DNA of 64,000 nt from assembly GCF_024494645.1 (NCBI RefSeq), contig NZ_JANHDJ010000002.1, positions 124,001-188,000 on the forward strand, written 5' to 3'. Positions 1-64,000 of this stretch are shown one piece after another (within the stretch, counting starts at the first letter, position 1; the number at the start of each line of letters is the position of its first letter). The notes beneath the pieces were generated by a model. The model worked only from the letters and a program-made list of their open reading frames with translations, was not told the DNA's origin and ran no database searches. A program made the position numbers and the translations under genes. Origin of the DNA: Halohasta litorea. GTDB lineage: Archaea; Halobacteriota; Halobacteria; Halobacteriales; Haloferacaceae.

Positions 1-747
1 GATTCGGCGCATCGTCGAACTGTCGATATCCAGCCCCTCGCCCTCGGCGTCCATCACGATCTCGGCGATATCCTCGGCGTTGTCCGCGGTGAGTTCGAGG
101 TTTTTGGCCACCGAACGGTAGCCGATCAGTGGGAAACTGGAGTCGAGACCGACGGCCCGACAGAGGTTGGGATTCTGGTGGGCCGTGAAGATCAGCCGCA
201 GCAGGAGGACGAAGATCTTGTTGGCCTGTCGCTCGCGGTTGAGCGCCCGCTGGGCGAGATCCGCGTTGTCATGGGCCAGCGCCTTGATCGCCTCGCCACG
301 CATCGTGCTGCCGGTGTTTTCCAGCCGTTCCAGGAGGTTGTCGAGCGTGAAGTCCTCTGGGTCGACCGAACACCGGATGGCAATGGACTCGGGCGTTTCT
401 TCGATCACGCCGAGGCCCATCAGCTGGGTTTCGGCCTTATAAACGGCGTTGATGTGTTCGGAGTCGAGTGCGCCCTCGGATTTCTCGACGTGAATCACGC
501 GCCGACCGAGGACGTACTGGGCGACGATCGCCCGTTCGAGCGCCCCGGCATCGAGGTTGTCGGCGTTGATGATCGCCTCGCTTTCCTCGGTGCTTGCGGA
601 CTCCGGCAGGACGGTGAGCGTCCCTTTGCCACCCATTCGAATCGACACCTCATCACCTTTTTCGACGTCGTGAGCCTTTGCCCACTCCGCTGGGAGGGTC
701 ATCGCCAGCGTTGATGGCCCCAACCGTTGGACTTTCCGTGTTTCCAT
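1..747 (-). CDS. PhoU-type phosphate regulator with N-terminal AbrB-like DNA-binding domain (3' end outside window)
   Basis: The gene runs off the left edge; 249 codons are visible from an ATG whose complement is at 745-747. The first ~45 residues (METRKVQRLGPSTLAMTLP, then WAKAHDVEKGDEV) form a SpoVT/AbrB-type swapped-hairpin DNA-binding fold. The rest is helical and PhoU-like, with conserved acidic/Arg helices such as DLAQRALNREREANKIF. Archaeal proteins with this fusion are taken to be phosphate-responsive transcription regulators. A TATA-like aattaag on the minus strand, centred ~27 bases upstream, implies a leaderless mRNA. No other phosphate gene is adjacent; pstB-phoU lie ~36 kb away. 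The target is not visible. Confidence 0.85.
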   Translation of the reverse strand, partial: METRKVQRLGPSTLAMTLPAEWAKAHDVEKGDEVSIRMGGKGTLTVLPESASTEESEAIINADNLDAGALERAIVAQYVLGRRVIHVEKSEGALDSEHINAVYKAETQLMGLGVIEETPESIAIRCSVDPEDFTLDNLLERLENTGSTMRGEAIKALAHDNADLAQRALNRERQANKIFVLLLRLIFTAHQNPNLCRAVGLDSSFPLIGYRSVAKNLELTADNAEDIAEIVMDAEGEGLDIDSSTMRRI

Positions 748-770
748 ACTTCTAGGTTGTCTCGTATCTG

Positions 771-806
771 CTTAATTGTGTCTATACACATAGTATTGAC
801 CTATGT
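771..806 (-). promoter_or_regulatory. Promoter and candidate operator of the AbrB-PhoU gene
   Basis: On the minus strand aattaag (771-777) sits ~27 bases before the start codon and fits a TATA element. Directly upstream is the inverted repeat ACATAG-N7-CTATGT (788-806), placed where it could overlap the BRE or an activator site. The repeat is seen; regulation by phosphate or by the gene's own AbrB domain is inference. Confidence 0.45.
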
Positions 807-906
807 AAACACGATTGACTGTTGCTCTCCGAATTTCCTTGGTATGTGGTTATTTAGCACACTATTATCTGACATAGCGACGAACCAGTAGTTGAACGCC
901 GATCGA

Positions 907-2325
907 TCAGTGAAGATCAATCTCGGTGACTTCGAACCGTGCCCCGCCACTAGAGCCGTTTTTCACGTTGATCTCCCAGCCGTGAGCTTCGACGATTCCC
1001 TTGACGATCGAGAGCCCATAGCCGCTACCCTGTCTCGTCGTTGTGTACCCGCGGTCGAAGACGGCCTCCTGGTCGTCGTCCGGGATACCGGGGCCGTCGT
1101 CTTCGATGTAGAAGCCGTCATCCGATTCGAGAATGCCAGCAGTGATCGTGATCGACTCCCCTCCGTGTTCGAGTGCGTTCCGGAACAGGTTTTCGAGCGC
1201 CTCCCTGACTCGTGCCGGATCGCAGTTGAGCGTCGCTCGCCCCTCGATTTCGAGTGTTGCCTTCGGCATCACGATGTTTTTCTGGCCCTCCCTGAGGAGT
1301 TCGGCAAACGAAATCACCGAGCGGTCGTCGATCTCTTCGCCCTCCTTGGCGAGAGCGAGCAGCTCGTCGATGAGGGTGTCCATCTGTGTGACCGCGTCGC
1401 GGGCTGTCTCCAGATGCTCGCTATCACACTCCGTGGCGGCGAGTTCGAGGGTCCCATCGGCGACGTTCAGGGGGTTTCGGAGGTCGTGTGCGACCGTCCC
1501 GGTGAACTCGCTGAGCTGTTCGTTTTTGACTAGTAGTTCTGCTTCGTGTTCCTTCCGGTTGGTGATCTCTTTGGTGTAGCCTGCAAGACACTGGATCTGG
1601 CCGTCGTCGTCCCGAACCGGCTTGCAACGCGATTCGACCCACGCCGTGAGTGCCTCGGACCGTTCGACGCGGTACTCGATCTGTACTTTCTGCCCCGCAA
1701 TAGCTCGACTCATTGCCTGTTTTACCCGGTCGACGTCGTCGGGATGCAGGTGGTTCAGAAACGACTGTGGCTCGGCGTCCAGCCGCTCGGTGGATTGGCC
1801 GAAGAGCTGCTCGTGGGCGGAGTTGACGAACAGCAGCTCCTCCCAGTCGGATGAGAACACCCAGAACGCGTCGGAGGTCGTCTCGACGAGCTGGCGGAAC
1901 CGCCGGTTCTCCTGTTCGATGCGCTGCTGTTGGCGTCGGTACTCAACGTGGGTCGTGATCTTCTGGACAAGCAGTGCCGACTGATTACCGATCGTCTCTT
2001 GGATCACGTAGTCGGTGACGTCAGCACTGATTGCCTCGCTAGCGGCCGCTTCGTTCCCCGTCTGGGTGAACATGATAAACGGAAGCTCCGGATTCATCTC
2101 ACGAACCGCCTGGAGGAAATCAACCCCTGTCCGCTCGGGCATATGGTAGTCGCTGAGAACACAGTCAACGGACGTTGTCCGAACGATTTCGATCCCCTCT
2201 TCGACCGACGTAGCCGTCAAAACGCTTACTCGGTCGCCTTCAGCAGTCAGCTGTGTGGATACCAACTCAAGGAGTTCGGAACTATCATTCACGTATAGCA
2301 CAGTGATCGGCTGGTCCGAATCCAT
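907..2325 (-). CDS. Receiver-PAS-histidine kinase signalling protein
   Basis: Hybrid sensor of 472 residues. An N-terminal receiver domain (1-~120) has the phosphoacceptor Asp in VLSDYHMP (D59). It is followed by a PAS domain (~140-260), a HisKA helix with H-box AHDLRNPLN (His280), and a C-terminal HATPase with N-box NLFRNALEHGG, G1 DDGPGIPDDD and G2 GYGLSIVKG. No membrane segment, so it is cytoplasmic. The ATG at 2323-2325 is preferred over an upstream TTG because a TATA-like element (2347-2357) lies ~27 bases before it. Oddity: the usual acidic pair at the start of the receiver is Asn-Asp (LYVNDSS), so one metal-binding acid is replaced. Partner unknown. Confidence 0.9.
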   Translation of the reverse strand: MDSDQPITVLYVNDSSELLELVSTQLTAEGDRVSVLTATSVEEGIEIVRTTSVDCVLSDYHMPERTGVDFLQAVREMNPELPFIMFTQTGNEAAASEAISADVTDYVIQETIGNQSALLVQKITTHVEYRRQQQRIEQENRRFRQLVETTSDAFWVFSSDWEELLFVNSAHEQLFGQSTERLDAEPQSFLNHLHPDDVDRVKQAMSRAIAGQKVQIEYRVERSEALTAWVESRCKPVRDDDGQIQCLAGYTKEITNRKEHEAELLVKNEQLSEFTGTVAHDLRNPLNVADGTLELAATECDSEHLETARDAVTQMDTLIDELLALAKEGEEIDDRSVISFAELLREGQKNIVMPKATLEIEGRATLNCDPARVREALENLFRNALEHGGESITITAGILESDDGFYIEDDGPGIPDDDQEAVFDRGYTTTRQGSGYGLSIVKGIVEAHGWEINVKNGSSGGARFEVTEIDLH

Positions 2326-2413
2326 TAGACTCAATGATTTATAACGATAATTAATAATTTTTGTTTTATTTTTACCACTCTGGTGGTGAAATAGGAATAT
2401 GATCGACAGATTG

Positions 2414-3475
2414 TTAGACTACTTGTATCATTCGGCGTTCGAAGCGCCCGACCCGGACTTTCCGCCACCCGCGGAGCCGCTCATCGAGTTCGGGGTCGTC
2501 GGTATCGACCCGGAGCACCGACATCCCGTCGAGCTTGGTGCGGGAGGCGACGATCTCGACAGCACACTGCCGAATAACGGCGGGCGAGAGCTGTGGGTTC
2601 CCGCGGCCGAAGACGAACCCCTGGCCGCCGATCGGCGAGACGACGATGACGTTGTCCGCACCCAGCGCATCCAGGATCTCGGCCTCGCTGCCGTCTTCGA
2701 CCAGCACCTCGCCGTCCCGCCAGACGTCGACGCCGATCGGCGATCCCTCGAAGCCCAGCGCCGACTTGATCGCCCCCACTGTCGAGCCCGGGCCGAGTAC
2801 GTAGGTCCGCGAGGGATCGATGCCGTCGGCGATTCCCGCGGCCAGCGACTCGACGGTACCGCCGCCGAGCTGTTTCGAGGACTGCAGCTCGTCGGTGACC
2901 GGCACCCACGCGACCGCCCGGAGTTCGGGGTTGACCTCGCCGTCGCGGTAGTCGTCCTCGTCGATATCCATCACCTCCCGGCGCTCGGTCCGGTCGAAGC
3001 CGACGACGATGTCGGCGGCGTCCTCGGGTGAGACAGCAAACACCGACGAGTACACCTTGACCCCGGCGGGCACGCCGAGCATCGGAATCTCCGTGTCGGA
3101 AAGGGCCTCGGCAACATCCGCGGCGGTCCCATCACCACCGACGAAGAGAACGAGGTCGACGGATTCGCTTACAAATGCAGCCACCGCAGCCGCCGTATCG
3201 TCGGCGGTCGTCTCACTGCCGTGGTCCGGGGAGTACACGGCGGTCGGTTCAAAGCCCGCTTCGCGGGCCAGTGACCCGCCCATCGGCTCGGCGGCGGTCA
3301 GGAGTTCGGTATCAGGAGCGAGATCGGCCAGCCGGTCGAGCATCCGCCCGGCGCGGTCGGGAGCGCGTGGCTCGGCCCCACGCTGGCGGGCCTCGTCGAC
3401 CTTACCATCGGTGCCCTTGAGGCCGACACGCCCACCCATTCCCGCGATCGGATTGACGACGAAGCCGATGCGCAT
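2414..3475 (-). CDS. ATP-NAD kinase family protein
   Basis: 353 residues with the NAD-kinase hallmark VGGDGTAADV and an N-terminal MRIGFVVNPIAGMGGRVG strand-loop. The long form, with GLKGTDGK near the N-terminus, resembles the archaeal/bacterial COG3199-type family rather than short NadK. The expected role is phosphorylation of NAD or a related substrate. Substrate specificity is uncertain because several members of this family act on other small molecules. The ATG at 3475 was chosen over an upstream in-frame codon because the protein begins cleanly with the first beta strand. The 79-base gap after its stop holds the kinase promoter. Confidence 0.85.
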   Translation of the reverse strand: MRIGFVVNPIAGMGGRVGLKGTDGKVDEARQRGAEPRAPDRAGRMLDRLADLAPDTELLTAAEPMGGSLAREAGFEPTAVYSPDHGSETTADDTAAAVAAFVSESVDLVLFVGGDGTAADVAEALSDTEIPMLGVPAGVKVYSSVFAVSPEDAADIVVGFDRTERREVMDIDEDDYRDGEVNPELRAVAWVPVTDELQSSKQLGGGTVESLAAGIADGIDPSRTYVLGPGSTVGAIKSALGFEGSPIGVDVWRDGEVLVEDGSEAEILDALGADNVIVVSPIGGQGFVFGRGNPQLSPAVIRQCAVEIVASRTKLDGMSVLRVDTDDPELDERLRGWRKVRVGRFERRMIQVV

Positions 3476-3575
3476 GAGTACACACCGGCGACGGGGAACC
3501 AAAAGAACCGCGACCGCCTTCGGCTACCGCTGGTCGACCCCCACAGATCGACCTCCTGGAATCGGTATGTGCCGA

Positions 3576-3836
3576 CTACCGCTGGCCACCGTCGGTCAGC
3601 GCGCGGCGACTGAGCGCGTCGGTTGCGAGCCCTTCGGCCTCGTCGACGTTGGGGCGGTTGCCGGAGCTGATCTCCGTACAGAGCTGGTCGGCCAGCCACG
3701 TCACATCCATCCCGGTTCCTTCGGCTGCAACCCGGCGGAACGTCGGTTCGTACAGCGGGGCGACTCGCTGACCGGTCTCGGCGAGCGATGCGTTGGCGAC
3801 ACACTGAACCTGTTTGACGGCTTCTTCGGGCTGCAT
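3576..3836 (-). CDS. Small conserved-looking protein, unknown function
   Basis: 86 residues beginning MQPEEAVKQVQCVANASL. Soluble, with two cysteines and a conserved-looking core DVTWLADQLCTE. The start at 3836 is favoured because the TATA-like ggttaaatactt (3862-3873) is centred ~30 bases upstream; an ATG four codons earlier would be too close. I do not recognise a family. Its neighbours, an NAD-kinase-like gene and an inositol phosphatase, give no functional hint. Confidence 0.55.
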   Translation of the reverse strand: MQPEEAVKQVQCVANASLAETGQRVAPLYEPTFRRVAAEGTGMDVTWLADQLCTEISSGNRPNVDEAEGLATDALSRRALTDGGQR

Positions 3837-3970
3837 ACATGGACACATACTGGAGACGGGGTTAAATACTTACTCGAATTCGTAATTGAGTAAATTCTGG
3901 CAAACATTTCGGATTCCTGGCTGATCGCCATCCGGTCGACCGACGGATATAGATAAAATCGAGACGGTCT

Positions 3971-4777
3971 ATGAGTGTGACCAACACTGACAATACACGG
4001 GCGTCCGTTGCCGAGCGTGCAGCCACCGCCGGGGCCGAGCTCGCCGTCGAGCAGTTCAGAACCGGTATCGACGCCGAGACCAAGAGTTCAGCGACCGATC
4101 TCGTCACTGAGGCCGACCGGGCGGCCCAGCGACGGGTGATCGAGGTGATCGAATCGCAGTTCGACGGCGACACCATCGTCGGCGAGGAGGAGGATGCCTT
4201 AAAAACGGTCCCGGACGAGGGCGCGGCGTGGATCATCGACCCCATCGACGGCACCAACAACTTCGTCGATGGGATTCGAGTCTGGGGTACCGCAGTCGCC
4301 GCGGTGATCGACGGCGAGCCGGTCGGCTCGGCGGTTGTGTTGCCCGCCCTCGAAGACAGCTACACCGCCGACCGGACGGCGGCCTACCGGAACGGCACTG
4401 AGATCAGCGTCAGTGAGACGAGCAAGCCGGAGCTGTCGACGGTCGCACCGATGCTCTGGTGGGACACCGACAGTCGGGGGGCCTACGCCGCGGCGACCCG
4501 TGAGATCGTCGAGCGGTTCGACGATCTGCGGCGGTTCGGCTCCGCACAGGCCACTCTTGCACTGGTCGCCGATGGCTCGATCGAGGGCGGAATTACCGAC
4601 CTACAGGCCCATCCGTGGGACAGCGTCGCTGGTGTTCATATGGTCCGACAGGCGGGTGGCACCGTGACCGATATTCACGGCAACCGCTGGCGACACGACT
4701 CGACCGGGATGGTTATCTCGAACGGCGCGGTCCACGAGGCGATGCAGGCGGCGACCGACGGGATCGTCGACCACTGA
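3971..4777 (+). CDS. suhB: Inositol monophosphatase family protein
   Basis: 268 residues with the complete IMPase signature: VGEEED (metal-binding Glu), DPIDGTNNFVDG (the DPIDGT metal/phosphate motif) and HPWDSVAGVHMVRQAGG (C-terminal WD motif). Such enzymes hydrolyse inositol-1-phosphate; archaeal members often also accept fructose-1,6-bisphosphate. TATA-like gatataga lies ~25 bases upstream, giving a short or absent leader. Monocistronic by spacing. The symbol denotes the family; substrate preference is unproven. Confidence 0.9.
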   Translation: MSVTNTDNTRASVAERAATAGAELAVEQFRTGIDAETKSSATDLVTEADRAAQRRVIEVIESQFDGDTIVGEEEDALKTVPDEGAAWIIDPIDGTNNFVDGIRVWGTAVAAVIDGEPVGSAVVLPALEDSYTADRTAAYRNGTEISVSETSKPELSTVAPMLWWDTDSRGAYAAATREIVERFDDLRRFGSAQATLALVADGSIEGGITDLQAHPWDSVAGVHMVRQAGGTVTDIHGNRWRHDSTGMVISNGAVHEAMQAATDGIVDH

Positions 4778-4866
4778 GGTCGCCGCCAGTAGCGCCGACC
4801 GCGGTCGGGCGACCGGCCTACAGTCGACCGGAACGCTCAATTCCTTGACCGCCACACAGTCACCCA

Positions 4867-6015
4867 ATGGCTGCAGTCTCCGAGCGGCTCGATACCTCCC
4901 CCGAACGGCTCTGGATCGGCACCGGTAGCGCTATCGTCGCCGCCTTGCTCATCGGCTCGCTGCTGTTTCGCGAGCTCGTCTACGGCCGGTTCCTCTGGCA
5001 GTACTTCTGGGGCCCGGTTGTCGCTGACGGCAACGGCGCACAGTGTGCGATCCGCTCGGGCGGCACCGTCGAGTTCGGCGGCTCGGCGGCCTGTACGCAG
5101 GCCGAAGCCGCCGGACAGATCGTCGCCTATCCGGGCTACACGATCGTCTCTGAGATCGGCTACATATTCACGTTGTTGTTCGCACTGTTCGGCGCAATCT
5201 TGCTGCTCCGGCGGCTCGATCTCGGCACCGACCGGCGCTTTTTCTACGCGCTGTTCCCGTTCATGCTGTTCGGTGGCGCGCTGCGGACGATCGAAGACGC
5301 CGGGATCGCGGCACTCGATGCTGGCGTCGAGCCGCTGATCTCCTTCCCGGTGAGTGCGCTCATCATCAGCCCGTTCATCTACGTCACAGTGTTCGGCCTC
5401 ACGTTGGCGGCCGTTCTCGTGAGCGTCCGGCTCGAATCGGCCGACTACGTCGACGCCTACGAGTACCCACTGGCCGGTATCGGAACCACGCTGCTCGTGG
5501 CGTCGGTCGGTTACCTCACAGTTCTCGGCCTGACGACCGACTACGTAACCATCTATCCGCAGGTGTTGCTCGTGACCCTCGCCGGGGCGACGCTTTCGGC
5601 ACTGCTCGTCTGGAAGCTCATCGGGGCGAGCTATCCCGAACTCAACGCCGGAACGGGGTTTATCGGCGGTGTCGTCATCTGGGCCCACGCTGTCGACGGG
5701 ATGGCCAACGTCGTCGGCCTCGACTGGATGCCCGCCCTCGGTGCGGGGGCGAACCTCGTCCCGAAACACCCGGTCAACGCCGCCATCGTCAATATTACCG
5801 GCGCCGTGCTGCCCGAGCCGATCCTCGCGGTCACCGGCGACGCGTGGCCGTTCCTGCTGGTGAAACTGGCGGCCGCGACGTTCCTCGTCTGGGTGTTCAA
5901 CGACGAGCTCTTCGAGGAGACGCCGCGGTACACGATCCTCCTGCTCGTCGCAGTGGTCGCTGTCGGCCTCGGTCCCGGAACCCGTGATATGCTCCGAGCG
6001 ACGTTTGGGGTATAA
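4867..6015 (+). CDS. DUF63 family multi-pass membrane protein
   Basis: 382 residues with about 8-9 hydrophobic segments. Characteristic loops [22 protein letters not shown] and [13 protein letters not shown] match what I know of the archaeal DUF63 family. Conserved His/Asp/Glu at membrane boundaries suggest a metal- or proton-linked function, but the family role is unknown. It follows suhB by 89 bases on the same strand with no obvious shared promoter. A 452-codon ORF on the opposite strand is a GC-composition shadow. Confidence 0.85.
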
Positions 6016-6080
6016 ATATATAAGTAGTCGGCGGCTCCCCGTCGGCGTCATCGGTGGGGACTCGCCGGACGAGTCAGAAG

Positions 6081-6500
6081 CTACTCGTCGGTTTTTCCGT
6101 CCGCGTCGACCGTGATCACCGTACAGTCGAGTTTCTCGCGGAGATACGAACCGATGTCGGGGTCCGAGAGGAGTTTTTGGACCATCCGTTTCCACTGGCT
6201 GGCCTGTCCGGAGCCGATCACGACGATATCGGCCTTCTCGGCGGCGATCTCTTCGAGGATCGTCTCCTCGACCAGAAAGCCACGGCGGACGACATAGCGG
6301 GCCTGCTGGAGCTCGCCGAACTCGCGTTCGACCGCCGTTTTCAGTTCGGTCCGGCTGACGTGGTTGCTGTCCTGATAGAGGTCGACGTGCAGCACCGACA
6401 GCTCACCACCGCGGTCGGCGGAGATACGGATCGCCTCGCGGAGCGTCGCCTTCGAGTGGGCAGTAAGCGGGTACCGGACCGGAACCACAACGAGCGTCAT
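6081..6500 (-). CDS. Universal stress protein (UspA-like)
   Basis: 139 residues starting MTLVVVPVRYPL, with the alternating beta/alpha Usp fold (first strand; ELSVLHVDLYQ; IVVIGSGQ). The ATP-binding G-x2-G-x9-G signature is degenerate (GSGQASQWKRMVQKLL), so this is probably a non-ATP-binding form. It is convergent with the DUF63 gene. One of four Usp genes in the window. Confidence 0.85.
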   Translation of the reverse strand: MTLVVVPVRYPLTAHSKATLREAIRISADRGGELSVLHVDLYQDSNHVSRTELKTAVEREFGELQQARYVVRRGFLVEETILEEIAAEKADIVVIGSGQASQWKRMVQKLLSDPDIGSYLREKLDCTVITVDADGKTDE

Positions 6501-6592
6501 CTGTGTCGATATCGATGACTCCAAGCAAAGAGGCTATCGCTCCGGCAAAACAGGAAGTGAGCCGCAGCTCCGTCTTGCGGCTAGCGGTTCGG

Positions 6593-6793
6593 CTACTGCT
6601 CGAGCTGGAAGGCAACCTCGACTTCCGCCTGATACTCTCGGTCCTCGACGGTTGCGAGTTCGACACCCAGCTCCTCGACTTCGATCCAGTGGACGTTGTC
6701 GAGTGTCGCCTGGGCGCGGTCGATCGCGTCGTCGACGGCCGCATCGAAGCTCTCCGAACTCTTGCCGATCAGTGTGACTTTTTTGTGTACCAT
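6593..6793 (-). CDS. Dodecin, flavin-binding dodecamer subunit
   Basis: 66 residues starting [20 protein letters not shown], closely matching halobacterial dodecin: a helix [14 protein letters not shown], the flavin-stacking Trp in [12 protein letters not shown], and a C-terminal strand [12 protein letters not shown]. Dodecins form hollow dodecamers that store riboflavin or lumichrome and quench photoexcited flavin. The start at 6793 gives the usual length (65-70). Confidence 0.92.
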
Positions 6794-6844
6794 CGCAGCT
6801 ACGAGTTCGGCATACTCCCTCAAAAAATCACCCGCTGCTGACAG

Positions 6845-7198
6845 CTACGCTGGCGCGAGCGTCGTGTCGGGGTGGACGACCTCGAAGGCCTCGTCGTCGT
6901 CCTCCTCGACGCCGATGATCGCCCAGTCGTACGGAGGTTTGACCGACCGAAGATACTCCCGAAGTTCCCCTGTACACTGCATCCATGTGACGAAGCAGCG
7001 AAGCCGAAGCCCCTCGTCGGACTCCTCGCCGAGTACTGACTCCGGCTTTTTGGCGTCGTCCGCACACAGCGGTGTGACACGGACGCGCCGCCACTTTCGT
7101 TCCGCGACGAACTCGCTGTCCTCTTCGCTGATGGCGTAGCCGAGCCGTCGGAACACGGTCCTGGCCTCTTCGGTCGGTGGTATGGTAACAGGGGCCAT
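6845..7198 (-). CDS. Conserved haloarchaeal protein, unknown function
   Basis: 117 residues, soluble and acidic. The N-terminal MAPVTIPPTEEARTVFRRLG is followed by a basic WRRVRVTPL segment, then LRCFVTWMQCTGELREYL and DWAIIGVEED. Three cysteines are visible but no classical metal motif. The composition and codon use are those of a real gene. It reads toward dodecin with 51 bases between. I cannot assign a function. Confidence 0.7.
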   Translation of the reverse strand: MAPVTIPPTEEARTVFRRLGYAISEEDSEFVAERKWRRVRVTPLCADDAKKPESVLGEESDEGLRLRCFVTWMQCTGELREYLRSVKPPYDWAIIGVEEDDDEAFEVVHPDTTLAPA

Positions 7199-7292
7199 CC
7201 AGTTGGACCTACGTCACCACCTATGATAAAGCTTGCCACACATATCTGGTCGGTCACCGGCCCGTCACGAATCAGTCACCGCAGGAAAGAAA

Positions 7293-7298
7293 TTTAAG
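7293..7298 (+). promoter_or_regulatory. TATA element of the 34-residue membrane peptide gene
   Basis: tttaag is centred ~26 bases before the ATG at 7321, typical of haloarchaeal leaderless promoters. It supports the reality of the short gene downstream. Confidence 0.6.
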
Positions 7299-7320
7299 CG
7301 GTCCGTCCCTCTACCGGAGT

Positions 7321-7425
7321 ATGTCCACGAAAGCGAAACTCATCGGCGTTCTCGTCGTTGTCGTACTGGCCTACGCCCTGTTTTCGGGCGACACTGAACC
7401 CGTCGAAGTGCAGGTCGAAGAGTAG
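7321..7425 (+). CDS. Small single-pass membrane protein (34 aa)
   Basis: Begins MSTKAKLIGVLVVVVLAYAL and ends with an acidic tail EPVEVQVEE. One transmembrane helix (residues ~7-22) with a short basic N-terminus suggests the acidic tail faces outside. A well-placed TATA element and a typical haloarchaeal codon pattern support it, although it is too short for usual gene finders. Function unknown. The next gene starts 37 bases downstream on the same strand and may be co-transcribed. Confidence 0.65.
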   Translation: MSTKAKLIGVLVVVVLAYALFSGDTEPVEVQVEE

Positions 7426-7462
7426 CGAACCACTTACCCACTACCGCGGCTAACCCCCGGTC

Positions 7463-8326
7463 ATGTACGGCGTCGTCACGCGAAACGTGCCCGAGGTCGA
7501 CTGGCCGGAGTTCGAACGCGCTTTTTACGAGGTCAAAGACGTCAGCGGCCGCCCCGCCGAACCGATCGACAGCGCGGTCAACATGGTCTCCTGTTTCGGC
7601 GACAACGCCGCCGCCAGCGAGGACCCGGATCTCGTGCCGGTCGACGCCGCGGGCAACGAGGCGACCCGCGACCGGCAGTATTTCGATTGGGCCTACATCT
7701 GTCCGACCCACGACGCCTACCGCGAGGGCCTCCTGGAGATCATCGAGGACTGCGCCGGGGCGAACCCCGACGTGCGGCTCGACGATGTCGGCTTCCCACG
7801 GGAGGGCTACTGCCACTGCGAGCGGTGCAATCAGCGATTCGCCGACAGCGAGTACGACGACCGCCGCGAGTGGCGCGCCTCGGTCATCACCGACTTCGTC
7901 GCCGCGGCCAGCAGTCGGATTCCAGGTCGCACCTACCTCACCCTCTATCCCGACCCGTATCCAGGACACCTCTACGAACGGGCCGGATTGGATCTCGACG
8001 CGCTCGCCGACTACGTCGACGAGTTCGTCGTCCCGCTCTACGACACCGAGTACGGGACGACCTACTGGCTCGAAACCATCACTCGTGGGTTCCGAACCGC
8101 GTTAGGCGGCGACTACAATTTAAACGGCAACGAACCCGAGACACCCTTTTCAGTGGAGTTGTACGCGGTCGATGTCGATGTCGACAACCTCATCCACGCG
8201 GCGGAGGTCGCTGACACCTACGCCAAAGACGTCCTATTTGGCTACGACGCTGCTCAGGCCTCGGCGGCCATTCGTCGGAAAAATGCCGACCAGCGCGAGG
8301 GCGAGAGCTACGGCCCGGAATCGTAA
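7463..8326 (+). CDS. Uncharacterised protein, probable (beta/alpha)8 hydrolase-like fold
   Basis: 287 soluble residues. Features: an N-terminal MYGVVTRNVPEVDWPEFERAF strand-helix, WAYICPTHDAYREGLLEII, DVGFPREGYCHCERCNQRF with a C-x-C-x2-C cluster, and LTLYPDPYPGHLYE. The pairing of a conserved Asp-Val-Gly-Phe strand end with a nearby Cys cluster followed by Arg-Phe recalls (beta/alpha)8 glycosidase-like proteins that carry F-C-x-C-x2-C-x4-F; this is a resemblance only. Substrate unknown. No signal peptide. Confidence 0.6.
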   Translation: MYGVVTRNVPEVDWPEFERAFYEVKDVSGRPAEPIDSAVNMVSCFGDNAAASEDPDLVPVDAAGNEATRDRQYFDWAYICPTHDAYREGLLEIIEDCAGANPDVRLDDVGFPREGYCHCERCNQRFADSEYDDRREWRASVITDFVAAASSRIPGRTYLTLYPDPYPGHLYERAGLDLDALADYVDEFVVPLYDTEYGTTYWLETITRGFRTALGGDYNLNGNEPETPFSVELYAVDVDVDNLIHAAEVADTYAKDVLFGYDAAQASAAIRRKNADQREGESYGPES

Positions 8327-8360
8327 CCGAACAGCGCCACAGCGGACCAGTAGCCACCGG

Positions 8361-9956
8361 CTACCGCAGCAGCGACCGGGCAGCCTTTTTAAGCCGACGC
8401 CCGGTCTGTCGCGCGATGCTGGCTCCTTCGACGACCCACCCCATCGGGAGTCGATCCGGCGGGGCCAGTGGGCCGACCCGCGAGGTCGCCACCGTTCGAG
8501 CCTCCAGATAGCGTTTGATCCCCTCGATCCCGTGGCGGCGGCCCAGCCCCGAGTCGCCGAACCCGCCCATCGGGGCGTCGACGGCTCCCCATCCCACCGC
8601 GAAGCCGTCGTTGACGCAGACGGTGCCGCAGTCGATCCGGTGGGCAACCCGCTGGCCACGCGCCCGGTCACCGGTCCAGACGCTCGCGTTGAGCCCGAAG
8701 GGGGAGTCGTTGGCGGCGTCGACCGCGGCATCGGTGCTCTCGACGGGCGTCACCGAGACGACGGGCCCGAAGGTCTCCTCGCAGGCGACCGTCGAATCGG
8801 GGTCGACGCCGGTGAGAATCGTCGGCTCGTAGCAGTAGGGCCCGACGTCGGGGCGATGTTGGCCGCCGGTGTGGACGGTCGCCCCCGCCTCGCGGGCCTC
8901 GTCGACCCGGCTCCGGACGCGATCCAGTTGGGCGGCGTCGATCAGCGAGCCGATCTCGGCGTCGTAATCGTAGTCGGTTCCGAGCGTCAGTTGGCGCGTC
9001 TCACGGACGAACGCTTCCAGGAACGGTTCGTAAACCGATTCGTCGACGTAGATCCGCTCGGCAGAGAGACAGAGCTGGCCCGCGTTCGAAAAACAGGCGG
9101 TGACCGCCCCGCGGGCAGCTTCGCTCACATCGGCGTCGTCCAGGACGACAAGCGGGTTTTTGCCCCCGAGTTCCAGCGAGCAGTCGATCAGGTTTCGCCC
9201 GGCGCGTTCGGCGACCGCCCGCCCGGTTTCGGTGCCGCCGGTGAAGGCGACGTAGTCGACCCGATCGATCAGCGCCGGGCCGACCACCTCGCCGTCGCCG
9301 GTGACGACCCGCAGTGTGTCGTCGGGAAGCCCCGCACGCTCCAGTAACTCGGCCAGAAAGAGGGTGGCGTACGGCGTCTTCTCGTCGGGTTTGAGCACGA
9401 CCGCGTTGCCCGCGACCAGCGCCGGAATCACGTCCGCCATCGAGAGGGTGACGGGGTAGTTCCACGGCGAGATGACGCCGACGACGCCGACCGGTTCGTA
9501 GCTCACCGTCGCGGTGGTGAGCAACGGAATTCCGCCGCCGCGTGGCTCGTCGGCGACCGCTTCGGGGCCACGATCGACAGCGTGTTCGCAGGCCGACGGC
9601 ACCGAAAACAATTCTTCGACGGCGGTCTGTCGGGATTTCCCGGTTTCGAGTTGGACGAGGTCCAGGAGTTTCGTTCGGTTCTCGACGACCAGGTCGCTGA
9701 AGCGGTCGATGACCGCGGCCCGCCGGTCGATCGGCGTTGCGGCCCACTCCGTTTGGGCCTCCCGGGCGGCCCCGACCGCGGCGTCGACGTCCGATTTCTC
9801 GCAGGCCGGAACGGTGCCGATCCGGTCAGTCGTCGCCGGGGCCTCGACGGCGATGGTCTCGCTGGCGGTCGATCGAACGCGACCGGCGAGTCGGTCGAGT
9901 CGGTCTCCGGTGAGCGATGTCTCCGCAAACGGCGCTGACGAACGGCCGGATGACAT
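8361..9956 (-). CDS. Aldehyde dehydrogenase, succinate-semialdehyde dehydrogenase type
   Basis: 531 residues. Motifs: SPWNYP (cofactor pocket), FTGGTETGR (Rossmann glycine loop), LELGGKNPLVVLDDADV (general-base Glu), NAGQLCLSAERIYV (catalytic Cys), and EETFGPVVSVTP. The FNAGQ-type variant and overall pattern fit NAD(P)-dependent succinate-semialdehyde or related aldehyde oxidation. A ~35-residue basic C-terminal tail (ARQTGRRLKKAARSLL) is longer than usual. Substrate is inferred by family only. Confidence 0.88.
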   Translation of the reverse strand: MSSGRSSAPFAETSLTGDRLDRLAGRVRSTASETIAVEAPATTDRIGTVPACEKSDVDAAVGAAREAQTEWAATPIDRRAAVIDRFSDLVVENRTKLLDLVQLETGKSRQTAVEELFSVPSACEHAVDRGPEAVADEPRGGGIPLLTTATVSYEPVGVVGVISPWNYPVTLSMADVIPALVAGNAVVLKPDEKTPYATLFLAELLERAGLPDDTLRVVTGDGEVVGPALIDRVDYVAFTGGTETGRAVAERAGRNLIDCSLELGGKNPLVVLDDADVSEAARGAVTACFSNAGQLCLSAERIYVDESVYEPFLEAFVRETRQLTLGTDYDYDAEIGSLIDAAQLDRVRSRVDEAREAGATVHTGGQHRPDVGPYCYEPTILTGVDPDSTVACEETFGPVVSVTPVESTDAAVDAANDSPFGLNASVWTGDRARGQRVAHRIDCGTVCVNDGFAVGWGAVDAPMGGFGDSGLGRRHGIEGIKRYLEARTVATSRVGPLAPPDRLPMGWVVEGASIARQTGRRLKKAARSLLR

Positions 9957-10010
9957 TACGCAGTCGTCGGCGGTGTCGATGTAAATAGCTGTGGCAGCGT
10001 CTCGCCCTGA

Positions 10011-10133
10011 TCACGGCCCATAGCTGAGATAGTATATCACGCCGATTCCGAGCAGGAAGATCAGCAGTGCGAACCCGCCGAGGGCGAACATGAGGGTGAG
10101 CCCGCCACCGCTGCCCGAGTTGTCGGAACTCAT
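10011..10133 (-). CDS. Small single-pass membrane protein (40 aa)
   Basis: MSSDNSGSGGGLTLMFALGG starts a 40-residue peptide whose residues ~12-37 form one transmembrane helix, ending YYLSYGP. A Ser/Gly-rich polar N-terminus precedes the helix. It lies 50 bases downstream of the ThuA-like gene on the same strand and could be in its operon. Function unknown. Confidence 0.6.
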   Translation of the reverse strand: MSSDNSGSGGGLTLMFALGGFALLIFLLGIGVIYYLSYGP

Positions 10134-10183
10134 TGGGGCCGATAGGGATGGCAGCCACTTAGCTGGTGTGCCGCAGGCCGTTC

Positions 10184-10924
10184 TCAGTGGACGGTCCGGT
10201 CGTCGCTCAGGTCGATCTCCTCGCGGGGTTCGTAGTTCCCGAAGGTCGGCTCGGGCCCCTCGCCCGGTGCGGCCCAGCGAACCCCGTTGACGAGCACCTG
10301 CTGGATGTCTTCGTTGTGGTAGACGGGATACGTCTCGTGGCCCGGCCGGAAATAAAAGACCCGACCGTTGCCGCGGCGGTAACAGCAGCCCGACCGAAAG
10401 ACCTCGCCGCCCTCGAACCACGAATTAAAGACGAGCGTGTCGGGCGCGGGGATATCGAACCGCTCGCCGTACATCTCGGCGTCGTCGATCTCGATGTACT
10501 CCTCGATCCCGTCGGCGATCGGGTGGCTCGGCTCGACGACCCAGAGCCGCTCGGTCTCGGCGGCCTCTCGCCATTTAAGTGAGCAGGAGGTCCCCATCAG
10601 CCGCTTAAATATCTTCGAGTAGTGGCCCGAATGCAGGACGAGCAGGCCCATTCCCTCCAGGACACGCTCGTGGACGCGGTCGACGATCTCCTCGCGGACC
10701 TCCTCGTGGGCCGCGTGGCCCCACCACGTTAGTACGTCGGTCGATTCGAGCACGTCCTCGGTGAGCCCGTGGTCGGGCTCATCGAGGGTTGCGGTTCGGG
10801 TGTCGAACCCGGCCGATTCGAGGGCGTCGGCGATGACGGTGTGGATGCCGTCGGGGTAGATTTCGGCGACGACATCGCTGTCGCGTTCGTGGCGGTACTC
10901 GTTCCAGACGGTGACGCTGGTCAT
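10184..10924 (-). CDS. ThuA-like domain protein
   Basis: 246 residues of the ThuA (trehalose utilization) type, a class-I-glutamine-amidotransferase-like fold. Motifs: [11 protein letters not shown] at the first strand, [28 protein letters not shown] and a C-terminal [13 protein letters not shown]. The canonical amidotransferase Cys is replaced by His (LHSGH), as is usual for ThuA. Family members occur in sugar metabolism, but no sugar gene is adjacent, so the role is open. Confidence 0.85.
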
Positions 10925-11090
10925 ACGCCGTCGACGCTCGCCCGCCTCAAGAGTGGTTGTGTCGAGGTAGCTGTCCGATTGTCATCGATCACCGGTTCCG
11001 CCGGACAGTCACCCCAGCGACGGAACACAGCTAAATCCGCGGTGGCCCTAGGTGGACGTGTTCGACCGTCTCGATCGGTCGACCGGACCT

Positions 11091-11522
11091 ATGCCACGCT
11101 CATTCGTCGAAGTGAACGTCCTGCTCCCGATCGCCGACGAGGAGGACGCCGAAAACACCTGCGAGGCCGTCGTTCCGTATCTGGCGGGCAAGGACTGCCG
11201 CGTGTTCGTCATCCACGTCGTCAAGCAGAAACGGCGGAACGCCGACACCGAGGCGGTCGAAGCCCGCGCCGAGACCGTCTTCGAGCGGACAACTGCCTGT
11301 TTCGACGCGGTCGGGATTCCGACGACCGGCGAGATCTGGTACGGCACCGATATCAGTGAGACGATCCTGGATGCCGCGGCCGAACACGCCGCCGACTCGA
11401 TCGTGTTGACGCCACGCAAAAAGTCGGTGTGGCGACGGCTGCTCTCGGAGAACGTCATCGGCCAGCTCGCGAGAAAAGTCGATCAACCGCTGATCGTGCT
11501 CCCGACCGAAGCCGCCGACTAA
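11091..11522 (+). CDS. Universal stress protein-like
   Basis: 143 residues from MPRSFVEVNVLLPI; the ATG at 11091 places the first strand at the N-terminus. The Usp pattern is present (CRVFVIHVVKQ; AADSIVLTPRKKS; QPLIVLPTE), but the ATP-binding glycines are replaced (TPRKKSVWRRLLSENV), so nucleotide binding is unlikely by the usual mode. Stands alone, convergent with cobT. Confidence 0.82.
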   Translation: MPRSFVEVNVLLPIADEEDAENTCEAVVPYLAGKDCRVFVIHVVKQKRRNADTEAVEARAETVFERTTACFDAVGIPTTGEIWYGTDISETILDAAAEHAADSIVLTPRKKSVWRRLLSENVIGQLARKVDQPLIVLPTEAAD

Positions 11523-11560
11523 CGCATTGTCCATCGGGACCGAGCCGTCGTAGTCACTGC

Positions 11561-12616
11561 CTACTCGCCATCGAGTCCCGCCTTGGCGAACGTCGACATC
11601 CCGTTGTGGGCCGCACATGCCGCCCGGTAGACGCCGACGGCGATTGCCGCGCCGGTTCCCTCGCCGAGTCGCATTCCGTACTCGAAACACGGCTCCAGAT
11701 CCAGCGCGTTCAACTGCGCCTCGTGGCCGGGTTCGACCGACTCGTGTGATCCCAGCAGGTAGTCGGTCACTCGCGGCTCGATTTCGGCCGCGAGGAGCGC
11801 TGCGGCTCCGGCGATGAAACCGTCGACGACGACTGGCGTCCGTCGACTGGCGGCTTCGAGGGTGAGGCCGACTAGTCCGGCGATCTCGAAGCCGCCGACC
11901 GACCGGAGGACCGCAACCGGATCGGTCCGATCGGGGTCGATCGTCTCGATGGCCCGCTCGATCACCGCGACCTTCCTCGCTTTGGTTTCCTCATCGATGC
12001 CGGTTCCGTGGCCCGTGACCGCACTGACTGGGGTGTCGGTCAGCAGCGCGGTAATCGCCGCGCTGGATGTCGTGTTGCCGATTCCCATCTCACCGAGGCC
12101 GATCAGACTTGCCTCGGAAGCGTGTTCCTCGACAACTGACCGACCGGCCGCGATCGCGGTCAGTGCCTGCTCGCGGCGCATCGCTGGCTCCGCGGCGATG
12201 TTGGCCGTCCCGTCGGCGATGGAGTGGTCGACGACGCTTTCGGGAACCTCGCCCGCAACGCCCATGTCGACGATGACGTTTTCGATCCCCTCCGCATCGC
12301 AGAGCGCGCTGACCGCCGCGCCGCCGTCACAGAAGTTGGCGACCATCGCCGCGGTGATCGATTGGGGGTAAGCGCTGACGCCCTCGGCGACGACCCCGTG
12401 GTCGGCGGCCATCGTCACGACGACCGCGGGGTCGACCGTCGGCTCGGTCGTCGATTGCATGGCCGCGATCTCGGCGGCCATCGTCTCCAACCGCCCGAGA
12501 CTTCCCGGTGGTTTGGTGAGTTCGGCCTGTCTGTCGCGTGCCGTCTGGCGGGCCTCGTCGTCCAGGAGCGGAATCGATACGTCGAGCGGGTCGGCCGTCG
12601 TGGAATCGCCGCTCAT
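11561..12616 (-). CDS. cobT: Nicotinate-nucleotide-dimethylbenzimidazole phosphoribosyltransferase family (CobT)
   Basis: 351 residues, the normal CobT length. Signature segments: KPPGSLGRLE near the N-terminus, MAADHGVVAEGVSAYPQ, NFCDGGAAVSALC, GEMGIGNTTSSAAI and RLGEGTGAAIAV, whose Glu corresponds to the catalytic base. The enzyme activates the lower-ligand base for cobamide assembly. The start overlaps the stop of the upstream acidic protein by 4 bases (12613-12616), indicating translational coupling. No other cob/cbi gene is nearby. Confidence 0.93.
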   Translation of the reverse strand: MSGDSTTADPLDVSIPLLDDEARQTARDRQAELTKPPGSLGRLETMAAEIAAMQSTTEPTVDPAVVVTMAADHGVVAEGVSAYPQSITAAMVANFCDGGAAVSALCDAEGIENVIVDMGVAGEVPESVVDHSIADGTANIAAEPAMRREQALTAIAAGRSVVEEHASEASLIGLGEMGIGNTTSSAAITALLTDTPVSAVTGHGTGIDEETKARKVAVIERAIETIDPDRTDPVAVLRSVGGFEIAGLVGLTLEAASRRTPVVVDGFIAGAAALLAAEIEPRVTDYLLGSHESVEPGHEAQLNALDLEPCFEYGMRLGEGTGAAIAVGVYRAACAAHNGMSTFAKAGLDGE

Positions 12617-13074
12617 TCACCGAAATCCGGCAGGTCGTCGGGGGCCTCGTACTCCGTCTCCCAGTCGATGTAGGAGTCGAGCAGCACGTCACAGACCTCC
12701 TGGCCGAGTTCGGTCAAACTCGCGTTGATCGACGAGACCGTCGACCAACTGTCGAGCTCCGGGTGGAGATCCCGCTCTTTCCAGTCTTCGGGCAGTCCCG
12801 GCGCGTGGTAGCCGACGCGCTCGGCGAAGGAATCCCAGAAGAAATCGAACCGCGAGAGGAGGTCGAGGTCGAGGACGATCCGGTAGGCGTCCTCGTCGAG
12901 GTTGGTGTCGGCGGCCCACGCAGTGAAGGCCTCGTCCCACGCGCCCTCCTGGAGGAAGTCCTCGATTTCGGCTCGCTTGTAGTCGGTGTCGCCGACCACC
13001 TCGGCGTCGTCGTACTCGTTGGGGTCGACCGCCTCCAGTGTGGGCGGCTCGGGGGTGTCGACATCTAAGCTCAT
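12613..13074 (-). CDS. Conserved haloarchaeal acidic protein upstream of cobT
   Basis: 153 residues, very acidic, with no membrane segment or metal motif. A middle segment DYKRAEIEDFLQEGAWDEAF and LDLLSRFDFFWDSFAERVGYHAPGL look conserved and helical. ATG at 13074. Its stop overlaps the cobT start in an ATGA, so the two are probably translated together; a link to cobamide metabolism is inference from that coupling only. Confidence 0.72.
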   Translation of the reverse strand: MSLDVDTPEPPTLEAVDPNEYDDAEVVGDTDYKRAEIEDFLQEGAWDEAFTAWAADTNLDEDAYRIVLDLDLLSRFDFFWDSFAERVGYHAPGLPEDWKERDLHPELDSWSTVSSINASLTELGQEVCDVLLDSYIDWETEYEAPDDLPDFGE

Positions 13075-13160
13075 ACCCTCACTCGCCGTGCTGGCAGAAT
13101 AATCGTGTCGGCTTGCGCAACCGAGCGACGAGCGACGAGCGACGCGCCGACGCTGACATG

Positions 13161-13616
13161 CTACTGGTCCGCAGTTGTCCCATCGCCTCGTGGCTCGCCG
13201 AGGAGCCCATACCGGGTGCGGTACAGCAACTGACCGAGACACCTACCGAGATCGTAATTAAACCTCGATCCGGGTGATTGACCGACGATGCGCCGCTGGA
13301 CTGCAATCTGTGCGACAGCTACGACTAGCTGTGTTCGTCGTGACTGTCGAATACCCCACAGATCGTAATCGTAGACGATCTCATAGAGCACTGATTTGAC
13401 GAACCCAATACTGAGATGTGTCGGCGACAGCGAGGCGGTCAACCCGCTTTGGGAGGCCCCTGCCCACAGCGCCGTTGTCGGGCTGTCCTCCGGTGTCAGA
13501 TCCTCGCGGTCGACATCCACGTACTGTTTCGCTTTGTATCGAAAAAAGCCATAAAACAGCAGTTGGACCGCACTCATCAGCCACCGGTATCGCGCCTTCG
13601 TTCGCCAGGAGGCCAT
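13161..13616 (-). CDS. Uncharacterised protein with a hydrophobic N-terminal segment
   Basis: 151 residues from MASWRTKARYRWLMSAVQLL; an upstream ATG seven codons earlier is also possible. One hydrophobic N-terminal helix (~13-26), then a positively charged body (VKSVLYEIVYDYDLWGIRQ, RRTQLVVAVAQIAVQRRIV). It is much less acidic than its neighbours, which is unusual for a haloarchaeal protein. Function unknown. Confidence 0.5.
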   Translation of the reverse strand: MASWRTKARYRWLMSAVQLLFYGFFRYKAKQYVDVDREDLTPEDSPTTALWAGASQSGLTASLSPTHLSIGFVKSVLYEIVYDYDLWGIRQSRRTQLVVAVAQIAVQRRIVGQSPGSRFNYDLGRCLGQLLYRTRYGLLGEPRGDGTTADQ

Positions 13617-13681
13617 ATGGTCTGTATGGGAAACCACAACTAAACCAGTTTCCCGAACACGAACCTCACCCGGTAGTAGAT

Positions 13682-14359
13682 CTACACGCGGAAGCCGGTC
13701 AGCACGTCCGCGCCGTCGGTGCCGCCGACATCCGGCAGCGTCGCCCGCTCGGGGTGGGGCATCAACACGGCGACCGAGTCGTCGTCGCCGAGGATACCTG
13801 CGACGTTGCCGGTCGACCCGTTGGGGTTGGCCTCGTCAGTGAGGTTTCCGTCGGCATCGCAGTACCGGAAGAGGATCTGGTCGTTGGCTTCGAGCTCGTC
13901 GTAGCGCTCGTCAGTGATCTCGAAGCGACCCTCGCCGTGGGCGATGGGGACTTCGATCACGTCGCCCTCGTCGAACTCCTCGGTCCACGGCGTATCGGCG
14001 TTTTCGACCCGGAGGTGGACGTGTTCGCACTGGAAGCGCGCGCTCTTGTTAGTCGTGAACGCCCCAGCGGTGAGCCCCGACTCCGAGCCGACCTGTGCGC
14101 CGTTGCAGACGCCGAGGACGGGCACGCCGTCGTCGGCAGCTTCCCGGACTTCGGCCATGATCGGCGAGCGGGCGGCCATCGCGCCAGCGCGGAGATAGTC
14201 GCCGTAGGAGAAGCCACCGGGGAGCATGATGCCCGTGGTATCCTCCGGCAAGCCGTCCTCGTGCCAGACACGCTCGGCGTCGATACCGAGATAGTTCAGC
14301 GCCCGTACCGCATCCCGGTCGCAGTTCGAGCCGCCGAACTGGATGACGGCGACCGTCAT
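13682..14359 (-). CDS. purQ: Phosphoribosylformylglycinamidine synthase, glutaminase subunit PurQ
   Basis: 225 residues of class-I amidotransferase: PGGFSYGDYLRAGAMAA, nucleophile elbow VLGVCNGAQVGSESGL (Cys) and MPHPERATLPD (catalytic His-x-Glu). PurQ hydrolyses glutamine and channels ammonia to PurL within the PurS/PurQ/PurL complex for the FGAR to FGAM step. Its ATG overlaps the purS stop by 4 bases. No purL is in the window. Confidence 0.95.
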   Translation of the reverse strand: MTVAVIQFGGSNCDRDAVRALNYLGIDAERVWHEDGLPEDTTGIMLPGGFSYGDYLRAGAMAARSPIMAEVREAADDGVPVLGVCNGAQVGSESGLTAGAFTTNKSARFQCEHVHLRVENADTPWTEEFDEGDVIEVPIAHGEGRFEITDERYDELEANDQILFRYCDADGNLTDEANPNGSTGNVAGILGDDDSVAVLMPHPERATLPDVGGTDGADVLTGFRV

Positions 14360-14619
14360 TGGGCCGCAGCGGCCTCCACGACCGAGACCTCGTAGTCGTG
14401 AATCGTGGGATTGGCCAGTAGGCGTTCGGCCATCTCGTCGGCGCGGGCTTCGGCCTCGTCGGCCCCGTCGGCCTCGAGGTCGATCTCGTAGCGGTCGGCC
14501 GACCGGAGCGCAGAGAGCTCGAAGCCCAGTCGGTCGAGAGCCTGTTTCGTCGTCTCGGCTTCCGGATCGAGCACGCCGTGTTTCAACCGAACGGTGACGG
14601 TCGCGGTGTAGGCAGTCAT
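14356..14619 (-). CDS. purS: Phosphoribosylformylglycinamidine synthase subunit PurS
   Basis: 87 residues: MTAYTATVTVRLKHGVLDPE, then TKQALDRLGFELSALRSADR and NPTIHDYEV, the full PurS fold of ~80 residues. PurS bridges PurQ and PurL. The ATG at 14619 gives standard length; longer in-frame starts add unrelated sequence. Operon purS-purQ by ATGA overlap. Confidence 0.95.
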   Translation of the reverse strand: MTAYTATVTVRLKHGVLDPEAETTKQALDRLGFELSALRSADRYEIDLEADGADEAEARADEMAERLLANPTIHDYEVSVVEAAAAQ

Positions 14620-14754
14620 AGCTGAGGCTGGGCGAGCGTGGTCAAAAGCTCTTTTGGAACCCGAGCGTTCGGGCACGTTCGTGGATATCTCCCATAGCTA
14701 GCTGACACTCTCCGGATGGACACGTTTTTGGCTTCGGGTAGCTATCGGCCGGTA

Positions 14755-14793
14755 ATGACCGCACTCGACAGCGGCGTGGAGGTGTCGCCATGA
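14755..14793 (+). CDS. Candidate 12-residue leader peptide upstream of purU
   Basis: ATG at 14755 opens MTALDSGVEVSP followed by TGA, whose bases overlap the purU ATG as ATGA. Inside the leader frame is a strong Shine-Dalgarno ggaggtg (14779-14785), 4 bases before the purU ATG. This combination means ribosomes translating the leader would arrive exactly at the purU start. Existence of the ORF is seen; its translation and any regulatory role are inference. Confidence 0.4.
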   Translation: MTALDSGVEVSP

Positions 14794-15758
14794 CGACCGA
14801 ACTCACCGAGATCACGGTTATCGGCGGCGACAAGACCGGACTGATCGCGAGAGTCACCACCCTGCTTTTCGAGCGCGGAATCAACATCGAGGACCTCGAT
14901 CAGGCGGTTCGAGATGGGTTGTTCCGGATGTCGATGCGCGTCGACACGGGTGAGATGGAGACTGACCCCGACGAGCTCCGTGAGGCACTGTCCGACCTCG
15001 GCCGCGAACTCGGCGTCGAGATTCAGGTCCGGTTCCCCAGTGACCGCGAAACCCGCCGGATCGCCGTCTGTGTCACCAAGGAGTCCCACTGTCTCGAATC
15101 GCTCCTGGATGCTTCGGATGCCGGTGAACTCGACGTGGAGATCGCGGCGGTTATCAGCAACCGCGGCACCCTCCGCGAACTCGCCGAGGCCCACGACGTG
15201 CCGTTCTACGACGTGGGCGACGGCAAGGGCTCGCCCGACGAGGACCGGATGCTCGACATCCTGGCCGAACACGACGTCGACCTCATCGTCCTCGCGCGGT
15301 ACATGCGCATCCTCGGCCCGAAGATCGTCTTCCGCTACGAGGACCGCATTATCAACATCCACCCCTCCCTCCTGCCTGCCTTCCCCGGCGCGGCGGCCTA
15401 CCGCCAAGCGAAAGAGGAGGGCGTCCGGATCGCGGGCGTCACCGCCCACTACGTGACGACCGATCTCGATCAGGGGCCCATCATCACCCAACGCGCGTTT
15501 GATGTACCGGACGATGCACTTATCGACGAGATCAAGGCCCGCGGCCAGCCGCTGGAAGCCGAGGCCCTGCTTGAGGCGGTCGAACTCCACCTTGACGATG
15601 CGGTCTCGGTCCACCGCGGCCGGACGAGCCTTCGGGACGAGGCCGATCCCACCGACTACCAGCTCGGGCTCTCCGAGAAAGCCCAGGAGGCCAATCCGAA
15701 AGAACCAGTCGACGGCGACCTCGAAAAACGTGATGCGCCGACTGTAGCAGACGATTAA
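14790..15758 (+). CDS. purU: ACT-domain formyltransferase, formyltetrahydrofolate deformylase type
   Basis: 322 residues. An N-terminal ACT domain (~1-85: TVIGGDKTGLIARVTTLLFE) is followed by a GART-type formyltransferase domain with LARYMRIL, NIHPSLLPAFPGAAAY and TAHYVTTDLDQGPII, containing the Asn/His/Asp catalytic set. The domain order is that of PurU, which cleaves 10-formyl-THF to formate, but the NIHPSLLPAFPG core is closer to PurN glycinamide ribonucleotide transformylases. A ~40-residue C-terminal extension is extra. It is divergent from purS-purQ and convergent with purC. Confidence 0.85.
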   Translation: MTTELTEITVIGGDKTGLIARVTTLLFERGINIEDLDQAVRDGLFRMSMRVDTGEMETDPDELREALSDLGRELGVEIQVRFPSDRETRRIAVCVTKESHCLESLLDASDAGELDVEIAAVISNRGTLRELAEAHDVPFYDVGDGKGSPDEDRMLDILAEHDVDLIVLARYMRILGPKIVFRYEDRIINIHPSLLPAFPGAAAYRQAKEEGVRIAGVTAHYVTTDLDQGPIITQRAFDVPDDALIDEIKARGQPLEAEALLEAVELHLDDAVSVHRGRTSLRDEADPTDYQLGLSEKAQEANPKEPVDGDLEKRDAPTVADD

Positions 15759-15764
15759 CGAATC

Positions 15765-15797
15765 GTAGCCGACGACTAACGCGGGTTCTTTTTAAAT
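15765..15797 (+). terminator. T-run terminator between convergent purU and purC
   Basis: The 33 bases between the two convergent stops contain ggttctttttaaata, a T-rich run suited to archaeal termination of purU transcripts. Just upstream is a short near-direct repeat, gacgattaacg / gacgactaacg. Confidence 0.5.
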
Positions 15798-16814
15798 ATC
15801 AGTCAGTCGGTCGACCGCCTCATCGACCGACGGTACGTCGAACCACTCGGTTTCGGTGTAGGAGTTCGCTCCCGCAGCGTACATCTCCGAGACGGCCGTG
15901 ACTACCTCGTCCGGCAGGCCGATGGGGTCGACCGCACACAACTGTCGCCAGTCGGCGATGTCGGCGTCGGCTACGTCGGCTTTGGCCGCCGAAACGGCCT
16001 CGACCCAGTCGGGCTGTTCGCGTTTGTAGTACTGTCGGATGACTTCCTTAGAGAGCTGGTGGCCGCCGTAGGAAAACCGGTTCTCGTCGAACGTACCGAC
16101 GACATCCGCGACGGCGACAGTTCCATTATAAAACAGGCATTCGATCTTACCGTCTTCGTGGCTGAAGCCGACAGACTCGGCGTGGTCGGTGATGATCTCG
16201 TTGACCCGCAGGGCGACCGATTCGAGTTCGGCAATCGAGGCCGTTCCGGCGATCCGGTCGGCCTCTTCCCGGGAGAGATACCGGTCCTGTTCCTCGTATT
16301 TCGTCGAGAACTCGACGACCGGCTCGGGGAGGTCGACCGGTTCGTCGGGCCACGCATCCAGATCGAGTCCGTAATCGTGCGGTTCGCCACGCTTGCGGAG
16401 GCTGGAGCCGACCGGGACGGTGTTGCGGAAGACGACCTCAAGCGGAATGAGGAAGTTCTCGGCGGCGGCTTCGTGGTAGCTCTCGTAGTCGTAGCCCGCC
16501 TCACTGTCGTATGGGAGATCCGGCACCTGCGTGAGTTCGATCGCCATCTCGGTCGGTGGCTCCGAACAGTCCGCAAGATCGACTACATCCCCATCGTCGA
16601 CAACGCCGCGGTAGTGTGTCGGAACACCTTGTTCTTTCAACAGTTCAAAATTGAACGCGCCCATCGTACAGAGGCTCGCGCCTTTGTGTGGGATGGCGTC
16701 GGGCATCTGCCCCCAGTCGAAGACGGAGTAGGCGTCGGTGAAGACGAACCGCCCCGCACCGAGTTCGGTGTCGGTCGGCTCGCTGTCGACGCGGAACTCC
16801 TTGACGCTCGTCAT
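15792..16814 (-). CDS. purC: Phosphoribosylaminoimidazole-succinocarboxamide synthase
   Basis: 340 residues, longer than the ~240-residue bacterial enzyme. SAICAR-synthetase features: RFVFTDAYSVFDWGQMPDAI (substrate loop), FNFELLKEQGVPTHY, PLEVVFRNTVPVGSSLRKRG and FSYGGHQLSKEVIRQYY. It condenses CAIR with aspartate. Clusters with purS-purQ and purU; purK-purE, which supply CAIR, lie ~35 kb away. Confidence 0.92.
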   Translation of the reverse strand: MTSVKEFRVDSEPTDTELGAGRFVFTDAYSVFDWGQMPDAIPHKGASLCTMGAFNFELLKEQGVPTHYRGVVDDGDVVDLADCSEPPTEMAIELTQVPDLPYDSEAGYDYESYHEAAAENFLIPLEVVFRNTVPVGSSLRKRGEPHDYGLDLDAWPDEPVDLPEPVVEFSTKYEEQDRYLSREEADRIAGTASIAELESVALRVNEIITDHAESVGFSHEDGKIECLFYNGTVAVADVVGTFDENRFSYGGHQLSKEVIRQYYKREQPDWVEAVSAAKADVADADIADWRQLCAVDPIGLPDEVVTAVSEMYAAGANSYTETEWFDVPSVDEAVDRLTDI

Positions 16815-16877
16815 GCTCGTATCGCCGACTGCCGCCCGTATGAATCTTTCAGTTCCGCGTCTCCGGTGACCGACCTC

Positions 16878-16885
16878 TTTTTAAT
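16878..16885 (+). promoter_or_regulatory. TATA element of cofH
   Basis: tttttaat centred ~25 bases before the ATG at 16907 gives a leaderless transcript. Confidence 0.6.
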
Positions 16886-16906
16886 TGGGACCGTCAACCT
16901 CCACTA

Positions 16907-18301
16907 ATGACTCGCCGGTCGGCCGCCGATCTCTCGCCAGCGGACTTCGAGTTCGAGCATACCCCCGAGACCGATCAGTCCTTCGAGAACGCTCTCGCCA
17001 AGGCCCGCGGTAGTGACCGCCTCACGGTCGACGATGCGGTCGAACTCCTGACGACCGGCACCGACCGCGAGGGGATCGACCCCCGCCGGAAGGAGCTTGT
17101 CCTGGAGCTCGCCGACCGCCGCCGCGCGGAGATGGTCGGCGAGGATGTCACGTTCGTCGCCAACCTCAACAACAACGTCACTACCGCCTGTAACGTGGGC
17201 TGTCTGTTCTGCAATTTTAAGAATACGGCCCATAACTTCGAGGCCGACTCCGAGATCGACCACGCTGGCTTCACCAAGACGCCCACCGAATCCCGCGAGA
17301 TCGTCGACGAGGCCCTCGATATGGGGATCTCCGAAGTCTGTTCGGTGTCGGGACTCCACCCGGCGTTCGCCCTTGACGACGAACACCACGAGATCCTCGC
17401 GGGCTACGATGACCCCGAACGCGAGGTCAACTACAAACCGCCCGCCCACTATACGACCGACCCCGGAACCTATACCGACCAAATCGATGCGATGTCCGTC
17501 GACGGAATCCACGTCCACTCGATGACTCCCGAGGAGGCCTACCATGCCCGACGTGGGACAGAGTGGTCCTACCAGCAAGTGTACGGCCGACTCCGCGAGG
17601 CGGGGCTCGATACCGCGCCCGGTACCGCCGCCGAAATCCTCGTCGACGAGGTCCGTGAGGTGATCTGTCCTGGCAAGATCACGACCGACGACTGGCTTGA
17701 GGCGATGGCTGGCGCGATGGCCGCCGGACTCGGAACGACGGCGACGATCATGTACGGCCACGTCGAAAACGAGATGCATCGGGCGATGCATCTCAAGCGG
17801 GTTCGAGACCTCCAGGACCGAACCGGTGGTATCACCGAGTTCGTGCCGCTGTCGTTCGTTCACGAAAACACGCCGCTGTACAAACACGGCGTGGTCGACG
17901 GCGGCGCGAGCGACGCCGAGGACGAGCTGATGATCGCCGTCTCGCGGCTCTTTTTCGACAACATCGACAACATCCAGAGTTCGTGGGTCAAATACGGCAA
18001 CGCGAAGGGGCTCAAACTGCTCAACTGCGGCGCGAACGACTTTATGGGGACGATCCTCTCCGAGGAGATCACCAAACGCGCCGGTGGGAGCTACGGCGAG
18101 TTCCGAAGCGTCGGCGACTACGTCGAGATGATCGACGCGATCGGCCGCCGTCCGGTCGAACGGTCGACCGACTACGAGACCAAACGACCGATCGAGATCG
18201 CCGGTGGCCCATATGGCCCAACACTCGGCCCGCGGGCCGACGGCACACCGATGCTGTCGCCCGACGAACCCGCCGAATCACCCGTTTCAGCCGACGACTA
18301 A
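16907..18301 (+). CDS. cofH: FO synthase subunit CofH (radical SAM)
   Basis: 464 residues. The radical-SAM cluster motif is CNVGCLFCNFKN (C-x3-C-x2-C). Downstream signatures include VSGLHPAF, HVHSMTPEEAYH and GTTATIMYGHVE. CofH joins tyrosine to 5-amino-6-ribitylaminouracil on the way to the deazaflavin FO, the chromophore of coenzyme F420. It is convergent with cofG; the halves that are fused in some organisms are separate here. The N-terminus is ~60 residues longer than bacterial homologues. Confidence 0.94.
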   Translation: MTRRSAADLSPADFEFEHTPETDQSFENALAKARGSDRLTVDDAVELLTTGTDREGIDPRRKELVLELADRRRAEMVGEDVTFVANLNNNVTTACNVGCLFCNFKNTAHNFEADSEIDHAGFTKTPTESREIVDEALDMGISEVCSVSGLHPAFALDDEHHEILAGYDDPEREVNYKPPAHYTTDPGTYTDQIDAMSVDGIHVHSMTPEEAYHARRGTEWSYQQVYGRLREAGLDTAPGTAAEILVDEVREVICPGKITTDDWLEAMAGAMAAGLGTTATIMYGHVENEMHRAMHLKRVRDLQDRTGGITEFVPLSFVHENTPLYKHGVVDGGASDAEDELMIAVSRLFFDNIDNIQSSWVKYGNAKGLKLLNCGANDFMGTILSEEITKRAGGSYGEFRSVGDYVEMIDAIGRRPVERSTDYETKRPIEIAGGPYGPTLGPRADGTPMLSPDEPAESPVSADD

Positions 18302-18333
18302 CGGCGAGTAGCAGACGCCTAATTTAAAAACAG

Positions 18334-19509
18334 CTACTGAGGAGTAGTGAGCGGCGACTCCCGGCCCGCAACGCGTCGGTAGCCCTGCCCGGCCGCCGAC
18401 TGTTCGGTCAGTGCGCCTTCGATACGTCTCGACAGCCACCCATCGGCCTCGCCACCGGCGGATTCCGGTGGTCGGCCTGCCGGGTCGACCTCCTCGCGCC
18501 GGATCGACTCCGGCAGATAGTGATCGTAGACGGGGAGTCGCTCGTAGAGATCCAGCCCCGAATCGGCGGCGATCTCGCGGAGTTCGTCGAGGGCGGGCCA
18601 CGCGTAGTCCGGATTTATATAGTCGTCCGTGACCGGCGAGACGCCGCCGAGATCATCGACGCCACAACCGATCAGTTCTCGGGTGGGCGAGAGGTTCGGC
18701 GGCACCTGGACCGACACCGACTGGGGGAGCGCCACCCGGGCCATCGCCACGACCCGTCGCATCGTCTCGACCGACGGCTGGTCGAACGACGACCGCTCGT
18801 TGGGGACGACGTTCTGGACGATGACCTCCTGGATGTGGCCGTATCGCTCGTGAAACTCGGCGATCGCCAGCAGGCTCTCGGCGCGGTCCCGCCAGGACTC
18901 GCCGATGCCGACCAGCAGGCCGGTGGTGAACGGAACCCCCTCACGGCCCGCCGCCCGGATCGTGTTGAGTCGCTGGCCGGGGGTTTTGCGGCGGGTCCCC
19001 GCGTGGGCGTCGACGTCGGCGGTCGTCTCCAGCATGACGCCCATCGAGCTGTTGACCTCCCGAAGCTGCCGAAACTCCGATTGGGTGAGATCGCCGGGAT
19101 TCGAGTGGGGGAGCAGTCCCTCCTCGATGGCCATCTCACAGGCGGCGTACAGATAATCGACGATCGAGTCGTACCCCCACGAATCCAGCTGGTCGTGGAT
19201 CGCCGTATAGCGGTCGTCGGGCTTGTCGCCGAACGTAAACAGCGCCTCCGTACAGCCAGCGTCCGCGCCGGTTTGGAGGACGCTCCGAATCGCCTCGGGC
19301 TCCATGAGCGTCGCCTCGCCAGGGACATCGTAGTAGGTACAGTAGCCACAGGTGTATCGGCAGGCGGTCGTCAGCGGCAAAAAGACGTTCCGCGAGAAGG
19401 TGAGTTCGTCGGGAGCGGCGACATCACGGGGTGTCACCGACAGCAGCACGTCGACGGCGGCCTCGTCGACCGAAACGTCGATATCGTACTCGTCGGCCGC
19501 GGGAAACAT
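18334..19509 (-). CDS. cofG: FO synthase subunit CofG (radical SAM)
   Basis: 391 residues from MFPAADEYDIDVSVDEAAVD. Radical-SAM motif CRYTCGYCTYYD. Later GLLVGIGESWRDRAESL, VQNVVPNERS and SPTRELIGCGVDDLGGVSPVTDDYINPDYAWP are typical of CofG, which closes the deazaflavin ring from the CofH product. The ATG at 19509 sits before the first conserved block. It follows cofC on the same strand by 80 bases. Confidence 0.94.
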   Translation of the reverse strand: MFPAADEYDIDVSVDEAAVDVLLSVTPRDVAAPDELTFSRNVFLPLTTACRYTCGYCTYYDVPGEATLMEPEAIRSVLQTGADAGCTEALFTFGDKPDDRYTAIHDQLDSWGYDSIVDYLYAACEMAIEEGLLPHSNPGDLTQSEFRQLREVNSSMGVMLETTADVDAHAGTRRKTPGQRLNTIRAAGREGVPFTTGLLVGIGESWRDRAESLLAIAEFHERYGHIQEVIVQNVVPNERSSFDQPSVETMRRVVAMARVALPQSVSVQVPPNLSPTRELIGCGVDDLGGVSPVTDDYINPDYAWPALDELREIAADSGLDLYERLPVYDHYLPESIRREEVDPAGRPPESAGGEADGWLSRRIEGALTEQSAAGQGYRRVAGRESPLTTPQ

Positions 19510-19589
19510 AGCCACCTCTCGGTGTCGGACGTTCAAAAACGGCTCGGCTCCCGGTAGTTCGATCGGGTTAGTCGGCGGCTAACTGCGCC

Positions 19590-20222
19590 CTACCCGTCGC
19601 GCTGGATCCCCACCCGACCACCTGTGGTATCGAGTTCGAACCCGGCGTCGGCGAGCCAGTCGTGGGCCGCACCCGTGCCATGAATCAGCACCTCCGCGAG
19701 GTCCTCGGGCTCGTCGATATCGGTCGCCAGCCGTCGGGAGTCGACGGTCCCGACGGTCGCGCCGAGATCGGCGGCCGCCCGCCGGTGGTCGAGATACGAG
19801 GCCCCGTGGTAGTCGACCCGAAAGCGAGGTTCGCGAACGGCCAATGCGTTGGTTCCGCCCCCGAGTCCAGGAGCCATCGAGATGGCGGCCTCGCTGGCGA
19901 GGAGCTCCTGGATGTCGGCGGGCTCTACGAGCGGGAGATCGGCCATTACGATAAGCGTCGGTGTCTCTTCCGCGAGACGAGCGTTGACCGCCGTTGTCAG
20001 CGCTCGGTCGTCGACCGTGACTGCAGCCCGGTCGGTCACGCGGTCGTCGGTAATCGGGGCTGTCGAAAGAACAGTTGCCGCAATGCCTGCGGTATCGAGC
20101 GCGTCGAGTACGTCACAGAGCATCGCGGTCGCAAACGACCGCCGTTCGCCCGGTGTGAGAACCGGCGCAAGGCGGCTCTTGGGAGCCTCGACTGCGAAGG
20201 GAACGAAACAGCGCATAGTCAT
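19590..20222 (-). CDS. cofC: 2-phospho-L-lactate guanylyltransferase CofC
   Basis: 210 residues: an N-terminal nucleotide-binding motif CFVPFAVEAPKSRLAPVLTP followed by RRSFATAML, then TLIVMADLPLVEPADI (metal-binding Asp) and SMAPGLGGGTNALAV. CofC makes lactyl-2-diphospho-5'-guanosine, the donor of the F420 side chain. Either ATG (20222 or 20216) fits. It is 40 bases downstream of cetZ and 80 bases upstream of cofG on one strand. Confidence 0.92.
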   Translation of the reverse strand: MTMRCFVPFAVEAPKSRLAPVLTPGERRSFATAMLCDVLDALDTAGIAATVLSTAPITDDRVTDRAAVTVDDRALTTAVNARLAEETPTLIVMADLPLVEPADIQELLASEAAISMAPGLGGGTNALAVREPRFRVDYHGASYLDHRRAAADLGATVGTVDSRRLATDIDEPEDLAEVLIHGTGAAHDWLADAGFELDTTGGRVGIQRDG

Positions 20223-20262
20223 TCGAGGGGATGGGCGACCAAGAGTGGTCGCTACAGACCGG

Positions 20263-21441
20263 TTAGAACAGCGATTCGAGCTCGTCGCTGTCCTCGTTGA
20301 CGAGCCCTTCGAGGTTCTCTTCGCTCTCGTTGCGGATCTCGTCGATGTTCTCCTGGGCCTCGATGGCTACCTGTTGGAGCTCCTTGATCCGCGGGACGTT
20401 CGTTACGCCCGACAGGAGGACGACACTGGAGACGCGACCCGAGCCGTCGGTCGGATAGTCGCCGCCGCGGACCTCCATGCTGCCGGTCTGCTCTTCGAGC
20501 CACTTCCGACCGCGCTCGATGCCTTTCCGGTTGAGATACTTCGAGGGACCAGCCATCACTAGCAGCGCGCGTTCGGTGCCGTCGGTCTCACACGGAAGGG
20601 TAAGTCGACCGAGTGTAGCCTTTCGAACCAGGCTCGTGATGCGGTTGGTCGTGTGGGCAGTGTCGGCGGTGTCCTCGTCCTCTCCGCCACGGAACCGCGA
20701 AAGCAGGCCGCCTGAAGACGTCTCTTCGACCTCCTCCTCGGCGAAGCCAACCGTCGAGACGCCGCCACCGGAGAGCGTGTTGATGATCTCCGAGGAGTCG
20801 ACGACCGATTCGGCGACCTCCTGGCCCTCTCTGACCTCACCGGCACCGAACAGGATGCCGAACCGGCGGACGATCTCGCTGTTGATCTCGTCGTAGCCGC
20901 TCTGGACGGATTCGCCCGTTTTGCGCCACGAGTCGTTGTCGAAGACGAGCAGGTTGTCGACCTCGCGGACGAACGTCTGGAAGGATCGCGCCGCGTTGAG
21001 CGTGTAGATCCCACCCTCGTCGCTGCCCGGCAGTACACCCAGCCCGTAGACGGGCTCGGTGTAGATCCGTTTGAGGTGTTTGGCGATCACGGGTGCGCCA
21101 CCGGAGCCGGTGCCGCCGCCGAGTCCGGCGACCACGAGGAAGGCGTCGACTTCGTGGACCGGGATGGAGTCGATCGACCCCTGAATCTCGTCGATATCCT
21201 CCTCGGCGATCTCCGCGCCGAGTTCGTTGTCCGCACCGACACCATGACCCTTGACCCGTGATTGGCCAATGAGTACGCGATTTTCTTCCGGGATGTGTTC
21301 TAATCCCATGAGATCGGCCTTCGCGGAGTTGACCGCGACAGCCGCTCGAACGATGTTCGATCCGGTTTCGGCATCGTATTCGAGGAACTTATCAACGATC
21401 TTGCCTCCGGCCTGGCCGAAGCCGATCATTGCGAGTTTCAT
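20263..21441 (-). CDS. cetZ: CetZ-family tubulin-like cytoskeletal GTPase
   Basis: 392 residues. The tubulin/FtsZ GTPase signature is VAGLGGGTGSGGAPVIAKHL; the N-terminal MIGFGQAGGKIVDKFLEYD and VNSAKADLMGLEHIPEENR are typical of CetZ rather than FtsZ1/2. CetZ1 controls rod-shape development and motility in Haloferax volcanii, where to my knowledge cofC is also close by. The C-terminal tail is acidic (NEDSDELESLF). An SD-like ggggag precedes the ATG by 7 bases, and a TATA (tataaa, 21488-21493) suggests a ~20-base leader. Confidence 0.93.
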   Translation of the reverse strand: MKLAMIGFGQAGGKIVDKFLEYDAETGSNIVRAAVAVNSAKADLMGLEHIPEENRVLIGQSRVKGHGVGADNELGAEIAEEDIDEIQGSIDSIPVHEVDAFLVVAGLGGGTGSGGAPVIAKHLKRIYTEPVYGLGVLPGSDEGGIYTLNAARSFQTFVREVDNLLVFDNDSWRKTGESVQSGYDEINSEIVRRFGILFGAGEVREGQEVAESVVDSSEIINTLSGGGVSTVGFAEEEVEETSSGGLLSRFRGGEDEDTADTAHTTNRITSLVRKATLGRLTLPCETDGTERALLVMAGPSKYLNRKGIERGRKWLEEQTGSMEVRGGDYPTDGSGRVSSVVLLSGVTNVPRIKELQQVAIEAQENIDEIRNESEENLEGLVNEDSDELESLF

Positions 21442-21781
21442 CTATTGTCTCCCCTTGCCATTGGCACAAGTACAGTCGGAAAGCGAATATAAAGCTTGTG
21501 ATCAGGTAAGTTTTCATGAGTAATTGAAATCAACGAATCACGCGGATAGAAGACTGAATAAACAGGATTCTCGTTAAGAATGTATTTCGGCACTACCGGT
21601 AGTAGGATGTCATTAAATTTGGCATAACCGGGTATAAGACACAGTATAACTAACAGGTGTCTGCTACCCGGCTGACGAACGCCCGACGCGCTCCGCTCGC
21701 GCGCGATCATTAAGTGAATCCTCGGATCTAGATACCGGACAGAATCACGTGCGCCCCTAATCGGGTTACCGCCAGTTGCGT
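21442..21781. other. 340-base AT-richer intergenic region with a long imperfect inverted repeat
   Basis: The cetZ promoter lies at the left end. Farther upstream is an inverted repeat with 15-base arms: left 21628-21642 (CCGGGTATAAGACAC), right 21657-21671 (GTGTCTGCTACCCGG), matching at 13 of 15 positions around a 14-base loop. A smaller palindrome ctaccggtag lies near 21595. The only ORF (90 codons, minus) has composition unlike the neighbours and overlaps the cetZ start, so I do not call it. Confidence 0.6.
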
Positions 21782-22669
21782 CTATTCGACACCGAGATAC
21801 GAGCCGAGCGACGTGAGGTCGGCTTCAGTGCGGCCGAAGGCCTCAACCGCGTTGTCGTCGGTCGTGTTGTCGAACTTCAGCGAGCGGTACTGGTCGGCTC
21901 CCATCGGAAAGCCGGGGATCGATCCGGCAACCGAGAGACCGACCCCGGCGAGTCCCATCGGCACCGGAACCACGGTCACCGAGCGGCCATCGGCTCCGTG
22001 GGCCAGTTTGGCGACTTTCGCGAGCGTCAACTGTTCGGGGCCGCCGAGTTCGTACGTTTCGCCGACATGCTCGTCGTCCTCGACGGCAGCCGCAAGCATG
22101 GGAACGAGATCGCCCACCCAGATCGGCTGGAATTTGGTCTTGCCGCCGCCGGGCAGCGGGGCCACGAACGGCGGGGCGAGCTTCTTGGTAAAGGAGACGA
22201 ACTCTCCCCCTTCGCCGAAGACGACAGACGGCCGATGGATCACCCAATCGAGGTCGGACTCCCGAACGTGGGTTTCGGCCCCTCCCTTCGCTCGAATGTA
22301 GGCCGTCGGTCCGTCGGGATCGGCACCGAGGGCGCTCATCTGGACGAACCGGTCGACGCCGCTCTCCTCGGCGGCGGCAACGAGGTTCTCGGTGCCGTGG
22401 CGGTGGACCTCGTCGTGCATCTCGTTGCCACCTTTCGGTTTGAACAGCGGCGAGAGCGCGACGAGGTTGACGACAACGTCCTGGCCCTCAAGGGCCGACT
22501 CGATCGAATCGTAGGCGGTGATGTCACCGCTCACCGTGTCGACGCCGTCCGGAAGGGCTGCGGCGTCGGGATTCCGTGCCAGCACCGTTAGGTCGTGGCC
22601 GCGGTCGAGGAGTTCGTCGACGAGGTTCGTGCCGATGAATCCGTTCCCGCCGGCTACTAACACTTGCAT
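21782..22669 (-). CDS. NDUFA9-like atypical short-chain dehydrogenase
   Basis: 295 residues with N-terminal Rossmann motif [45 protein letters not shown], and [13 protein letters not shown]. The active-site Tyr-x3-Lys is altered (YIRAKGGAE), as in the complex I NDUFA9/NAD(P)H-binding subgroup. It may bind NAD(P)H as an accessory or assembly factor, but it is far from the nuo operon here. Divergent from tmk. Confidence 0.85.
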
Positions 22670-22753
22670 ACCAGTAACATCTCACCGGATCGACCTAAAG
22701 GTAGCGCGCCCCGAGAGCGAACCGTTGATAATCGACCGCTCGGAGAAGGGTGT

Positions 22754-23335
22754 ATGCTCGTGACCCTAGAGGGCCTCGACGGGAGCGGCAAAACCACCGT
22801 CTGGAACGCGTTAGGCGACGCCTACCCCGAGGCGGTCCGAACGCGCGAGCCGACCGAGTCGTGGTACGGCGAGGCGGTCTACCGATCGATCGACGAAGAG
22901 ACGGCCGACCCGCTCGCGGAGCTGTTTTTATACACTGCTGATCATGCCGACCACCTCTCTCGCGTCATTCGGCCCGCCCTTAGCGAGGGAAAACTCGTCA
23001 TCTCGGATCGCTACAGCGACTCGCGGTACGCCTATCAGGGGGCCACGCTGGCGGGCGAGGTCGACGACCCTGTGGCCTACGTCCAGTCGATCCATGAACC
23101 GTTCACACGGATGCCCGACCTAACCTTCTATCTGGATCTCGATCCCGAAACCGCCGCCGAGCGGAGCGGCAAGACGAACAAGTTCGAACAGGCAACCTAT
23201 CTGGAACGCGTCAGCGAGAACTACGAGCGGCTGATCGCTGCCGAGCCCGACCGGTTCGTCCGCGTCGACGCCACCCAGTCGCCCGAGACGGTCGCCGAGC
23301 AGGTTCGAACCCGTCTTGCGACGGTGTTGGACTAA
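22754..23335 (+). CDS. tmk: Thymidylate kinase
   Basis: 193 residues from [17 protein letters not shown] (P-loop GLDGSGKTT). Also present: [14 protein letters not shown] (DR/RE loop), [15 protein letters not shown] (DRY lid region) and [16 protein letters not shown]. It phosphorylates dTMP to dTDP. The ATG at 22754 gives the family length; the longer in-frame ORF upstream has no conserved sequence. Confidence 0.95.
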
Positions 23336-23338
23336 CCC

Positions 23339-23656
23339 CTACTGTGTCTCCGGGAGTTCGACTTCGTCGGGCTGGGCGACATACAGCAGGTCGAGGGTCA
23401 GCCCCACTGCGAGCGGGAGGCCGATCATCACGCCGAAGACGACCGTCGGCGAGCCGAGATTCGGTCCGATCCCCAGCACGCCGGTGAAGACGAGCGTCGA
23501 CACGAAGAGGACGACCGGGATCAATGTTAGCGCATAGATTACCCAGCCGAACTCCGTATCGAGCCGAAGGCGGAAAAACCGCGTCAGCACGGCCGCGAGA
23601 AGCGTGTGGCCGACCAGTATGCCACCGAACAGCGCGAACCCGATAATCGAGAGCAT
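23339..23656 (-). CDS. Three-pass membrane protein, unknown function
   Basis: 105 residues with about three transmembrane helices (residues 3-24, 38-61, 70-92) and a short acidic tail. Convergent with tmk, with stops 4 bases apart. The composition is typical of real haloarchaeal membrane genes, but no family is recognised. Confidence 0.68.
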   Translation of the reverse strand: MLSIIGFALFGGILVGHTLLAAVLTRFFRLRLDTEFGWVIYALTLIPVVLFVSTLVFTGVLGIGPNLGSPTVVFGVMIGLPLAVGLTLDLLYVAQPDEVELPETQ

Positions 23657-23704
23657 ACCGATCGTACGTGGTGCTGACTCTTTGGAGTACCGACTCCGAG
23701 GCCG

Positions 23705-23938
23705 TCAATCCTCTAACGACATATACGTTTTCGTCTCCAGGACCCCGTCGAGAGACTGTATCTCGCTGGCGGTCGTTCGGAGGATCTCGTAGACCTCGTC
23801 GGTCGAGAGCTCGACGATAAGATCGTACTCTCCGGCGACGATGTGGGCTTCCGACACCGGCGAGAGATCCCGAACCATCCCGAGCAGCGACTCCGAGGCA
23901 GCGACTCCCGTTTTCACCATGACGAACGCGTGGACCAT
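23705..23938 (-). CDS. Stand-alone Lrp/AsnC ligand-binding (RAM) domain protein
   Basis: 77 residues, only the effector-binding alpha-beta sandwich of Lrp/AsnC regulators: VHAFVMVKTGV, SEAHIVAGEYDLIVELS, EIQSLDGVLETKTYMSLE. It lacks the N-terminal HTH. Such proteins can oligomerise with full-length Lrp relatives or act as amino-acid sensors. Divergent from the TrkA-type gene; a paralogue of the same size lies on its other side. Confidence 0.88.
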   Translation of the reverse strand: MVHAFVMVKTGVAASESLLGMVRDLSPVSEAHIVAGEYDLIVELSTDEVYEILRTTASEIQSLDGVLETKTYMSLED

Positions 23939-24006
23939 GTGTTATACTCACACACCAAGGGCAAAAACGTTCCCACAGGGGAGGCGGGGATACAGTTATC
24001 TGCTCA

Positions 24007-24021
24007 GAACGTGTTACGTTC
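24007..24021. promoter_or_regulatory. Inverted repeat immediately before the TrkA-type gene
   Basis: GAACGT-GTT-ACGTTC is a perfect 6-base palindrome with a 3-base spacer, ending 4 bases before the ATG at 24026 and within the divergent 87-base intergenic region. Its size and shape resemble Lrp-type sites; binding is unproven. Confidence 0.35.
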
Positions 24022-24025
24022 TCCC

Positions 24026-24715
24026 ATGCGCTTTATTATCATTGGAGCTGGCCGCGTGGGGTTGCGCACCGCCCGTGTCCTCCGCCAGGAGGGCCACGAG
24101 GTGACGCTCGTCGAGCGCGATGCCGAGAAGGCAGACCGCGCACGCGGGCTGACCTTCGAGGTCGTCGACGGCGACGGCTCCAGGGAGTCAGTGTTACAGG
24201 ACGCTGGCGTCGCCGATGCCGACGCCGTTGGCGCGCTGACGGGCGATCTCAACGCCAACTTCGCGGCGTGTCTGATCGCCAAACACCACGGCTGTCGGAC
24301 CGTCATGCGGATCGACGAGGACTACCGAGAGGAGATCTACCAGCAGTACGCCGATGAGGTCGACGAGATCGTCTACCCCGAGCGACTCGGCGCGATCGGG
24401 GCGAAAAACGCGCTATTGGGTGGCTCGATCCAAGCAATCGCTGATGTCGCCCAGAGCCTCCAGATCGTCCTGATCACGATCACCGACGGCTCGCCGATGA
24501 AGGGGTACACGCTGAGTGAGGTCGCCCTGCCCTCCGACTCCCGCATCCTCGCGTTCGGCAAGGCCAACGACCCGCTGGGGATTCCGCTGCCGGACGATTC
24601 GCTCGAAGCTGGGGATCGGGTTGCAGTGCTGGCAGAGTTCTCCGAACTCACCGAGGTCAGACAGCTGCTGGTCGGCGACGAAAGCGCGGCCGCTGCGGTC
24701 GCCGGAGGTGAGTGA
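24026..24715 (+). CDS. TrkA-type potassium transport regulatory subunit (RCK domain)
   Basis: 229 residues. N-terminal Rossmann NAD-binding motif MRFIIIGAGRVGLRTARVL, acidic ribose contact ERDAEKA, DADAVGALTGDLNANF, then TrkA-C (~150-220: SPMKGYTLSEVALPSDSRIL). Such RCK proteins gate Trk/Ktr K+ channels in response to NAD(H)/ATP. No membrane subunit (TrkH) is in the window. The ATG at 24026 is chosen because the fold begins there. Its stop is 2 bases from the next gene's start, so they are co-transcribed. Confidence 0.9.
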   Translation: MRFIIIGAGRVGLRTARVLRQEGHEVTLVERDAEKADRARGLTFEVVDGDGSRESVLQDAGVADADAVGALTGDLNANFAACLIAKHHGCRTVMRIDEDYREEIYQQYADEVDEIVYPERLGAIGAKNALLGGSIQAIADVAQSLQIVLITITDGSPMKGYTLSEVALPSDSRILAFGKANDPLGIPLPDDSLEAGDRVAVLAEFSELTEVRQLLVGDESAAAAVAGGE

Positions 24716-24717
24716 CC

Positions 24718-24951
24718 ATGGGCGTGACTGCCTACATTCTGGTCAAATCCAACACCAGTGAGGCCGACCGCGTCAAAGACGAAATCGAGGCTCTCGACGG
24801 CGTCACGGATGCCAACATCGTCGCCGGTGACGTCGATTTCATTGCGAAAGTGGCCGTCGAGACGCCGGGGGCGGTCAAAGACATCGTTGCCAGCGGTATC
24901 CAGACGATCAGCGGCGTCGAAACCACCCAAACCTACATCGCGATGGAATAG
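24718..24951 (+). CDS. Stand-alone Lrp/AsnC ligand-binding (RAM) domain protein
   Basis: 77 residues: MGVTAYILVKSNTSEADRV, GVTDANIVAGDVDFIAKV and GVETTQTYIAME. Same architecture as the gene at 23705-23938, with clear similarity through the IVAG-D core. Starts 2 bases after the TrkA-type stop. A role coupling amino-acid or small-ligand sensing to potassium uptake is inference from gene order. Confidence 0.9.
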   Translation: MGVTAYILVKSNTSEADRVKDEIEALDGVTDANIVAGDVDFIAKVAVETPGAVKDIVASGIQTISGVETTQTYIAME

Positions 24952-24958
24952 CCCTCAG

Positions 24959-25447
24959 TCAGTTGCCGCCAGCGTTCTCCCGCGCACGATCGATGATGCT
25001 TGCCACCGGTTCTGTGTACTCGTAGCCGGGGATGATTCCCTGCACGAAGGTCCCCTCGACGTAGTCGATGATCGCTCCGGCATCGTCGACGCCACGCTGC
25101 TCATTGATGTCCTCGAAGCTCGCCTCGACGGTGATCGTCTCGCCCTGTCGTGTGACTGTCGGGTCGAGATCGCGCTCGGTTCGGAACACGCCACCGATGT
25201 CTTCGACCCGCAGCTCGAAGGTCTCGAACCAGCCGTCTTCGACCACTGCTGCCACCTCGTCTTCGGTGACACTGTTCAGTAGGGGGACCCTAACTTCGAC
25301 TGTGAACCGAATATGGCCGTCGACCTCGTCGGCCTCGACGGTTCCGTCGAAGGTGGTCGTGACTGACTCGAAGGTCGCGTCGTCGACCTGCTCGAACGCC
25401 GTATGGTCGGCAAACGCGCGCCGAACCCGTCCTGGAAGCTCGCTCAT
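24959..25447 (-). CDS. Conserved haloarchaeal protein (resembles DUF5813 family)
   Basis: 162 residues from MSELPGRVRRAFADHTAFEQ. Alternating strands with alternating acidic residues (FESVTTTFDGTVEADEV, IRFTVEVRVPLLNSV) and WFETFELRVEDIGG. Soluble and acidic, with no catalytic motif seen. The opening sequence matches my recollection of the haloarchaeal DUF5813 family; treat that as tentative. Convergent with the RAM protein. Confidence 0.7.
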   Translation of the reverse strand: MSELPGRVRRAFADHTAFEQVDDATFESVTTTFDGTVEADEVDGHIRFTVEVRVPLLNSVTEDEVAAVVEDGWFETFELRVEDIGGVFRTERDLDPTVTRQGETITVEASFEDINEQRGVDDAGAIIDYVEGTFVQGIIPGYEYTEPVASIIDRARENAGGN

Positions 25448-25599
25448 ACACTGAGACAGGACGTCGACTCGGAAAAACACCGCTCTTTGCAGCTGATTGA
25501 TCACGATACCAGCTAGCTCACGACCGTCGTGACTGTGCTATTAGCTAGCTTACGGTAGTATCCTCCGCACCCGGTATTATTAAGTAAACTTGGCCTAAT

Positions 25600-25708
25600 G
25601 ATACAGGTGACGCTTCGCTTTGGAGGGCCGAAGCGTCAGCGGGGACCAATCGAAGGCAACTCGCCTACGCGAGACTTTTTCCTTTCGTGTGGGCGAGTTA
25701 GCCTTTTT
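25600..25708 (+). ncRNA. Candidate small structured RNA
   Basis: A TATA-like element at 25575-25584 would start transcription near 25605. The transcript would carry hairpin 1 (TGACGCTTCG 25608-25617 with CGAAGCGTCA 25629-25638), then either a short hairpin (ctcgc 25660-25664 with gcgag 25669-25673, followed by five or more Ts) or a longer one (aactcgcc 25658-25665 with ggcgagtt 25692-25699, followed by gcc and five Ts). The structures are read directly; transcription is inferred. No known RNA family is recognised. Confidence 0.35.
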
Positions 25709-25884
25709 CTACTAACCAAACAAGCTTCTCTGAGTCCCTCGTGTAGATTCTCATCGGAGTGTGAGCATTTACGAACTGAAGTAGCCGAAGTTTACTACGA
25801 GCTGTGTGGCTAGCATCCCGATGGTAATTGGTGGTTACTCCCCGATTTGCCCAACTCGCCTCACTATCGTTCGCACCATACTCA

Positions 25885-25906
25885 TGCGAGGGCTGGGATT
25901 CGAACC
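25885..25906 (-). repeat. Partial copy of the tRNA-Leu 3' end
   Basis: On the minus strand this repeats the T-loop to acceptor 3' end of the complete tRNA-Leu (GGTTCGAATCCCAGCCCTCGC), ~100 bases downstream of it. The flank cgaacgatagtgagg is also repeated a similar distance after each copy. This is the arrangement left by site-specific integration at tRNA 3' ends or by tandem duplication. Confidence 0.75.
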
Positions 25907-25984
25907 TCACTCGTAGCGAAGCTACTCGCTGCTTCGAATCCAGCCAGTAAGATTTCAGTCCTCACTATCGTTCGGACATGAAAT

Positions 25985-26068
25985 GCGAGGGCTGGGATTC
26001 GAACCCAGGGATCCCTTCGGAAGCGGGTCTTAAGCCCGCCGCTTTTGGCCTGGCTCAGCCACCCTCGC
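25985..26068 (-). tRNA. tRNA-Leu (anticodon TAA)
   Basis: 84 bases. Acceptor stem GCGAGGG pairs with CCCTCGC (25985-25991). The anticodon arm is gcggg-cttaaga-cccgc, giving anticodon TAA, which reads UUA. A long variable arm (class II) and a T-arm with GGTTCGAATCC follow. The CCA end is not encoded. It lies 47 bases after the ferredoxin-like stop on the same strand. No intron is seen. Confidence 0.95.
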
Positions 26069-26115
26069 GCAGTTGGTCTTCGCTTATCCAACAAAAGTGG
26101 GTTTCGATGTTCCGA

Positions 26116-26454
26116 CTACCAGTCGACGCTCAGCGAGCCGTCGCCGTGGGGGTCGGGCGCGATCTCGATATCCTTCTCGCGGTCGATGATGTGGATGATC
26201 CCGGTGCCTTTTTTCGCTGGACACAGCTCGGCTGCCCGAACGTTCTCGTCGAGCTCCGACTCGTCGAGGAAGTAGGCTCGTGGATTGGCAACGCCGGTTT
26301 CGAGATCCAGCTCCCAGTTGTTCGAGGCCTCCGCACACCGTCCCGCCCCGAAGCATTTGTTCGCCTCGAAGATGATCTTGTACGGCTTTTCCTCGATCGG
26401 CGGGGCATCGTCGGTCGTCCCGAACTCGCTGGGTTTCGGCCGCTCGTCGCTCAT
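26116..26454 (-). CDS. Ferredoxin-like small iron-sulfur protein
   Basis: 112 residues with a monocluster ferredoxin layout: EANKCFGAGRCAEAS near residue 35 and AAELCPAKKGTGII near residue 78. Only three cysteines are in cluster positions, with Gly/Ala where a fourth is expected, so a [3Fe-4S] or incomplete [4Fe-4S] site is likely. A ~25-residue N-terminal extension (PKPSEFGTTDD) is disordered and acidic. It follows siroheme decarboxylase by 49 bases on the same strand. Confidence 0.8.
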   Translation of the reverse strand: MSDERPKPSEFGTTDDAPPIEEKPYKIIFEANKCFGAGRCAEASNNWELDLETGVANPRAYFLDESELDENVRAAELCPAKKGTGIIHIIDREKDIEIAPDPHGDGSLSVDW

Positions 26455-26503
26455 ACATTCTCCTCGGTGCCAGCCGACCTTTCATGTGTCGGTTAGTCGC
26501 CGC

Positions 26504-27559
26504 CTACTGGTCGGCCAGTAGCTGTTCGTACTGCGCGCCAGTCTGTTTTAACGTCGCCGTCGAGTAGAGCCGTTCGTGGTCGACCGGAAGGTAGTCGGCG
26601 GCCAGTTCGTCGATCTTGGCGTCGACGGCCTCGGCCTCGCGGCCGTGAACCATGGTAAACAGATTGTAGGGCCAGCCCTGGTCGGGTCGCCGGGGGCGGT
26701 GATAACACAGCGTTACGTACGGCAGACTGCCGACGGTTTCGCCCCACTCGTCGAGTTTCTCGTCGGGGACGTCCCAGACGACCATACAGTTGTTTTTGAA
26801 CCCGGTGACGACGTGGTTGACCACACAGCCGATGCGTTTGATACAGCCGTTTTGAAGCAAGCGATCGATCGCGCTGATGACATCCGACACGTCGGCTCCG
26901 ATGCTGTCAGCCACATCCCCATACGGGGTCCGACTCAGCGGAAACCCGCCCTGAATCGCCAACAGCAGGTCGGCTTCGAGCGGACTCAGATCGCCGGTGG
27001 CCTCCTCGGAGATCCGTGTCGCGTCGACCGTCGTCGACTCCAGACTCTCGCGGGCGAACCGGTCGTCGTTGACGACCGGGAACTCCAGATCGATGTAGTA
27101 GTCGGTCATCATCGGGAGGTCCAGGACTTCACAGCCCGTCTCGGCCTCGATGTCGGCGAGGATCGAATCCCGCAGCTCCCGTGAGCCAGCGGTGACCACG
27201 AACCACATATTCCACTCGTGGTCCCGGCGGTAGTTGTGGTTGACCTGCCGGTGGCTGTTGATCGTGGCTGCAACCTCGTCGAATCGGTCGGGTGGTGCCC
27301 GAACCGCTGCCAGCGTCGAACTGCCGATCACTGGCGGATTGAGAACCGGTCCGAACCGCCGGAAAATCCCGCGGTCGGAGAGTCGCTGGACCCGGTCGAG
27401 CACATCGGCTGCCGTGAGGTCGACGCCCGTGGCTGCGGTGAGATCGGCTGCCATTGCCGCGAAGGGGTCGGCGGTGACCGGCACGCCGCTTTGGTACTCG
27501 TCGATCAGGGTCGCGTCGACGGTGTCGAGATCCGCCCGCCAGTCGGCCTCGAGACTCAT
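26504..27559 (-). CDS. Fused siroheme decarboxylase (AhbA-AhbB type)
   Basis: 351 residues made of two Lrp/AsnC-like halves. The first half has RRFGPVLNPP and VNHNYRRDHEWNMWFVV; the second has IKRIGCVVNHVVTGFKNN and VTLCYHRPRRPDQGWPYN then LFTMVHG. These are the substrate-binding His/Tyr/Arg signatures of AhbA and AhbB, which decarboxylate siroheme to didecarboxysiroheme in the alternative heme pathway of archaea. Fusion gives the heterodimer as one chain. An upstream in-frame ATG (27607) is possible; the one at 27559 is closer to the fold. Often annotated only as an AsnC regulator. Confidence 0.88.
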   Translation of the reverse strand: MSLEADWRADLDTVDATLIDEYQSGVPVTADPFAAMAADLTAATGVDLTAADVLDRVQRLSDRGIFRRFGPVLNPPVIGSSTLAAVRAPPDRFDEVAATINSHRQVNHNYRRDHEWNMWFVVTAGSRELRDSILADIEAETGCEVLDLPMMTDYYIDLEFPVVNDDRFARESLESTTVDATRISEEATGDLSPLEADLLLAIQGGFPLSRTPYGDVADSIGADVSDVISAIDRLLQNGCIKRIGCVVNHVVTGFKNNCMVVWDVPDEKLDEWGETVGSLPYVTLCYHRPRRPDQGWPYNLFTMVHGREAEAVDAKIDELAADYLPVDHERLYSTATLKQTGAQYEQLLADQ

Positions 27560-27658
27560 TATTTCCTGTAGGGGCGGTGGGTACCTACCGCTTTCGGAGT
27601 CTTTCATTCGCTGAGAAGACAACGGGAGGCTTTTGGATCACACGCGCCAAGGAAATCT

Positions 27659-28777
27659 ATGGCGAAGGCGACCCAAACATTCGGCGAGTGGCCCCTGAAG
27701 CGACTGATGACCGAGGTCTGTGGCTCCGGCCACAAATCCGCAGAGGACCTGACACGGGCCCAAGCAACCGAGGCCTTCGAGCGCATCATCGCGGGTGCGC
27801 CCGATCCGACCACCCTCGGGGCCTTTTGGCTCTCCAACCGCTGGAAGCGAAACACGCCCACGGAGTTGGCCGCCTACACCGACGTGATGTGTGAGCACGT
27901 CGACTACGCCGAGCCCGACTGTGACCCCGTCGACTGCGGGGCCAACTACGACGGCAAGGGCAAGAGTGCGATCCTCGGCGTCGCCGCTGGCGTCGTCGCC
28001 GCGGCGGCCGGTACCCCGGTCGTCGCCCATTCGGGGGACCGTGTACCGACCCAGAAGCAGGACGCCTACAAACACGTCCTGGACGAACTCGGCGTTCGAA
28101 CCGAACTCTCCCCACAGGACTCGGCGGACATGGTCGACGACACCGGCTTCGGCTTCTACTATCAGCCCGCGTTCAACCCGGTAATCGACGAACTGTTCGA
28201 CCGCCGGGATCAGATGGGCGTCCGGACGTTCGTCAACACTATCGAGACGCTGGCGAACCCCGCAAACGCCGACGTCCATCTCGGTTCCTTCTACCATCTC
28301 GCGTTCGCCAAGAAGATGGTCGACACCTTCGCCGAAAGCCACCACCACGATATGGACCGCGTGATCATGTTCCAGGGGATGGAAGGCTACGACGATATCC
28401 GGCCCGGATTTACAAAGGTGGCCGAGTGGACCCGCGAGCCACGGAGTGGCTCGGACCGACCGAGCACTGACGACGAGGAACCGCGAGCAGACGGCGAATT
28501 TACGGATTACGGCATCGAGACCGCCGAGTACGGGATGGATCTCGAGGGTGAGGATCTCAACGTCGACGATATCGCGGTCGACTCCGCGGCGATCACCGAG
28601 GAGGTCGTCGCTGGCGACCGCGACGACCAGTTCGCCGACGCCGTCGTGCTCAACGCCGCCGTCCGGATCTATGCTCGCGAGGATGTCGACTCGATCGATG
28701 CGGGACTGGAAGCCGCCCGTGAGGCGATCGCCGACGGGAGTGCGGCGGCCGTTCTCGAAGACCTACAAGCGTTCTAA
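27659..28777 (+). CDS. Anthranilate phosphoribosyltransferase-like protein (TrpD2 type)
   Basis: 372 residues. The N-terminal helical domain ([39 protein letters not shown]) and glycine-rich nucleotide loop ([36 protein letters not shown]) match the class-III phosphoribosyltransferase fold. The true TrpD motifs GTGGD and KHGNR are replaced by CGANYDGK and AHSGD, so it is a TrpD2/YbiB-type paralogue, not the tryptophan enzyme. No trp genes are near. The C-terminal region carries a poorly conserved acidic insert. Confidence 0.82.
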
Positions 28778-28871
28778 CCGGCGCGTCAGCGCTGATTCCG
28801 TCCCGATTTATCAGGAACGACGCTGTTCAGTACCACAGAACCTAAACCCTGTTCGATCCTATACGCCTTCG

Positions 28872-29939
28872 ATGCAACGTGTTCGGCGTCGAACGCCGCA
28901 GGATTTCGACCGCGTCCTCTCCTCGATGTGTACGGTTCCACATCCCGACGCCCAGGAGGAGGCAGTCCGGTTTCTCTCGGCCAACCCCGGCGACCCAGCG
29001 ACCTATCAGACAGTCGCCGAACTCGAAGGCGAGGCCGTCGACCTGCTCGGCAAGATCGCCGGGCTCGACAGACCCGAGGGCTACCTCGCCAGCGGCGGCA
29101 CCGAGGCCAACATCCAGGCGGTCCGTGCGGCCCGGAACCTCGCCGAGACGGACGCGCCGAACATCGTCGCCCCCGAGAGCGCCCACTTCAGCCTCACCAA
29201 GGCCGCCGAGGTCCTGGACGTCGAACTCCGGACGGTCCCGGTCGACGACGGTTACCGGGCGAATCTCGATGCGGTCTCGGCGGCGGTCGACGCCGACACG
29301 GTCGCGGTGATCGGCGTCGCCGGAACGACCGAGTACGGCCGGGTCGACCCCATTCCGGCGCTCACTGAGATCGCCCACGACGCGGGCGCGAAAATGCACG
29401 TCGACGCCTCGTGGGGCGGCTTTCTGCTTCCCTTCACCGACCACGAGTGGTCCTTCGCGGACGCGCCGATCGACTCGATGGCGATCGACCCGCATAAATG
29501 CGGACAGGCCCCCGTCCCGGCGGGCGGGTTTCTGGCCCGCGATCGGGAGACGGTCGACGCGCTGGCGGTCGACACACCCTACCTCGAAACGACCTCGCAG
29601 GCCACCCTCACGGGAACCCGGAGCGGGGCGGGCGTCGCGGGGGCACTGGCGGCGATGGAGGCGCTGTGGCCAGCGGGCTACCGCGCCAGCTATCGCGACC
29701 AACAGGCCAACGCCGACTATCTCGCTGGGGAGTTTTCGGCTCGGGGGATCGACACTGTCGACCCCGTGTTGCCGCTGGTTGCGGCGTCGCTCGCGCCCTC
29801 GACGTTCGAGGCGCTTCGGGAGGCTGGCTGGCGTATCTCCCGCACAGCGACAGGCGAGCTCCGGATCGTCTGTATGCCCCACGTCACCCGCGAGGCACTG
29901 GCGTCGTTCCTCGCCGACCTCGACCGGATTCGGTCCTGA
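28872..29939 (+). CDS. mfnA: PLP-dependent decarboxylase MfnA (probable L-aspartate decarboxylase)
   Basis: 355 residues from [23 protein letters not shown] motifs: [32 protein letters not shown], and [18 protein letters not shown] with the Schiff-base Lys. The family contains tyrosine decarboxylases of methanofuran synthesis and aspartate decarboxylases that make beta-alanine for CoA. Halobacteria lack methanofuran, so the aspartate role is favoured. The 142-codon in-frame extension upstream overlaps the previous gene and is not used. Confidence 0.88.
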
Positions 29940-29945
29940 CTGCCT

Positions 29946-29953
29946 TTTATATT
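29946..29953 (+). promoter_or_regulatory. TATA element of the Usp gene at 29975
   Basis: tttatatt is centred ~25 bases before the ATG, giving a leaderless transcript; it sits just after the mfnA stop. Confidence 0.6.
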
Positions 29954-29974
29954 CGCTCCCTACCAAGCGCCTGT

Positions 29975-30391
29975 ATGGTTGTCCTCGTCCCTTACGACGG
30001 CTCCCAGCCAGCCCAGCAGGCAGTCGAGTACGCGATCGACAACTGCGGCGACCAACCGATCGTCCTGTTGCGCGTCATCGAGTTCGCCGACGGCTCGCTG
30101 GAGGCCGGTGTCGACCTGATAAAGGAACGACTCAAGGAGTCCCGCGAGGAGGGTGCCGCCGAGCTCTCCGAGGAACTCTTAGAAACGCTGAACGATTCGA
30201 CAGTCGACTACGACGTCGAGACCGTCGTCGGCAAACCCGCCCGCGAGATCGTCGAGTTCGCCGAGGCCAACGATATTTCCCAGATCGTCATCGGGAGCCA
30301 CGGCCGAACCGGAGCCTCCCGCGTCCTCCTGGGGAGCGTCGCCCAGACGGTCGTCCGTCGCGCGCCGACCCCTGTCACTGTCGTTCGGTGA
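29975..30391 (+). CDS. Universal stress protein with intact ATP-binding motif
   Basis: 138 residues: MVVLVPYDGSQPAQQAVEYA at the N-terminus and IVIGSHGRTGASRVLLGSVA near the end, the complete G-x2-G-x9-G(S) ATP signature. C-terminal PTPVTVV. This is the most canonical Usp of the four in the window. ATG at 29975 with a well-placed TATA element. Confidence 0.92.
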   Translation: MVVLVPYDGSQPAQQAVEYAIDNCGDQPIVLLRVIEFADGSLEAGVDLIKERLKESREEGAAELSEELLETLNDSTVDYDVETVVGKPAREIVEFAEANDISQIVIGSHGRTGASRVLLGSVAQTVVRRAPTPVTVVR

Positions 30392-30459
30392 TCGTCCCCT
30401 GTGGCCGAGTCAGCCATCGGCCACCTCGCTTATCGACGTTCGTGTCGACAGCCACCCGT

Positions 30460-30786
30460 ATGAACACTACTCAGGCACTCACTGAGATCGAGGCGGCCAA
30501 CGACACCCACGCTGACGATCCGGAAGGGTTCGACGCCGACAAACAGAGCTACAACCGGGTGCTCACTGAGGCCGAGGAGATCGGCGGCTCGGAACTCGTC
30601 GACGCCCTCACCGAGCGGATCGTCCAAGACATCAGGGCAGCCAACGAACGACCCGGACCCACCGCCGTCAGGCAGCACGCGGTCGACCTCTGTGAGCGCA
30701 AGGAGATCGACATTCCCGAGGGCTCTGAACTGTCGGGTCAGGATGCGACCGGTAGCGACGCCGAACTCGGCAACGATCCCTTTTAA
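30460..30786 (+). CDS. Conserved haloarchaeal small acidic protein, unknown function
   Basis: 108 residues from MNTTQALTEIEAANDTHADD. All-helical character (YNRVLTEAEEIGGSELVDAL; RPGPTAVRQHAVDLCERKEI) and an acidic low-complexity tail. No motif is recognised. It lies between usp and metG on the same strand with its own spacing of 68 bases upstream. Confidence 0.65.
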   Translation: MNTTQALTEIEAANDTHADDPEGFDADKQSYNRVLTEAEEIGGSELVDALTERIVQDIRAANERPGPTAVRQHAVDLCERKEIDIPEGSELSGQDATGSDAELGNDPF

Positions 30787-30842
30787 TCCGAGACCGACCG
30801 CGAATCAGCGGCTTTTAGGGCGTCTTCGCCAACCCATAGCCA

Positions 30843-32936
30843 ATGAGTCACGACGAGTTCCCAACAGAGGCTCCAGCGGTGGTGACCTGCGGGCTGCCGT
30901 ATGCCAACGGCGACCTGCACGTCGGCCACCTCCGGACCTACGTCGGCGGCGATGTCTATTCGCGCGCGCTGAAAACCCTCGGCCAGGAGACCGCCTTCGT
31001 CTCCGGGTCGGATATGCATGGCACGCCCGTTGCGGTCAACGCCGAAAAACAGGGCGTCTCTCCTGAAGAATTTGCTCTCGACTGGCACGAGACCTACAAG
31101 GAGACGTTCCCGCGGTTCGACGTCGAGTTCGACAACTACGGTCACACCCACGACGAGACCAACGCCGAGATGACGAAGTCGATCGTCCAGGCGCTCGACG
31201 AGGCGGGCCACATCTACGAAAAGGAGATCATGGTGGCCTACGACCCCGCTGAGGACCAACACCTCCCGGATCGCTACGTCGAGGGCACCTGCCCGTACTG
31301 TGGCGCAAAGGCCCGTGGCGACGAGTGCGACGAGGGCTGCCAGCGCCACCTCGAACCCGGCGAGATCGAAGATCCGGTCTCCTCGATCACGGGCAACCCT
31401 GCCGAGTACCGCGAGCGTAGCCACAAGTTCTTCGAAGTCTCCGAGTTCGAGGACTACCTCAGCGAGTTCCTGGACCGACTCGAAGGCACCTCGAACGCCC
31501 AGAATCAGCCCCGCGAGTGGATCGAATCCGGCCTCCAGGACTGGTGTATCACCCGCGATATGGACTGGGGGATCGACTACCCAGACAAAGACGAGGGTAC
31601 CGATGATCTCGTGCTCTACGTCTGGGTCGACGCCCCGATCGAGTACATCTCCTCGACCAAACAGTACACCGAGCGCGTGGGTCCTGACACCTACGACTGG
31701 GAGGAAACCTGGCGGGACGAGGGCGAAATCGTCCACGTCATCGGCCGGGATATCATCCAGCACCACTCGATCTTCTGGCCAGCGATGCTCAACGGCGCGG
31801 GGTACAACGAGCCGCGAGCCATCATGGCCTCCGGTTTTGTTACTCTGGGCGGCAAAGGGTTCTCCACGAGCCGCGACCGGGCCGTCTGGGCCGATGAATA
31901 CCTCGAGGAGGGGTTCCATCCCGACCTCCTGCGCTACTATCTCGCCACCAACGGCGGCTTCCAACAGGACGTCGACTTCTCGTGGGACAAGTTCCGCGAC
32001 CGGGTCAACACCGAACTCGTCGGCACGCTCGGCAACTTCGTCTACCGTTCCCTCCTCTTTGCGGCTCGCAACTACGGCGGGACGCCCGATGCCGAGGTTT
32101 CCGAGGAGGTCGACGACCGGATCGCCGAAGCCGTCGACGAGTTCACCGACGCCATCAACGACTACTCGATCCGGGAGGCGGGCAACGCCGGGATCCGACT
32201 CGCACAGTTCGGCAACGAGTACATCCAGCGCAACGAGCCGTGGAAGCTGACTGATGAGGACCCCGAGCAGGCCCGGCAGGTCATCTACGACTGCGTCCAG
32301 CTCGCCAAAGCCCTCGCCGTGATCTTCCAGCCGATCGCCCCCGAGACCTGCCAACGCCTCTGGGACCAACTCGGCGAGGACGGTACCGTGGCAAACACGA
32401 CGATTGAGGCCGCCCGCGAGGGCCCACAGGGTGAGTTCGACGAGCCCGCGGAACTCTTCGAGAAGATCGAAGCAGAGCGCGTCGACGAACTCAACGAAAA
32501 GCTCGACCAGCGGGTCGAAGCAGCGACAGCCGATGCTAACGAGGATGACGAATCCATGACCGACGACTCAGACGACGACAACGACGCACAGCCAGCCGAC
32601 CTCGAACCCATCGTCGAGGATCGGATTAGTTTCGAGGCATTCCAGGAGATCGATCTCCGCGTGGGCGAGATCAAAGAGGCCGAGCCGGTCGAGGGCGCGG
32701 ACAAACTCGCCAAACTCCAGGTTGACATCGGCCACGAGGTCCGCCAACTCGTCGCGGGGATCAAACAGCTTCACGACCTCGACGAGCTGCCGGGTACCCG
32801 CGTCATCATCGTCGCCAACCTCGAAGAGGCTGAGCTGTTCGGCGTCGAGTCCAACGGGATGCTGCTGGCCGCTGGCGACGAAGCGGACATCCTGACGACA
32901 CACGGCGACTCAGTGCTCGGAACCCGCGTTCAGTAA
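30843..32936 (+). CDS. metG: Methionyl-tRNA synthetase
   Basis: 697 residues. Class-I motifs: LPYANGDLHVGHLRTYVGGD (HIGH equivalent HVGH) and KGFSTSR (KMSKS equivalent). A zinc knuckle CPYCGAKARGDECDEGCQRH lies in the connective domain. After the anticodon-binding domain, an acidic linker (~560-590) leads to a C-terminal EMAP/Trbp111-type tRNA-binding domain (LRVGEIKEAEPVEGADKLAK). Full-length and single copy here. Confidence 0.97.
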   Translation: MSHDEFPTEAPAVVTCGLPYANGDLHVGHLRTYVGGDVYSRALKTLGQETAFVSGSDMHGTPVAVNAEKQGVSPEEFALDWHETYKETFPRFDVEFDNYGHTHDETNAEMTKSIVQALDEAGHIYEKEIMVAYDPAEDQHLPDRYVEGTCPYCGAKARGDECDEGCQRHLEPGEIEDPVSSITGNPAEYRERSHKFFEVSEFEDYLSEFLDRLEGTSNAQNQPREWIESGLQDWCITRDMDWGIDYPDKDEGTDDLVLYVWVDAPIEYISSTKQYTERVGPDTYDWEETWRDEGEIVHVIGRDIIQHHSIFWPAMLNGAGYNEPRAIMASGFVTLGGKGFSTSRDRAVWADEYLEEGFHPDLLRYYLATNGGFQQDVDFSWDKFRDRVNTELVGTLGNFVYRSLLFAARNYGGTPDAEVSEEVDDRIAEAVDEFTDAINDYSIREAGNAGIRLAQFGNEYIQRNEPWKLTDEDPEQARQVIYDCVQLAKALAVIFQPIAPETCQRLWDQLGEDGTVANTTIEAAREGPQGEFDEPAELFEKIEAERVDELNEKLDQRVEAATADANEDDESMTDDSDDDNDAQPADLEPIVEDRISFEAFQEIDLRVGEIKEAEPVEGADKLAKLQVDIGHEVRQLVAGIKQLHDLDELPGTRVIIVANLEEAELFGVESNGMLLAAGDEADILTTHGDSVLGTRVQ

Positions 32937-32948
32937 TCAGCTACGGGC

Positions 32949-33470
32949 TCAGACCCGACTCCACTTCTCGACGAGAGCCTCATCGACCGGCGCACCTTTG
33001 AGCTGGAGGATCGACACCGCCTCGCCGAGTGCCTCGTCGTCGGCGACGGTGACTGTTGTCGTCTCCGGGTCGCCGTCGTCGTCGTACTGGACCGCGAGTT
33101 CGCAGTCGTCGGCGTTGATCGTGACATCGGTGATATCGTAGATATCGACGACGGCCGACGGGCGGTTAATAAACGGCAGACAGAGGGTTCCAACCGCGCC
33201 CATGAGTGCGACCAGCGAGGCGACGCCGAGCATCGAGACTGCCCCGGTCGCGCTGCCGCTGGCGATTGATCCCACGAGATCGGCAGCCGAACCGAGGAGA
33301 CTGAAGCTCCCGAATCCAACGGCGAGATATCGCAGTATGGATTTCCAGTTGCCCCGTCTGTACGTCCCGACAGTGAGTCCGCGGAGGGTGTGGCGAGTCC
33401 GGAGGCGTCCGTCGACGACACGGGCGATTCCTGTCCGGGTTCGGAAGCTCCAGACGCCTGCCTGCTTCAT
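32949..33470 (-). CDS. Membrane protein with two helices, unknown function
   Basis: 173 residues from MKQAGVWSFRTRTGIARVVD. A basic N-terminal ~45 residues, two transmembrane segments (~50-75 and 82-105), then a soluble beta-rich part INADDCELAVQYDDDGDPET. Convergent with metG. The ATG at 33470 was preferred to an upstream codon nine residues earlier because the sequence before it is Arg-rich and non-conserved in style. Confidence 0.62.
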   Translation of the reverse strand: MKQAGVWSFRTRTGIARVVDGRLRTRHTLRGLTVGTYRRGNWKSILRYLAVGFGSFSLLGSAADLVGSIASGSATGAVSMLGVASLVALMGAVGTLCLPFINRPSAVVDIYDITDVTINADDCELAVQYDDDGDPETTTVTVADDEALGEAVSILQLKGAPVDEALVEKWSRV

Positions 33471-33944
33471 ACTCCGTTCTTGTCGGTCCCTTCGCAAAAA
33501 CCTGTGTGGTGGCTAACAACTGCGGAGTAGGTACTGACTGCTCGTCAGTCGGATGCTCCGGTCGGCGGATCGTGGTCGGCTCTGCGTCACTAGCTACCAC
33601 TCTACAGGCTGGTTTTATTAGTCAGTGCAACTACAATAAAGGCGCCAGCAGTATTCAGTGCCGCAGGCCCCCGCTGACAGGAGTTTCCACTTTCAGCTCT
33701 CCCCCAACTGCTGTCAGTCAAACCGCTGGATTCTGCTGGGTTTCCTCCTATAGTTCCCACCCAACTGGTAGCTCCCGGTAGGGATTAGTAGCTGCCGCCC
33801 TTTGGTGTGGTATACAATGGCACAATCTCTCTGTGACGGGCCGACAGCGGCCGACGCCGTCATAACGGGCGTTACAGGACCGCCGGGAGCAAAGCACTTA
33901 TCCCCGGACCGACCCGACCTTCGGACAATCCCCCCGAGGAAATT
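33471..33944. other. 474-base noncoding region upstream of cdc48
   Basis: No ORF with haloarchaeal coding character; the 91-codon plus-strand frame is Ser/Cys-rich. A hairpin with 12-base arms, one mismatch (33674-33685 with 33706-33717, CTGACAGGAGTT and AACTGCTGTCAG), is flanked by pyrimidine-rich DNA and two gtttcc words. TATA-like tttattag (~33615) and caataaagg (~33639) occur before the hairpin. The cdc48 promoter probably contains cacttatc (33896-33903). It may hold a small RNA; nothing matches RNase P or SRP RNA by eye. Confidence 0.55.
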
Positions 33945-36170
33945 ATGAACGAAGTCCAACTCGAAGTGGCGAAAGCCTACCCCAACGATTCGGGACGTGG
34001 TATCGCTCGCCTCGACCCTGATACCCTCTTGCATCTCAAGCTCTCACCGGGCGATATCATCGAGATCGAGGGCGGCGAAACGACCGCCGCAAAAGTCTGG
34101 CGGGCCGACCGGCAAGACTGGAACACCGACACCGTCCGCATCGACGGCTTCACCCGACAGAACGCCGATGTCGGCATCGGCGAACGGGTAACGATCCGGA
34201 AGGCCGAGGCCGAAAAGGCCGACAAGCTCGTACTCGCACCCCCCGAAGAGGCGAGCGTGCAGTTCGGTTCCGACGCGGCTGGTATGGTCAAACGCCAGAT
34301 CCTCAAGCGGCCAGTGGTCGAACGCGACATCGTGCCCGTGATGAGTTCGACCAACCATCCGTTCATGCGGTCGCCCGGCCAGGCGATCCCCCTCATCGCA
34401 GTCGAGACCGAACCGGATGGCGTCTGTCTCATAACGGAAGATACCGAGGTCGAACTCCGCGAGGAGCCCATTTCCGGCTTCGAGAAGACCGGCGGCGGTA
34501 TCACCTACGAGGATATCGGCGGCCTGCAGAGCGAGATTCAGCGCGTCCGCGAGATGGTCGAGCTGCCGATGAAACACCCCCAGATCTTCAAGAAACTGGG
34601 GATCGAGCCGCCACAGGGCGTCCTGCTGCATGGCCCACCGGGTACCGGCAAGACCTTGCTGGCCAAGGCGGTCGCCAACGAGACCTCCGCGAGTTTCTTC
34701 TCTATCGCTGGCCCGGAGATCATCTCGAAATACTACGGGGAAAGCGAACAACAGCTGCGGGAAATCTTCGAGGATGCAAAGGAAGAGTCACCGTCGATCA
34801 TCTTCATCGACGAACTCGACTCGATCGCGCCCAAACGCGAGGACGTCACGGGAGAAGTCGAGCGCCGTGTCGTCGCCCAGCTGCTGACGATGATGGACGG
34901 CCTCGAAGCCCGCGGACAGGTCATCGTCATCGCGGCGACCAACCGCGTCGACTCCGTCGACCCGGCGCTCCGTCGACCGGGCCGCTTCGACCGCGAGATC
35001 GAGATCGGCGTGCCGGACGAAGTCGGAAGGAAAGAAATCCTCCAGATCCACACCCGCGGGATGCCGCTGTCGGACGACGTCTCGCTCGACCACTTGGCCG
35101 ACGAAACCCACGGCTTCGTGGGGGCCGATATCGAGAGTCTGACGAAGGAAGCAGCGATGAAAGCCCTCCGGCGCTACCTGCCGGAGATCGATCTCGACGA
35201 GGAGGACATCCCGCCGAGTTTGATCGACCGGATGATCGTCAAGCGCAGCGACTTCGGCGGCGCGCTCAACGAGGTCGAACCCTCGGCGATGCGGGAGGTA
35301 CTCGTCGAGCTACCGAAGATCACGTGGGACGACGTCGGCGGGCTCGAATCGCCGAAACAGCAGGTCAAAGAGAGCGTCGAGTGGCCGCTGACCAGCCCCG
35401 AGAAGTTCGACCGGATGGGTGTCGAGGCACCGAAAGGGGTGCTGCTGTACGGCCCGCCCGGAACCGGCAAGACGCTGATGGCGAAGGCGGTCGCCAGCGA
35501 GACGAACGCCAACTTCATCTCGGTGCGTGGCCCGCAACTGCTCTCGAAGTGGGTCGGCGAGTCGGAGAAGGCGATCCGCCAGACCTTCCGGAAGGCCCGG
35601 CAGGTCAGCCCGACGATCATCTTCTTCGACGAGCTGGACAGCCTCGCCCCGGCCCGCGGCCAGGACATGGGCAACAACGTCTCCGAACGCGTCGTCAACC
35701 AGCTCCTGACCGAGCTCGACGGGCTCGAAGAGATGGGCAACGTGATGGTGATCGGCGCGACCAACCGGCCGGACATGATCGATCCCGCCCTGATCCGCTC
35801 GGGTCGATTTGATCGGTTGGTGATGATCGGCCAGCCCGACGAGGAGGGCCGCGAGCAGATCCTCAAGATCCACACCGGTGACACGCCGCTCGCGCCGGAT
35901 GTGAGCCTGCGGGAGATCGCCGAGATCACCGACGGCTACGTTGGCTCGGATCTCGAATCCATCGCCCGCGAGTCGGCCATCGAGGCCCTCCGGGACGACG
36001 ACGATGCGACCGAAGTCGAGATGCAGCACTTCCGGCGCGCCATGGAATCGGTCCGACCGACGGTAACCGATGAGATCATGGACTACTACGCGGAGATCGA
36101 AGACCAGTTCCGTGGCGGTGGCGGCGATCAGCTCGGCGAACGCCGCGACGGCAGAATCGGCTTCCAGTAG
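33945..36170 (+). CDS. Cdc48/VAT-type AAA+ ATPase
   Basis: 741 residues with the p97/VAT architecture: N-domain (1-~180), D1 with Walker [15 protein letters not shown] (~229) and Walker [18 protein letters not shown]2 with Walker [18 protein letters not shown] (~503) and [17 protein letters not shown], plus SRH arginines in both ([40 protein letters not shown]). It unfolds proteins for the proteasome. No C-terminal HbYX motif is seen (ends RRDGRIGFQ). Confidence 0.96.
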
Positions 36171-36181
36171 GCCGTCAGCGA

Positions 36182-36193
36182 CTTTTTAAAAAG
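36182..36193. terminator. Bidirectional T/A-run terminator between cdc48 and phoU
   Basis: CTTTTTAAAAAG is a perfect palindrome in the 27-base gap between two convergent stops; it gives a T-run on both strands, suited to archaeal termination in both directions. Confidence 0.65.
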
Positions 36194-36197
36194 CGGC

Positions 36198-36872
36198 TCA
36201 GTAAATCAGTTCGTCGTTGTTGTCGATCATATACAGCGCGCGGGCGGCGATGTTGACCGAGTGGTCGCCGATACGCTCGATGTCACGGATCGTCAACAGG
36301 AACCGCGAGACGTCTTCCATGAAGGTCTCGATGTCCTCGTCGGCATCCAGCTCGTCGCTCTCGATCAGCTCGCGGACCACGGTGTCGCTGGCAATCTCAC
36401 AGAGGTCATCGAGGTGGTCGTCCCGTTCGTCGACCGCATAACACTGCTGGCTGTCGTCCTCGGCATAGGCGGCCATCGCGTCGGCAAGCATTTCGAGGGT
36501 CACGTCGCCGAGTTCCTGGATATCGATCTCGGGGAAGATGTTGGTCTCGCCGTCAGTGGCGTACTCACCGAGATTGGTGGCCAGATCGGCGATGCGTTCG
36601 AGATCGGTGATGATCTTGAAGGAGGCGGCGATAAACCGGAGATCGCCCGCGACCGGCTGCTGGAGGGCGATCAGATCGGTACACTGTTTTTCGAGATCGA
36701 GGTACTGTTGGTTGATCTCGTCGTCGCCGTCGATCACCTGCTGGGCGAGGTCGGCGTCGCCGGTTTCGAGGGCTTCGAGCGCCATTTCGAGCCGCTCGGC
36801 GACCGTCTCGCTCATATCCAGCACGTCCGCCCGGAGATCCGCAAGCTGCGATTGATACTCGTTTCGTGGCAT
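36198..36872 (-). CDS. phoU: Phosphate signalling protein PhoU
   Basis: 224 residues from MPRNEYQSQLADLRADVL. Two three-helix bundles with metal-binding Glu/Asp clusters: ELLALDDEIN-like VIDGDDEINQQYLDLEKQC and ISDLERIADL-type ITDLERIADLATNLGE, repeated as IRDIERIGDHSVNIAA. PhoU restrains the Pst transporter. It follows pstB by 57 bases on the same strand. Confidence 0.95.
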   Translation of the reverse strand: MPRNEYQSQLADLRADVLDMSETVAERLEMALEALETGDADLAQQVIDGDDEINQQYLDLEKQCTDLIALQQPVAGDLRFIAASFKIITDLERIADLATNLGEYATDGETNIFPEIDIQELGDVTLEMLADAMAAYAEDDSQQCYAVDERDDHLDDLCEIASDTVVRELIESDELDADEDIETFMEDVSRFLLTIRDIERIGDHSVNIAARALYMIDNNDELIY

Positions 36873-36929
36873 ACCGGCTATGGGTCGAGCCGATAGAAAA
36901 GAATTGCCCACCCAGTCGGTGTCTTCCTG

Positions 36930-37790
36930 TTATCCGAACTTACCAGTAATGTAGTCCTCGACGCGCTGGTGGTCGGGGTTCTCGAAGATCTTCTGGGTGT
37001 CGTCGAACTCCACGAGTTCGCCGCCGGTGAGGAAGACGCCCGTTTTATCGGAGATACGGGCGGCCTGCTGCATGTTGTGGGTGACGATAATCACCGTGTA
37101 CTCCTCGGAGATGTCGGCGATCAGGTCCTCGATCTGCGAGGTCGCCACCGGGTCGAGCGCGCTCGCTGGTTCGTCCATCAACACGACCTCCGGATCGGGC
37201 GCGATTGCGCGGGCGATACAGAGCCGCTGTTGTTGGCCGCCCGAGAGTTCGAGCCCCGACTCGTCGAGTTGGTCTTTGACTTCGTCCCACAGCGCAGCCC
37301 CTTTTAAGGCCTCCTCGACGCGGGCGTCGACATCGCCATCGAACTCCTGGATATCCAGCCCGTAGGCGACGTTGTCGCGGATGGATTTTGGGAAGGGGTT
37401 GGGCTGCTGGAAGACCATCCCGATTTTCCGCCGGAGGGCGACGGGGTCGACGTCGTCGTCATAGACGTTTTTGCCGCCAAAGTAGAGCTCTCCCTCGACG
37501 CGGGCCGAGGTGATGAGGTCGTTCATCCGGTTGACACACCGGAGGAAGGTCGATTTCCCGCAGCCGGAGGGGCCGATCAGCGCGGTGACCTGCTTTTCGG
37601 GGATATCCATCGTGATCTCCTGGAGGGCCTGCTCGTCGCCGTAGAAGACGCTGATATCCTTCGATTGGATGATCGGTTCCTCGATGAGTGGCCCCGACTC
37701 GGGCCCGCTCGCCCCGGCGATGTTCGAGCCGGGTGTCGGTGACGACACGGCCTCATCTGTCCCTTCGGCGTCTGTTTCGGGCTCACTCAT
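36930..37790 (-). CDS. pstB: Phosphate ABC transporter ATP-binding protein PstB
   Basis: 286 residues. Walker [21 protein letters not shown]-loop [14 protein letters not shown], signature [20 protein letters not shown], Walker [18 protein letters not shown]-loop [13 protein letters not shown]. The ~35-residue N-terminal acidic extension ([13 protein letters not shown]) is typical of haloarchaea. In most haloarchaea pstB follows pstS-pstC-pstA; here the 208 bases upstream hold no pst gene and the next gene is divergent. Confidence 0.97.
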
Positions 37791-37998
37791 GAACGTATCC
37801 CGTTGTTATTTCGGCCGCAAATAGCTGTTGCGGAACCGACTGCCGCGGTCGACGAAGTCTCCACAACCGAACGTGGACGCACAGCCCCGACAACGTGAGG
37901 AAGCCCGGAGAGCAGTCGCGCCCGAAACACGTACGGTCCGTTTTGAGCGATAGCCGTTTTTAAGTGACAGACGCCGAATTGTCGCTTTCGTACACGAT

Positions 37999-38481
37999 AT
38001 GCGCCTCTCTATCGACAGCGAACGGCTCAGCCCAGTTCACGTAGGCGTGCTGCTGTTGCTCGGTGGCGTCGTTATGACCGGCTACGGGCTCTACGACTAC
38101 ACACAGCAGTCGTCCGCGGTCTCGAACGCGGTCGAAGTCGACGCGACCGTCACTGACACCGACATCGACACGATTTCCCAACGCCGAGGGAGTTCCGACT
38201 ACCAGCCCGTCGTGGCTTTCGAGTACCGCTTCGAGGGGACCGACTACACCAGCGACAGCCTCTACCCGTCATCGGTCGAACCCGACTATGACACGGAGTC
38301 GGCGGCCCGAGACGAGATCGAGAGCTATGCCGCTGGCGATTCCGTGACTGCCTACGTCGACCCCGCCTCGCCGGGCGAGGCCTTCCTCAGAAACGAGGAG
38401 TCGAACAGCCCGCTGAAGTTCGCCGCCATCGGCGGGGTGATGGTGATTCTCAGCGGCCGTTCGATTCTCAAACACCTATAA
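37999..38481 (+). CDS. DUF3592-type membrane protein
   Basis: 160 residues: an N-terminal helix (~15-33), an extracytoplasmic beta domain with VVAFEYRFEGTDYTSDSLYP and GDSVTAYVDPASPGEAFL, and a C-terminal helix. The Y-x-V-x(P)-x2-P pattern and two flanking helices are the DUF3592 hallmark. TATA-like tttttaag (37956-37963) precedes the start. Function unknown. Confidence 0.8.
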   Translation: MRLSIDSERLSPVHVGVLLLLGGVVMTGYGLYDYTQQSSAVSNAVEVDATVTDTDIDTISQRRGSSDYQPVVAFEYRFEGTDYTSDSLYPSSVEPDYDTESAARDEIESYAAGDSVTAYVDPASPGEAFLRNEESNSPLKFAAIGGVMVILSGRSILKHL

Positions 38482-38570
38482 ATACGGCCACGCCATCGAA
38501 GCGCGAACGGAACGAAGACGGCGTTTTGAGCCATCACAACCCTTTTGCTCCGATTCGGACTGGTTCACAT

Positions 38571-39554
38571 ATGCCCGCTTCCGCCGCCGGTTTGCGTTCA
38601 CGCATGCTCGCCGCCGTCCTCGCGCTGTCGGTCGTGTTGGTCGCCTTCTTGATCGGCGTCTGGGCGACGTTTTATACTCTGTTCGTTTGGTTCGAACTCA
38701 CACCAGCGGTCGGCTGGGCATCAGTCGTGACAGCTGGTCTGGTGGCGCTCGTCGGCTATCTGGAGTTCCGGCATCTCGATACGATCGAGCGGTTCGCCGA
38801 CGCGAAGCCGATCGACCGCGAGACTGCGCCAGCACTCTCCGACATGACGACGAAGGTCGCGGCGATGTTCGACGTGCCGCCGCCGAGGATCGCGGTCTCC
38901 GAGCGGTCGGCCCCCGAGGCGATGGCCGTCGGTTTCCGGCCGGGAAATATTCATCTCGTATTGTCGAAGGGAACGATCGACGCCCTCGATGCCGCCGAAC
39001 TCGAAGCGGTGATCGCCCACGAACTCGCCCACGTCGCCAACCGGGATGCGATGGTGATGACCGCGCTGTCGACGCCGGTCGTGTTGGCCGACGGGCTGCG
39101 CTCGCGGCTCGGTGAGTTCGAGCACCGAAGCCCGTTTGCGCTCGTCGCCGTGCCGCTGGGGTTCGTCTCGAATGCCGTCTGGATCGTCGGGAGAGCGATC
39201 ACCGCTCGGCTCTCCCGACAGCGCGAGCGGGCGGCCGATCGCGCGGCCGCCGAGGCCACCGGCTCGCCATCGACGCTCGCGGCGGCGCTCCGCACCCTCG
39301 ACAGCGAGATCGCAGCCACGCCCGACCGAGACCTCCGGGCGGTTTCCGGCGTCTCCTCGCTGTCGATCCTCTCACTGGAACCACGGGAACTCGAAAAGGT
39401 GATGCTCGGACCGGAGGGCGACACCGAGCCGTCCTACTGGTGGCTCCGCAAACGGCTCCACCGTCTCGAACGGTGGCTGTTCGTGAGCCATCCGCCGACC
39501 GAACAGCGACTCTCGGTACTCGCGGAGCTCGAAGCGACTCGGTCGACGAGCTAA
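38571..39554 (+). CDS. HtpX-like M48 membrane metalloprotease
   Basis: 327 residues from MPASAAGLRSRMLAAVLALS. Two N-terminal helices, then the zinc site VIAHELAHVANRDAMVM (HExxH as HELAH), two more helices, and the third ligand region RERAADRAAAEATG. Ends with HPPTEQRLSVLAEL, a typical M48 tail. It degrades misfolded membrane proteins. Its stop overlaps the stop of the convergent gene by 4 bases. Confidence 0.92.
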   Translation: MPASAAGLRSRMLAAVLALSVVLVAFLIGVWATFYTLFVWFELTPAVGWASVVTAGLVALVGYLEFRHLDTIERFADAKPIDRETAPALSDMTTKVAAMFDVPPPRIAVSERSAPEAMAVGFRPGNIHLVLSKGTIDALDAAELEAVIAHELAHVANRDAMVMTALSTPVVLADGLRSRLGEFEHRSPFALVAVPLGFVSNAVWIVGRAITARLSRQRERAADRAAAEATGSPSTLAAALRTLDSEIAATPDRDLRAVSGVSSLSILSLEPRELEKVMLGPEGDTEPSYWWLRKRLHRLERWLFVSHPPTEQRLSVLAELEATRSTS

Positions 39555-40570
39555 TCCTCCGTCTCGGGATCGTCACCCGACGCAGCGGGCTTTCTCGACG
39601 CAGTTGTGTCGCCCCCGGCCTCGGCCACGCCGTTATCGGACTCCACGGCCTCCCGCTGGGTAGGGATGAGATCGAGCCGCGGCTCGGCGTCCCCGAGGAC
39701 GACCAGCGCGTAGTAGCGTACGTAGCTCCGAACCGGTGCCACGACCAGCGAAACGACATACTGGTAGGCGATCAGTCCCGCGACGAAGGCACCGACGATC
39801 AGCGGCTCGAAGGCCGAGCTGAGTTCGGTGAGCGCCGATCCGCCGAGAACGATCCCGAAGACGCCGACGATCCCGATGACGAACCCGACGATCGTGAGGA
39901 CGGCCCAGAGGATGAAGCCGATCAGCCACGCGAGCAGGACCGTCGCGAGGACGCCGAGTTTGTTTGCGGCCGCCGCGTCGACGAACCGCCGCCAGCCACT
40001 GAGTGCCCCACGCTGTTCGTGGAGCATGACCGGGACGACGAACAGCGTCGTCAGCGTGTTGACCGTCGTCAGCCCGAATAACGCGACCACTGCGGTGAGG
40101 CCAATGCCGATTACCTGAGTCGGCGTTACCTCGGCAGGCGTGGTGACATCGCCGACGAAGACGGTCCACGCGACCGGGACAGCCACCACCGCGATCGACG
40201 CAAGCCAGACGCCGACTCGGAACAACAGGAGCCGAACTCCGGCCCCGAGGTTGGATCGGATGTAGAGTCGAAGCGAGAGCGACCGCGACCGCAGCGAGTC
40301 GACGAAGACGAACTCCAGGACGGCCGCGATATATCCGAACGCCCCGATGATCAACAGTCCCGCGGCGATCACCCCGGCAGCCGCCCACAGCTCGGACGGG
40401 TCGCTGACCGTCTCTGGGCCGATCGGCAGACCGGTGAACTGACTCGTCAGCCCCGACCCACCGAGGAACAGCACGACGACCCCGAGTTTGAGCCAACCAC
40501 CTGCACCCAGCGCCGAGAGATACTGTTTCGTCAGCCCCCCGGCGTCGGTGAGTGTTTTAAATACAGCCAT
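39551..40570 (-). CDS. Multi-pass membrane protein, unknown function
   Basis: 339 residues with about six transmembrane helices. Distinctive loops are FVDSLRSRSLSLRLYIRSN (charged, amphipathic) and GALSGWRRFVDAAAANKLGV. A polar, Thr/Glu-rich tail follows a final SYVRYYALVVLGD. Resembles haloarchaeal families with cytoplasmic membrane-surface helices; no function known. The 254-base region upstream holds a possible TATA (gatattaaata, minus strand, ~40700). Confidence 0.78.
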   Translation of the reverse strand: MAVFKTLTDAGGLTKQYLSALGAGGWLKLGVVVLFLGGSGLTSQFTGLPIGPETVSDPSELWAAAGVIAAGLLIIGAFGYIAAVLEFVFVDSLRSRSLSLRLYIRSNLGAGVRLLLFRVGVWLASIAVVAVPVAWTVFVGDVTTPAEVTPTQVIGIGLTAVVALFGLTTVNTLTTLFVVPVMLHEQRGALSGWRRFVDAAAANKLGVLATVLLAWLIGFILWAVLTIVGFVIGIVGVFGIVLGGSALTELSSAFEPLIVGAFVAGLIAYQYVVSLVVAPVRSYVRYYALVVLGDAEPRLDLIPTQREAVESDNGVAEAGGDTTASRKPAASGDDPETED

Positions 40571-40795
40571 CTGTCAGATAGATGCGGCAGACTGCGCTCG
40601 ATAGCACGCTTCGATGCTACTCACTGCCGTCTCGTCGGTCGACCATCTACGACAGATCCGTTGATCGTGATACATACCACACAGTTAGGCGTATGTGTAT
40701 TTAATATCCCAGTGCCATGTGCTGGCTGTGAAACTTCGCCCGGTGTCACCACGACGGCGAGCGGTACTGCTAGCGTCGTGACCGGACTCGAATAA

Positions 40796-40802
40796 TTAAA
40801 AA
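40796..40802 (+). promoter_or_regulatory. TATA element for the 35-residue gene
   Basis: ttaaaaa centred ~26 bases before the ATG at 40825. Confidence 0.5.
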
Positions 40803-40824
40803 GCCTGGTTGTTCAAGATGCGCT

Positions 40825-40932
40825 ATGCTCCCACTCACAGCCTCACCGCTTCCGATCGAGTCGACTGCGGGCGTCGTCCTCGTAGTTAGTATCCTCATCA
40901 CGCTGCTGTGGATTCGGTCGGTCTTCCGCTAG
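40825..40932 (+). CDS. Small single-pass membrane protein (35 aa)
   Basis: MLPLTASPLPIESTAGVVLV begins a peptide with one helix (residues ~15-30) and a basic C-terminus IRSVFR, which places the C-terminus in the cytoplasm. A TATA element stands at the right distance. Its last four bases overlap the stop of the convergent CinA-like gene. Too short for standard gene finders; function unknown. Confidence 0.6.
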   Translation: MLPLTASPLPIESTAGVVLVVSILITLLWIRSVFR

Positions 40933-41627
40933 TCCTCTTCTTCGATCCGGTCGACGCGCGCGCCGAACCAGTCGGCGGCGGCCGCAACGGCTTCGGCATC
41001 GGTGCCGCTGAACTTGACACGGACCGTCTCGCCCGGATAGCTCCCGACAGCCACGTCGAACCGTTCGCGGACCTCCTGGAGCCGGTCGACCAGCGCGCTT
41101 TCGGGCTCGTCGGCCACGACAGTCCGGGTGTGGATCTCCGCGCCAGCGAACGCCTCGGCGACCGACTCGAACATCGCTTTCATTTCGGCCGGGACGCCCG
41201 GCAACACGTAGATCGAGTCGACGACTGCGCCGGGTGCGACGCCAACCTCGTTGGGGAGCATCCGCGCGCCAGCGGGCAGTTCAGCCGTTCCGACGGCCAG
41301 CTCGTCGGCCGAGTAGCCGCCCTGCTCGGTGAGCCACTCGCGGGCCGCCTCGTGGTGGACTGTCTCCCGGCCGACGGCGGCCGCGACGCCCTCCATCGTC
41401 AGATCGTCGGGGGTCGGCCCCAATCCACCGGTGACGATCACCGCGTCGTACTCGGCGTGGTACTCGTTGACGACGCGAGCGATCTCGCCGATCCGGTCGG
41501 GCAGGGTGGTGATTCGGTCGACCGTACAACCGCGGGCGGTGAGCTGTTCGGCGAGCCACGCCGCGTTGGTGTTGACCGTCTGGCCGACCAGCAGTTCGTC
41601 GCCGACGGTGACGATGGCGACGTTCAT
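40929..41627 (-). CDS. Competence/damage-inducible protein CinA-like (MoCF-binding domain)
   Basis: 232 residues from MNVAIVTVGDELLVGQTVNT. The molybdopterin-binding fold is shown by VGDELLVGQTVNTNAAWLAE, VIVTGGLGPTPDDLTMEGVA and GVAPGAVVDSIYVLPGVP. Only the N-terminal COG1058 domain is present, as in archaea; the C-terminal deamidase domain is absent. Bacterial homologues act as ADP-ribose pyrophosphatases or in NAD salvage. Its ATG overlaps the preceding gene's stop (41624-41627). Confidence 0.9.
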   Translation of the reverse strand: MNVAIVTVGDELLVGQTVNTNAAWLAEQLTARGCTVDRITTLPDRIGEIARVVNEYHAEYDAVIVTGGLGPTPDDLTMEGVAAAVGRETVHHEAAREWLTEQGGYSADELAVGTAELPAGARMLPNEVGVAPGAVVDSIYVLPGVPAEMKAMFESVAEAFAGAEIHTRTVVADEPESALVDRLQEVRERFDVAVGSYPGETVRVKFSGTDAEAVAAAADWFGARVDRIEEED

Positions 41628-42391
41628 TTGTCCTCGTCGTCCTCCTCGGTATCGAGACCCATCCCCACCCGCACGTCGTGGAGCCGGTCGATCTGTCGGC
41701 GGTAGTAGTAGAGCCCACCGACGCCGATCAGCGACAGCAGGACGGCCGCGCCGCCGAAGACGTAGAGGTCCCGTTCGAGGTAGTACTGGACGAGGATCGT
41801 TCCGCCGGTGACCTCCTCCCACTGCACGTGGACCCGGTTGTCGATGATCTCGGTATCCGCGCCTCGCGGGGCGGCGTTACTGAAGAGGAAGAAGTCCATC
41901 CGGTAGTCCTCCGGGAGAATGACCTCGTAGGAGCCCTCGACGTACACCGGCAGCGAGAGTCGGCGCGGGGTTGCGCTCGCCGAGAAGGCCAGTTGACCGT
42001 CGGCGTCGGGGACGGTCACGTCGACCTCGTCGGTGGTCTGGTCGATCTCGCCGCCGCGTTCGCGGATCTCGGTACCGGAGATCACCGTGCCGTTGTCGGC
42101 ATACCGGAACCGGACCGCCGAGACGTCGAGGGGTTCCTCGCGGCCGAGTCCGGCCGGGATATATAAGCGGAGCTCCTGGCTCGCGTTGACATCGTAGACC
42201 GCTTGGACTTCGTCGGCGGTATGGAGGGTCAGGAGGGCGTCGCGGTCGGTCTCCCAGCTGTAGGGTTCGGTCGGCTCCTCGTCGAGTCGCTCCGGAGAGA
42301 TCTCACCGCCGCCGGTGATGTACCCCAGACAGCCCGCGGTCGCCGCCAGTGCGACAACGGCGACGATCGCGAGGCCGAGCCGCCGGTTCAT
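41624..42391 (-). CDS. Lipoprotein with C-terminal membrane anchor (resembles DUF5803)
   Basis: 255 residues. Signal peptide with lipobox ATAGC (Cys21) after MNRRLGLAIVAVVALA, an extracytoplasmic domain rich in beta strands (VRFRYADNGTVISGTEI), and a C-terminal helix FGGAAVLLSLIGVGGLYYY followed by a charged tail. The combination of a lipobox and C-terminal anchor matches what I recall of haloarchaeal DUF5803. Coupled to the downstream CinA-like gene by an ATGA overlap. Confidence 0.75.
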   Translation of the reverse strand: MNRRLGLAIVAVVALAATAGCLGYITGGGEISPERLDEEPTEPYSWETDRDALLTLHTADEVQAVYDVNASQELRLYIPAGLGREEPLDVSAVRFRYADNGTVISGTEIRERGGEIDQTTDEVDVTVPDADGQLAFSASATPRRLSLPVYVEGSYEVILPEDYRMDFFLFSNAAPRGADTEIIDNRVHVQWEEVTGGTILVQYYLERDLYVFGGAAVLLSLIGVGGLYYYRRQIDRLHDVRVGMGLDTEEDDEDK

Positions 42392-42531
42392 CGCGCCTCC
42401 GTGGGCGTCGGCCGACCCCGCCGCTGAGCCAAGCGGTCGCTCCCCGAGCGATCGAGCCGTCGGCTCGGCGGCTCGTGTTCGTGCCGTCTCGATCCCCGCG
42501 GGATGCCCGCCTCGTCCTGTTGGCTGGCCAT
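42388..42531 (-). CDS. Possible small Arg-rich ORF upstream of the DUF5803-like gene
   Basis: 47 codons from MASQQDEAGIPRGSRRHEHE, ending in an ATGA overlap with the downstream start at 42391. Its codon pattern is GC3-rich like neighbours, and the overlap style is the same as several true gene pairs in this window, but the residue content (Arg/Pro/Ser-rich) looks like a random frame. No promoter is clearly placed. Low confidence. Confidence 0.25.
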   Translation of the reverse strand: MASQQDEAGIPRGSRRHEHEPPSRRLDRSGSDRLAQRRGRPTPTEAR

Positions 42532-42642
42532 AGCGTATGTATTGGCTGTACTCCCGCGGACTGTTGAGCCTATCGCAACAGCGCTCGCCGCACCCGTCGG
42601 GACAACGGTCAAGCCCGTCGACGTCGAATTCTACTCCTATCA

Positions 42643-43977
42643 ATGGCCCCACAGCTCGAAACCCCCGTCGAGATCGGCGGGCTCTCCCTCCGCAATCGGC
42701 TCTATCGCGCGCCGCTCCTGGAGTGTGCCGGAAACGGCCCTGACGCCGTCGATACCCTGATCGCCGACCTCGAACCCGCCGCCGCATCGGGCGCTGGCCT
42801 CGTCTGTCAGGGTGCGACGGTCGTCCGTGGGCCTGGCGGCTGTGCCGCGCCGAACATGACCTACGTCGACGACCCGGCGTTCGTCGAGGAACTCTCGCGG
42901 CTCACCGACGCCATCCACGACCATGGCGCGGCGATCGCGATCCAGCTCGAACACGGCGGGCTCCGGAGTCTGGAGACGTGGCACCACGGCTACCGCAGTG
43001 AGCATCCCGATCTGCAGCAGCTCGCGGTCTCCCAACCGCCGCGAGCCCTCCGCGTCCTCGACCGATTGGGGCTGCTCTCGTACGACCCACATGTCCTGTC
43101 GACTGACGAGGTCTACGAACTCGCAGCGGATTTCGGCCGCTCGGCGAAATGGGCCACCGAGGCGGGCTACGACATCATCCACATCGCGGGCGCAAACATG
43201 GGGATCGTCCACCAGTTCTGCTCGCCGTTTTATAATCGGCGGGACGACGAGTTCGCCGACGGGGTGCGGTTCCTGGAACTCGTTGCCAGCGAGATCCGCC
43301 AGCGGTGCGGTGACGTACCGCTGATGACCAAGGTTCCGGCTGAATCGGCCACCCCGCCCGGAGTCGGTCCACACCTCTCGGAGGCCGACGCGATGAAGAT
43401 CTGCGAGCGACTCGAAAAGGCCGGATTCGACGCCCTCGTCCCGGTCACCGGCTCGGTCATCTGGGATATGAGCATTATCAAAGGCGAGTTTCCCGGCCGC
43501 GCATGGAGCGACGAGGGATTTTCTGCGGGGTACAGCGAGGCCTTCGGCGGGCCGCTCCGGCGGCGGCTCGCCGCGGCGGCGACGTGGCTCGACTCGCGGC
43601 TTTATAACTACGAGCCCGCGTGGAACAGCGGGCTGTGTCGGCGCGTCCGGGAGCGTGTTGACGTGCCGGTGCTCGCGGAGGGTGGGATTCGAACCCGCGG
43701 CGAAATCGACGCCCTGCTTGGGACCGACTGTGATCTCGTCGGGTTGGGTCGACCCTTCTATGCGGAGCCGCGGCTTCCGGCGCGGCTCCTGGAGGCTCCC
43801 CCTGAGACGGCGGTCGTCTGCGAGAACTGTAACAACTGTACCGTCCCGCAAGCGGCGGGCGAGCCGGGCGTCTGCCGGACGCCAGCGGTGTTGGCCGAGG
43901 CGGGACGGCTCCGCAAAGCCGGAGCCTACGACCGCCTGCAGTCGGGCGAATCGGCCACGCAGGTCGACGATTCCTAA
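42643..43977 (+). CDS. Old yellow enzyme-type NADH:flavin oxidoreductase with C-terminal Cys cluster
   Basis: 444 residues. FMN-barrel motifs: LRNRLYRAPLLE, GAAIAIQLEHGGL, AGYDIIHIAGANMG, VLAEGGIRTRGEID and DLVGLGRPFYAEP. The tail has CENCNNCTVPQAAGEPGVC, the four-Cys cluster of OYE-like dienoyl-CoA/2-enoate reductases that bind [4Fe-4S]. The usual C-terminal FAD/NAD domains of those enzymes are missing, so electrons would have to arrive from a separate partner. Substrate unknown. Confidence 0.85.
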   Translation: MAPQLETPVEIGGLSLRNRLYRAPLLECAGNGPDAVDTLIADLEPAAASGAGLVCQGATVVRGPGGCAAPNMTYVDDPAFVEELSRLTDAIHDHGAAIAIQLEHGGLRSLETWHHGYRSEHPDLQQLAVSQPPRALRVLDRLGLLSYDPHVLSTDEVYELAADFGRSAKWATEAGYDIIHIAGANMGIVHQFCSPFYNRRDDEFADGVRFLELVASEIRQRCGDVPLMTKVPAESATPPGVGPHLSEADAMKICERLEKAGFDALVPVTGSVIWDMSIIKGEFPGRAWSDEGFSAGYSEAFGGPLRRRLAAAATWLDSRLYNYEPAWNSGLCRRVRERVDVPVLAEGGIRTRGEIDALLGTDCDLVGLGRPFYAEPRLPARLLEAPPETAVVCENCNNCTVPQAAGEPGVCRTPAVLAEAGRLRKAGAYDRLQSGESATQVDDS

Positions 43978-44002
43978 CTCGCGTCTGACGCGGCGAGCGT
44001 AT

Positions 44003-44008
44003 TTTATA
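44003..44008 (+). promoter_or_regulatory. TATA element of the SOUL-domain gene
   Basis: tttata centred ~24 bases before the ATG at 44030; leaderless transcript expected. Confidence 0.6.
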
Positions 44009-44029
44009 CCCCGACCCGATGCAGTTGGT

Positions 44030-44641
44030 ATGAACCGGGCAACAACGTTCGTCACCGGAGCCCTCAGTGGGCTGGCTGCGGTGGCTGGCTGGCGCTACTA
44101 CCGCTCACGGGCGACCGAGTCGGTCGACTACGAGACGCGTCGCACCGACGACGGCATCGAAATCAGGGAGTACCCGACGGTCGTGGTCGCCGAAACTGTC
44201 GCCGCAAACAGGGGCTCAGCCCGGCGTCGGCTCCAACACTATCTCGACGGGGCCAACAGCGTCGAGGCGAGAATTCCAGCGACGACGCCGCTCCGAACGC
44301 AAGTCGAATCGGTCGAAGTGCCGACCACCGACGGCAGCGAGTCCTCGACCCACCCGGTCCGGGTCGGCACCTATCTGCCGCCGGGCTACAGCCCCCAGAC
44401 CGCTCCCGAGCCGACCGACCGCTCGGTGCTCCTTACTGTTGAAACACCCCGGACCATCGCTGTTCGGTCGGTCCCGATCTATTCGTCTGGCGATCGCGTC
44501 GACCGGGCCAAAACGCGGCTCCTGGAGGCGATCGAGAGCACCGATCTGGTTGCGGTTGGCTCGCCGTTCGTGTTCAACTACGACAACTCCCTGCTGGGAT
44601 CGCTGACCGGCCGGGCCGAAGTCGGGATCGAGATCGCCTGA
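44030..44641 (+). CDS. SOUL heme-binding family protein
   Basis: 203 residues. A short N-terminal helix (membrane anchor, ~5-22) precedes VDYETRRTDDGIEIREYPTV, the typical SOUL opening, and later FSGD-type segments VGTYLPPGYSPQTAPEPTD. The C-terminal LLEAIESTDLVAVGSPFVFN then YDNSLLG is the usual family end (Y-N/D-x-P/S). Function of archaeal members is unclear; heme binding is inferred from family. Confidence 0.88.
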   Translation: MNRATTFVTGALSGLAAVAGWRYYRSRATESVDYETRRTDDGIEIREYPTVVVAETVAANRGSARRRLQHYLDGANSVEARIPATTPLRTQVESVEVPTTDGSESSTHPVRVGTYLPPGYSPQTAPEPTDRSVLLTVETPRTIAVRSVPIYSSGDRVDRAKTRLLEAIESTDLVAVGSPFVFNYDNSLLGSLTGRAEVGIEIA

Positions 44642-44731
44642 CGACGCAGTGCCTGTTTTATAACCCGACCGACGCTGCCGCGGCACGAGACAGAAGATAT
44701 ACACGTCTCATCGCCGGAGTAGTAGCTATTC

Positions 44732-45826
44732 ATGAGCAATCGACGGCCAAGCCGACGACGGTGGCTGCAACTCGGCGGGACTGCGATCGCGGCGAGCCTC
44801 TCGGGCTGTCTCTCCCAGCTTTCCGGAGACGACTCCGGAGACGACCCCGGAAACGAGACCGACCCCGAGTCGGATGCTGACGGCGAATCAGCCGCTGACG
44901 ATCCGGAAACACGGGTGTATCGGGAGGCCATCGACTCGGTCGTGCTCGTCCGGAACGATGAGGGCAGCGGCACGGGGTTCATGATCGACGAGGGACACGT
45001 CGTCACGAACGCTCACGTCGTCGGTGAGGCCTCCGAAGCCGAGATCCGCTTTTCGGAGGGCCAGTGGACGACCGGCGAGGTCGTCGGCACCGACCCCCAC
45101 AGCGATCTCGCGGCCATCGCCGTCGAGACCGTCCCGGAGTCGGCGACCCCGCTGTCGTTTATCGACGGCGAAACCGCGGTCGGCACGGACGTGGTCGCTA
45201 TCGGCAACCCCTTCAATTTCGACGGCAGCGTCACCGCAGGCATCGTCAGCGGCGTCGACCGGTCGATCCCCTCGCCGACCGGGTTTACGATCCCGGATGC
45301 GATCCAGACCGACGCCGCGGTCAACCCCGGCAACAGTGGCGGCCCGCTGATGTCTCTAGAGGGCCGGGTGGTCGCGGTCATCAACTCCGGCGGCGGCGAC
45401 AACCTCGGGTTCGGCGTCTCGGCCCCGCTGGCCCGGCGCGTGATTCCGGAACTCATCGAGACCGGGAGCTACGAACACAGCTATATGGGCGTCTCCTTCG
45501 CCGACGTGACCCCCGACATCGCCGAAGCAAACGGGTTGGACGAGCCGCGCGGCCTGCTCGTCGATTCGGTCGTCGAGGACGGCCCCGCCGAGGGCGTCCT
45601 CCAACCCAGCGAGGAAACACAGGTCGTCGACGACACGGAGGTGCCGGTCGGCGGGGACGTCATGCTCTCGCTCGGTGGCGACGAACTGCTGACCACTGAG
45701 GATCTGGGGAACTACCTCGCCCTCCAGACGCGCCCCGGTGACACCATCTCGGTGGCGGTCCTGCGCGATGGGAGCGAACAGACAGTCGAGATAACCCTCG
45801 GCACCCGACCTGACGAACTCGAATAG
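44732..45826 (+). CDS. HtrA/DegP-type serine protease, Tat lipoprotein
   Basis: 364 residues. Twin-Arg signal RRRWLQLGGTAIAASLSGC with lipobox Cys26, so it is exported folded and lipid-anchored. An acidic linker (~28-60) follows. The trypsin-like triad is His95 (VVTNAHVVG), Asp125 (HSDLAAIAV) and Ser202 (NPGNSGGPL). One PDZ domain occupies ~265-355 (GLLVDSVVEDGPAEGVL). Envelope protein quality control is the likely role. Confidence 0.95.
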   Translation: MSNRRPSRRRWLQLGGTAIAASLSGCLSQLSGDDSGDDPGNETDPESDADGESAADDPETRVYREAIDSVVLVRNDEGSGTGFMIDEGHVVTNAHVVGEASEAEIRFSEGQWTTGEVVGTDPHSDLAAIAVETVPESATPLSFIDGETAVGTDVVAIGNPFNFDGSVTAGIVSGVDRSIPSPTGFTIPDAIQTDAAVNPGNSGGPLMSLEGRVVAVINSGGGDNLGFGVSAPLARRVIPELIETGSYEHSYMGVSFADVTPDIAEANGLDEPRGLLVDSVVEDGPAEGVLQPSEETQVVDDTEVPVGGDVMLSLGGDELLTTEDLGNYLALQTRPGDTISVAVLRDGSEQTVEITLGTRPDELE

Positions 45827-45932
45827 CTGACAGCGACGCTATTTAAATAATCGGCCGCTACCGGAAAAACCACCCACTGCCGCCCACGGTCTGTTTATAC
45901 CTAGTCTGTGGATTCCGTTGGGACTGCGACCG

Positions 45933-47084
45933 TTACAGGTAATCGTGTTCGACCAGCCGGTCGACTGCCTCACGGAGCCGTTCCTCGCTCGCTGCATAGG
46001 AGATGCGGGCGTAGCCGGGCGCGCCGAAGGCACTGCCCGGAACCGTCGCCACGTGGGCCTCTTCGATCGCGCCCTCACACCAGGCTTGATCGTCGTCGTC
46101 CACGGGGATCATCATATAAAAGGCTCCGTCGCCGATCGGTACGTCGACGTCGTGTTCGGCGAAGAGATCCGCCAGCATATCCCGGCGCTCGCGGAAGGCC
46201 TCGCGCATCTCTTCGACGGAGTCGTCGGTGCGCTCCGAGAGGGCTTCGAGTCCGGCGCGCTGGACGAAGTTCACGGCGCAAGAAACCGAATGCGAGTGGA
46301 GTTTGCTCGCCTCGTCGATCAGATCCTGTGGGGCGTGGATGTAGCCGAGCCGCCAGCCGGTCATCGAAAACGCCTTCGAGAAGCCGTTCAGGGTGATCGT
46401 TCGGTCTTCCATCCCCTCCAGGGAGCCCAGCGAGGTGGGCTCGACGCCGTAGGTGATCCGCTCGTAGATCTCGTCGGAGATGACCGCGAAGTCGTGTTCG
46501 ACCGCGAGGTCCCGAACGCCTTCGAGGGCTTCATCGGAGTAGACGGCTCCAGTGGGGTTCGACGGCGAGTTGACAACCAGCAGTTCGGTCTCGTCCGACA
46601 CAGCGTCGGCCAGATCGTCGAGGCCCGGCTCCAGCTGGAAGCCGTACGGTGAGAGATCAACGCGATTGAGCGAGCCGCCCGAGAGTTTGACCATCGCCTC
46701 ATAGGAGACCCACGCGGGGTCCAGGAGCACGACCTCGTCGCCGTCGTCGATCAGCGTGTTGATCGCCTCGTACAGACCCTGTTTGCCGCCCGGCGTGACG
46801 ATGATCTCGTCGGCTGAGGCGTCGACGCCCTGGTCGGTGAGCTTGTCAGCGAGAGCCTCTCGAAGCTCCAGGATCCCGTTCGAGGAGGTGTAGCCGGTGT
46901 GTCCGGCGTCCATCGCGTCCTTTCCGGCCTCGATGATGTTGTCGGGCGTCGGGAAGTCGGGCTCGCCGACCGAGAGGTCGACAACGTCGATCCCTTCGGC
47001 CTCCAGCTCACTCGATAGGTTGCTGATCGCCAGCGTCGCGCTCGGTTCGACCCGGCCGACCCGGTCCGCAAACTCCATGTTCAT
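45933..47084 (-). CDS. Aspartate aminotransferase family (class I PLP)
   Basis: 383 residues. PLP motifs: VSVGEPDFPTPDNI-like VDLSVGEPDFPTPDNII, NSPSNPTGAVYS, DEIYERITYG and the Schiff-base Lys in TLNGFSKAFSMTGWRLGY. C-terminal GYARISYAASEERLREA. Acts in aspartate or branched amino-acid transamination; specificity unknown. Its ATG (47084) overlaps the ribH stop by 4 bases, so it is translated after ribH. Confidence 0.92.
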   Translation of the reverse strand: MNMEFADRVGRVEPSATLAISNLSSELEAEGIDVVDLSVGEPDFPTPDNIIEAGKDAMDAGHTGYTSSNGILELREALADKLTDQGVDASADEIIVTPGGKQGLYEAINTLIDDGDEVVLLDPAWVSYEAMVKLSGGSLNRVDLSPYGFQLEPGLDDLADAVSDETELLVVNSPSNPTGAVYSDEALEGVRDLAVEHDFAVISDEIYERITYGVEPTSLGSLEGMEDRTITLNGFSKAFSMTGWRLGYIHAPQDLIDEASKLHSHSVSCAVNFVQRAGLEALSERTDDSVEEMREAFRERRDMLADLFAEHDVDVPIGDGAFYMMIPVDDDDQAWCEGAIEEAHVATVPGSAFGAPGYARISYAASEERLREAVDRLVEHDYL

Positions 47085-47485
47085 TGTCCTACCCCTACCA
47101 TATCCACCGCGGCGTTTACCGCTTCCGCTCCTTTGTCGACCCGCTCGCGGGCCTCCGCGCCGCTCATCCCCGGCCCGCTGACGCCGAAGGTGACTGGCGT
47201 ATCTCGGTCGAGGCTCACGTCTGTCAGGGCCTGGGCGGCGGCGTCGGCGATCACCCGGTCGTGGTCAGTGTCGCCGCTGACGATCGCGCCGATGACGGCG
47301 ACAGCGTCGACGTCCTCGCGGCGAGCCAACCGGTCGGCCGCCAGCGGCGAGTCGTATGCGCCCGGTACTTCGAGTGTTTCGGCGATCTCTATGCCTCGAT
47401 CGGCGGCGGCCTCCTCGGCGGCGGCCTGCATCTCGGCGGTAACTGAACTATTGAATTGGGCCACTACCAGTCCAACTGCGGTCAT
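47081..47485 (-). CDS. ribH: 6,7-dimethyl-8-ribityllumazine synthase
   Basis: 134 residues, the standard length. Motifs: VGLVVAQFNSSVT at the first strand, EVPGAYDSPLAADRLA, AVIGAIVSGDTDHDRVIADA and VTFGVSGPGMSGAEARERV. It condenses ribitylaminouracil with a C4 phosphate in riboflavin synthesis; ribitylaminouracil is also the CofH substrate for F420. First gene of a two-gene unit with the aminotransferase. Confidence 0.95.
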   Translation of the reverse strand: MTAVGLVVAQFNSSVTAEMQAAAEEAAADRGIEIAETLEVPGAYDSPLAADRLARREDVDAVAVIGAIVSGDTDHDRVIADAAAQALTDVSLDRDTPVTFGVSGPGMSGAEARERVDKGAEAVNAAVDMVGVGQ

Positions 47486-47602
47486 AGCCGGACGTTGGCG
47501 GGTTCGGCAAAAGAACTACCGTTCGCGGGCTGTCGACCCCTGAGCACAAACACAACTATATGTCTCTTCCACCCAGTAGGCAACTATCCTAGGACCCTCT
47601 CA

Positions 47603-48805
47603 ATGACCGCCGTCTTCTGGATTCTCGTCATGTTTGCGACCGTCAGCTCGCTGTTTATGGCGTGGTCGCTGGGGGCCAACAGCAACTCGCCGCCGTTCGC
47701 TCCTGCGATCGGCGCGAACGCGGTGTCGACGATGCGGGCGGCGTTCCTGATCGGGATTCTCGCCGCCGCTGGCGCGCTGACACAGGGGGGTGCCATCTCC
47801 GAGACGATCGGCGCCAATCTGATCGGTGGGGTCACGATCACACCGCTGGCGGCAGCCTCGGGGCTGTTGGTGGCGGCGGGGTTCATGTCGTTCGGCGTCT
47901 ACAGCGGCTACCCCGTCCCCGCAGCCTTCGCAACGACGGGGGCGATCGTCGGCGTCGGTCTCTCGCTCGGCGGTGATCCGGCGTTCGACACCTACCGGAG
48001 GATCGTGACGTTCTGGCTGCTGGTCCCACCGACCTCCGGCGGCCTCGCCTACGTCACCGCGAAACTGCTCCGCCGCGAGGACGTCCCCGAAACGGTCTCC
48101 ATCCCGTTTCTCGCGGCTGTGGTCGCTGGCATCCTCGCTAACGTTCGGCTCGGCATCATCCCGCACCCCGACCGGGCCCAGGGATCGGTCGCCGAAGCCC
48201 TCGCGCGGCTTGTCGGCGACCCCTCGATCCTCGGCGTCGACGTTGCCGTCGTCGGCGTCACGCTCGTGTTTGCAGCCCTCGGATTCCGGGCCATCCGCCG
48301 CCGGACGCAACGATCGGTCGAAGCGGGGGTCCGGACCCTGCTTGTCGCCCTCGGCAGTGTCGTCGCCTTCTCCAGCGGCGGCAGCCAGGTCGGCCTCGCT
48401 ACCGGCCCGCTCGAAAACCTCTATGGAGCCGAACTCGGCCTCCCGAGTATCGTCCTGCTCGCTATCGGTGCGACCGGTATCCTCGCGGGGGCGTGGATGG
48501 GTGCGCCGCGACTCTTGCAGGCGACCTCCCGGGAGTACGCCCAACTCGGCCTCCGGCGGTCGATCGCGGCGCTCGTGCCGGGGTTTATTATCGCCCAGTT
48601 GGCAATCACTCTCGGCATTCCGATCTCGTTCAATAATATCATCATATCAGGGGTAATTGGCGGTGGGCTCGCGGCCGGGTCGGCTGGCGTTTCGCGCCGA
48701 AAGATCGGTGTCACACTCGCCTTCTGGCTGATCACACTGGTCGGCTCGATTGGACTCGGCTATGGCCTCTACTGGGCGCTGTCGACGTTGCTCGGCGTTC
48801 AGTAG
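47603..48805 (+). CDS. PiT-family (inorganic phosphate) transporter, haloarchaeal subtype
   Basis: 400 residues with ~10-12 helices and the internal repeat typical of PiT. First-repeat motif FMAWSLGANSNSPPFAPAIG and second-repeat motif FSSGGSQVGLATGPL occupy the places of the canonical GAND-V-N signatures, but both Asp residues are replaced (Ser and Gln). Similar substitution is, as far as I recall, usual in haloarchaeal PiT proteins. Substrate may differ from standard Na+/Pi. TATA-like actatat (47549-47555) upstream. Confidence 0.82.
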   Translation: MTAVFWILVMFATVSSLFMAWSLGANSNSPPFAPAIGANAVSTMRAAFLIGILAAAGALTQGGAISETIGANLIGGVTITPLAAASGLLVAAGFMSFGVYSGYPVPAAFATTGAIVGVGLSLGGDPAFDTYRRIVTFWLLVPPTSGGLAYVTAKLLRREDVPETVSIPFLAAVVAGILANVRLGIIPHPDRAQGSVAEALARLVGDPSILGVDVAVVGVTLVFAALGFRAIRRRTQRSVEAGVRTLLVALGSVVAFSSGGSQVGLATGPLENLYGAELGLPSIVLLAIGATGILAGAWMGAPRLLQATSREYAQLGLRRSIAALVPGFIIAQLAITLGIPISFNNIIISGVIGGGLAAGSAGVSRRKIGVTLAFWLITLVGSIGLGYGLYWALSTLLGVQ

Positions 48806-48843
48806 TCGGCATCTACTTTTATGAGTCGGTATGACTGGCGCTC

Positions 48844-49275
48844 TTACCGGACGAGAGTGACCGTGACCGGGGCCTCTCCAAGGACGGCCGTGGCGACCGT
48901 GCCGAGCAGGCGTCTGGTGAGTTCGCCACGGTCGCTGCCGTGGCCGCCCATGACGATGTGATCGACGTCGTGGGCCTCGGCGTACTCGACGATCGCCGCG
49001 GCGGGATCACCGGTTTCGACAGCAGTGTCGACCGAGCGATCGGCGACCGAAGCCTCGGTTTTCGCCCGCTCGATCAGTCGCTCGGCGCGCTCGTGGGCTG
49101 CGGCCGTTCGGGACTCGTCGGGCTCCAAAACCCCACCTTCGCTCATCCCGGCATCAATCGGTGTAACGATATTTAAGACCGTTATCCGACAGTCGAACAC
49201 GGCAAGTGCGTGTGCCAACGCCTCGTCGGCCAGTGGCGAGCCATCCAACGGGACGAGGACGTGTTCGGGGTGCAT
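48844..49275 (-). CDS. Universal stress protein
   Basis: 143 residues from MHPEHVLVPLDGSPLADEAL. The C-terminal VMGGHGSDRGELTRRLLGTVA is the G-x2-G-x-(10)-G(T) ATP-binding pattern with one residue shift, and VTVTLV ends the last strand. The ATG at 49275 gives the usual length. Convergent with the PiT-type gene. Confidence 0.9.
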   Translation of the reverse strand: MHPEHVLVPLDGSPLADEALAHALAVFDCRITVLNIVTPIDAGMSEGGVLEPDESRTAAAHERAERLIERAKTEASVADRSVDTAVETGDPAAAIVEYAEAHDVDHIVMGGHGSDRGELTRRLLGTVATAVLGEAPVTVTLVR

Positions 49276-49361
49276 ACGGGTCCTTACGGGGCGACGTACA
49301 AATACTCCGCTCCGTCGTCGGAACGTGAACGTTTTCCCCGACAGACTGCCCACGTTCACCT

Positions 49362-50549
49362 GTGACAACCGGACCGACAGCCGACAGTCGATACAGCTGG
49401 TTCGTGGCGTTCGTCGGGGCGATTGCGATGATCTTCACGTTCGGTACGCCACTCTCCTACGGGATTTTTCGCACCCCGTTCAGCGAGACCTTCGGCGTCT
49501 CGCCGGTCGCACTGTCGACTGTCTTTTCGGTACTGTTGTTTATGTTCTACATCGGCTCCGGGTTGGTCGGCGTCTTTGCGGTCAGGCTTCCCGCTCGGGG
49601 TGTCCTGATTGCTGCCGCGGCCGCGACCGGGCTCACCGTGCCCGCATTGTACGTCGTCGACTCCTACTTCGGTCTGCTGGTCGTCTTTGCAGTCGTCGGT
49701 CTCGCCCTCGGCACGGCGTTCGTCCTGACCGCATCGATCGTCCCGCGGTGGTTTGACGTCCACCGTGGTGCCGCGACGGGGTTGATTTTCGTCGGCAACG
49801 GTCTCGGCCTGTTCGTCCTGCCGCCGCTGTGGCAGCAAGCCTTCGCAGTCTTCGGGGTCCGGCAGGGGTTTTTGGCGATCATGTCGGTGTCGGCGGTCGC
49901 CTTTCTGCTGGCGGGGCTCGTCTGTCGGCGGCCACCGTGGGTCGAGGAGTCGGTGACCTCGGCCCGCGAGATCATCCGTTGGGTCGGCAAGCTGGCTCGG
50001 ACCCGAACGTTTCAGTTGTTGTTCGTCGGCATCGGACTGGCTTTCGCGTGGTACCAACTGCTGGCTGCGTATGCGGTCGGCCTGTTTTCGGCCCGTGGGC
50101 TGACGCAGGCTGCGGCATCGACGGCCTTCGGCTTCATCGGCGGCGTCAGTATTCTCTCCAGGATCACCAGCGGCTATCTCGGCGATCGGTTCGGCCCCCG
50201 CCGGGCGTTTCTCGGCTCGCTCGGCTGTGCGGCGGCGGGGATCGCTCTGCTCGTGCTCCCACAGATTCCGGTGCTGGCCGTCGGCGTCGCTCTGATCGGC
50301 CTCGGGTTGGGCGGCTCGGCGACGCTGTATATTCCGGTCCTCATGGGTGTGTATCCGCCCGAAAAGGATTCGGCCGTGATCGGCGTGTTTAACGTGGCTG
50401 TCGGGATCGGCGCAATGCTCATGCCACCGCTCGGGACAGCGAGTATTGCCTACACTGACGGCTACACGGTCGCAATCCTGTTGTCTCTCGGTCTCACACT
50501 GGCCGCGTTCTGGTTGGTGGTCGCCGGGACGGCCGACTCGACGGCCTAA
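49362..50549 (+). CDS. Major facilitator superfamily transporter
   Basis: 395 residues with 12 predicted helices in two halves; GYLGDRFGPRRAFLGSLG-type cytoplasmic loop (SGYLGDRFGPRRAF) between helices 8 and 9 and a matching shorter loop in the first half. The closest style is the oxalate/monocarboxylate-type MFS group. The start codon is GTG (49362-49364); no ATG is nearby before the first helix. Substrate unknown. It is 55 bases upstream of purK. Confidence 0.85.
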   Translation: MTTGPTADSRYSWFVAFVGAIAMIFTFGTPLSYGIFRTPFSETFGVSPVALSTVFSVLLFMFYIGSGLVGVFAVRLPARGVLIAAAAATGLTVPALYVVDSYFGLLVVFAVVGLALGTAFVLTASIVPRWFDVHRGAATGLIFVGNGLGLFVLPPLWQQAFAVFGVRQGFLAIMSVSAVAFLLAGLVCRRPPWVEESVTSAREIIRWVGKLARTRTFQLLFVGIGLAFAWYQLLAAYAVGLFSARGLTQAAASTAFGFIGGVSILSRITSGYLGDRFGPRRAFLGSLGCAAAGIALLVLPQIPVLAVGVALIGLGLGGSATLYIPVLMGVYPPEKDSAVIGVFNVAVGIGAMLMPPLGTASIAYTDGYTVAILLSLGLTLAAFWLVVAGTADSTA

Positions 50550-50604
50550 CCGTGGCTCGGCCGAGGTGGGAATCCTTATACCCCGTCGACGGAATCCCTC
50601 GGGT

Positions 50605-51771
50605 ATGTCAGTCACACTTCCCGGTCCGACGCTTGGCGTCGTCGGCGGGGGCCAACTCGGGCGGATGCTCGGGGAGGCTGCCGCCCCGCTCGGCGTCGAT
50701 CTCGTCGTCCTCGATCCGACCCCCGAGTGCCCCGCCTCGCCGGTCGCCCGCGAGCAGATCGTTGGCAATTTTGACGACCCCGACGCCATCAGAGAGCTCG
50801 CCGACGTCTCCGACGCGCTCACCTACGAGATCGAACTCGCCGACCCCGATGTGCTCGCCGAGGTGGCCGACGAGTACGACGTTCCGGTCAATCCCGACCC
50901 CGGCACGCTCCGGACGATCCAGGACAAACTCGTCCAGAAGGAGGCCCTGGCCGACGCTGGCATCCCGGTCCCTGATTTCATCGGGATCGGCGGCGAAAAG
51001 GACCTCAAACTGGTCGTCGAGGAACTCGACGGCGTGATGCTCAAAGCCCGCGAGGGCGGCTACGATGGTCGGGGCAACACGCCCGTCCAGGACCCCGAAG
51101 ACGCAGCCGATGCACTCGACGAGTTGGGCGTCGACACGATGGCCGAATCCTTCGTTCCCTTCGAACGCGAACTCTCGGTCATTGGCGTCAAGGGAGCCGA
51201 CGAGGTGGCGACCTACCCCGTCACCGAGACGATCCACGAGGAGGAGATCCTCCGCGCCAGCGTCTCACCGGCTCGGACCGACGACGAAACGTTGGACCGT
51301 GCCCACAGGGTCGCCACCGACGTCCTGGAGTTCCTGGATGGATGGGGTGTCTACGGGATCGAACTGTTCGAGACCGAGGCCGGGGAGATTCTGGTCAACG
51401 AGATCGCCCCGCGGCCCCACAACTCCGGCCACTGGACCATCGAGGGCGCGCGTACCTCACAGTTCGAGAATCACATCCGGGCCGTGCTGGGCTGGCCACT
51501 CGGACCGACCGAGCTACGGGAGCCGACCGTCTCGGTCAATATTCTGGGCGATGTTGACGAGCCGGAGGAAGCGACCCTTTATAATGTCGACTCGATCCTG
51601 GAGGAACCGAACGCCCACCTCCACTGGTACGGCAAGAAGCAGGCCCGGCCGCTCCGCAAGATGGGCCACGTGACTGCGACCGACCCGGATGAGGACGCCG
51701 ACCGCGACGTGCTGCTCGACCACACCGAATCGCTCCGCGACGGGCTCACGTTCGTCGACAGCGAAACGTAG
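50605..51771 (+). CDS. purK: N5-carboxyaminoimidazole ribonucleotide synthase
   Basis: 388 residues of ATP-grasp fold. GVVGGGQLGRMLGEAAAPLG at the N-terminus, IQDKLVQKEALADAGIPVP, MLKAREGGYDGRGN, FVPFERELSVIGVKGAD, VNEIAPRPHNSGHWTIEG. Converts AIR, ATP and bicarbonate to N5-CAIR. It is followed by purE 32 bases later. Confidence 0.96.
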   Translation: MSVTLPGPTLGVVGGGQLGRMLGEAAAPLGVDLVVLDPTPECPASPVAREQIVGNFDDPDAIRELADVSDALTYEIELADPDVLAEVADEYDVPVNPDPGTLRTIQDKLVQKEALADAGIPVPDFIGIGGEKDLKLVVEELDGVMLKAREGGYDGRGNTPVQDPEDAADALDELGVDTMAESFVPFERELSVIGVKGADEVATYPVTETIHEEEILRASVSPARTDDETLDRAHRVATDVLEFLDGWGVYGIELFETEAGEILVNEIAPRPHNSGHWTIEGARTSQFENHIRAVLGWPLGPTELREPTVSVNILGDVDEPEEATLYNVDSILEEPNAHLHWYGKKQARPLRKMGHVTATDPDEDADRDVLLDHTESLRDGLTFVDSET

Positions 51772-51803
51772 TAAAAACTGCCTCCCAACACATCTTATAA
51801 ACA

Positions 51804-52427
51804 ATGACTACCGCACCCGAAGTCCAGGACCTCATCGACCGACTCGAAGCCGAAGCCGACCAAGAACGCGACCCAGCCACCACGCCCGACGTGGGGATCA
51901 TCATGGGATCGGACTCCGACCTCGACGTGATGGCCGGGGCCTACGAGGCCCTCGAAACACTCGGCTTCGCCGAACAGACCGATTTCGAGAGCCCACCCGA
52001 GAGCCGCTTTACCTTCGAGAGCTACGTCGTCTCGGCCCACCGAACGCCCGAACTGATGTACGTCTACGGCGAGACCGCCGCCGACCGTGGGATCGACGTG
52101 ATCATCGCGGGCGCGGGCGGCAAATCCGCCGACCTGCCGAACATGACCGCCTCGATCGCCTACCCGATTCCCGTCATCGGGGTGCCGGTCCAGGAGAAGT
52201 CCGTCGACTCGGTGATCGGCATGCCGACCGGCGCACCGATTACAGCGGTCGACGCTGGCAAGTCGTTCAACGCGGGGCTGTCGGCGGCCCAAATCATCTC
52301 GCGTGAACACGCCACGATCGAAGAGGCACTCGTCGAGTTCCATGATTCCCAACTGAGTGAGGTCGGCGAGGTCTCGCAAGCACTCCACGATCTGGGAATC
52401 GACGGGTTCCGAGAGCGCGAGTCGTAG
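51804..52427 (+). CDS. purE: N5-carboxyaminoimidazole ribonucleotide mutase
   Basis: 207 residues. GIIMGSDSDLDVMAGAYEAL, SAHRTPELMYVYGETA, GAGGKSADLPNMTASIAYP and PIPVIGVPVQEKSVDSV are the PurE substrate-binding signatures. The N-terminus carries ~35 extra residues. Product CAIR feeds PurC. Operon purK-purE. Confidence 0.96.
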   Translation: MTTAPEVQDLIDRLEAEADQERDPATTPDVGIIMGSDSDLDVMAGAYEALETLGFAEQTDFESPPESRFTFESYVVSAHRTPELMYVYGETAADRGIDVIIAGAGGKSADLPNMTASIAYPIPVIGVPVQEKSVDSVIGMPTGAPITAVDAGKSFNAGLSAAQIISREHATIEEALVEFHDSQLSEVGEVSQALHDLGIDGFRERES

Positions 52428-52445
52428 ACAACGTCGCTTCTGAGG

Positions 52446-53075
52446 TTAGAAACCCGTATCGTCGACCAGTAGTTCGCTTTCGATGTATGATTCGAGTTCC
52501 TCCCGGAGCAGCGCCCCCGGCGCGTCGGTTCGGGTGGTCTCCTGGAGGTTGATGCCTTCGAGGGTGGCGCTGAGGAACTCCGCCGTCCGGTGAGGATCGA
52601 CCGGTTCGAACACGCCCGCATCGATCCCCTCCTGGATGATGTCGGCGAGATAGTCGACCAGATCGGCGGACATCTCGGTGAACTCCTCGCGGAACGCCGG
52701 GTTCTGGATCGCCTGCGACCGCAGTTCGAGGTAGGTGCCGATCCGCTCGTTGGCGTCCGGTCTCCCCTCCGGAGCGGGATATTCGCCGAGCGAGATGGTA
52801 ATATAGGCTTTCAGATCGCCGACCGGATCACCGGCCGACTCGATCCGGTAGCCCCGCTCGAAGTAGTCCCGCATGTACTGGACGAACGACAGCAGAATGT
52901 CGTCCTTGCCGTCGAAATGGTGGTAGAACGTCGACTTGGTGAGCGCCGACTCATCGGCGATCCGCTGGATCGAGATGCCGGGGTAGCCGTGTTTCTGCAG
53001 GGCCGCGAACGTCGCCATCATGATCGCCTCGTGGGTGTCGGCTGGCTCGCCGTCGAGCGGTGCCTCCTCGCTCAT
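52446..53075 (-). CDS. TetR family transcriptional regulator
   Basis: 209 residues. The N-terminal HTH spans TFAALQKHGYPGISIQRIAD and ALTKSTFYHHFDGKDDILL. The helical C-terminal ligand domain includes RSQAIQNPAFREEFTEMSAD. A TATA (atatag, 53101-53106) stands ~28 bases upstream, so it is leaderless from the ATG at 53075. The membrane gene upstream on the same strand is a likely target; a 14-base palindrome lies in that gene's promoter. Confidence 0.9.
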   Translation of the reverse strand: MSEEAPLDGEPADTHEAIMMATFAALQKHGYPGISIQRIADESALTKSTFYHHFDGKDDILLSFVQYMRDYFERGYRIESAGDPVGDLKAYITISLGEYPAPEGRPDANERIGTYLELRSQAIQNPAFREEFTEMSADLVDYLADIIQEGIDAGVFEPVDPHRTAEFLSATLEGINLQETTRTDAPGALLREELESYIESELLVDDTGF

Positions 53076-53139
53076 GGGCCGGGGTTGTCGACCGGCGGAA
53101 ATATAGCTTGTTACTGGGCGACACAAGGAGTGTGGTGGC

Positions 53140-53157
53140 AGCCGCCCGGTGGCGGCT
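53140..53157. terminator. Hairpin after the membrane protein gene
   Basis: AGCCGCC-CGGT-GGCGGCT is a perfect 7-base stem 40 bases past the stop at 53197. There is no following T-run, so termination is weakly supported. Confidence 0.3.
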
Positions 53158-53196
53158 CCAAGCCGGAGTCGTTTTATCGGCGATGGCTGGCTGCGA

Positions 53197-54312
53197 TCAG
53201 ACCGTCCCGGGAATCCAGACGCCGGTGGGGATGAGGCCAGCGACGTACAGCAGGCCGATCCCGAACGACCAGACGACGATCGCCATCGCTGGCGGGTCGA
53301 TGTGGGTCCGGCCGTGAGCGTAGAAGATCCGCTGGGTTACTTCGCCGAGGAGCGCGGCGATGAGACCCAGTCCACCGGCGATGAGAAGGCCTGCGGTCAC
53401 CGAGAGTCCGGCGAGGGCTGCATCACCGGAGGCGGTCACCGCGAGGAAGACCGTCGACCCCGCCAGCGTGATGTGGTGGGTCACCGGGAAGTTCTCGACG
53501 CCGAGATTCAAAAACAGCAGTGAGGCGGCGCTGAGCCCGAAGCCGAGGAACGGGCTGCCGGTTCGGAACGCGAGGTAGCCCGAGGCCAGCCCCGCGATAA
53601 CGCCGATGGCGCTGACTTCGGCCCACTTGTACTGCTGGGGGAGCCACGGCTCGGTCGCGAGCCACTCGGCCTCCGGCTCGCCGCCGTTTTCGACGCTGCC
53701 TGCGCTGCCCGCAGCATTGCCGACCGTCTCACCGCGCTCGAACGGTCCCATGTCCAGGAGGCCGCTGCCCTGCGGCTTGCCGACCAGCGCGTAGCCGAAG
53801 ACCGCCCGGTGGACGAACGCGCTGATCACGATGCTCACCGGGATCGGGTCGACCGTGATAAGCAGGTTCCGCGAGAGCTGTTCGATGGCGATACCGAGCA
53901 GGCCGAAGAGGCCACCGACCGCCAGCACGTCGGGTTTGTTGCCGAGTGCGAAGCCGATGTCCTTGGCGTTGTGGTAGTCGAAGCCCGACTCCATATACCC
54001 TTTTTTGGCCGCGTAGGCGGCCGCCGCGGCCCCGCCAGCGAAGGAGATGTGCGGGCCGAAGACGTGGCCGAAGCCGATCCCCACGAGGTCGACCGACCCC
54101 TCGGGGGCGACGCCGACGATGTTCGCCGCCGCACCGGCGACCACGAGCAGGCCGGTAAGCACGAACGCCGGGAGCGCGCCGATAGCCGCGCCGAAGGCAC
54201 CGCCCGCGAACGCGCCGATCCAGATCGAGGGCTCGCCGAGGACGCTCGCCACGTCGCCGAACGAGCCACCGAACGCTTGGAAGACGAGTTCGGGTGCGAT
54301 CTCAGCGGGCAT
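53197..54312 (-). CDS. Multi-pass membrane protein, unknown function
   Basis: 371 residues with about nine helices, Gly/Ala-rich (FAGGAFGAAIGALPAFVLTG). A duplicated pattern of GGSFGDVAS / GFGHVFGPHISFAGG loops suggests internal repeats. The cytoplasmic segment AAKKGYMESGFDYHNAKDIG is polar. A perfect inverted repeat abuts the start codon (54313-54327), and an SD-like ggtga lies in it. I do not recognise the family beyond haloarchaeal membrane proteins. Confidence 0.8.
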   Translation of the reverse strand: MPAEIAPELVFQAFGGSFGDVASVLGEPSIWIGAFAGGAFGAAIGALPAFVLTGLLVVAGAAANIVGVAPEGSVDLVGIGFGHVFGPHISFAGGAAAAAYAAKKGYMESGFDYHNAKDIGFALGNKPDVLAVGGLFGLLGIAIEQLSRNLLITVDPIPVSIVISAFVHRAVFGYALVGKPQGSGLLDMGPFERGETVGNAAGSAGSVENGGEPEAEWLATEPWLPQQYKWAEVSAIGVIAGLASGYLAFRTGSPFLGFGLSAASLLFLNLGVENFPVTHHITLAGSTVFLAVTASGDAALAGLSVTAGLLIAGGLGLIAALLGEVTQRIFYAHGRTHIDPPAMAIVVWSFGIGLLYVAGLIPTGVWIPGTV

Positions 54313-54639
54313 CGATGGTCACCATCGTTGTTCGGTTGGTCGACTGGTTGCTGTCTGTCGGTGCTGTCCTGGATTCGCTGCGACCGTCGTGGACCACACC
54401 ACACTGCGAGTTCCCCCCCGCCAATGTAGTGGCTCCGTTGCTGTGATTCCGTGTCATGTATTCACCAGCTGCGTCTCGAACGAACGTTCGTTTTATTATT
54501 AATGTGTTGGTTTTTCCTGAATGAAGGTCGGTTCGGAGCGGCAGCGTCGAAACTGGCGTGTCGACGACGGGATGGGCTCGGCAGGCCGTGAAAAATTAGC
54601 GTCGTAGTTGCGTTCGTGTGTGCGGCGTGCAGCTGTTAG
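54313..54639. other. 327-base region upstream of the TetR-linked membrane gene
   Basis: No credible ORF. It holds the inverted repeat at 54313-54327, a pyrimidine/C-rich run (cccccccc near 54410), the 14-base palindrome at 54479-54492 next to an A/T-rich TATA-like stretch (54491-54504), and the end of the convergent-side gene at 54640. Confidence 0.6.
54479..54492. promoter_or_regulatory. Palindrome AACGAACGTTCGTT, candidate TetR operator
   Basis: A perfect 14-base palindrome just downstream, on the minus strand, of a TATA-like ttaataataaaa (54491-54503), between TATA and the expected transcription start. This position would block the promoter when bound. The TetR gene lies in the same transcription direction. 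Operator function is inference. Confidence 0.5.
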
Positions 54640-54990
54640 TTATATTGCTGGATCGGGGTCGGAGCTCTCGGCCAACCAGTAGCCAGTCGACACCCCGAAC
54701 AGAGCGAGACCCAAACCGAGCATCCCGGCCCCGAACTGGATCTCTGGACCGTACCCTTGAGAGAGCATCAGTGCGCCGAGCGTCGCTCCGCCACCGAACA
54801 CACCCGATGGGAGGCCCCGCGTCTTCCGGCTCGACACCACTTCGGGATACCGGATCACGATTTCGGTGGTGACCGCATAGAGTCCGAAGATGCCGGTCAG
54901 AATTTCCGTTGACGGATCGGTGAGGCTCGTGATCCCGGTCACGACTCCGGCCACGAGGAGGGCGGTCCCATACCGTGCTGCGCGGTTCAT
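54640..54990 (-). CDS. Three-to-four-pass small membrane protein
   Basis: 116 residues from MNRAARYGTALLVAGVVTG. Helices at ~8-25, 33-50 and 75-105, with a short basic loop SRKTRGLPS and acidic tail SSDPDPA. The start at 54990 is preferred to a further-upstream codon. Function unknown; first gene of the accessory cluster that runs to 58.1 kb. Confidence 0.68.
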   Translation of the reverse strand: MNRAARYGTALLVAGVVTGITSLTDPSTEILTGIFGLYAVTTEIVIRYPEVVSSRKTRGLPSGVFGGGATLGALMLSQGYGPEIQFGAGMLGLGLALFGVSTGYWLAESSDPDPAI

Positions 54991-55057
54991 GTTTATATTT
55001 CTGAACGACGCACAACCATTAATATATACTGACACACCCCGGTGCGGTGGGTGATTG

Positions 55058-55789
55058 CTACGGTATCTGGATCGATTCGGTGCTGTTCGTCCGCGTGCCG
55101 TCGACCTCCGTTCCGGTTATCGTCGGCCGAGACTGTCGGATCGCCGCCCAGTCTGTGACATCGATCACCGTGCCGTTGGCCACGTCGACCGTGACCGAGT
55201 ACTTCAGCCTCGTCTCCCGGTTGTCGGTCGGATCACTGATCCCGACATCGGCTCGATCCTCGACGTAGGAGGGCTCACGGTCGACGACGACCGACCCTTC
55301 CCGGCTGTTCGATTCATTGGTTTCGAATCGGTACACAGAGACGTTGCCGGATGTGTTTACTGACGTGATGTTGTCGCTACGGTAGACTTCCGTCGTCTCG
55401 AGTTTGTAGATCGGGTCGACCGAGAACTCGACACGGTCCATCTCGTCGATCCGCTCGCTGACTGTCCGATTGTTGCGGGCGACCTCGATGGCGTGCTCGC
55501 GGTCGGCGTCGGTCAACGGCTGGCGTCGTTCGGCATTGACACGGTATCGACCGGATTCGGTCTCCTCGACCTCGACGGTGGTAACGTTCGACAGGTCATC
55601 CGTCACCGTCACCGTCCGGTTGCGGTCGGAGAACGTGACGTTCTGCTCGGAAACGACGAATTCTGCGGCATCGTCGCCGGTTGCATCGGGCGTCGGAATC
55701 CCGTAGCTGATACCGATTCCGGCCGCTGTCAGGCCAACAATAGTAAGCACAACCAGCATGCCGAGCCGGGACCGGAGCTCTCCCCGCAT
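55058..55789 (-). CDS. Exported membrane-anchored protein, paralogous to 56654-57241
   Basis: 243 residues. An uncleaved N-terminal helix (11-30) is followed by an extracytoplasmic Asn/Thr-rich domain with many N-x-S/T sites. Residues 92-127 (LTDADREHAIEVARNN, then VEFSVDP) match 54-90 of the protein at 56654 in a PepSY-like helix-strand pattern. Divergent from the HTH regulator gene. Function unknown. Confidence 0.7.
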   Translation of the reverse strand: MRGELRSRLGMLVVLTIVGLTAAGIGISYGIPTPDATGDDAAEFVVSEQNVTFSDRNRTVTVTDDLSNVTTVEVEETESGRYRVNAERRQPLTDADREHAIEVARNNRTVSERIDEMDRVEFSVDPIYKLETTEVYRSDNITSVNTSGNVSVYRFETNESNSREGSVVVDREPSYVEDRADVGISDPTDNRETRLKYSVTVDVANGTVIDVTDWAAIRQSRPTITGTEVDGTRTNSTESIQIP

Positions 55790-55830
55790 CGTGGTCCGAT
55801 AATTGATTGAAAGAGCTAATGAACGCTGTG

Positions 55831-55880
55831 GTGAAACGCGTTCCAAACTGGTTGAGAACGCGTTTCACGACTGTTTCACG
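55831..55880. promoter_or_regulatory. Inverted-repeat operator array in a divergent promoter
   Basis: A perfect 13-base inverted repeat: GTGAAACGCGTTC at 55831-55843 and GAACGCGTTTCAC at 55856-55868, spacer 12 bases. A third CGTTTCAC-like half-site (tgtttcac, 55872-55879) follows 11 bases after the second, one helical turn. It lies between the exported protein gene and the HTH regulator gene, upstream of the regulator's BRE/TATA (~55882-55903). Confidence 0.6.
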
Positions 55881-55927
55881 CGAAAAAAACGGTAACTGTT
55901 AAGCCGTGGTGTTAGATATCCGGCCGT

Positions 55928-56485
55928 ATGGATCGCCGCGGGTTTCGTGGTCGACAGCTCCTCCCAGCAGTTGGATTCGTGGGTGCGGTTGTCGTCCTCG
56001 CCGTCCAGTTGATTACCCCTTCGCCCGTGATGGTTTCGCTCGGCGAGAACGGTGCGGAAGCGACGCAGGTCGGACAGTATTTCACCTACTCGGACGTCTC
56101 GGTGATCGTCGTCAGTGCCATCCTCTGTGGGGCGAGCGGCGCGTGGTTACTCGTCGGCGGATCAGCGCCGACCACGGCTACCGCACACCACAATTCCACC
56201 GGTGACCACGACGCGACCGACACCACGCCGACGGGCGGGACGACCGCCGACTCCGAGGCAGCCTCACAGGAACGCTGGGAGCAGGTGATCGACCGGCTCC
56301 GTAACAACGAGAAGACGATCTACTCGCTGCTTGTCGACGCCGACGGCGAACTCCCACAGCGGGAACTCGTCGAAGCAACCGACCTCTCGAAGGCGACGGT
56401 CAGTCGCACGCTTGATACACTCGAACAAAAGGAGTTGGTCGAGCGCAAACGCCGCGGCATGGGAAACGTCGTTCACCTTCAATAA
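55928..56485 (+). CDS. Membrane-anchored HTH transcription regulator
   Basis: 185 residues. Two N-terminal helices (~13-34 and ~58-78), a Thr/Ala/His-rich linker, then a C-terminal winged HTH of MarR/ArsR style (IYSLLVDADGELPQRELVEA; KATVSRTLDTLEQKELVE; RKRRGMGNVVHLQ). The DNA-binding part faces the cytoplasm. Such one-component membrane regulators occur in Halobacteria. An inverted-repeat operator lies upstream of its start, and a related sequence precedes the next gene. Confidence 0.85.
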   Translation: MDRRGFRGRQLLPAVGFVGAVVVLAVQLITPSPVMVSLGENGAEATQVGQYFTYSDVSVIVVSAILCGASGAWLLVGGSAPTTATAHHNSTGDHDATDTTPTGGTTADSEAASQERWEQVIDRLRNNEKTIYSLLVDADGELPQRELVEATDLSKATVSRTLDTLEQKELVERKRRGMGNVVHLQ

Positions 56486-56515
56486 CCCTGCTCAGCCGGT
56501 TTCGAACCGGTTTCT

Positions 56516-56535
56516 AACACGTTCCGAACAGTTAC
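56516..56535. promoter_or_regulatory. Second, weaker copy of the operator-like sequence
   Basis: AACACGTTCCGAACAGTTAC matches the 55835-55854 sequence at 14 of 20 positions, with the core CGTTCC-x-AAC-x-GxT. It is ~120 bases before the exported protein gene at 56654 and just after the regulator's stop. Co-regulation is inference. Confidence 0.35.
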
Positions 56536-56653
56536 CAATAAACACACTTCTGGGCTTTCACGCAAGTCACAAGCGGGCAGCACAGTCCGTCGATGGCCCT
56601 CCCACGTCCGGTAAGAGGGTTGTCGACGGCCACGGCTGCCTCCGAGAGACAGT

Positions 56654-57241
56654 ATGCGATACACAACAGCAACACTCGCGGTACTGCTGCTGCTGGCCGT
56701 CGTGGCCGGTGGTGTCAGTGCGGCACCGATGACGAATCCGTCGACCGTAGCGTCGGCGGACACAGCACAGCCAGCAGAGTACACCATCGAGACGGTCGAC
56801 CCCGACGACGAGCTGACCGACCGGGACGTCGAGACGGCCCGCGAACTCGCGTGGGCCAACGACTCCGTGCGAGCGGCCGTCGACGCCGACACACCCGTCA
56901 ACTTCGAGGTCTGGGCACCGAACGGCGATGACGACCACGTCTCGGTCTGGGTCGACCAGAACGGGACGACAGTTGCGATCGCTGACATCGATCTCGACGC
57001 CGAATCCGTCCTCGCGGTCGACGAGCCGGAGGTTCTGTCGGTCAGTGAGACGGAGAGCTTCGAAGTCGAAACCACGCTCGATTCGTCGGCTGGGGACTCG
57101 ACGACGGTCTTCGGAGTGGAAATTGAAGGCGAGACGACAGCCGACGGAAGCGTCGACAACCGAACCGTCGATGACGACTACTCGACGATCGAGCTCGATG
57201 CGGACGACTACGACGTGGTCGACGGTGAGGGCGACGAGTAA
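56654..57241 (+). CDS. Secreted protein with PepSY-like segment, paralogous to 55058-55789
   Basis: 195 residues. Sec-type signal peptide MRYTTATLAVLLLLAVVAGG with cleavage near AAPM. Residues 54-90 (LTDRDVETARELAWAND, VNFEVWAP) parallel the flanking gene's 92-127. A hydrophilic acidic tail (SVDNRTVDDDYSTIELDADD) is typical of exported haloarchaeal proteins. Function unknown; probably controlled with its paralogue. Confidence 0.7.
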   Translation: MRYTTATLAVLLLLAVVAGGVSAAPMTNPSTVASADTAQPAEYTIETVDPDDELTDRDVETARELAWANDSVRAAVDADTPVNFEVWAPNGDDDHVSVWVDQNGTTVAIADIDLDAESVLAVDEPEVLSVSETESFEVETTLDSSAGDSTTVFGVEIEGETTADGSVDNRTVDDDYSTIELDADDYDVVDGEGDE

Positions 57242-57390
57242 CTGATCGACCCGCTCCGACGCGCATTCCCCTTTTTATCGTTTGTTGTCGTCGGTGTATC
57301 CCGCAATCTGGTGGCGTCCGATACCAGCGGTGGAACGGACGACACCCGATTCCGAATAGTTCCTACTCGTCCGGGGGAGCCCTCACACAA

Positions 57391-57501
57391 TCAGTTCCAG
57401 GTGACGATCAGCAGGCCCAGCGCGATGACGACCGCAACGCCGGTGCCGACACCGCCGCCGATGCCTCCTATGAGTGCTAGCTGTCTATCGGCCTCAGTCA
57501 T
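57391..57501 (-). CDS. Small single-pass membrane protein (36 aa)
   Basis: Begins MTEADRQLALIGGIGGGVGT and ends VTWN. One Gly/Val-rich helix (residues ~9-32). The TATA-like ttttaaacac (57524-57533, minus strand) is centred ~27 bases upstream. Real-gene composition despite the short length. Function unknown. Confidence 0.65.
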   Translation of the reverse strand: MTEADRQLALIGGIGGGVGTGVAVVIALGLLIVTWN

Positions 57502-57587
57502 TGTTTATTGATTTTTGCGAGGGTGTTTAAAATGGAAATCGACGTTCATATAGGGGGTTTATCAGGATATGGTGACAAATTTTCTGT

Positions 57588-58112
57588 ATGAACCGTCGTA
57601 CCCTCCTTGCCGGAGGTGGCTGCATCGGCCTAGCCTCGCTGTCGGGCTGTCTCGGAACCGTCGACTCCCTGTTGGAGGGCAACCCCGATGTCGACCGCCG
57701 CGATCCGAGTTCAGCTCCCCGTCCCCCGAGTTGGATGCAGTCCGACGGATTAGACCGGAACGCGACAGCCGAAACGGCTGTGCAGTTCGGCAGTACCGCA
57801 AACACTCATTGGGTGTACCTCACTGCGGCGTCGACTCGCTCGCTTGAAACCCACGTGACGGTGCGACGAAAGGGAGCCGATCGCTTTTATACGGAAACAG
57901 TGTCGCTTTCGCATGCGAGTTACGTTGTTCTTGGATTCGGACAGCCGAGTACGTACGTCGTCGACCTTTCGGTGGCGGGCGAAACAGCAACCGTCGAGGT
58001 GCCGGAGGATTTCGTCGACTGTAACGACTCCTCGCAGCTGGTCGTCGTCCGGTCGGATGGAACGGTCGAAAAGTCATCTCAGACGACACAAGTGGAATGT
58101 GGACCATTGTAG
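57588..58112 (+). CDS. Predicted Tat lipoprotein, unknown function
   Basis: 174 residues. Twin-Arg signal NRRTLLAGGGCIGLASLSGC with lipobox Cys21. A mature beta-rich domain (THWVYLTAASTRSLETHVTV; YVVDLSVAGETATVEVPEDF) of immunoglobulin-like or carboxypeptidase-regulatory shape. Two cysteines near the C-terminus (VDCNDSS, VECGPL) could form a disulfide. It ends the accessory cluster. Confidence 0.7.
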   Translation: MNRRTLLAGGGCIGLASLSGCLGTVDSLLEGNPDVDRRDPSSAPRPPSWMQSDGLDRNATAETAVQFGSTANTHWVYLTAASTRSLETHVTVRRKGADRFYTETVSLSHASYVVLGFGQPSTYVVDLSVAGETATVEVPEDFVDCNDSSQLVVVRSDGTVEKSSQTTQVECGPL

Positions 58113-58181
58113 CCGAACATCCCTGTATGACTGAGTCTACTGCGTAGGACTGCCGGTCAAAAATCAACGCTTATGAGGGGC

Positions 58182-58213
58182 GGGTTCAAACCTCCGCACG
58201 TTACGGAGAACCC
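58182..58213 (+). promoter_or_regulatory. Hairpin at the nuoA leader
   Basis: GGGTT (58182-58186) pairs with AACCC (58209-58213), and CTCCG (58192-58196) pairs with CGGAG (58204-58208), loop CACGTTA. The right arm contains ggag 8 bases before the nuoA ATG, an SD-like word that the stem would hide. Whether the transcript starts before the left arm is uncertain. Confidence 0.35.
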
Positions 58214-58216
58214 GGA

Positions 58217-58630
58217 ATGTCATGGATAGCAATCGGGGCATTGGCGCTCGTCGGCATCGCCATCCCACTCGCGATGATGGCGGTATCGGCGCTCCTGCGT
58301 CCAAGTGTCCCCGAACAAGGCAAGAAGACAACCTACGAGAGCGGTGAGATCCCGACGGGCTCGGGGCGCGTCCAGCTCAACATCCAGTACTACATGGTCG
58401 CGCTGCTGTTCGTCGTCTTCGATATCGAGACGGTGATGATCTTCCCGTGGGCGGTCATGTACCGCAGCGCGCTCGAAGCGGGCATCCCGCTATCGCAGGC
58501 GCTGCTCCCAATGTTGCTGTTCGTTGGGATCCTCGTCATCGGTCTCGTATGGGCGTGGCGCATTGGGGCCGTCGAGTGGACAACGAGTCTGCGGGCTTCG
58601 GCGCAAAAGACAGAGAGACAGAACACATGA
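58217..58630 (+). CDS. nuoA: NADH dehydrogenase-like complex, subunit A
   Basis: 137 residues with three helices. KKTTYESGEIPTGSGRVQLN is the conserved NuoA loop (Y-E-x-G); VVFDIETVMIFPWAVMY is the acidic helix. First gene of the nuo operon; its stop overlaps the nuoB start (ATGA). Membrane arm, near the quinone entry site. Confidence 0.95.
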   Translation: MSWIAIGALALVGIAIPLAMMAVSALLRPSVPEQGKKTTYESGEIPTGSGRVQLNIQYYMVALLFVVFDIETVMIFPWAVMYRSALEAGIPLSQALLPMLLFVGILVIGLVWAWRIGAVEWTTSLRASAQKTERQNT

Positions 58631-59331
58631 GCAGCGACAACCAACAACCATTCGTCACCGACAGCTCGAACGTTGCGACAGATACCCGCGAGGCACGGCT
58701 CGCGGGCCAGGACGACCGATTCAACTCCCGACTCCGGGAGGCGTTCGGCTCCTCGCCGTTCATCCTCACCAAGTTCGATAAGTTCATGAACTGGGTGCGC
58801 GGGTCGTCGATGTTCATGCTCCAGTTCGGGATCGCCTGCTGCAGCATCGAAATGATGCACACCTACGCGGTCAAACACGACCTGGACCGCTTCGGTGCTG
58901 GCGTCCCACGAGCATCGCCGCGACAGGCCGACGTGATCATCATCCCCGGGACGATCGTCTCGAAGTTCGCCCCGCGGATGAAACGCGTCTACGACCAGAT
59001 GCCCGAACCCAAGTTCGTCATCGGGATGGGGTCGTGTACCATCTCTGGTGGGCCGTTCCAGGAGGGCTACAACGTCGTCAAGGGCGCCGAGGAGGTCATC
59101 CCGGTTGACATCCACGTGCCGGGCTGTCCGCCACGCCCCGAGGCGCTGATCTACGGCGTCGCCAAGCTCCAGGAGCGGATCTCCAACGGCGAGTCCGCGC
59201 CGGTCGTCGTCAAACCCTACGAGCTCGAACAGTTCGGCGACCTCGAACGCGACGAGATCGTCGATCAGCTCTCCAAGGAGATCGACACCGAGGACCTCGT
59301 CATGCGGTACAACTGGGCTGATTCACCATGA
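58627..59331 (+). CDS. nuoB: NADH dehydrogenase-like complex, subunit B
   Basis: 234 residues. The N2 iron-sulfur cluster ligands are in FGIACCSIEMMHTYAVKHD, IGMGSCTISGGPFQEGYNVV and VPGCPPRPEALIYGVAKLQE (Cys-Cys, Cys, Cys). The ~45-residue polar N-terminus is longer than in bacteria. Ends in an ATGA overlap with nuoCD. Confidence 0.97.
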   Translation: MSSDNQQPFVTDSSNVATDTREARLAGQDDRFNSRLREAFGSSPFILTKFDKFMNWVRGSSMFMLQFGIACCSIEMMHTYAVKHDLDRFGAGVPRASPRQADVIIIPGTIVSKFAPRMKRVYDQMPEPKFVIGMGSCTISGGPFQEGYNVVKGAEEVIPVDIHVPGCPPRPEALIYGVAKLQERISNGESAPVVVKPYELEQFGDLERDEIVDQLSKEIDTEDLVMRYNWADSP

Positions 59332-60989
59332 GCGTCGAACTCCCCGACACCACTGGCGTCGCCGAACAATCCCCCGAAGAGATCGCCGACCTGCTCGGCG
59401 ACCTCGTGATCGGCCGCGAGGAACACCTCAACGCTCCCGGCTTCGTTATCAAACCCGACACGGTCGTCGAGACGCTCAAACGGCTCCGCGATGATGCGGG
59501 CTTCGACCACCTCTCGTGTGTCACGGCCCAGGAGTACGAAGATCGCTTCGAGTCGATCTACCACCTCACGAAGTTCGACGACCGGACCCAGGAGGTCTCG
59601 ATCGTCGTGCCCGCGGACAAGGAAAACCCCGTGAGCCAGTCGGCAAACGAGGTCTTCCGGACCGCCGATTGGCACGAGCGTGAGGCCTACGATCTGGTCG
59701 GTATCAACTACGACGAGCATCCCGACCACCGCCGGATTCTCCTGCCGGAGACCTGGCAGGGCCATCCGCTCGGCAAGGACTACGATCAGGACCAGCCACA
59801 GGTCGTTCCGTTGCGGGAACACCAGAACCCACTGCTCGAAGACCAGCAGGCCGACAACCAAAGCGAGACGATGTACCTCAACATCGGCCCGCACCACCCA
59901 GCGACCCACGGCGTGCTCCACATCAAGGCCGTCCTCGACGGCGAACAGGTGGTCGATCTCGAACCCGACATCGGCTACCTCCATCGCTGTGAGGAGCAGA
60001 TGTGTCAGTCGAGTACCTACCGCTACCAGATCATGCCGTATCCGGACCGCTGGGACTACATTTCGGCGGGACTGCTCAACGAGTGGGCCTACGCGCGTGT
60101 GGCCGAGGATATGGCCGACATCGAGGTCCCGGAGTACGCCCAGATCATCCGGACGATGGGCGCTGAACTCTGCCGGATGGCGGCGCACTTCCTCGCACTG
60201 GGGACGTTCGCCCTGGACATCTACGGCGACTTCACCGCGCTGTTCATGTACTCGATCCGCGACCGCGAAAAGGTCCAGAACATCTTAGAGGACCTGACCG
60301 GCCAGCGGCTCATGTTCAACTACTTCCGGCTCGGCGGGGTCGTCTGGGACCTGCCGGAACCCCGGGAGGACTTCTTCGAGAACGTTCGGGACTTCCTGGA
60401 CGAACTCCCGACCGCCCTCGAAGAGTACCACGACATGATGACCTCCAACGAGATCCTCCAGATGCGGACGGTCGGTACTGGGGTCCTGCCGCCGGAGGTC
60501 GCCAAGAGCTACGGCGCGACCGGACCCGTCGCCCGCGGTTCGGGCGTCGACTACGACTTGCGGCGCGACGACCCATACGGCTACTACGAGAACCTCGATT
60601 GGGACGTCGTCACCGAAGACGGCTGCGACAACTACAGCCGACTGCTCGTGCGCATGCGCGAGGTCGAACAATCGGCCAAGATCGTCGAGCAGTGTATCGA
60701 CCTCCTCGAAGATTGGCCCGAAGACGAGCGCAACATCCAGGCCAACGTCCCGCGGACGATCAAACCCGACGACGACACCGAGATCTACCGCGCGGTCGAA
60801 GGCGCGAAGGGCGAACTCGGGATCTACATGCGTGCGGACGGCACCGAAAAGCCAGCCCGCTTCAAGATCCGGAGTCCGTGTTTCTCGAACCTCCAGACGC
60901 TGCCCGAGATGTCCAACGGCGAGTACGTCCCTGACGCGATCGCCTCGCTGGGCAGCCTCGATATCGTCCTCGGCGAGGTGGATCGCTGA
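59328..60989 (+). CDS. NADH dehydrogenase-like complex, fused subunits C and D
   Basis: 553 residues. The NuoC part (1-~170: ADWHEREAYDLVGINYDEHP; RRILLPETWQGHPLGKDY) runs into NuoD (~180-553: LNIGPHHPATHGVLHIKA; GYLHRCEEQMCQSSTYRY; VARGSGVDYDLRRDDPYGYY). NuoD holds the quinone-binding His/Asp residues. Fusion C-D is normal in haloarchaea. The pair Cys in HRCEEQMC is a haloarchaeal variation. Confidence 0.95.
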   Translation: MSVELPDTTGVAEQSPEEIADLLGDLVIGREEHLNAPGFVIKPDTVVETLKRLRDDAGFDHLSCVTAQEYEDRFESIYHLTKFDDRTQEVSIVVPADKENPVSQSANEVFRTADWHEREAYDLVGINYDEHPDHRRILLPETWQGHPLGKDYDQDQPQVVPLREHQNPLLEDQQADNQSETMYLNIGPHHPATHGVLHIKAVLDGEQVVDLEPDIGYLHRCEEQMCQSSTYRYQIMPYPDRWDYISAGLLNEWAYARVAEDMADIEVPEYAQIIRTMGAELCRMAAHFLALGTFALDIYGDFTALFMYSIRDREKVQNILEDLTGQRLMFNYFRLGGVVWDLPEPREDFFENVRDFLDELPTALEEYHDMMTSNEILQMRTVGTGVLPPEVAKSYGATGPVARGSGVDYDLRRDDPYGYYENLDWDVVTEDGCDNYSRLLVRMREVEQSAKIVEQCIDLLEDWPEDERNIQANVPRTIKPDDDTEIYRAVEGAKGELGIYMRADGTEKPARFKIRSPCFSNLQTLPEMSNGEYVPDAIASLGSLDIVLGEVDR

Positions 60990-62053
60990 TGGTGGGGCCA
61001 CTCCAGAGCGAAGTGGTGCTGTTCCCCGAACGGATCGCCAACCTGCTCGGACTGAGCGGCACGCTTGGCGAGATCGTCGGCGCGCTGATCGGCGCGTTCA
61101 TCGTCGGCAACATCATGCTGGCGATGACCGGCGTCGCCGGACCGTGGGCCAAACGGAAGATCACGGCGGCGTTCACTGACCGAATCGCCGTCGACCGGAT
61201 CGGCCCGTTCGGCCTGTTGACGATCGTGACCGACTCGGTGCGACTACTCTCGAAGGAGTTGATCATCCCCGAGGGTGCGGACCGCCCGTCCTACGATATC
61301 GCGCCACTCATTCTCCCGGCCTCCGCACTGCTCGGCTTTTCGGTGATTCCGATGGGCAGCGGCATCCAGCTCGCTGACCCCGAGGCCGGGCTCGCGTTGG
61401 TGTTCGCCTTCGCCTCCATCGCCTCGATCTCGCTGGTGATGGGCGGCTACGCCTCGAACAACAAGTACTCGCTGATGGGCGGGCTCCGTGCGGTCGCCCA
61501 GAACATCGCCTACGAGATCCCGCTGATCGTCACCGCGATGTCGGTGGTCGTCTTCGCGGGCTCGCTGCAGATGAGTACGATCGTTGCCGAACAGACGTCG
61601 ACGCTCGTCTCGCTCGGCGGCATCTCGATTCCGGCGTGGTACGCGTTCGTCAACCCCTTCGCGTTCGTGCTGTTCCTCGTGGCGAACATGGCCGAGATCG
61701 GTCGGAACCCCTTCGACATTCCGGAAGCCCCGACCGAGATCGTTGCTGGCTACCAGACGGAGTACTCCTCGGTGTACTTCGTGCTGTTCTACCTCGGGGA
61801 GTTCCTCCACGTCTTCCTCGGCGGCGCGATCATGGCGACGATCTTCCTTGGCGGACCGGCGGGGCCGATCCTCCCTGGCTTCGTCTGGTTCGTCATCAAG
61901 ATCTGGGCGTTCTTCCTGTTCACCCAGTGGTGCCGCTCGGCGCTGCCCCGCGTTCGCATCGACCAGTTGATCGAAATCGGTTGGAAAGGAATGTTGGTGC
62001 TCTCGTTCGCTAACTTGGTGCTCACGGCCATCATCGTGGGAGTGATAGCATGA
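60989..62053 (+). CDS. nuoH: NADH dehydrogenase-like complex, subunit H
   Basis: 354 residues, eight helices. The conserved loops GPFGLLTIVTDSVRLLSKE, GGLRAVAQNIAYEIPL and NPFDIPEAPTEIVAGYQTEY with E-x3-EF/Y set the quinone chamber of the membrane arm. Starts on the nuoCD stop by a 1-base overlap and ends in an ATGA overlap with nuoI. Confidence 0.96.
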   Translation: MVGPLQSEVVLFPERIANLLGLSGTLGEIVGALIGAFIVGNIMLAMTGVAGPWAKRKITAAFTDRIAVDRIGPFGLLTIVTDSVRLLSKELIIPEGADRPSYDIAPLILPASALLGFSVIPMGSGIQLADPEAGLALVFAFASIASISLVMGGYASNNKYSLMGGLRAVAQNIAYEIPLIVTAMSVVVFAGSLQMSTIVAEQTSTLVSLGGISIPAWYAFVNPFAFVLFLVANMAEIGRNPFDIPEAPTEIVAGYQTEYSSVYFVLFYLGEFLHVFLGGAIMATIFLGGPAGPILPGFVWFVIKIWAFFLFTQWCRSALPRVRIDQLIEIGWKGMLVLSFANLVLTAIIVGVIA

Positions 62054-62511
62054 TCGGACTACTCAAAGGCATGGCAACGACGATGAAACACGCACTCGAC
62101 GGCAAGACGTTCACCGTCAAGTACCCGGAAACAGCCCCCGAAGTGAGCCCGCGGTTCCGCGGCGTCCACAAGTTCAGCCAGGAGCGCTGTATCTGGTGTC
62201 GACAGTGCGAAAACGTCTGTCCGAACGACACGATTCAGATCGTGATGGACGACCAGCGCAACGGCGAGCAGTACAACTTGCATATCGGCCAGTGTATCTA
62301 CTGCCGACTCTGCGAGGAGGTCTGCCCGGTCGACGCCATCCTGCTGACCCAGAACTTCGAGTTCACCGCGGACACCAAAGACGAGTTCGTCTACAACAAA
62401 GAACAGCTCAAGAACGTTCCGTGGTACAAGGGGATCGACCCCCTCAACTCGCGGAACCCCGATCGCGGTGCATGGATCGGCGAGGGCGATGGCGAAGTCG
62501 ATTATCAGTAA
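62050..62511 (+). CDS. nuoI: NADH dehydrogenase-like complex, subunit I
   Basis: 153 residues. Two [4Fe-4S] motifs: CIWCRQCENVCPNDTIQ and CIYCRLCEEVCPVDAI (each C-x2-C-x2-C-x3-C-P). It bridges the electron input module to subunit B. After the second cluster a charged tail DRGAWIGEGDGEVDYQ follows. Confidence 0.97.
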   Translation: MIGLLKGMATTMKHALDGKTFTVKYPETAPEVSPRFRGVHKFSQERCIWCRQCENVCPNDTIQIVMDDQRNGEQYNLHIGQCIYCRLCEEVCPVDAILLTQNFEFTADTKDEFVYNKEQLKNVPWYKGIDPLNSRNPDRGAWIGEGDGEVDYQ

Positions 62512-62565
62512 CTGGGCGGATCGTTCTCGAAATCTTCAAAGGGATACCTTAAGGATACACACACA

Positions 62566-62832
62566 ATGGTTTATGAGACCATCGCGTTCGCGCTGTTCGC
62601 CCTGATCACGTTGGGCTTCAGCATGGGTGTCGTCCTCGTCGACGACGTGTTTCACGCGTCGTTGCTGTTGGGCGGGGCCCTTCTGAGCGTCGCGGTGCAC
62701 TACGTAATGCTGCAAGCCGAATTCATTGCAGCGATGCAGATCCTCGTCTACGTGGGCGGGGTTCTCATCCTGATTACGTTCGCCGTGATGCTGACGCGAC
62801 GAGAGACGGAGACGGAGGTGAGTAGCGTATGA
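62566..62832 (+). CDS. NADH dehydrogenase-like complex, subunit J, N-terminal half
   Basis: 88 residues with about three helices: IAFALFALITLGFSMGVVLV, HASLLLGGALLSVAVHYV, VYVGGVLILITFAVML. This is the conserved first half of NuoJ (short ORFs annotated as NuoJ1). Its stop overlaps the next start (62829-62832). A possible promoter (cttaag, ~62548) lies in the 54-base gap after nuoI. Confidence 0.92.
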   Translation: MVYETIAFALFALITLGFSMGVVLVDDVFHASLLLGGALLSVAVHYVMLQAEFIAAMQILVYVGGVLILITFAVMLTRRETETEVSSV

Positions 62833-63221
62833 CTGACGATGGACCGGACAGTTCATCGCGCAAACCCGGGCTTGCGGCCATCGCACTGTTTGGCGTGTTA
62901 GCCGCAGTCGTGCTCGGTTCGGCCAGTGGCTTTAGCGACCCCGCCACGGGCTTCCCCGCGGGCGAATCGATTATCCACAACATCGGCTACGCGCTGTTCG
63001 ATATCGACCTCGGCGAGATCCCATCGGAGGGCTTTCTCGCCGCCTTTTTGATTATCGCGATCGCGCTGGATGTCGCACTCGATAGTGCGGTCTACCTCGC
63101 CAAGCAGGAAGACGAGGGGACGATCGTCTCGGCGCTGACCGATGGCGGCCAGGATATCGTCGACGGCGATGTCGCAGCCACCGACGAGACCGACGAAACC
63201 AACCGCGGAGGTGACCGCTGA
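62829..63221 (+). CDS. NADH dehydrogenase-like complex, subunit J, C-terminal half
   Basis: 130 residues with two helices (~15-33 and 58-85) and an acidic tail. Together with the previous gene it corresponds to the two halves of bacterial NuoJ; the split is usual in haloarchaea. Position between nuoJ1 and nuoK and 1-base overlap with nuoK support the call, as sequence conservation is low. Confidence 0.8.
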   Translation: MTDDGPDSSSRKPGLAAIALFGVLAAVVLGSASGFSDPATGFPAGESIIHNIGYALFDIDLGEIPSEGFLAAFLIIAIALDVALDSAVYLAKQEDEGTIVSALTDGGQDIVDGDVAATDETDETNRGGDR

Positions 63222-63523
63222 TGGTGCCACCGGAGTACTATCTACTGTTGTCGTCGGGGCTGTTCTGTATCGGTCTCTTCGGCATCCTGACGCGGCGCAA
63301 TGCGCTGTACTTCCTGATGTCGGTCGAGTTGATGCTGAACGCCGCGAACATCAATCTGGTCGCTTTCTCCTTCTACTGGGGCAACCTGACCGGCCAGACG
63401 TTCGCGCTGTTCGCCATCGCCTTAGCGGCCGCCGAGGTCGCGGTCGGTATCGGCATCATCCTCGCGCTGTACCGCAACTTCGGAGATGTCGATGTCATGC
63501 AGGCAGCAACAATGAGGTGGTAA
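63221..63523 (+). CDS. nuoK: NADH dehydrogenase-like complex, subunit K
   Basis: 100 residues, three helices. NALYFLMSVELMLNAANINL with the proton-channel Glu (SVELMLNA) and AIALAAAEVAVGIGIILALY with the second conserved Glu match NuoK. Overlaps nuoJ2 by one base and precedes nuoL. Confidence 0.96.
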   Translation: MVPPEYYLLLSSGLFCIGLFGILTRRNALYFLMSVELMLNAANINLVAFSFYWGNLTGQTFALFAIALAAAEVAVGIGIILALYRNFGDVDVMQAATMRW

Positions 63524-63527
63524 AGAT

Positions 63528-64000
63528 ATGGTAACCGCATTCGACTACGTTCCGGCAATCGTCCTGTTGCCGTTCGTCTCGTTCGTCGTCGCACTGTTCC
63601 TCGGGAAGTACCTCCCGAAGAAGGGTGCCTACGGTGGCATCGCCGCCACCGCAGGCTCGTTGCTGCTGTCGATCTGGGTGCTGTTGGCCGTCCGCAGCGG
63701 CAGTGCCCACCAGGAGACCTACTGGACGTGGGCCGAGGGCGTCGGTGCCCAACCCTTTACCTTGGAGTTCGGCGCACTGATCGACCCGTTGTCGGCGCTC
63801 ATGCTCGTCATCGTGACGCTGATCGCCACCCTCGTCCACGTCTTCAGTCTCGGCTATATGAACGACGAGGGCGAACGCGACCTGCCGCGCTACTACGCTG
63901 GCCTCGGGCTGTTTACGGCCAGTATGCTCGGCTTCGTCATCGCAGACAACCTGCTGATGGCGTTCATGTTCTTCGAGCTGGTGGGACTCTGTTCGTTCCT
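63528..64000 (+). CDS. nuoL: NADH dehydrogenase-like complex, subunit L (3' end outside window)
   Basis: The first ~157 residues are visible: MVTAFDYVPAIVLLPFVSFV, the TM1-TM4 region and LEFGALIDPLSALMLVIVTL then YMNDEGERDLPRYYAGLGLF and FFELVGLCSFL (the conserved Glu of a half-channel). It is an antiporter-like proton-pumping subunit. Cut by the right window edge, so length cannot be judged. Confidence 0.95.
   Translation, partial: MVTAFDYVPAIVLLPFVSFVVALFLGKYLPKKGAYGGIAATAGSLLLSIWVLLAVRSGSAHQETYWTWAEGVGAQPFTLEFGALIDPLSALMLVIVTLIATLVHVFSLGYMNDEGERDLPRYYAGLGLFTASMLGFVIADNLLMAFMFFELVGLCSF

Follow-up and report, generated by a model that had tools for sequence, protein, structure and literature searches.

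Layout of the three-gene locus

The window analysed here (the whole stretch of Halohasta litorea DNA under study, 64,000 nucleotides of a 3.8-Mb haloarchaeal genome) contains three adjacent genes that encode two exported proteins, P1 and P2, and a membrane-bound helix-turn-helix (HTH) protein, P3. They are flanked by what we take to be, from the translations alone, purine-biosynthesis genes and NADH-quinone-oxidoreductase-type genes. All three open reading frames named in a preliminary description of this DNA were recovered at the same coordinates and, as proposed there, the genes for the two exported proteins, on opposite strands, bracket the HTH gene. The features of the locus are as follows:

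55058-55789, minus strand: P1, membrane-anchored exported protein of 243 amino acids (open reading frame, hydrophobicity, model, orthologues in 66 of 391 haloarchaeal genomes)
55151-55546, minus strand: predicted cystatin/PepSY-like domain of P1, residues ~82 to 213 (AlphaFold model)
55808-55816, minus strand: conserved GGTCTTTCA-like element, in this case GCTCTTTCA, separating the P1 start from operator 1 (by eye, from aligned promoters)
55835-55864, no strand assigned: operator 1, in the divergent P1/P3 promoter, AACGCGTT-CCA-AACTGGTT-GAG-AACGCGTT, 11-bp phasing
55928-56485, plus strand: P3, protein of 185 amino acids with two transmembrane (TM) helices and a C-terminal DUF7343/MarR-like winged helix (PF24034, E = 8e-14)
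56300-56479, plus strand: winged helix of P3, residues 125 to 184, predicted to be cytoplasmic (PF24034 match)
56505-56534, no strand assigned: operator 2, upstream of P2, AACCGGTT-TCT-AACACGTT-CCG-AACAGTTA, 11-bp phasing, third copy degenerate
56552-56560, plus strand: conserved GGTCTTTCA-like element, in this case GGGCTTTCA, separating the P2 start from operator 2 (by eye, from aligned promoters)
56654-57241, plus strand: P2, secreted protein of 195 amino acids (signal peptide, profile match to P1)
56780-57022, plus strand: predicted cystatin/PepSY-like domain of P2, residues ~43 to 123 (AlphaFold model)

P1 has a single N-terminal hydrophobic segment (approximately residues 7 to 32), the TM anchor, in which the small residues G19, A23, G26 and G30 are conserved, followed by an outer part of about 200 residues. 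P2 starts with a Sec-type signal peptide, the last two residues of which are an invariant AA, contains no further hydrophobic segment and ends in an acidic tail that is of low confidence in its model. The hydrophobic segments of P3 span residues 8 to 39 and 56 to 79, and its outer loop (residues 30 to 56) is as well conserved as the first TM helix (72% versus 74% identity). With 51.7 bits against PF24034 (DUF7343; cutoff, 27.6), 37.9 bits against MarR_2 (cutoff, 27; E = 1.9e-9) and 34.4 bits against MarR (cutoff, 24.6), the winged helix belongs to DUF7343 and to the MarR type; the two TM helices are an addition to the layout of MarR-type regulators. Downstream of P2 lies a gene for a small putative lipoprotein (57588-58112, plus strand) with an LSGC lipobox-like sequence, which found no match in Pfam or in the related loci and is probably not part of the module.

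Relationship and fold of the exported proteins

The preliminary description had pointed to a segment, LTDxDxExAxExA, shared by the two outer proteins, and this 13-residue pattern is indeed present without deviation in both P1 (LTDADREHAIEVA) and P2 (LTDRDVETARELA). The strand said to follow it, VxFxVxP, was a less exact description: it reads VEFSVDP in P1 and VNFEVWAP in P2, such that VxFxV is common to both and the proline is displaced by one residue in P2. A BLASTP comparison of P1 with P2 alone did not find the shared segment, but such a single-pair comparison is too insensitive to serve as a test of paralogy. We therefore rely on family profiles, built from 15 P1 and 11 P2 orthologues. In the profile search that had been suggested as a check on the shared segment, the similarity survived, with an E value of 1.1e-7 for the full-length profiles and of 6.9e-6 (score, 37.5) for the ectodomains only, from which the hydrophobic N termini had been removed; the highest score among 60 column-permuted controls was 17.9. 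In a forced global alignment of the two profiles, the last strands also lined up. The P1 profile found P2 proteins at 3.6e-5 and the P2 profile found P1 proteins at 1e-6, and, when the latter was run over the whole H. litorea genome, P2 itself came first and the P1 gene second (E = 4.6e-4). Because profile comparison, permuted controls and own-genome search agree, we regard the paralogy as real, and P1 and P2 are best described as paralogues of one cystatin/PepSY-like domain. Searches of Pfam and NCBIfam with the two proteins gave sub-threshold noise only, and a sequence search of the PDB with the two profiles yielded nothing relevant and no oxidase.

The name of the domain derives from AlphaFold models, made from alignments of 17 (P1) and 14 (P2) sequences and confident in the domain cores only. 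Both models have the order beta-alpha-beta-beta-beta-beta, with a poorly predicted insert after the second strand in P1. While Foldseek returned no convincing match for either model, VIA-align ranked the cystatin-like D2/D3 domains of copper amine oxidase first for both: for P1, at a Z score of 8.2, falling to 5.0 and then to 3.6 for the unrelated entries, and for P2, at 7.3, followed by the propeptide chain of vibriolysin MCP-02 at 4.8. Z scores of 7 to 8 are of moderate strength and, taken alone, could reflect a common arrangement; the predicted fold draws its main support from the agreement of two independently built models on a single type of domain. The likeness to the copper amine oxidase D2/D3 and metalloprotease-propeptide (PepSY-type) domains consists of the order of helix and strands and the best structural matches, whereas P1 and P2 are stand-alone exported proteins that have no enzyme part and no sequence match to those families. 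In P1, P2 and eight distant relatives of P2, the Pfam PepSY model found no match up to an E value of 1, nor did the Pfam models for copper amine oxidase and its N-terminal domains match. Since the PepSY model does not match, we use "cystatin/PepSY-like" to denote resemblance, not membership.

Conservation of the gene association

A survey of gene neighborhoods, likewise suggested beforehand, confirmed that the triad holds together in other genomes, irrespective of synteny in the flanks. In 147 relatives, each of the 15 P1 genes adjoins P3 and each of the 11 strong P2 matches lies on the other side of P3. A wider set of 391 haloarchaeal genomes contained 69 P1 loci in 66 genomes; at 67 of these loci, the same TM-HTH gene lies within 3 kb of P1 (46 divergent, 21 on the same strand). 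P2 was found in 48 genomes and, with 3 exceptions, adjoins the HTH gene; two of the exceptional hits are near a contig start and one is on another contig. In a scan of named genomes, in which Halorubrum sp. Atlit-26R and Halohasta salina provided the closest loci, we found 16 loci with P1 divergent in every case, distributed over 12 genera: Halorubrum, Halohasta, Halomicrococcus, Halostella, Salinarchaeum, Halopenitus, Haloferax, Halorhabdus, Halobiforma, Halorientalis, Halorussus and Halosimplex. The triad also occurs on plasmids, where its genes are annotated as hypothetical, MarR family regulator and hypothetical. General synteny was considered as the cause of the association and rejected, because the flanks match within the genus only: the genes that flank the triad in the window recur in H. 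salina alone. Furthermore, several lineages have a rearranged version, in which a P2-like gene (longer, with up to four domain copies) is divergent from a P1-like gene that is followed by the HTH gene. Such retention of the components through rearrangement argues for joint function more strongly than simple synteny would.

P2 is the least constant of the three components. It is missing, or lacks the domain, in some loci that keep P1 and P3 (L075, L071 and L113), and, for that reason, we do not consider it essential to the module. P2 genes with a signal peptide and without the helix-strand domain were seen at L071:8923-9444, L113:8689-9081 and L111:8855-9520; in L071 and L113, the product contains repeats of [RK]LTADESF, a sequence seen once or twice in other P2 tails. 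In Halorientalis regularis (L112:8664-10965), the P2 profile matched two pieces approximately 1.5 kb apart, as if the gene had been interrupted by an insertion.

Viral contigs contained no relatives that the query used could find, and PADLOC gave generic winged-helix matches for P3 and none for P1 or P2. In two genomes of one genus (L077 and L078), a PspA/IM30 gene (L077:2810-3646, minus strand; PF04012, E = 5e-32; with a matching gene in L078) directly follows the TM-HTH gene and appears to have its own TATA-like box. As this arrangement is confined to one genus, the link to phage shock was not used as general evidence.

Phased operator arrays at the module promoters

The preliminary description did not mention the array of AACNNGTT repeats, a new finding that we refer to here as the operator. 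Allowing at most one mismatch per AACNNGTT-like site, we counted 25 pairs spaced by exactly 11 bp in the divergent regions of 17 loci, versus 0.03 expected, and 13 such pairs in the P2 leaders of 17 loci. The density of the exact tandem, AACNNGTTNNNAACNNGTT, in the module regions is 437 times that in the DNA around them at the same loci, and a tandem with no more than one mismatch is present in 27 of 33 loci. In the whole H. litorea genome, the exact tandem occurs at three positions, all at this locus, and a search for a wider regulon accordingly found no other site, a result that holds for the exact pattern and does not extend to weaker sites. Across 18 genomes, 11 of the 12 exact tandem sites map to these loci or to within 3 kb of them, and no site matched the reversed control pattern. 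The array also follows the genes: in the rearranged type, it is found in the divergent promoter between the P2-like and P1-like genes. In both the P1 and the P2 promoters, the array ends about 20 bp short of the conserved GGTCTTTCA-like element, which lies at a fixed distance of about 28 bp from the last operator repeat. Control of the module through this operator is, as far as can be judged from sequence, well supported, and the sharing of a locus-specific operator lends further support to a single regulatory unit.

One genome contains a second exact operator, AACGCGTTCGAAACGGGTT (L076:10189-10207), approximately 120 bp upstream of a gene for a small secreted-type protein with a ERLTADDSFELDF motif (L076:9833-10066, minus strand), 2 kb from the triad. 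This protein is likely an extra regulon member in that genome.

Outside the haloarchaea, P1-like genes were found in five genomes of one family in the same phylum. The set includes one protein with three domain copies and one locus with the same TM-HTH gene on the same strand, and all five genomes have an exact tandem operator approximately 90 to 110 bp upstream of the P1-like gene. Being close relatives of each other, they count as one independent case, and the pairing of regulator and operator either predates the split between the classes or was transferred. At one locus outside the haloarchaea, a P1-like gene and a paralogue precede a gene for a signal-bearing protein with a Lon-type (S16) protease domain (L123:5957-6781; PF05362, E = 5e-14).

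A proposed mechanism and its alternatives

P3 is the only DNA-binding protein that is always present, and we therefore strongly infer that it is the protein that would bind the arrays, which would make the circuit self-regulating. P3 would reside in the membrane through its two TM helices, exposing a short conserved outer loop and holding the MarR-like winged helix on the cytoplasmic side. There, it would bind the arrays, in which the AACNNGTT repeats follow each other at intervals of one DNA turn, both before P2 and in the divergent P1/P3 promoter, and, given the position of these arrays, could control its own gene and those of both exported proteins. In what seems the most likely wiring, P1 would pack against P3 through the TM helices and the conserved outer loop, P2 would compete with, or bridge to, P1, and the state of the outer proteins would alter the assembly of P3 on the operator, closing a local feedback loop. 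The sequence is compatible with P3 being either an activator or a repressor. A surface, envelope or membrane stimulus seems plausible, of which the pspA gene downstream in one genus is no more than suggestive.

Our preferred reading, to which we assign a probability of roughly 60%, is a trans-envelope module that regulates itself and works without a kinase, its membrane-tethered regulator being gated by exported PepSY/cystatin-like proteins. The more specific version, that two such exported paralogues, in haloarchaea as well as in one or more further classes of the phylum, gate a two-TM tethered regulator that controls only its own module via the 11-bp-phased operator and without a kinase, is tentative, and we would place it somewhat short of even odds. 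Gating by P1, and perhaps by P2, together with the contact and feedback that it presupposes, is suggested by the near-obligate pairing of P1 and P3, the conserved residues of the P1 anchor, the conserved P3 loop and the precedent of DbfQ and DbfS discussed below. Counting against the preferred reading are the size of the outer loop, only about 27 residues, the moderate fold matches (Z scores of 7 to 8, for models reliable in their cores) and the dispensability of P2. The preliminary description had read the locus as outside proteins interacting with a membrane sensor-regulator; the association of the triad and its locus-specific operator bear out the notion of one regulatory unit, and the contact between exported proteins and regulator is something that we infer.

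Alternatively, P1 and P2 could be nothing but output, for example as PepSY-like inhibitors or chaperones of surface proteins, with P3 sensing the state of the membrane through its TM helices and loop without touching either. In its favor, both genes are under the operator, the variation of P2 in copy number and domain content could be that of an effector, and a statement cited in PMC12714742 connects PepSY domains with protease inhibition. However, the near-obligate P1-P3 pairing, the paralogy of the outer proteins and the conservation of an exposed P3 loop all suggest contact, and we consider this explanation unlikely, albeit worth keeping in mind. Far less probable is that the module serves as a gauge of population density or of the secretion state of neighbors, with P2 as a diffusible extracellular signal and P1 as its anchored co-receptor. 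Autoinduction would be possible for a secreted, variable P2 under the same operator, but for P2 to leave the cell surface or act between cells would be conjectural, and some P1-P3 loci do without it. An equally poor prospect is a role in conflict, in which P2 would be a secreted, halocin-like antimicrobial, P1 the anchored immunity protein and P3 their regulator: the patchy distribution (66 of 391 genomes), the plasmid copies and the fast-changing P2 fit such a role, but neither toxin-like or halocin features nor PADLOC matches were found for P1 or P2, and P1 tracks P3 more strictly than does P2, which can lose its domain or multiply. Finally, that three unrelated genes became neighbors by chance and that the motif of the two outer proteins is a coincidence, as the failure of single-pair BLASTP might suggest, is contradicted by the profile matches and the operator and refuted by the 391-genome survey.

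Relation to known systems

In searches of the open-access literature, we found neither the triad nor DUF7343 described, and, within that literature, the earlier remark that no described system has this composition still stands. The closest published principle there is a bacterial one. In the DbfQRS pathway of Vibrio cholerae, which is activated by membrane damage, the periplasmic PepSY protein DbfQ binds to the sensor kinase DbfS at its outer domain and biases the output of the kinase (PMC12714742). As in the triad, such modules encode a small exported PepSY-type protein beside a membrane sensor, sometimes with two such proteins and sometimes on the opposite strand (PMC12714742). In contrast, they employ a histidine kinase and a response regulator in bacteria, where the triad has one two-TM DNA-binding protein in archaea; neither a kinase nor a response regulator is annotated beside two plasmid-borne triads. 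Moreover, P1 and P2, whose contact with P3 is putative, lack a Pfam PepSY match.

ArnR and ArnR1 of Sulfolobus acidocaldarius are, like P3, archaeal membrane-bound one-component regulators with a winged/HTH domain, and they bind repeated inverted-repeat boxes in a promoter (PMC6396743). In ArnR, whose targets are archaellum and pilus genes, the HTH is N-terminal and is followed by a HAMP-like domain, a sensing domain and the TM helices (PMC6396743). P3 does not share this layout: its TM helices are N-terminal, its HTH is C-terminal, it has no sensing domain and it is paired with exported paralogues. With respect to the DNA site, the upstream activating sequences of the haloarchaeal GvpE are comparable, as repeated short sites in a divergent region from which both directions are controlled; they, too, adjoin the core promoter, and they activate (PMC4390858). 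GvpE itself is a soluble, leucine-zipper-like activator that uses two 8-nucleotide elements, 4 nucleotides apart (PMC4390858), whereas the triad has an 11-bp-phased array and a membrane-tethered winged helix. In summary, this archaeal module would unite a membrane-tethered one-component regulator and PepSY-like exported partners and would do so without a kinase.

How information flows from surface to genes in archaea is poorly known and, to our knowledge, most membrane-bound HTH proteins of haloarchaea are without an assigned role. The module described here provides regulator, exported partners and DNA site together, in genera with culturable, genetically tractable members, and the switching of a membrane-tethered archaeal regulator therefore becomes testable with simple reporters. 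If gating proves true, the bacterial principle, described only recently, by which a PepSY protein tunes a membrane sensor would extend to a system without a phosphorelay, and the module may be a kinase-free route by which outside signals reach the genes.
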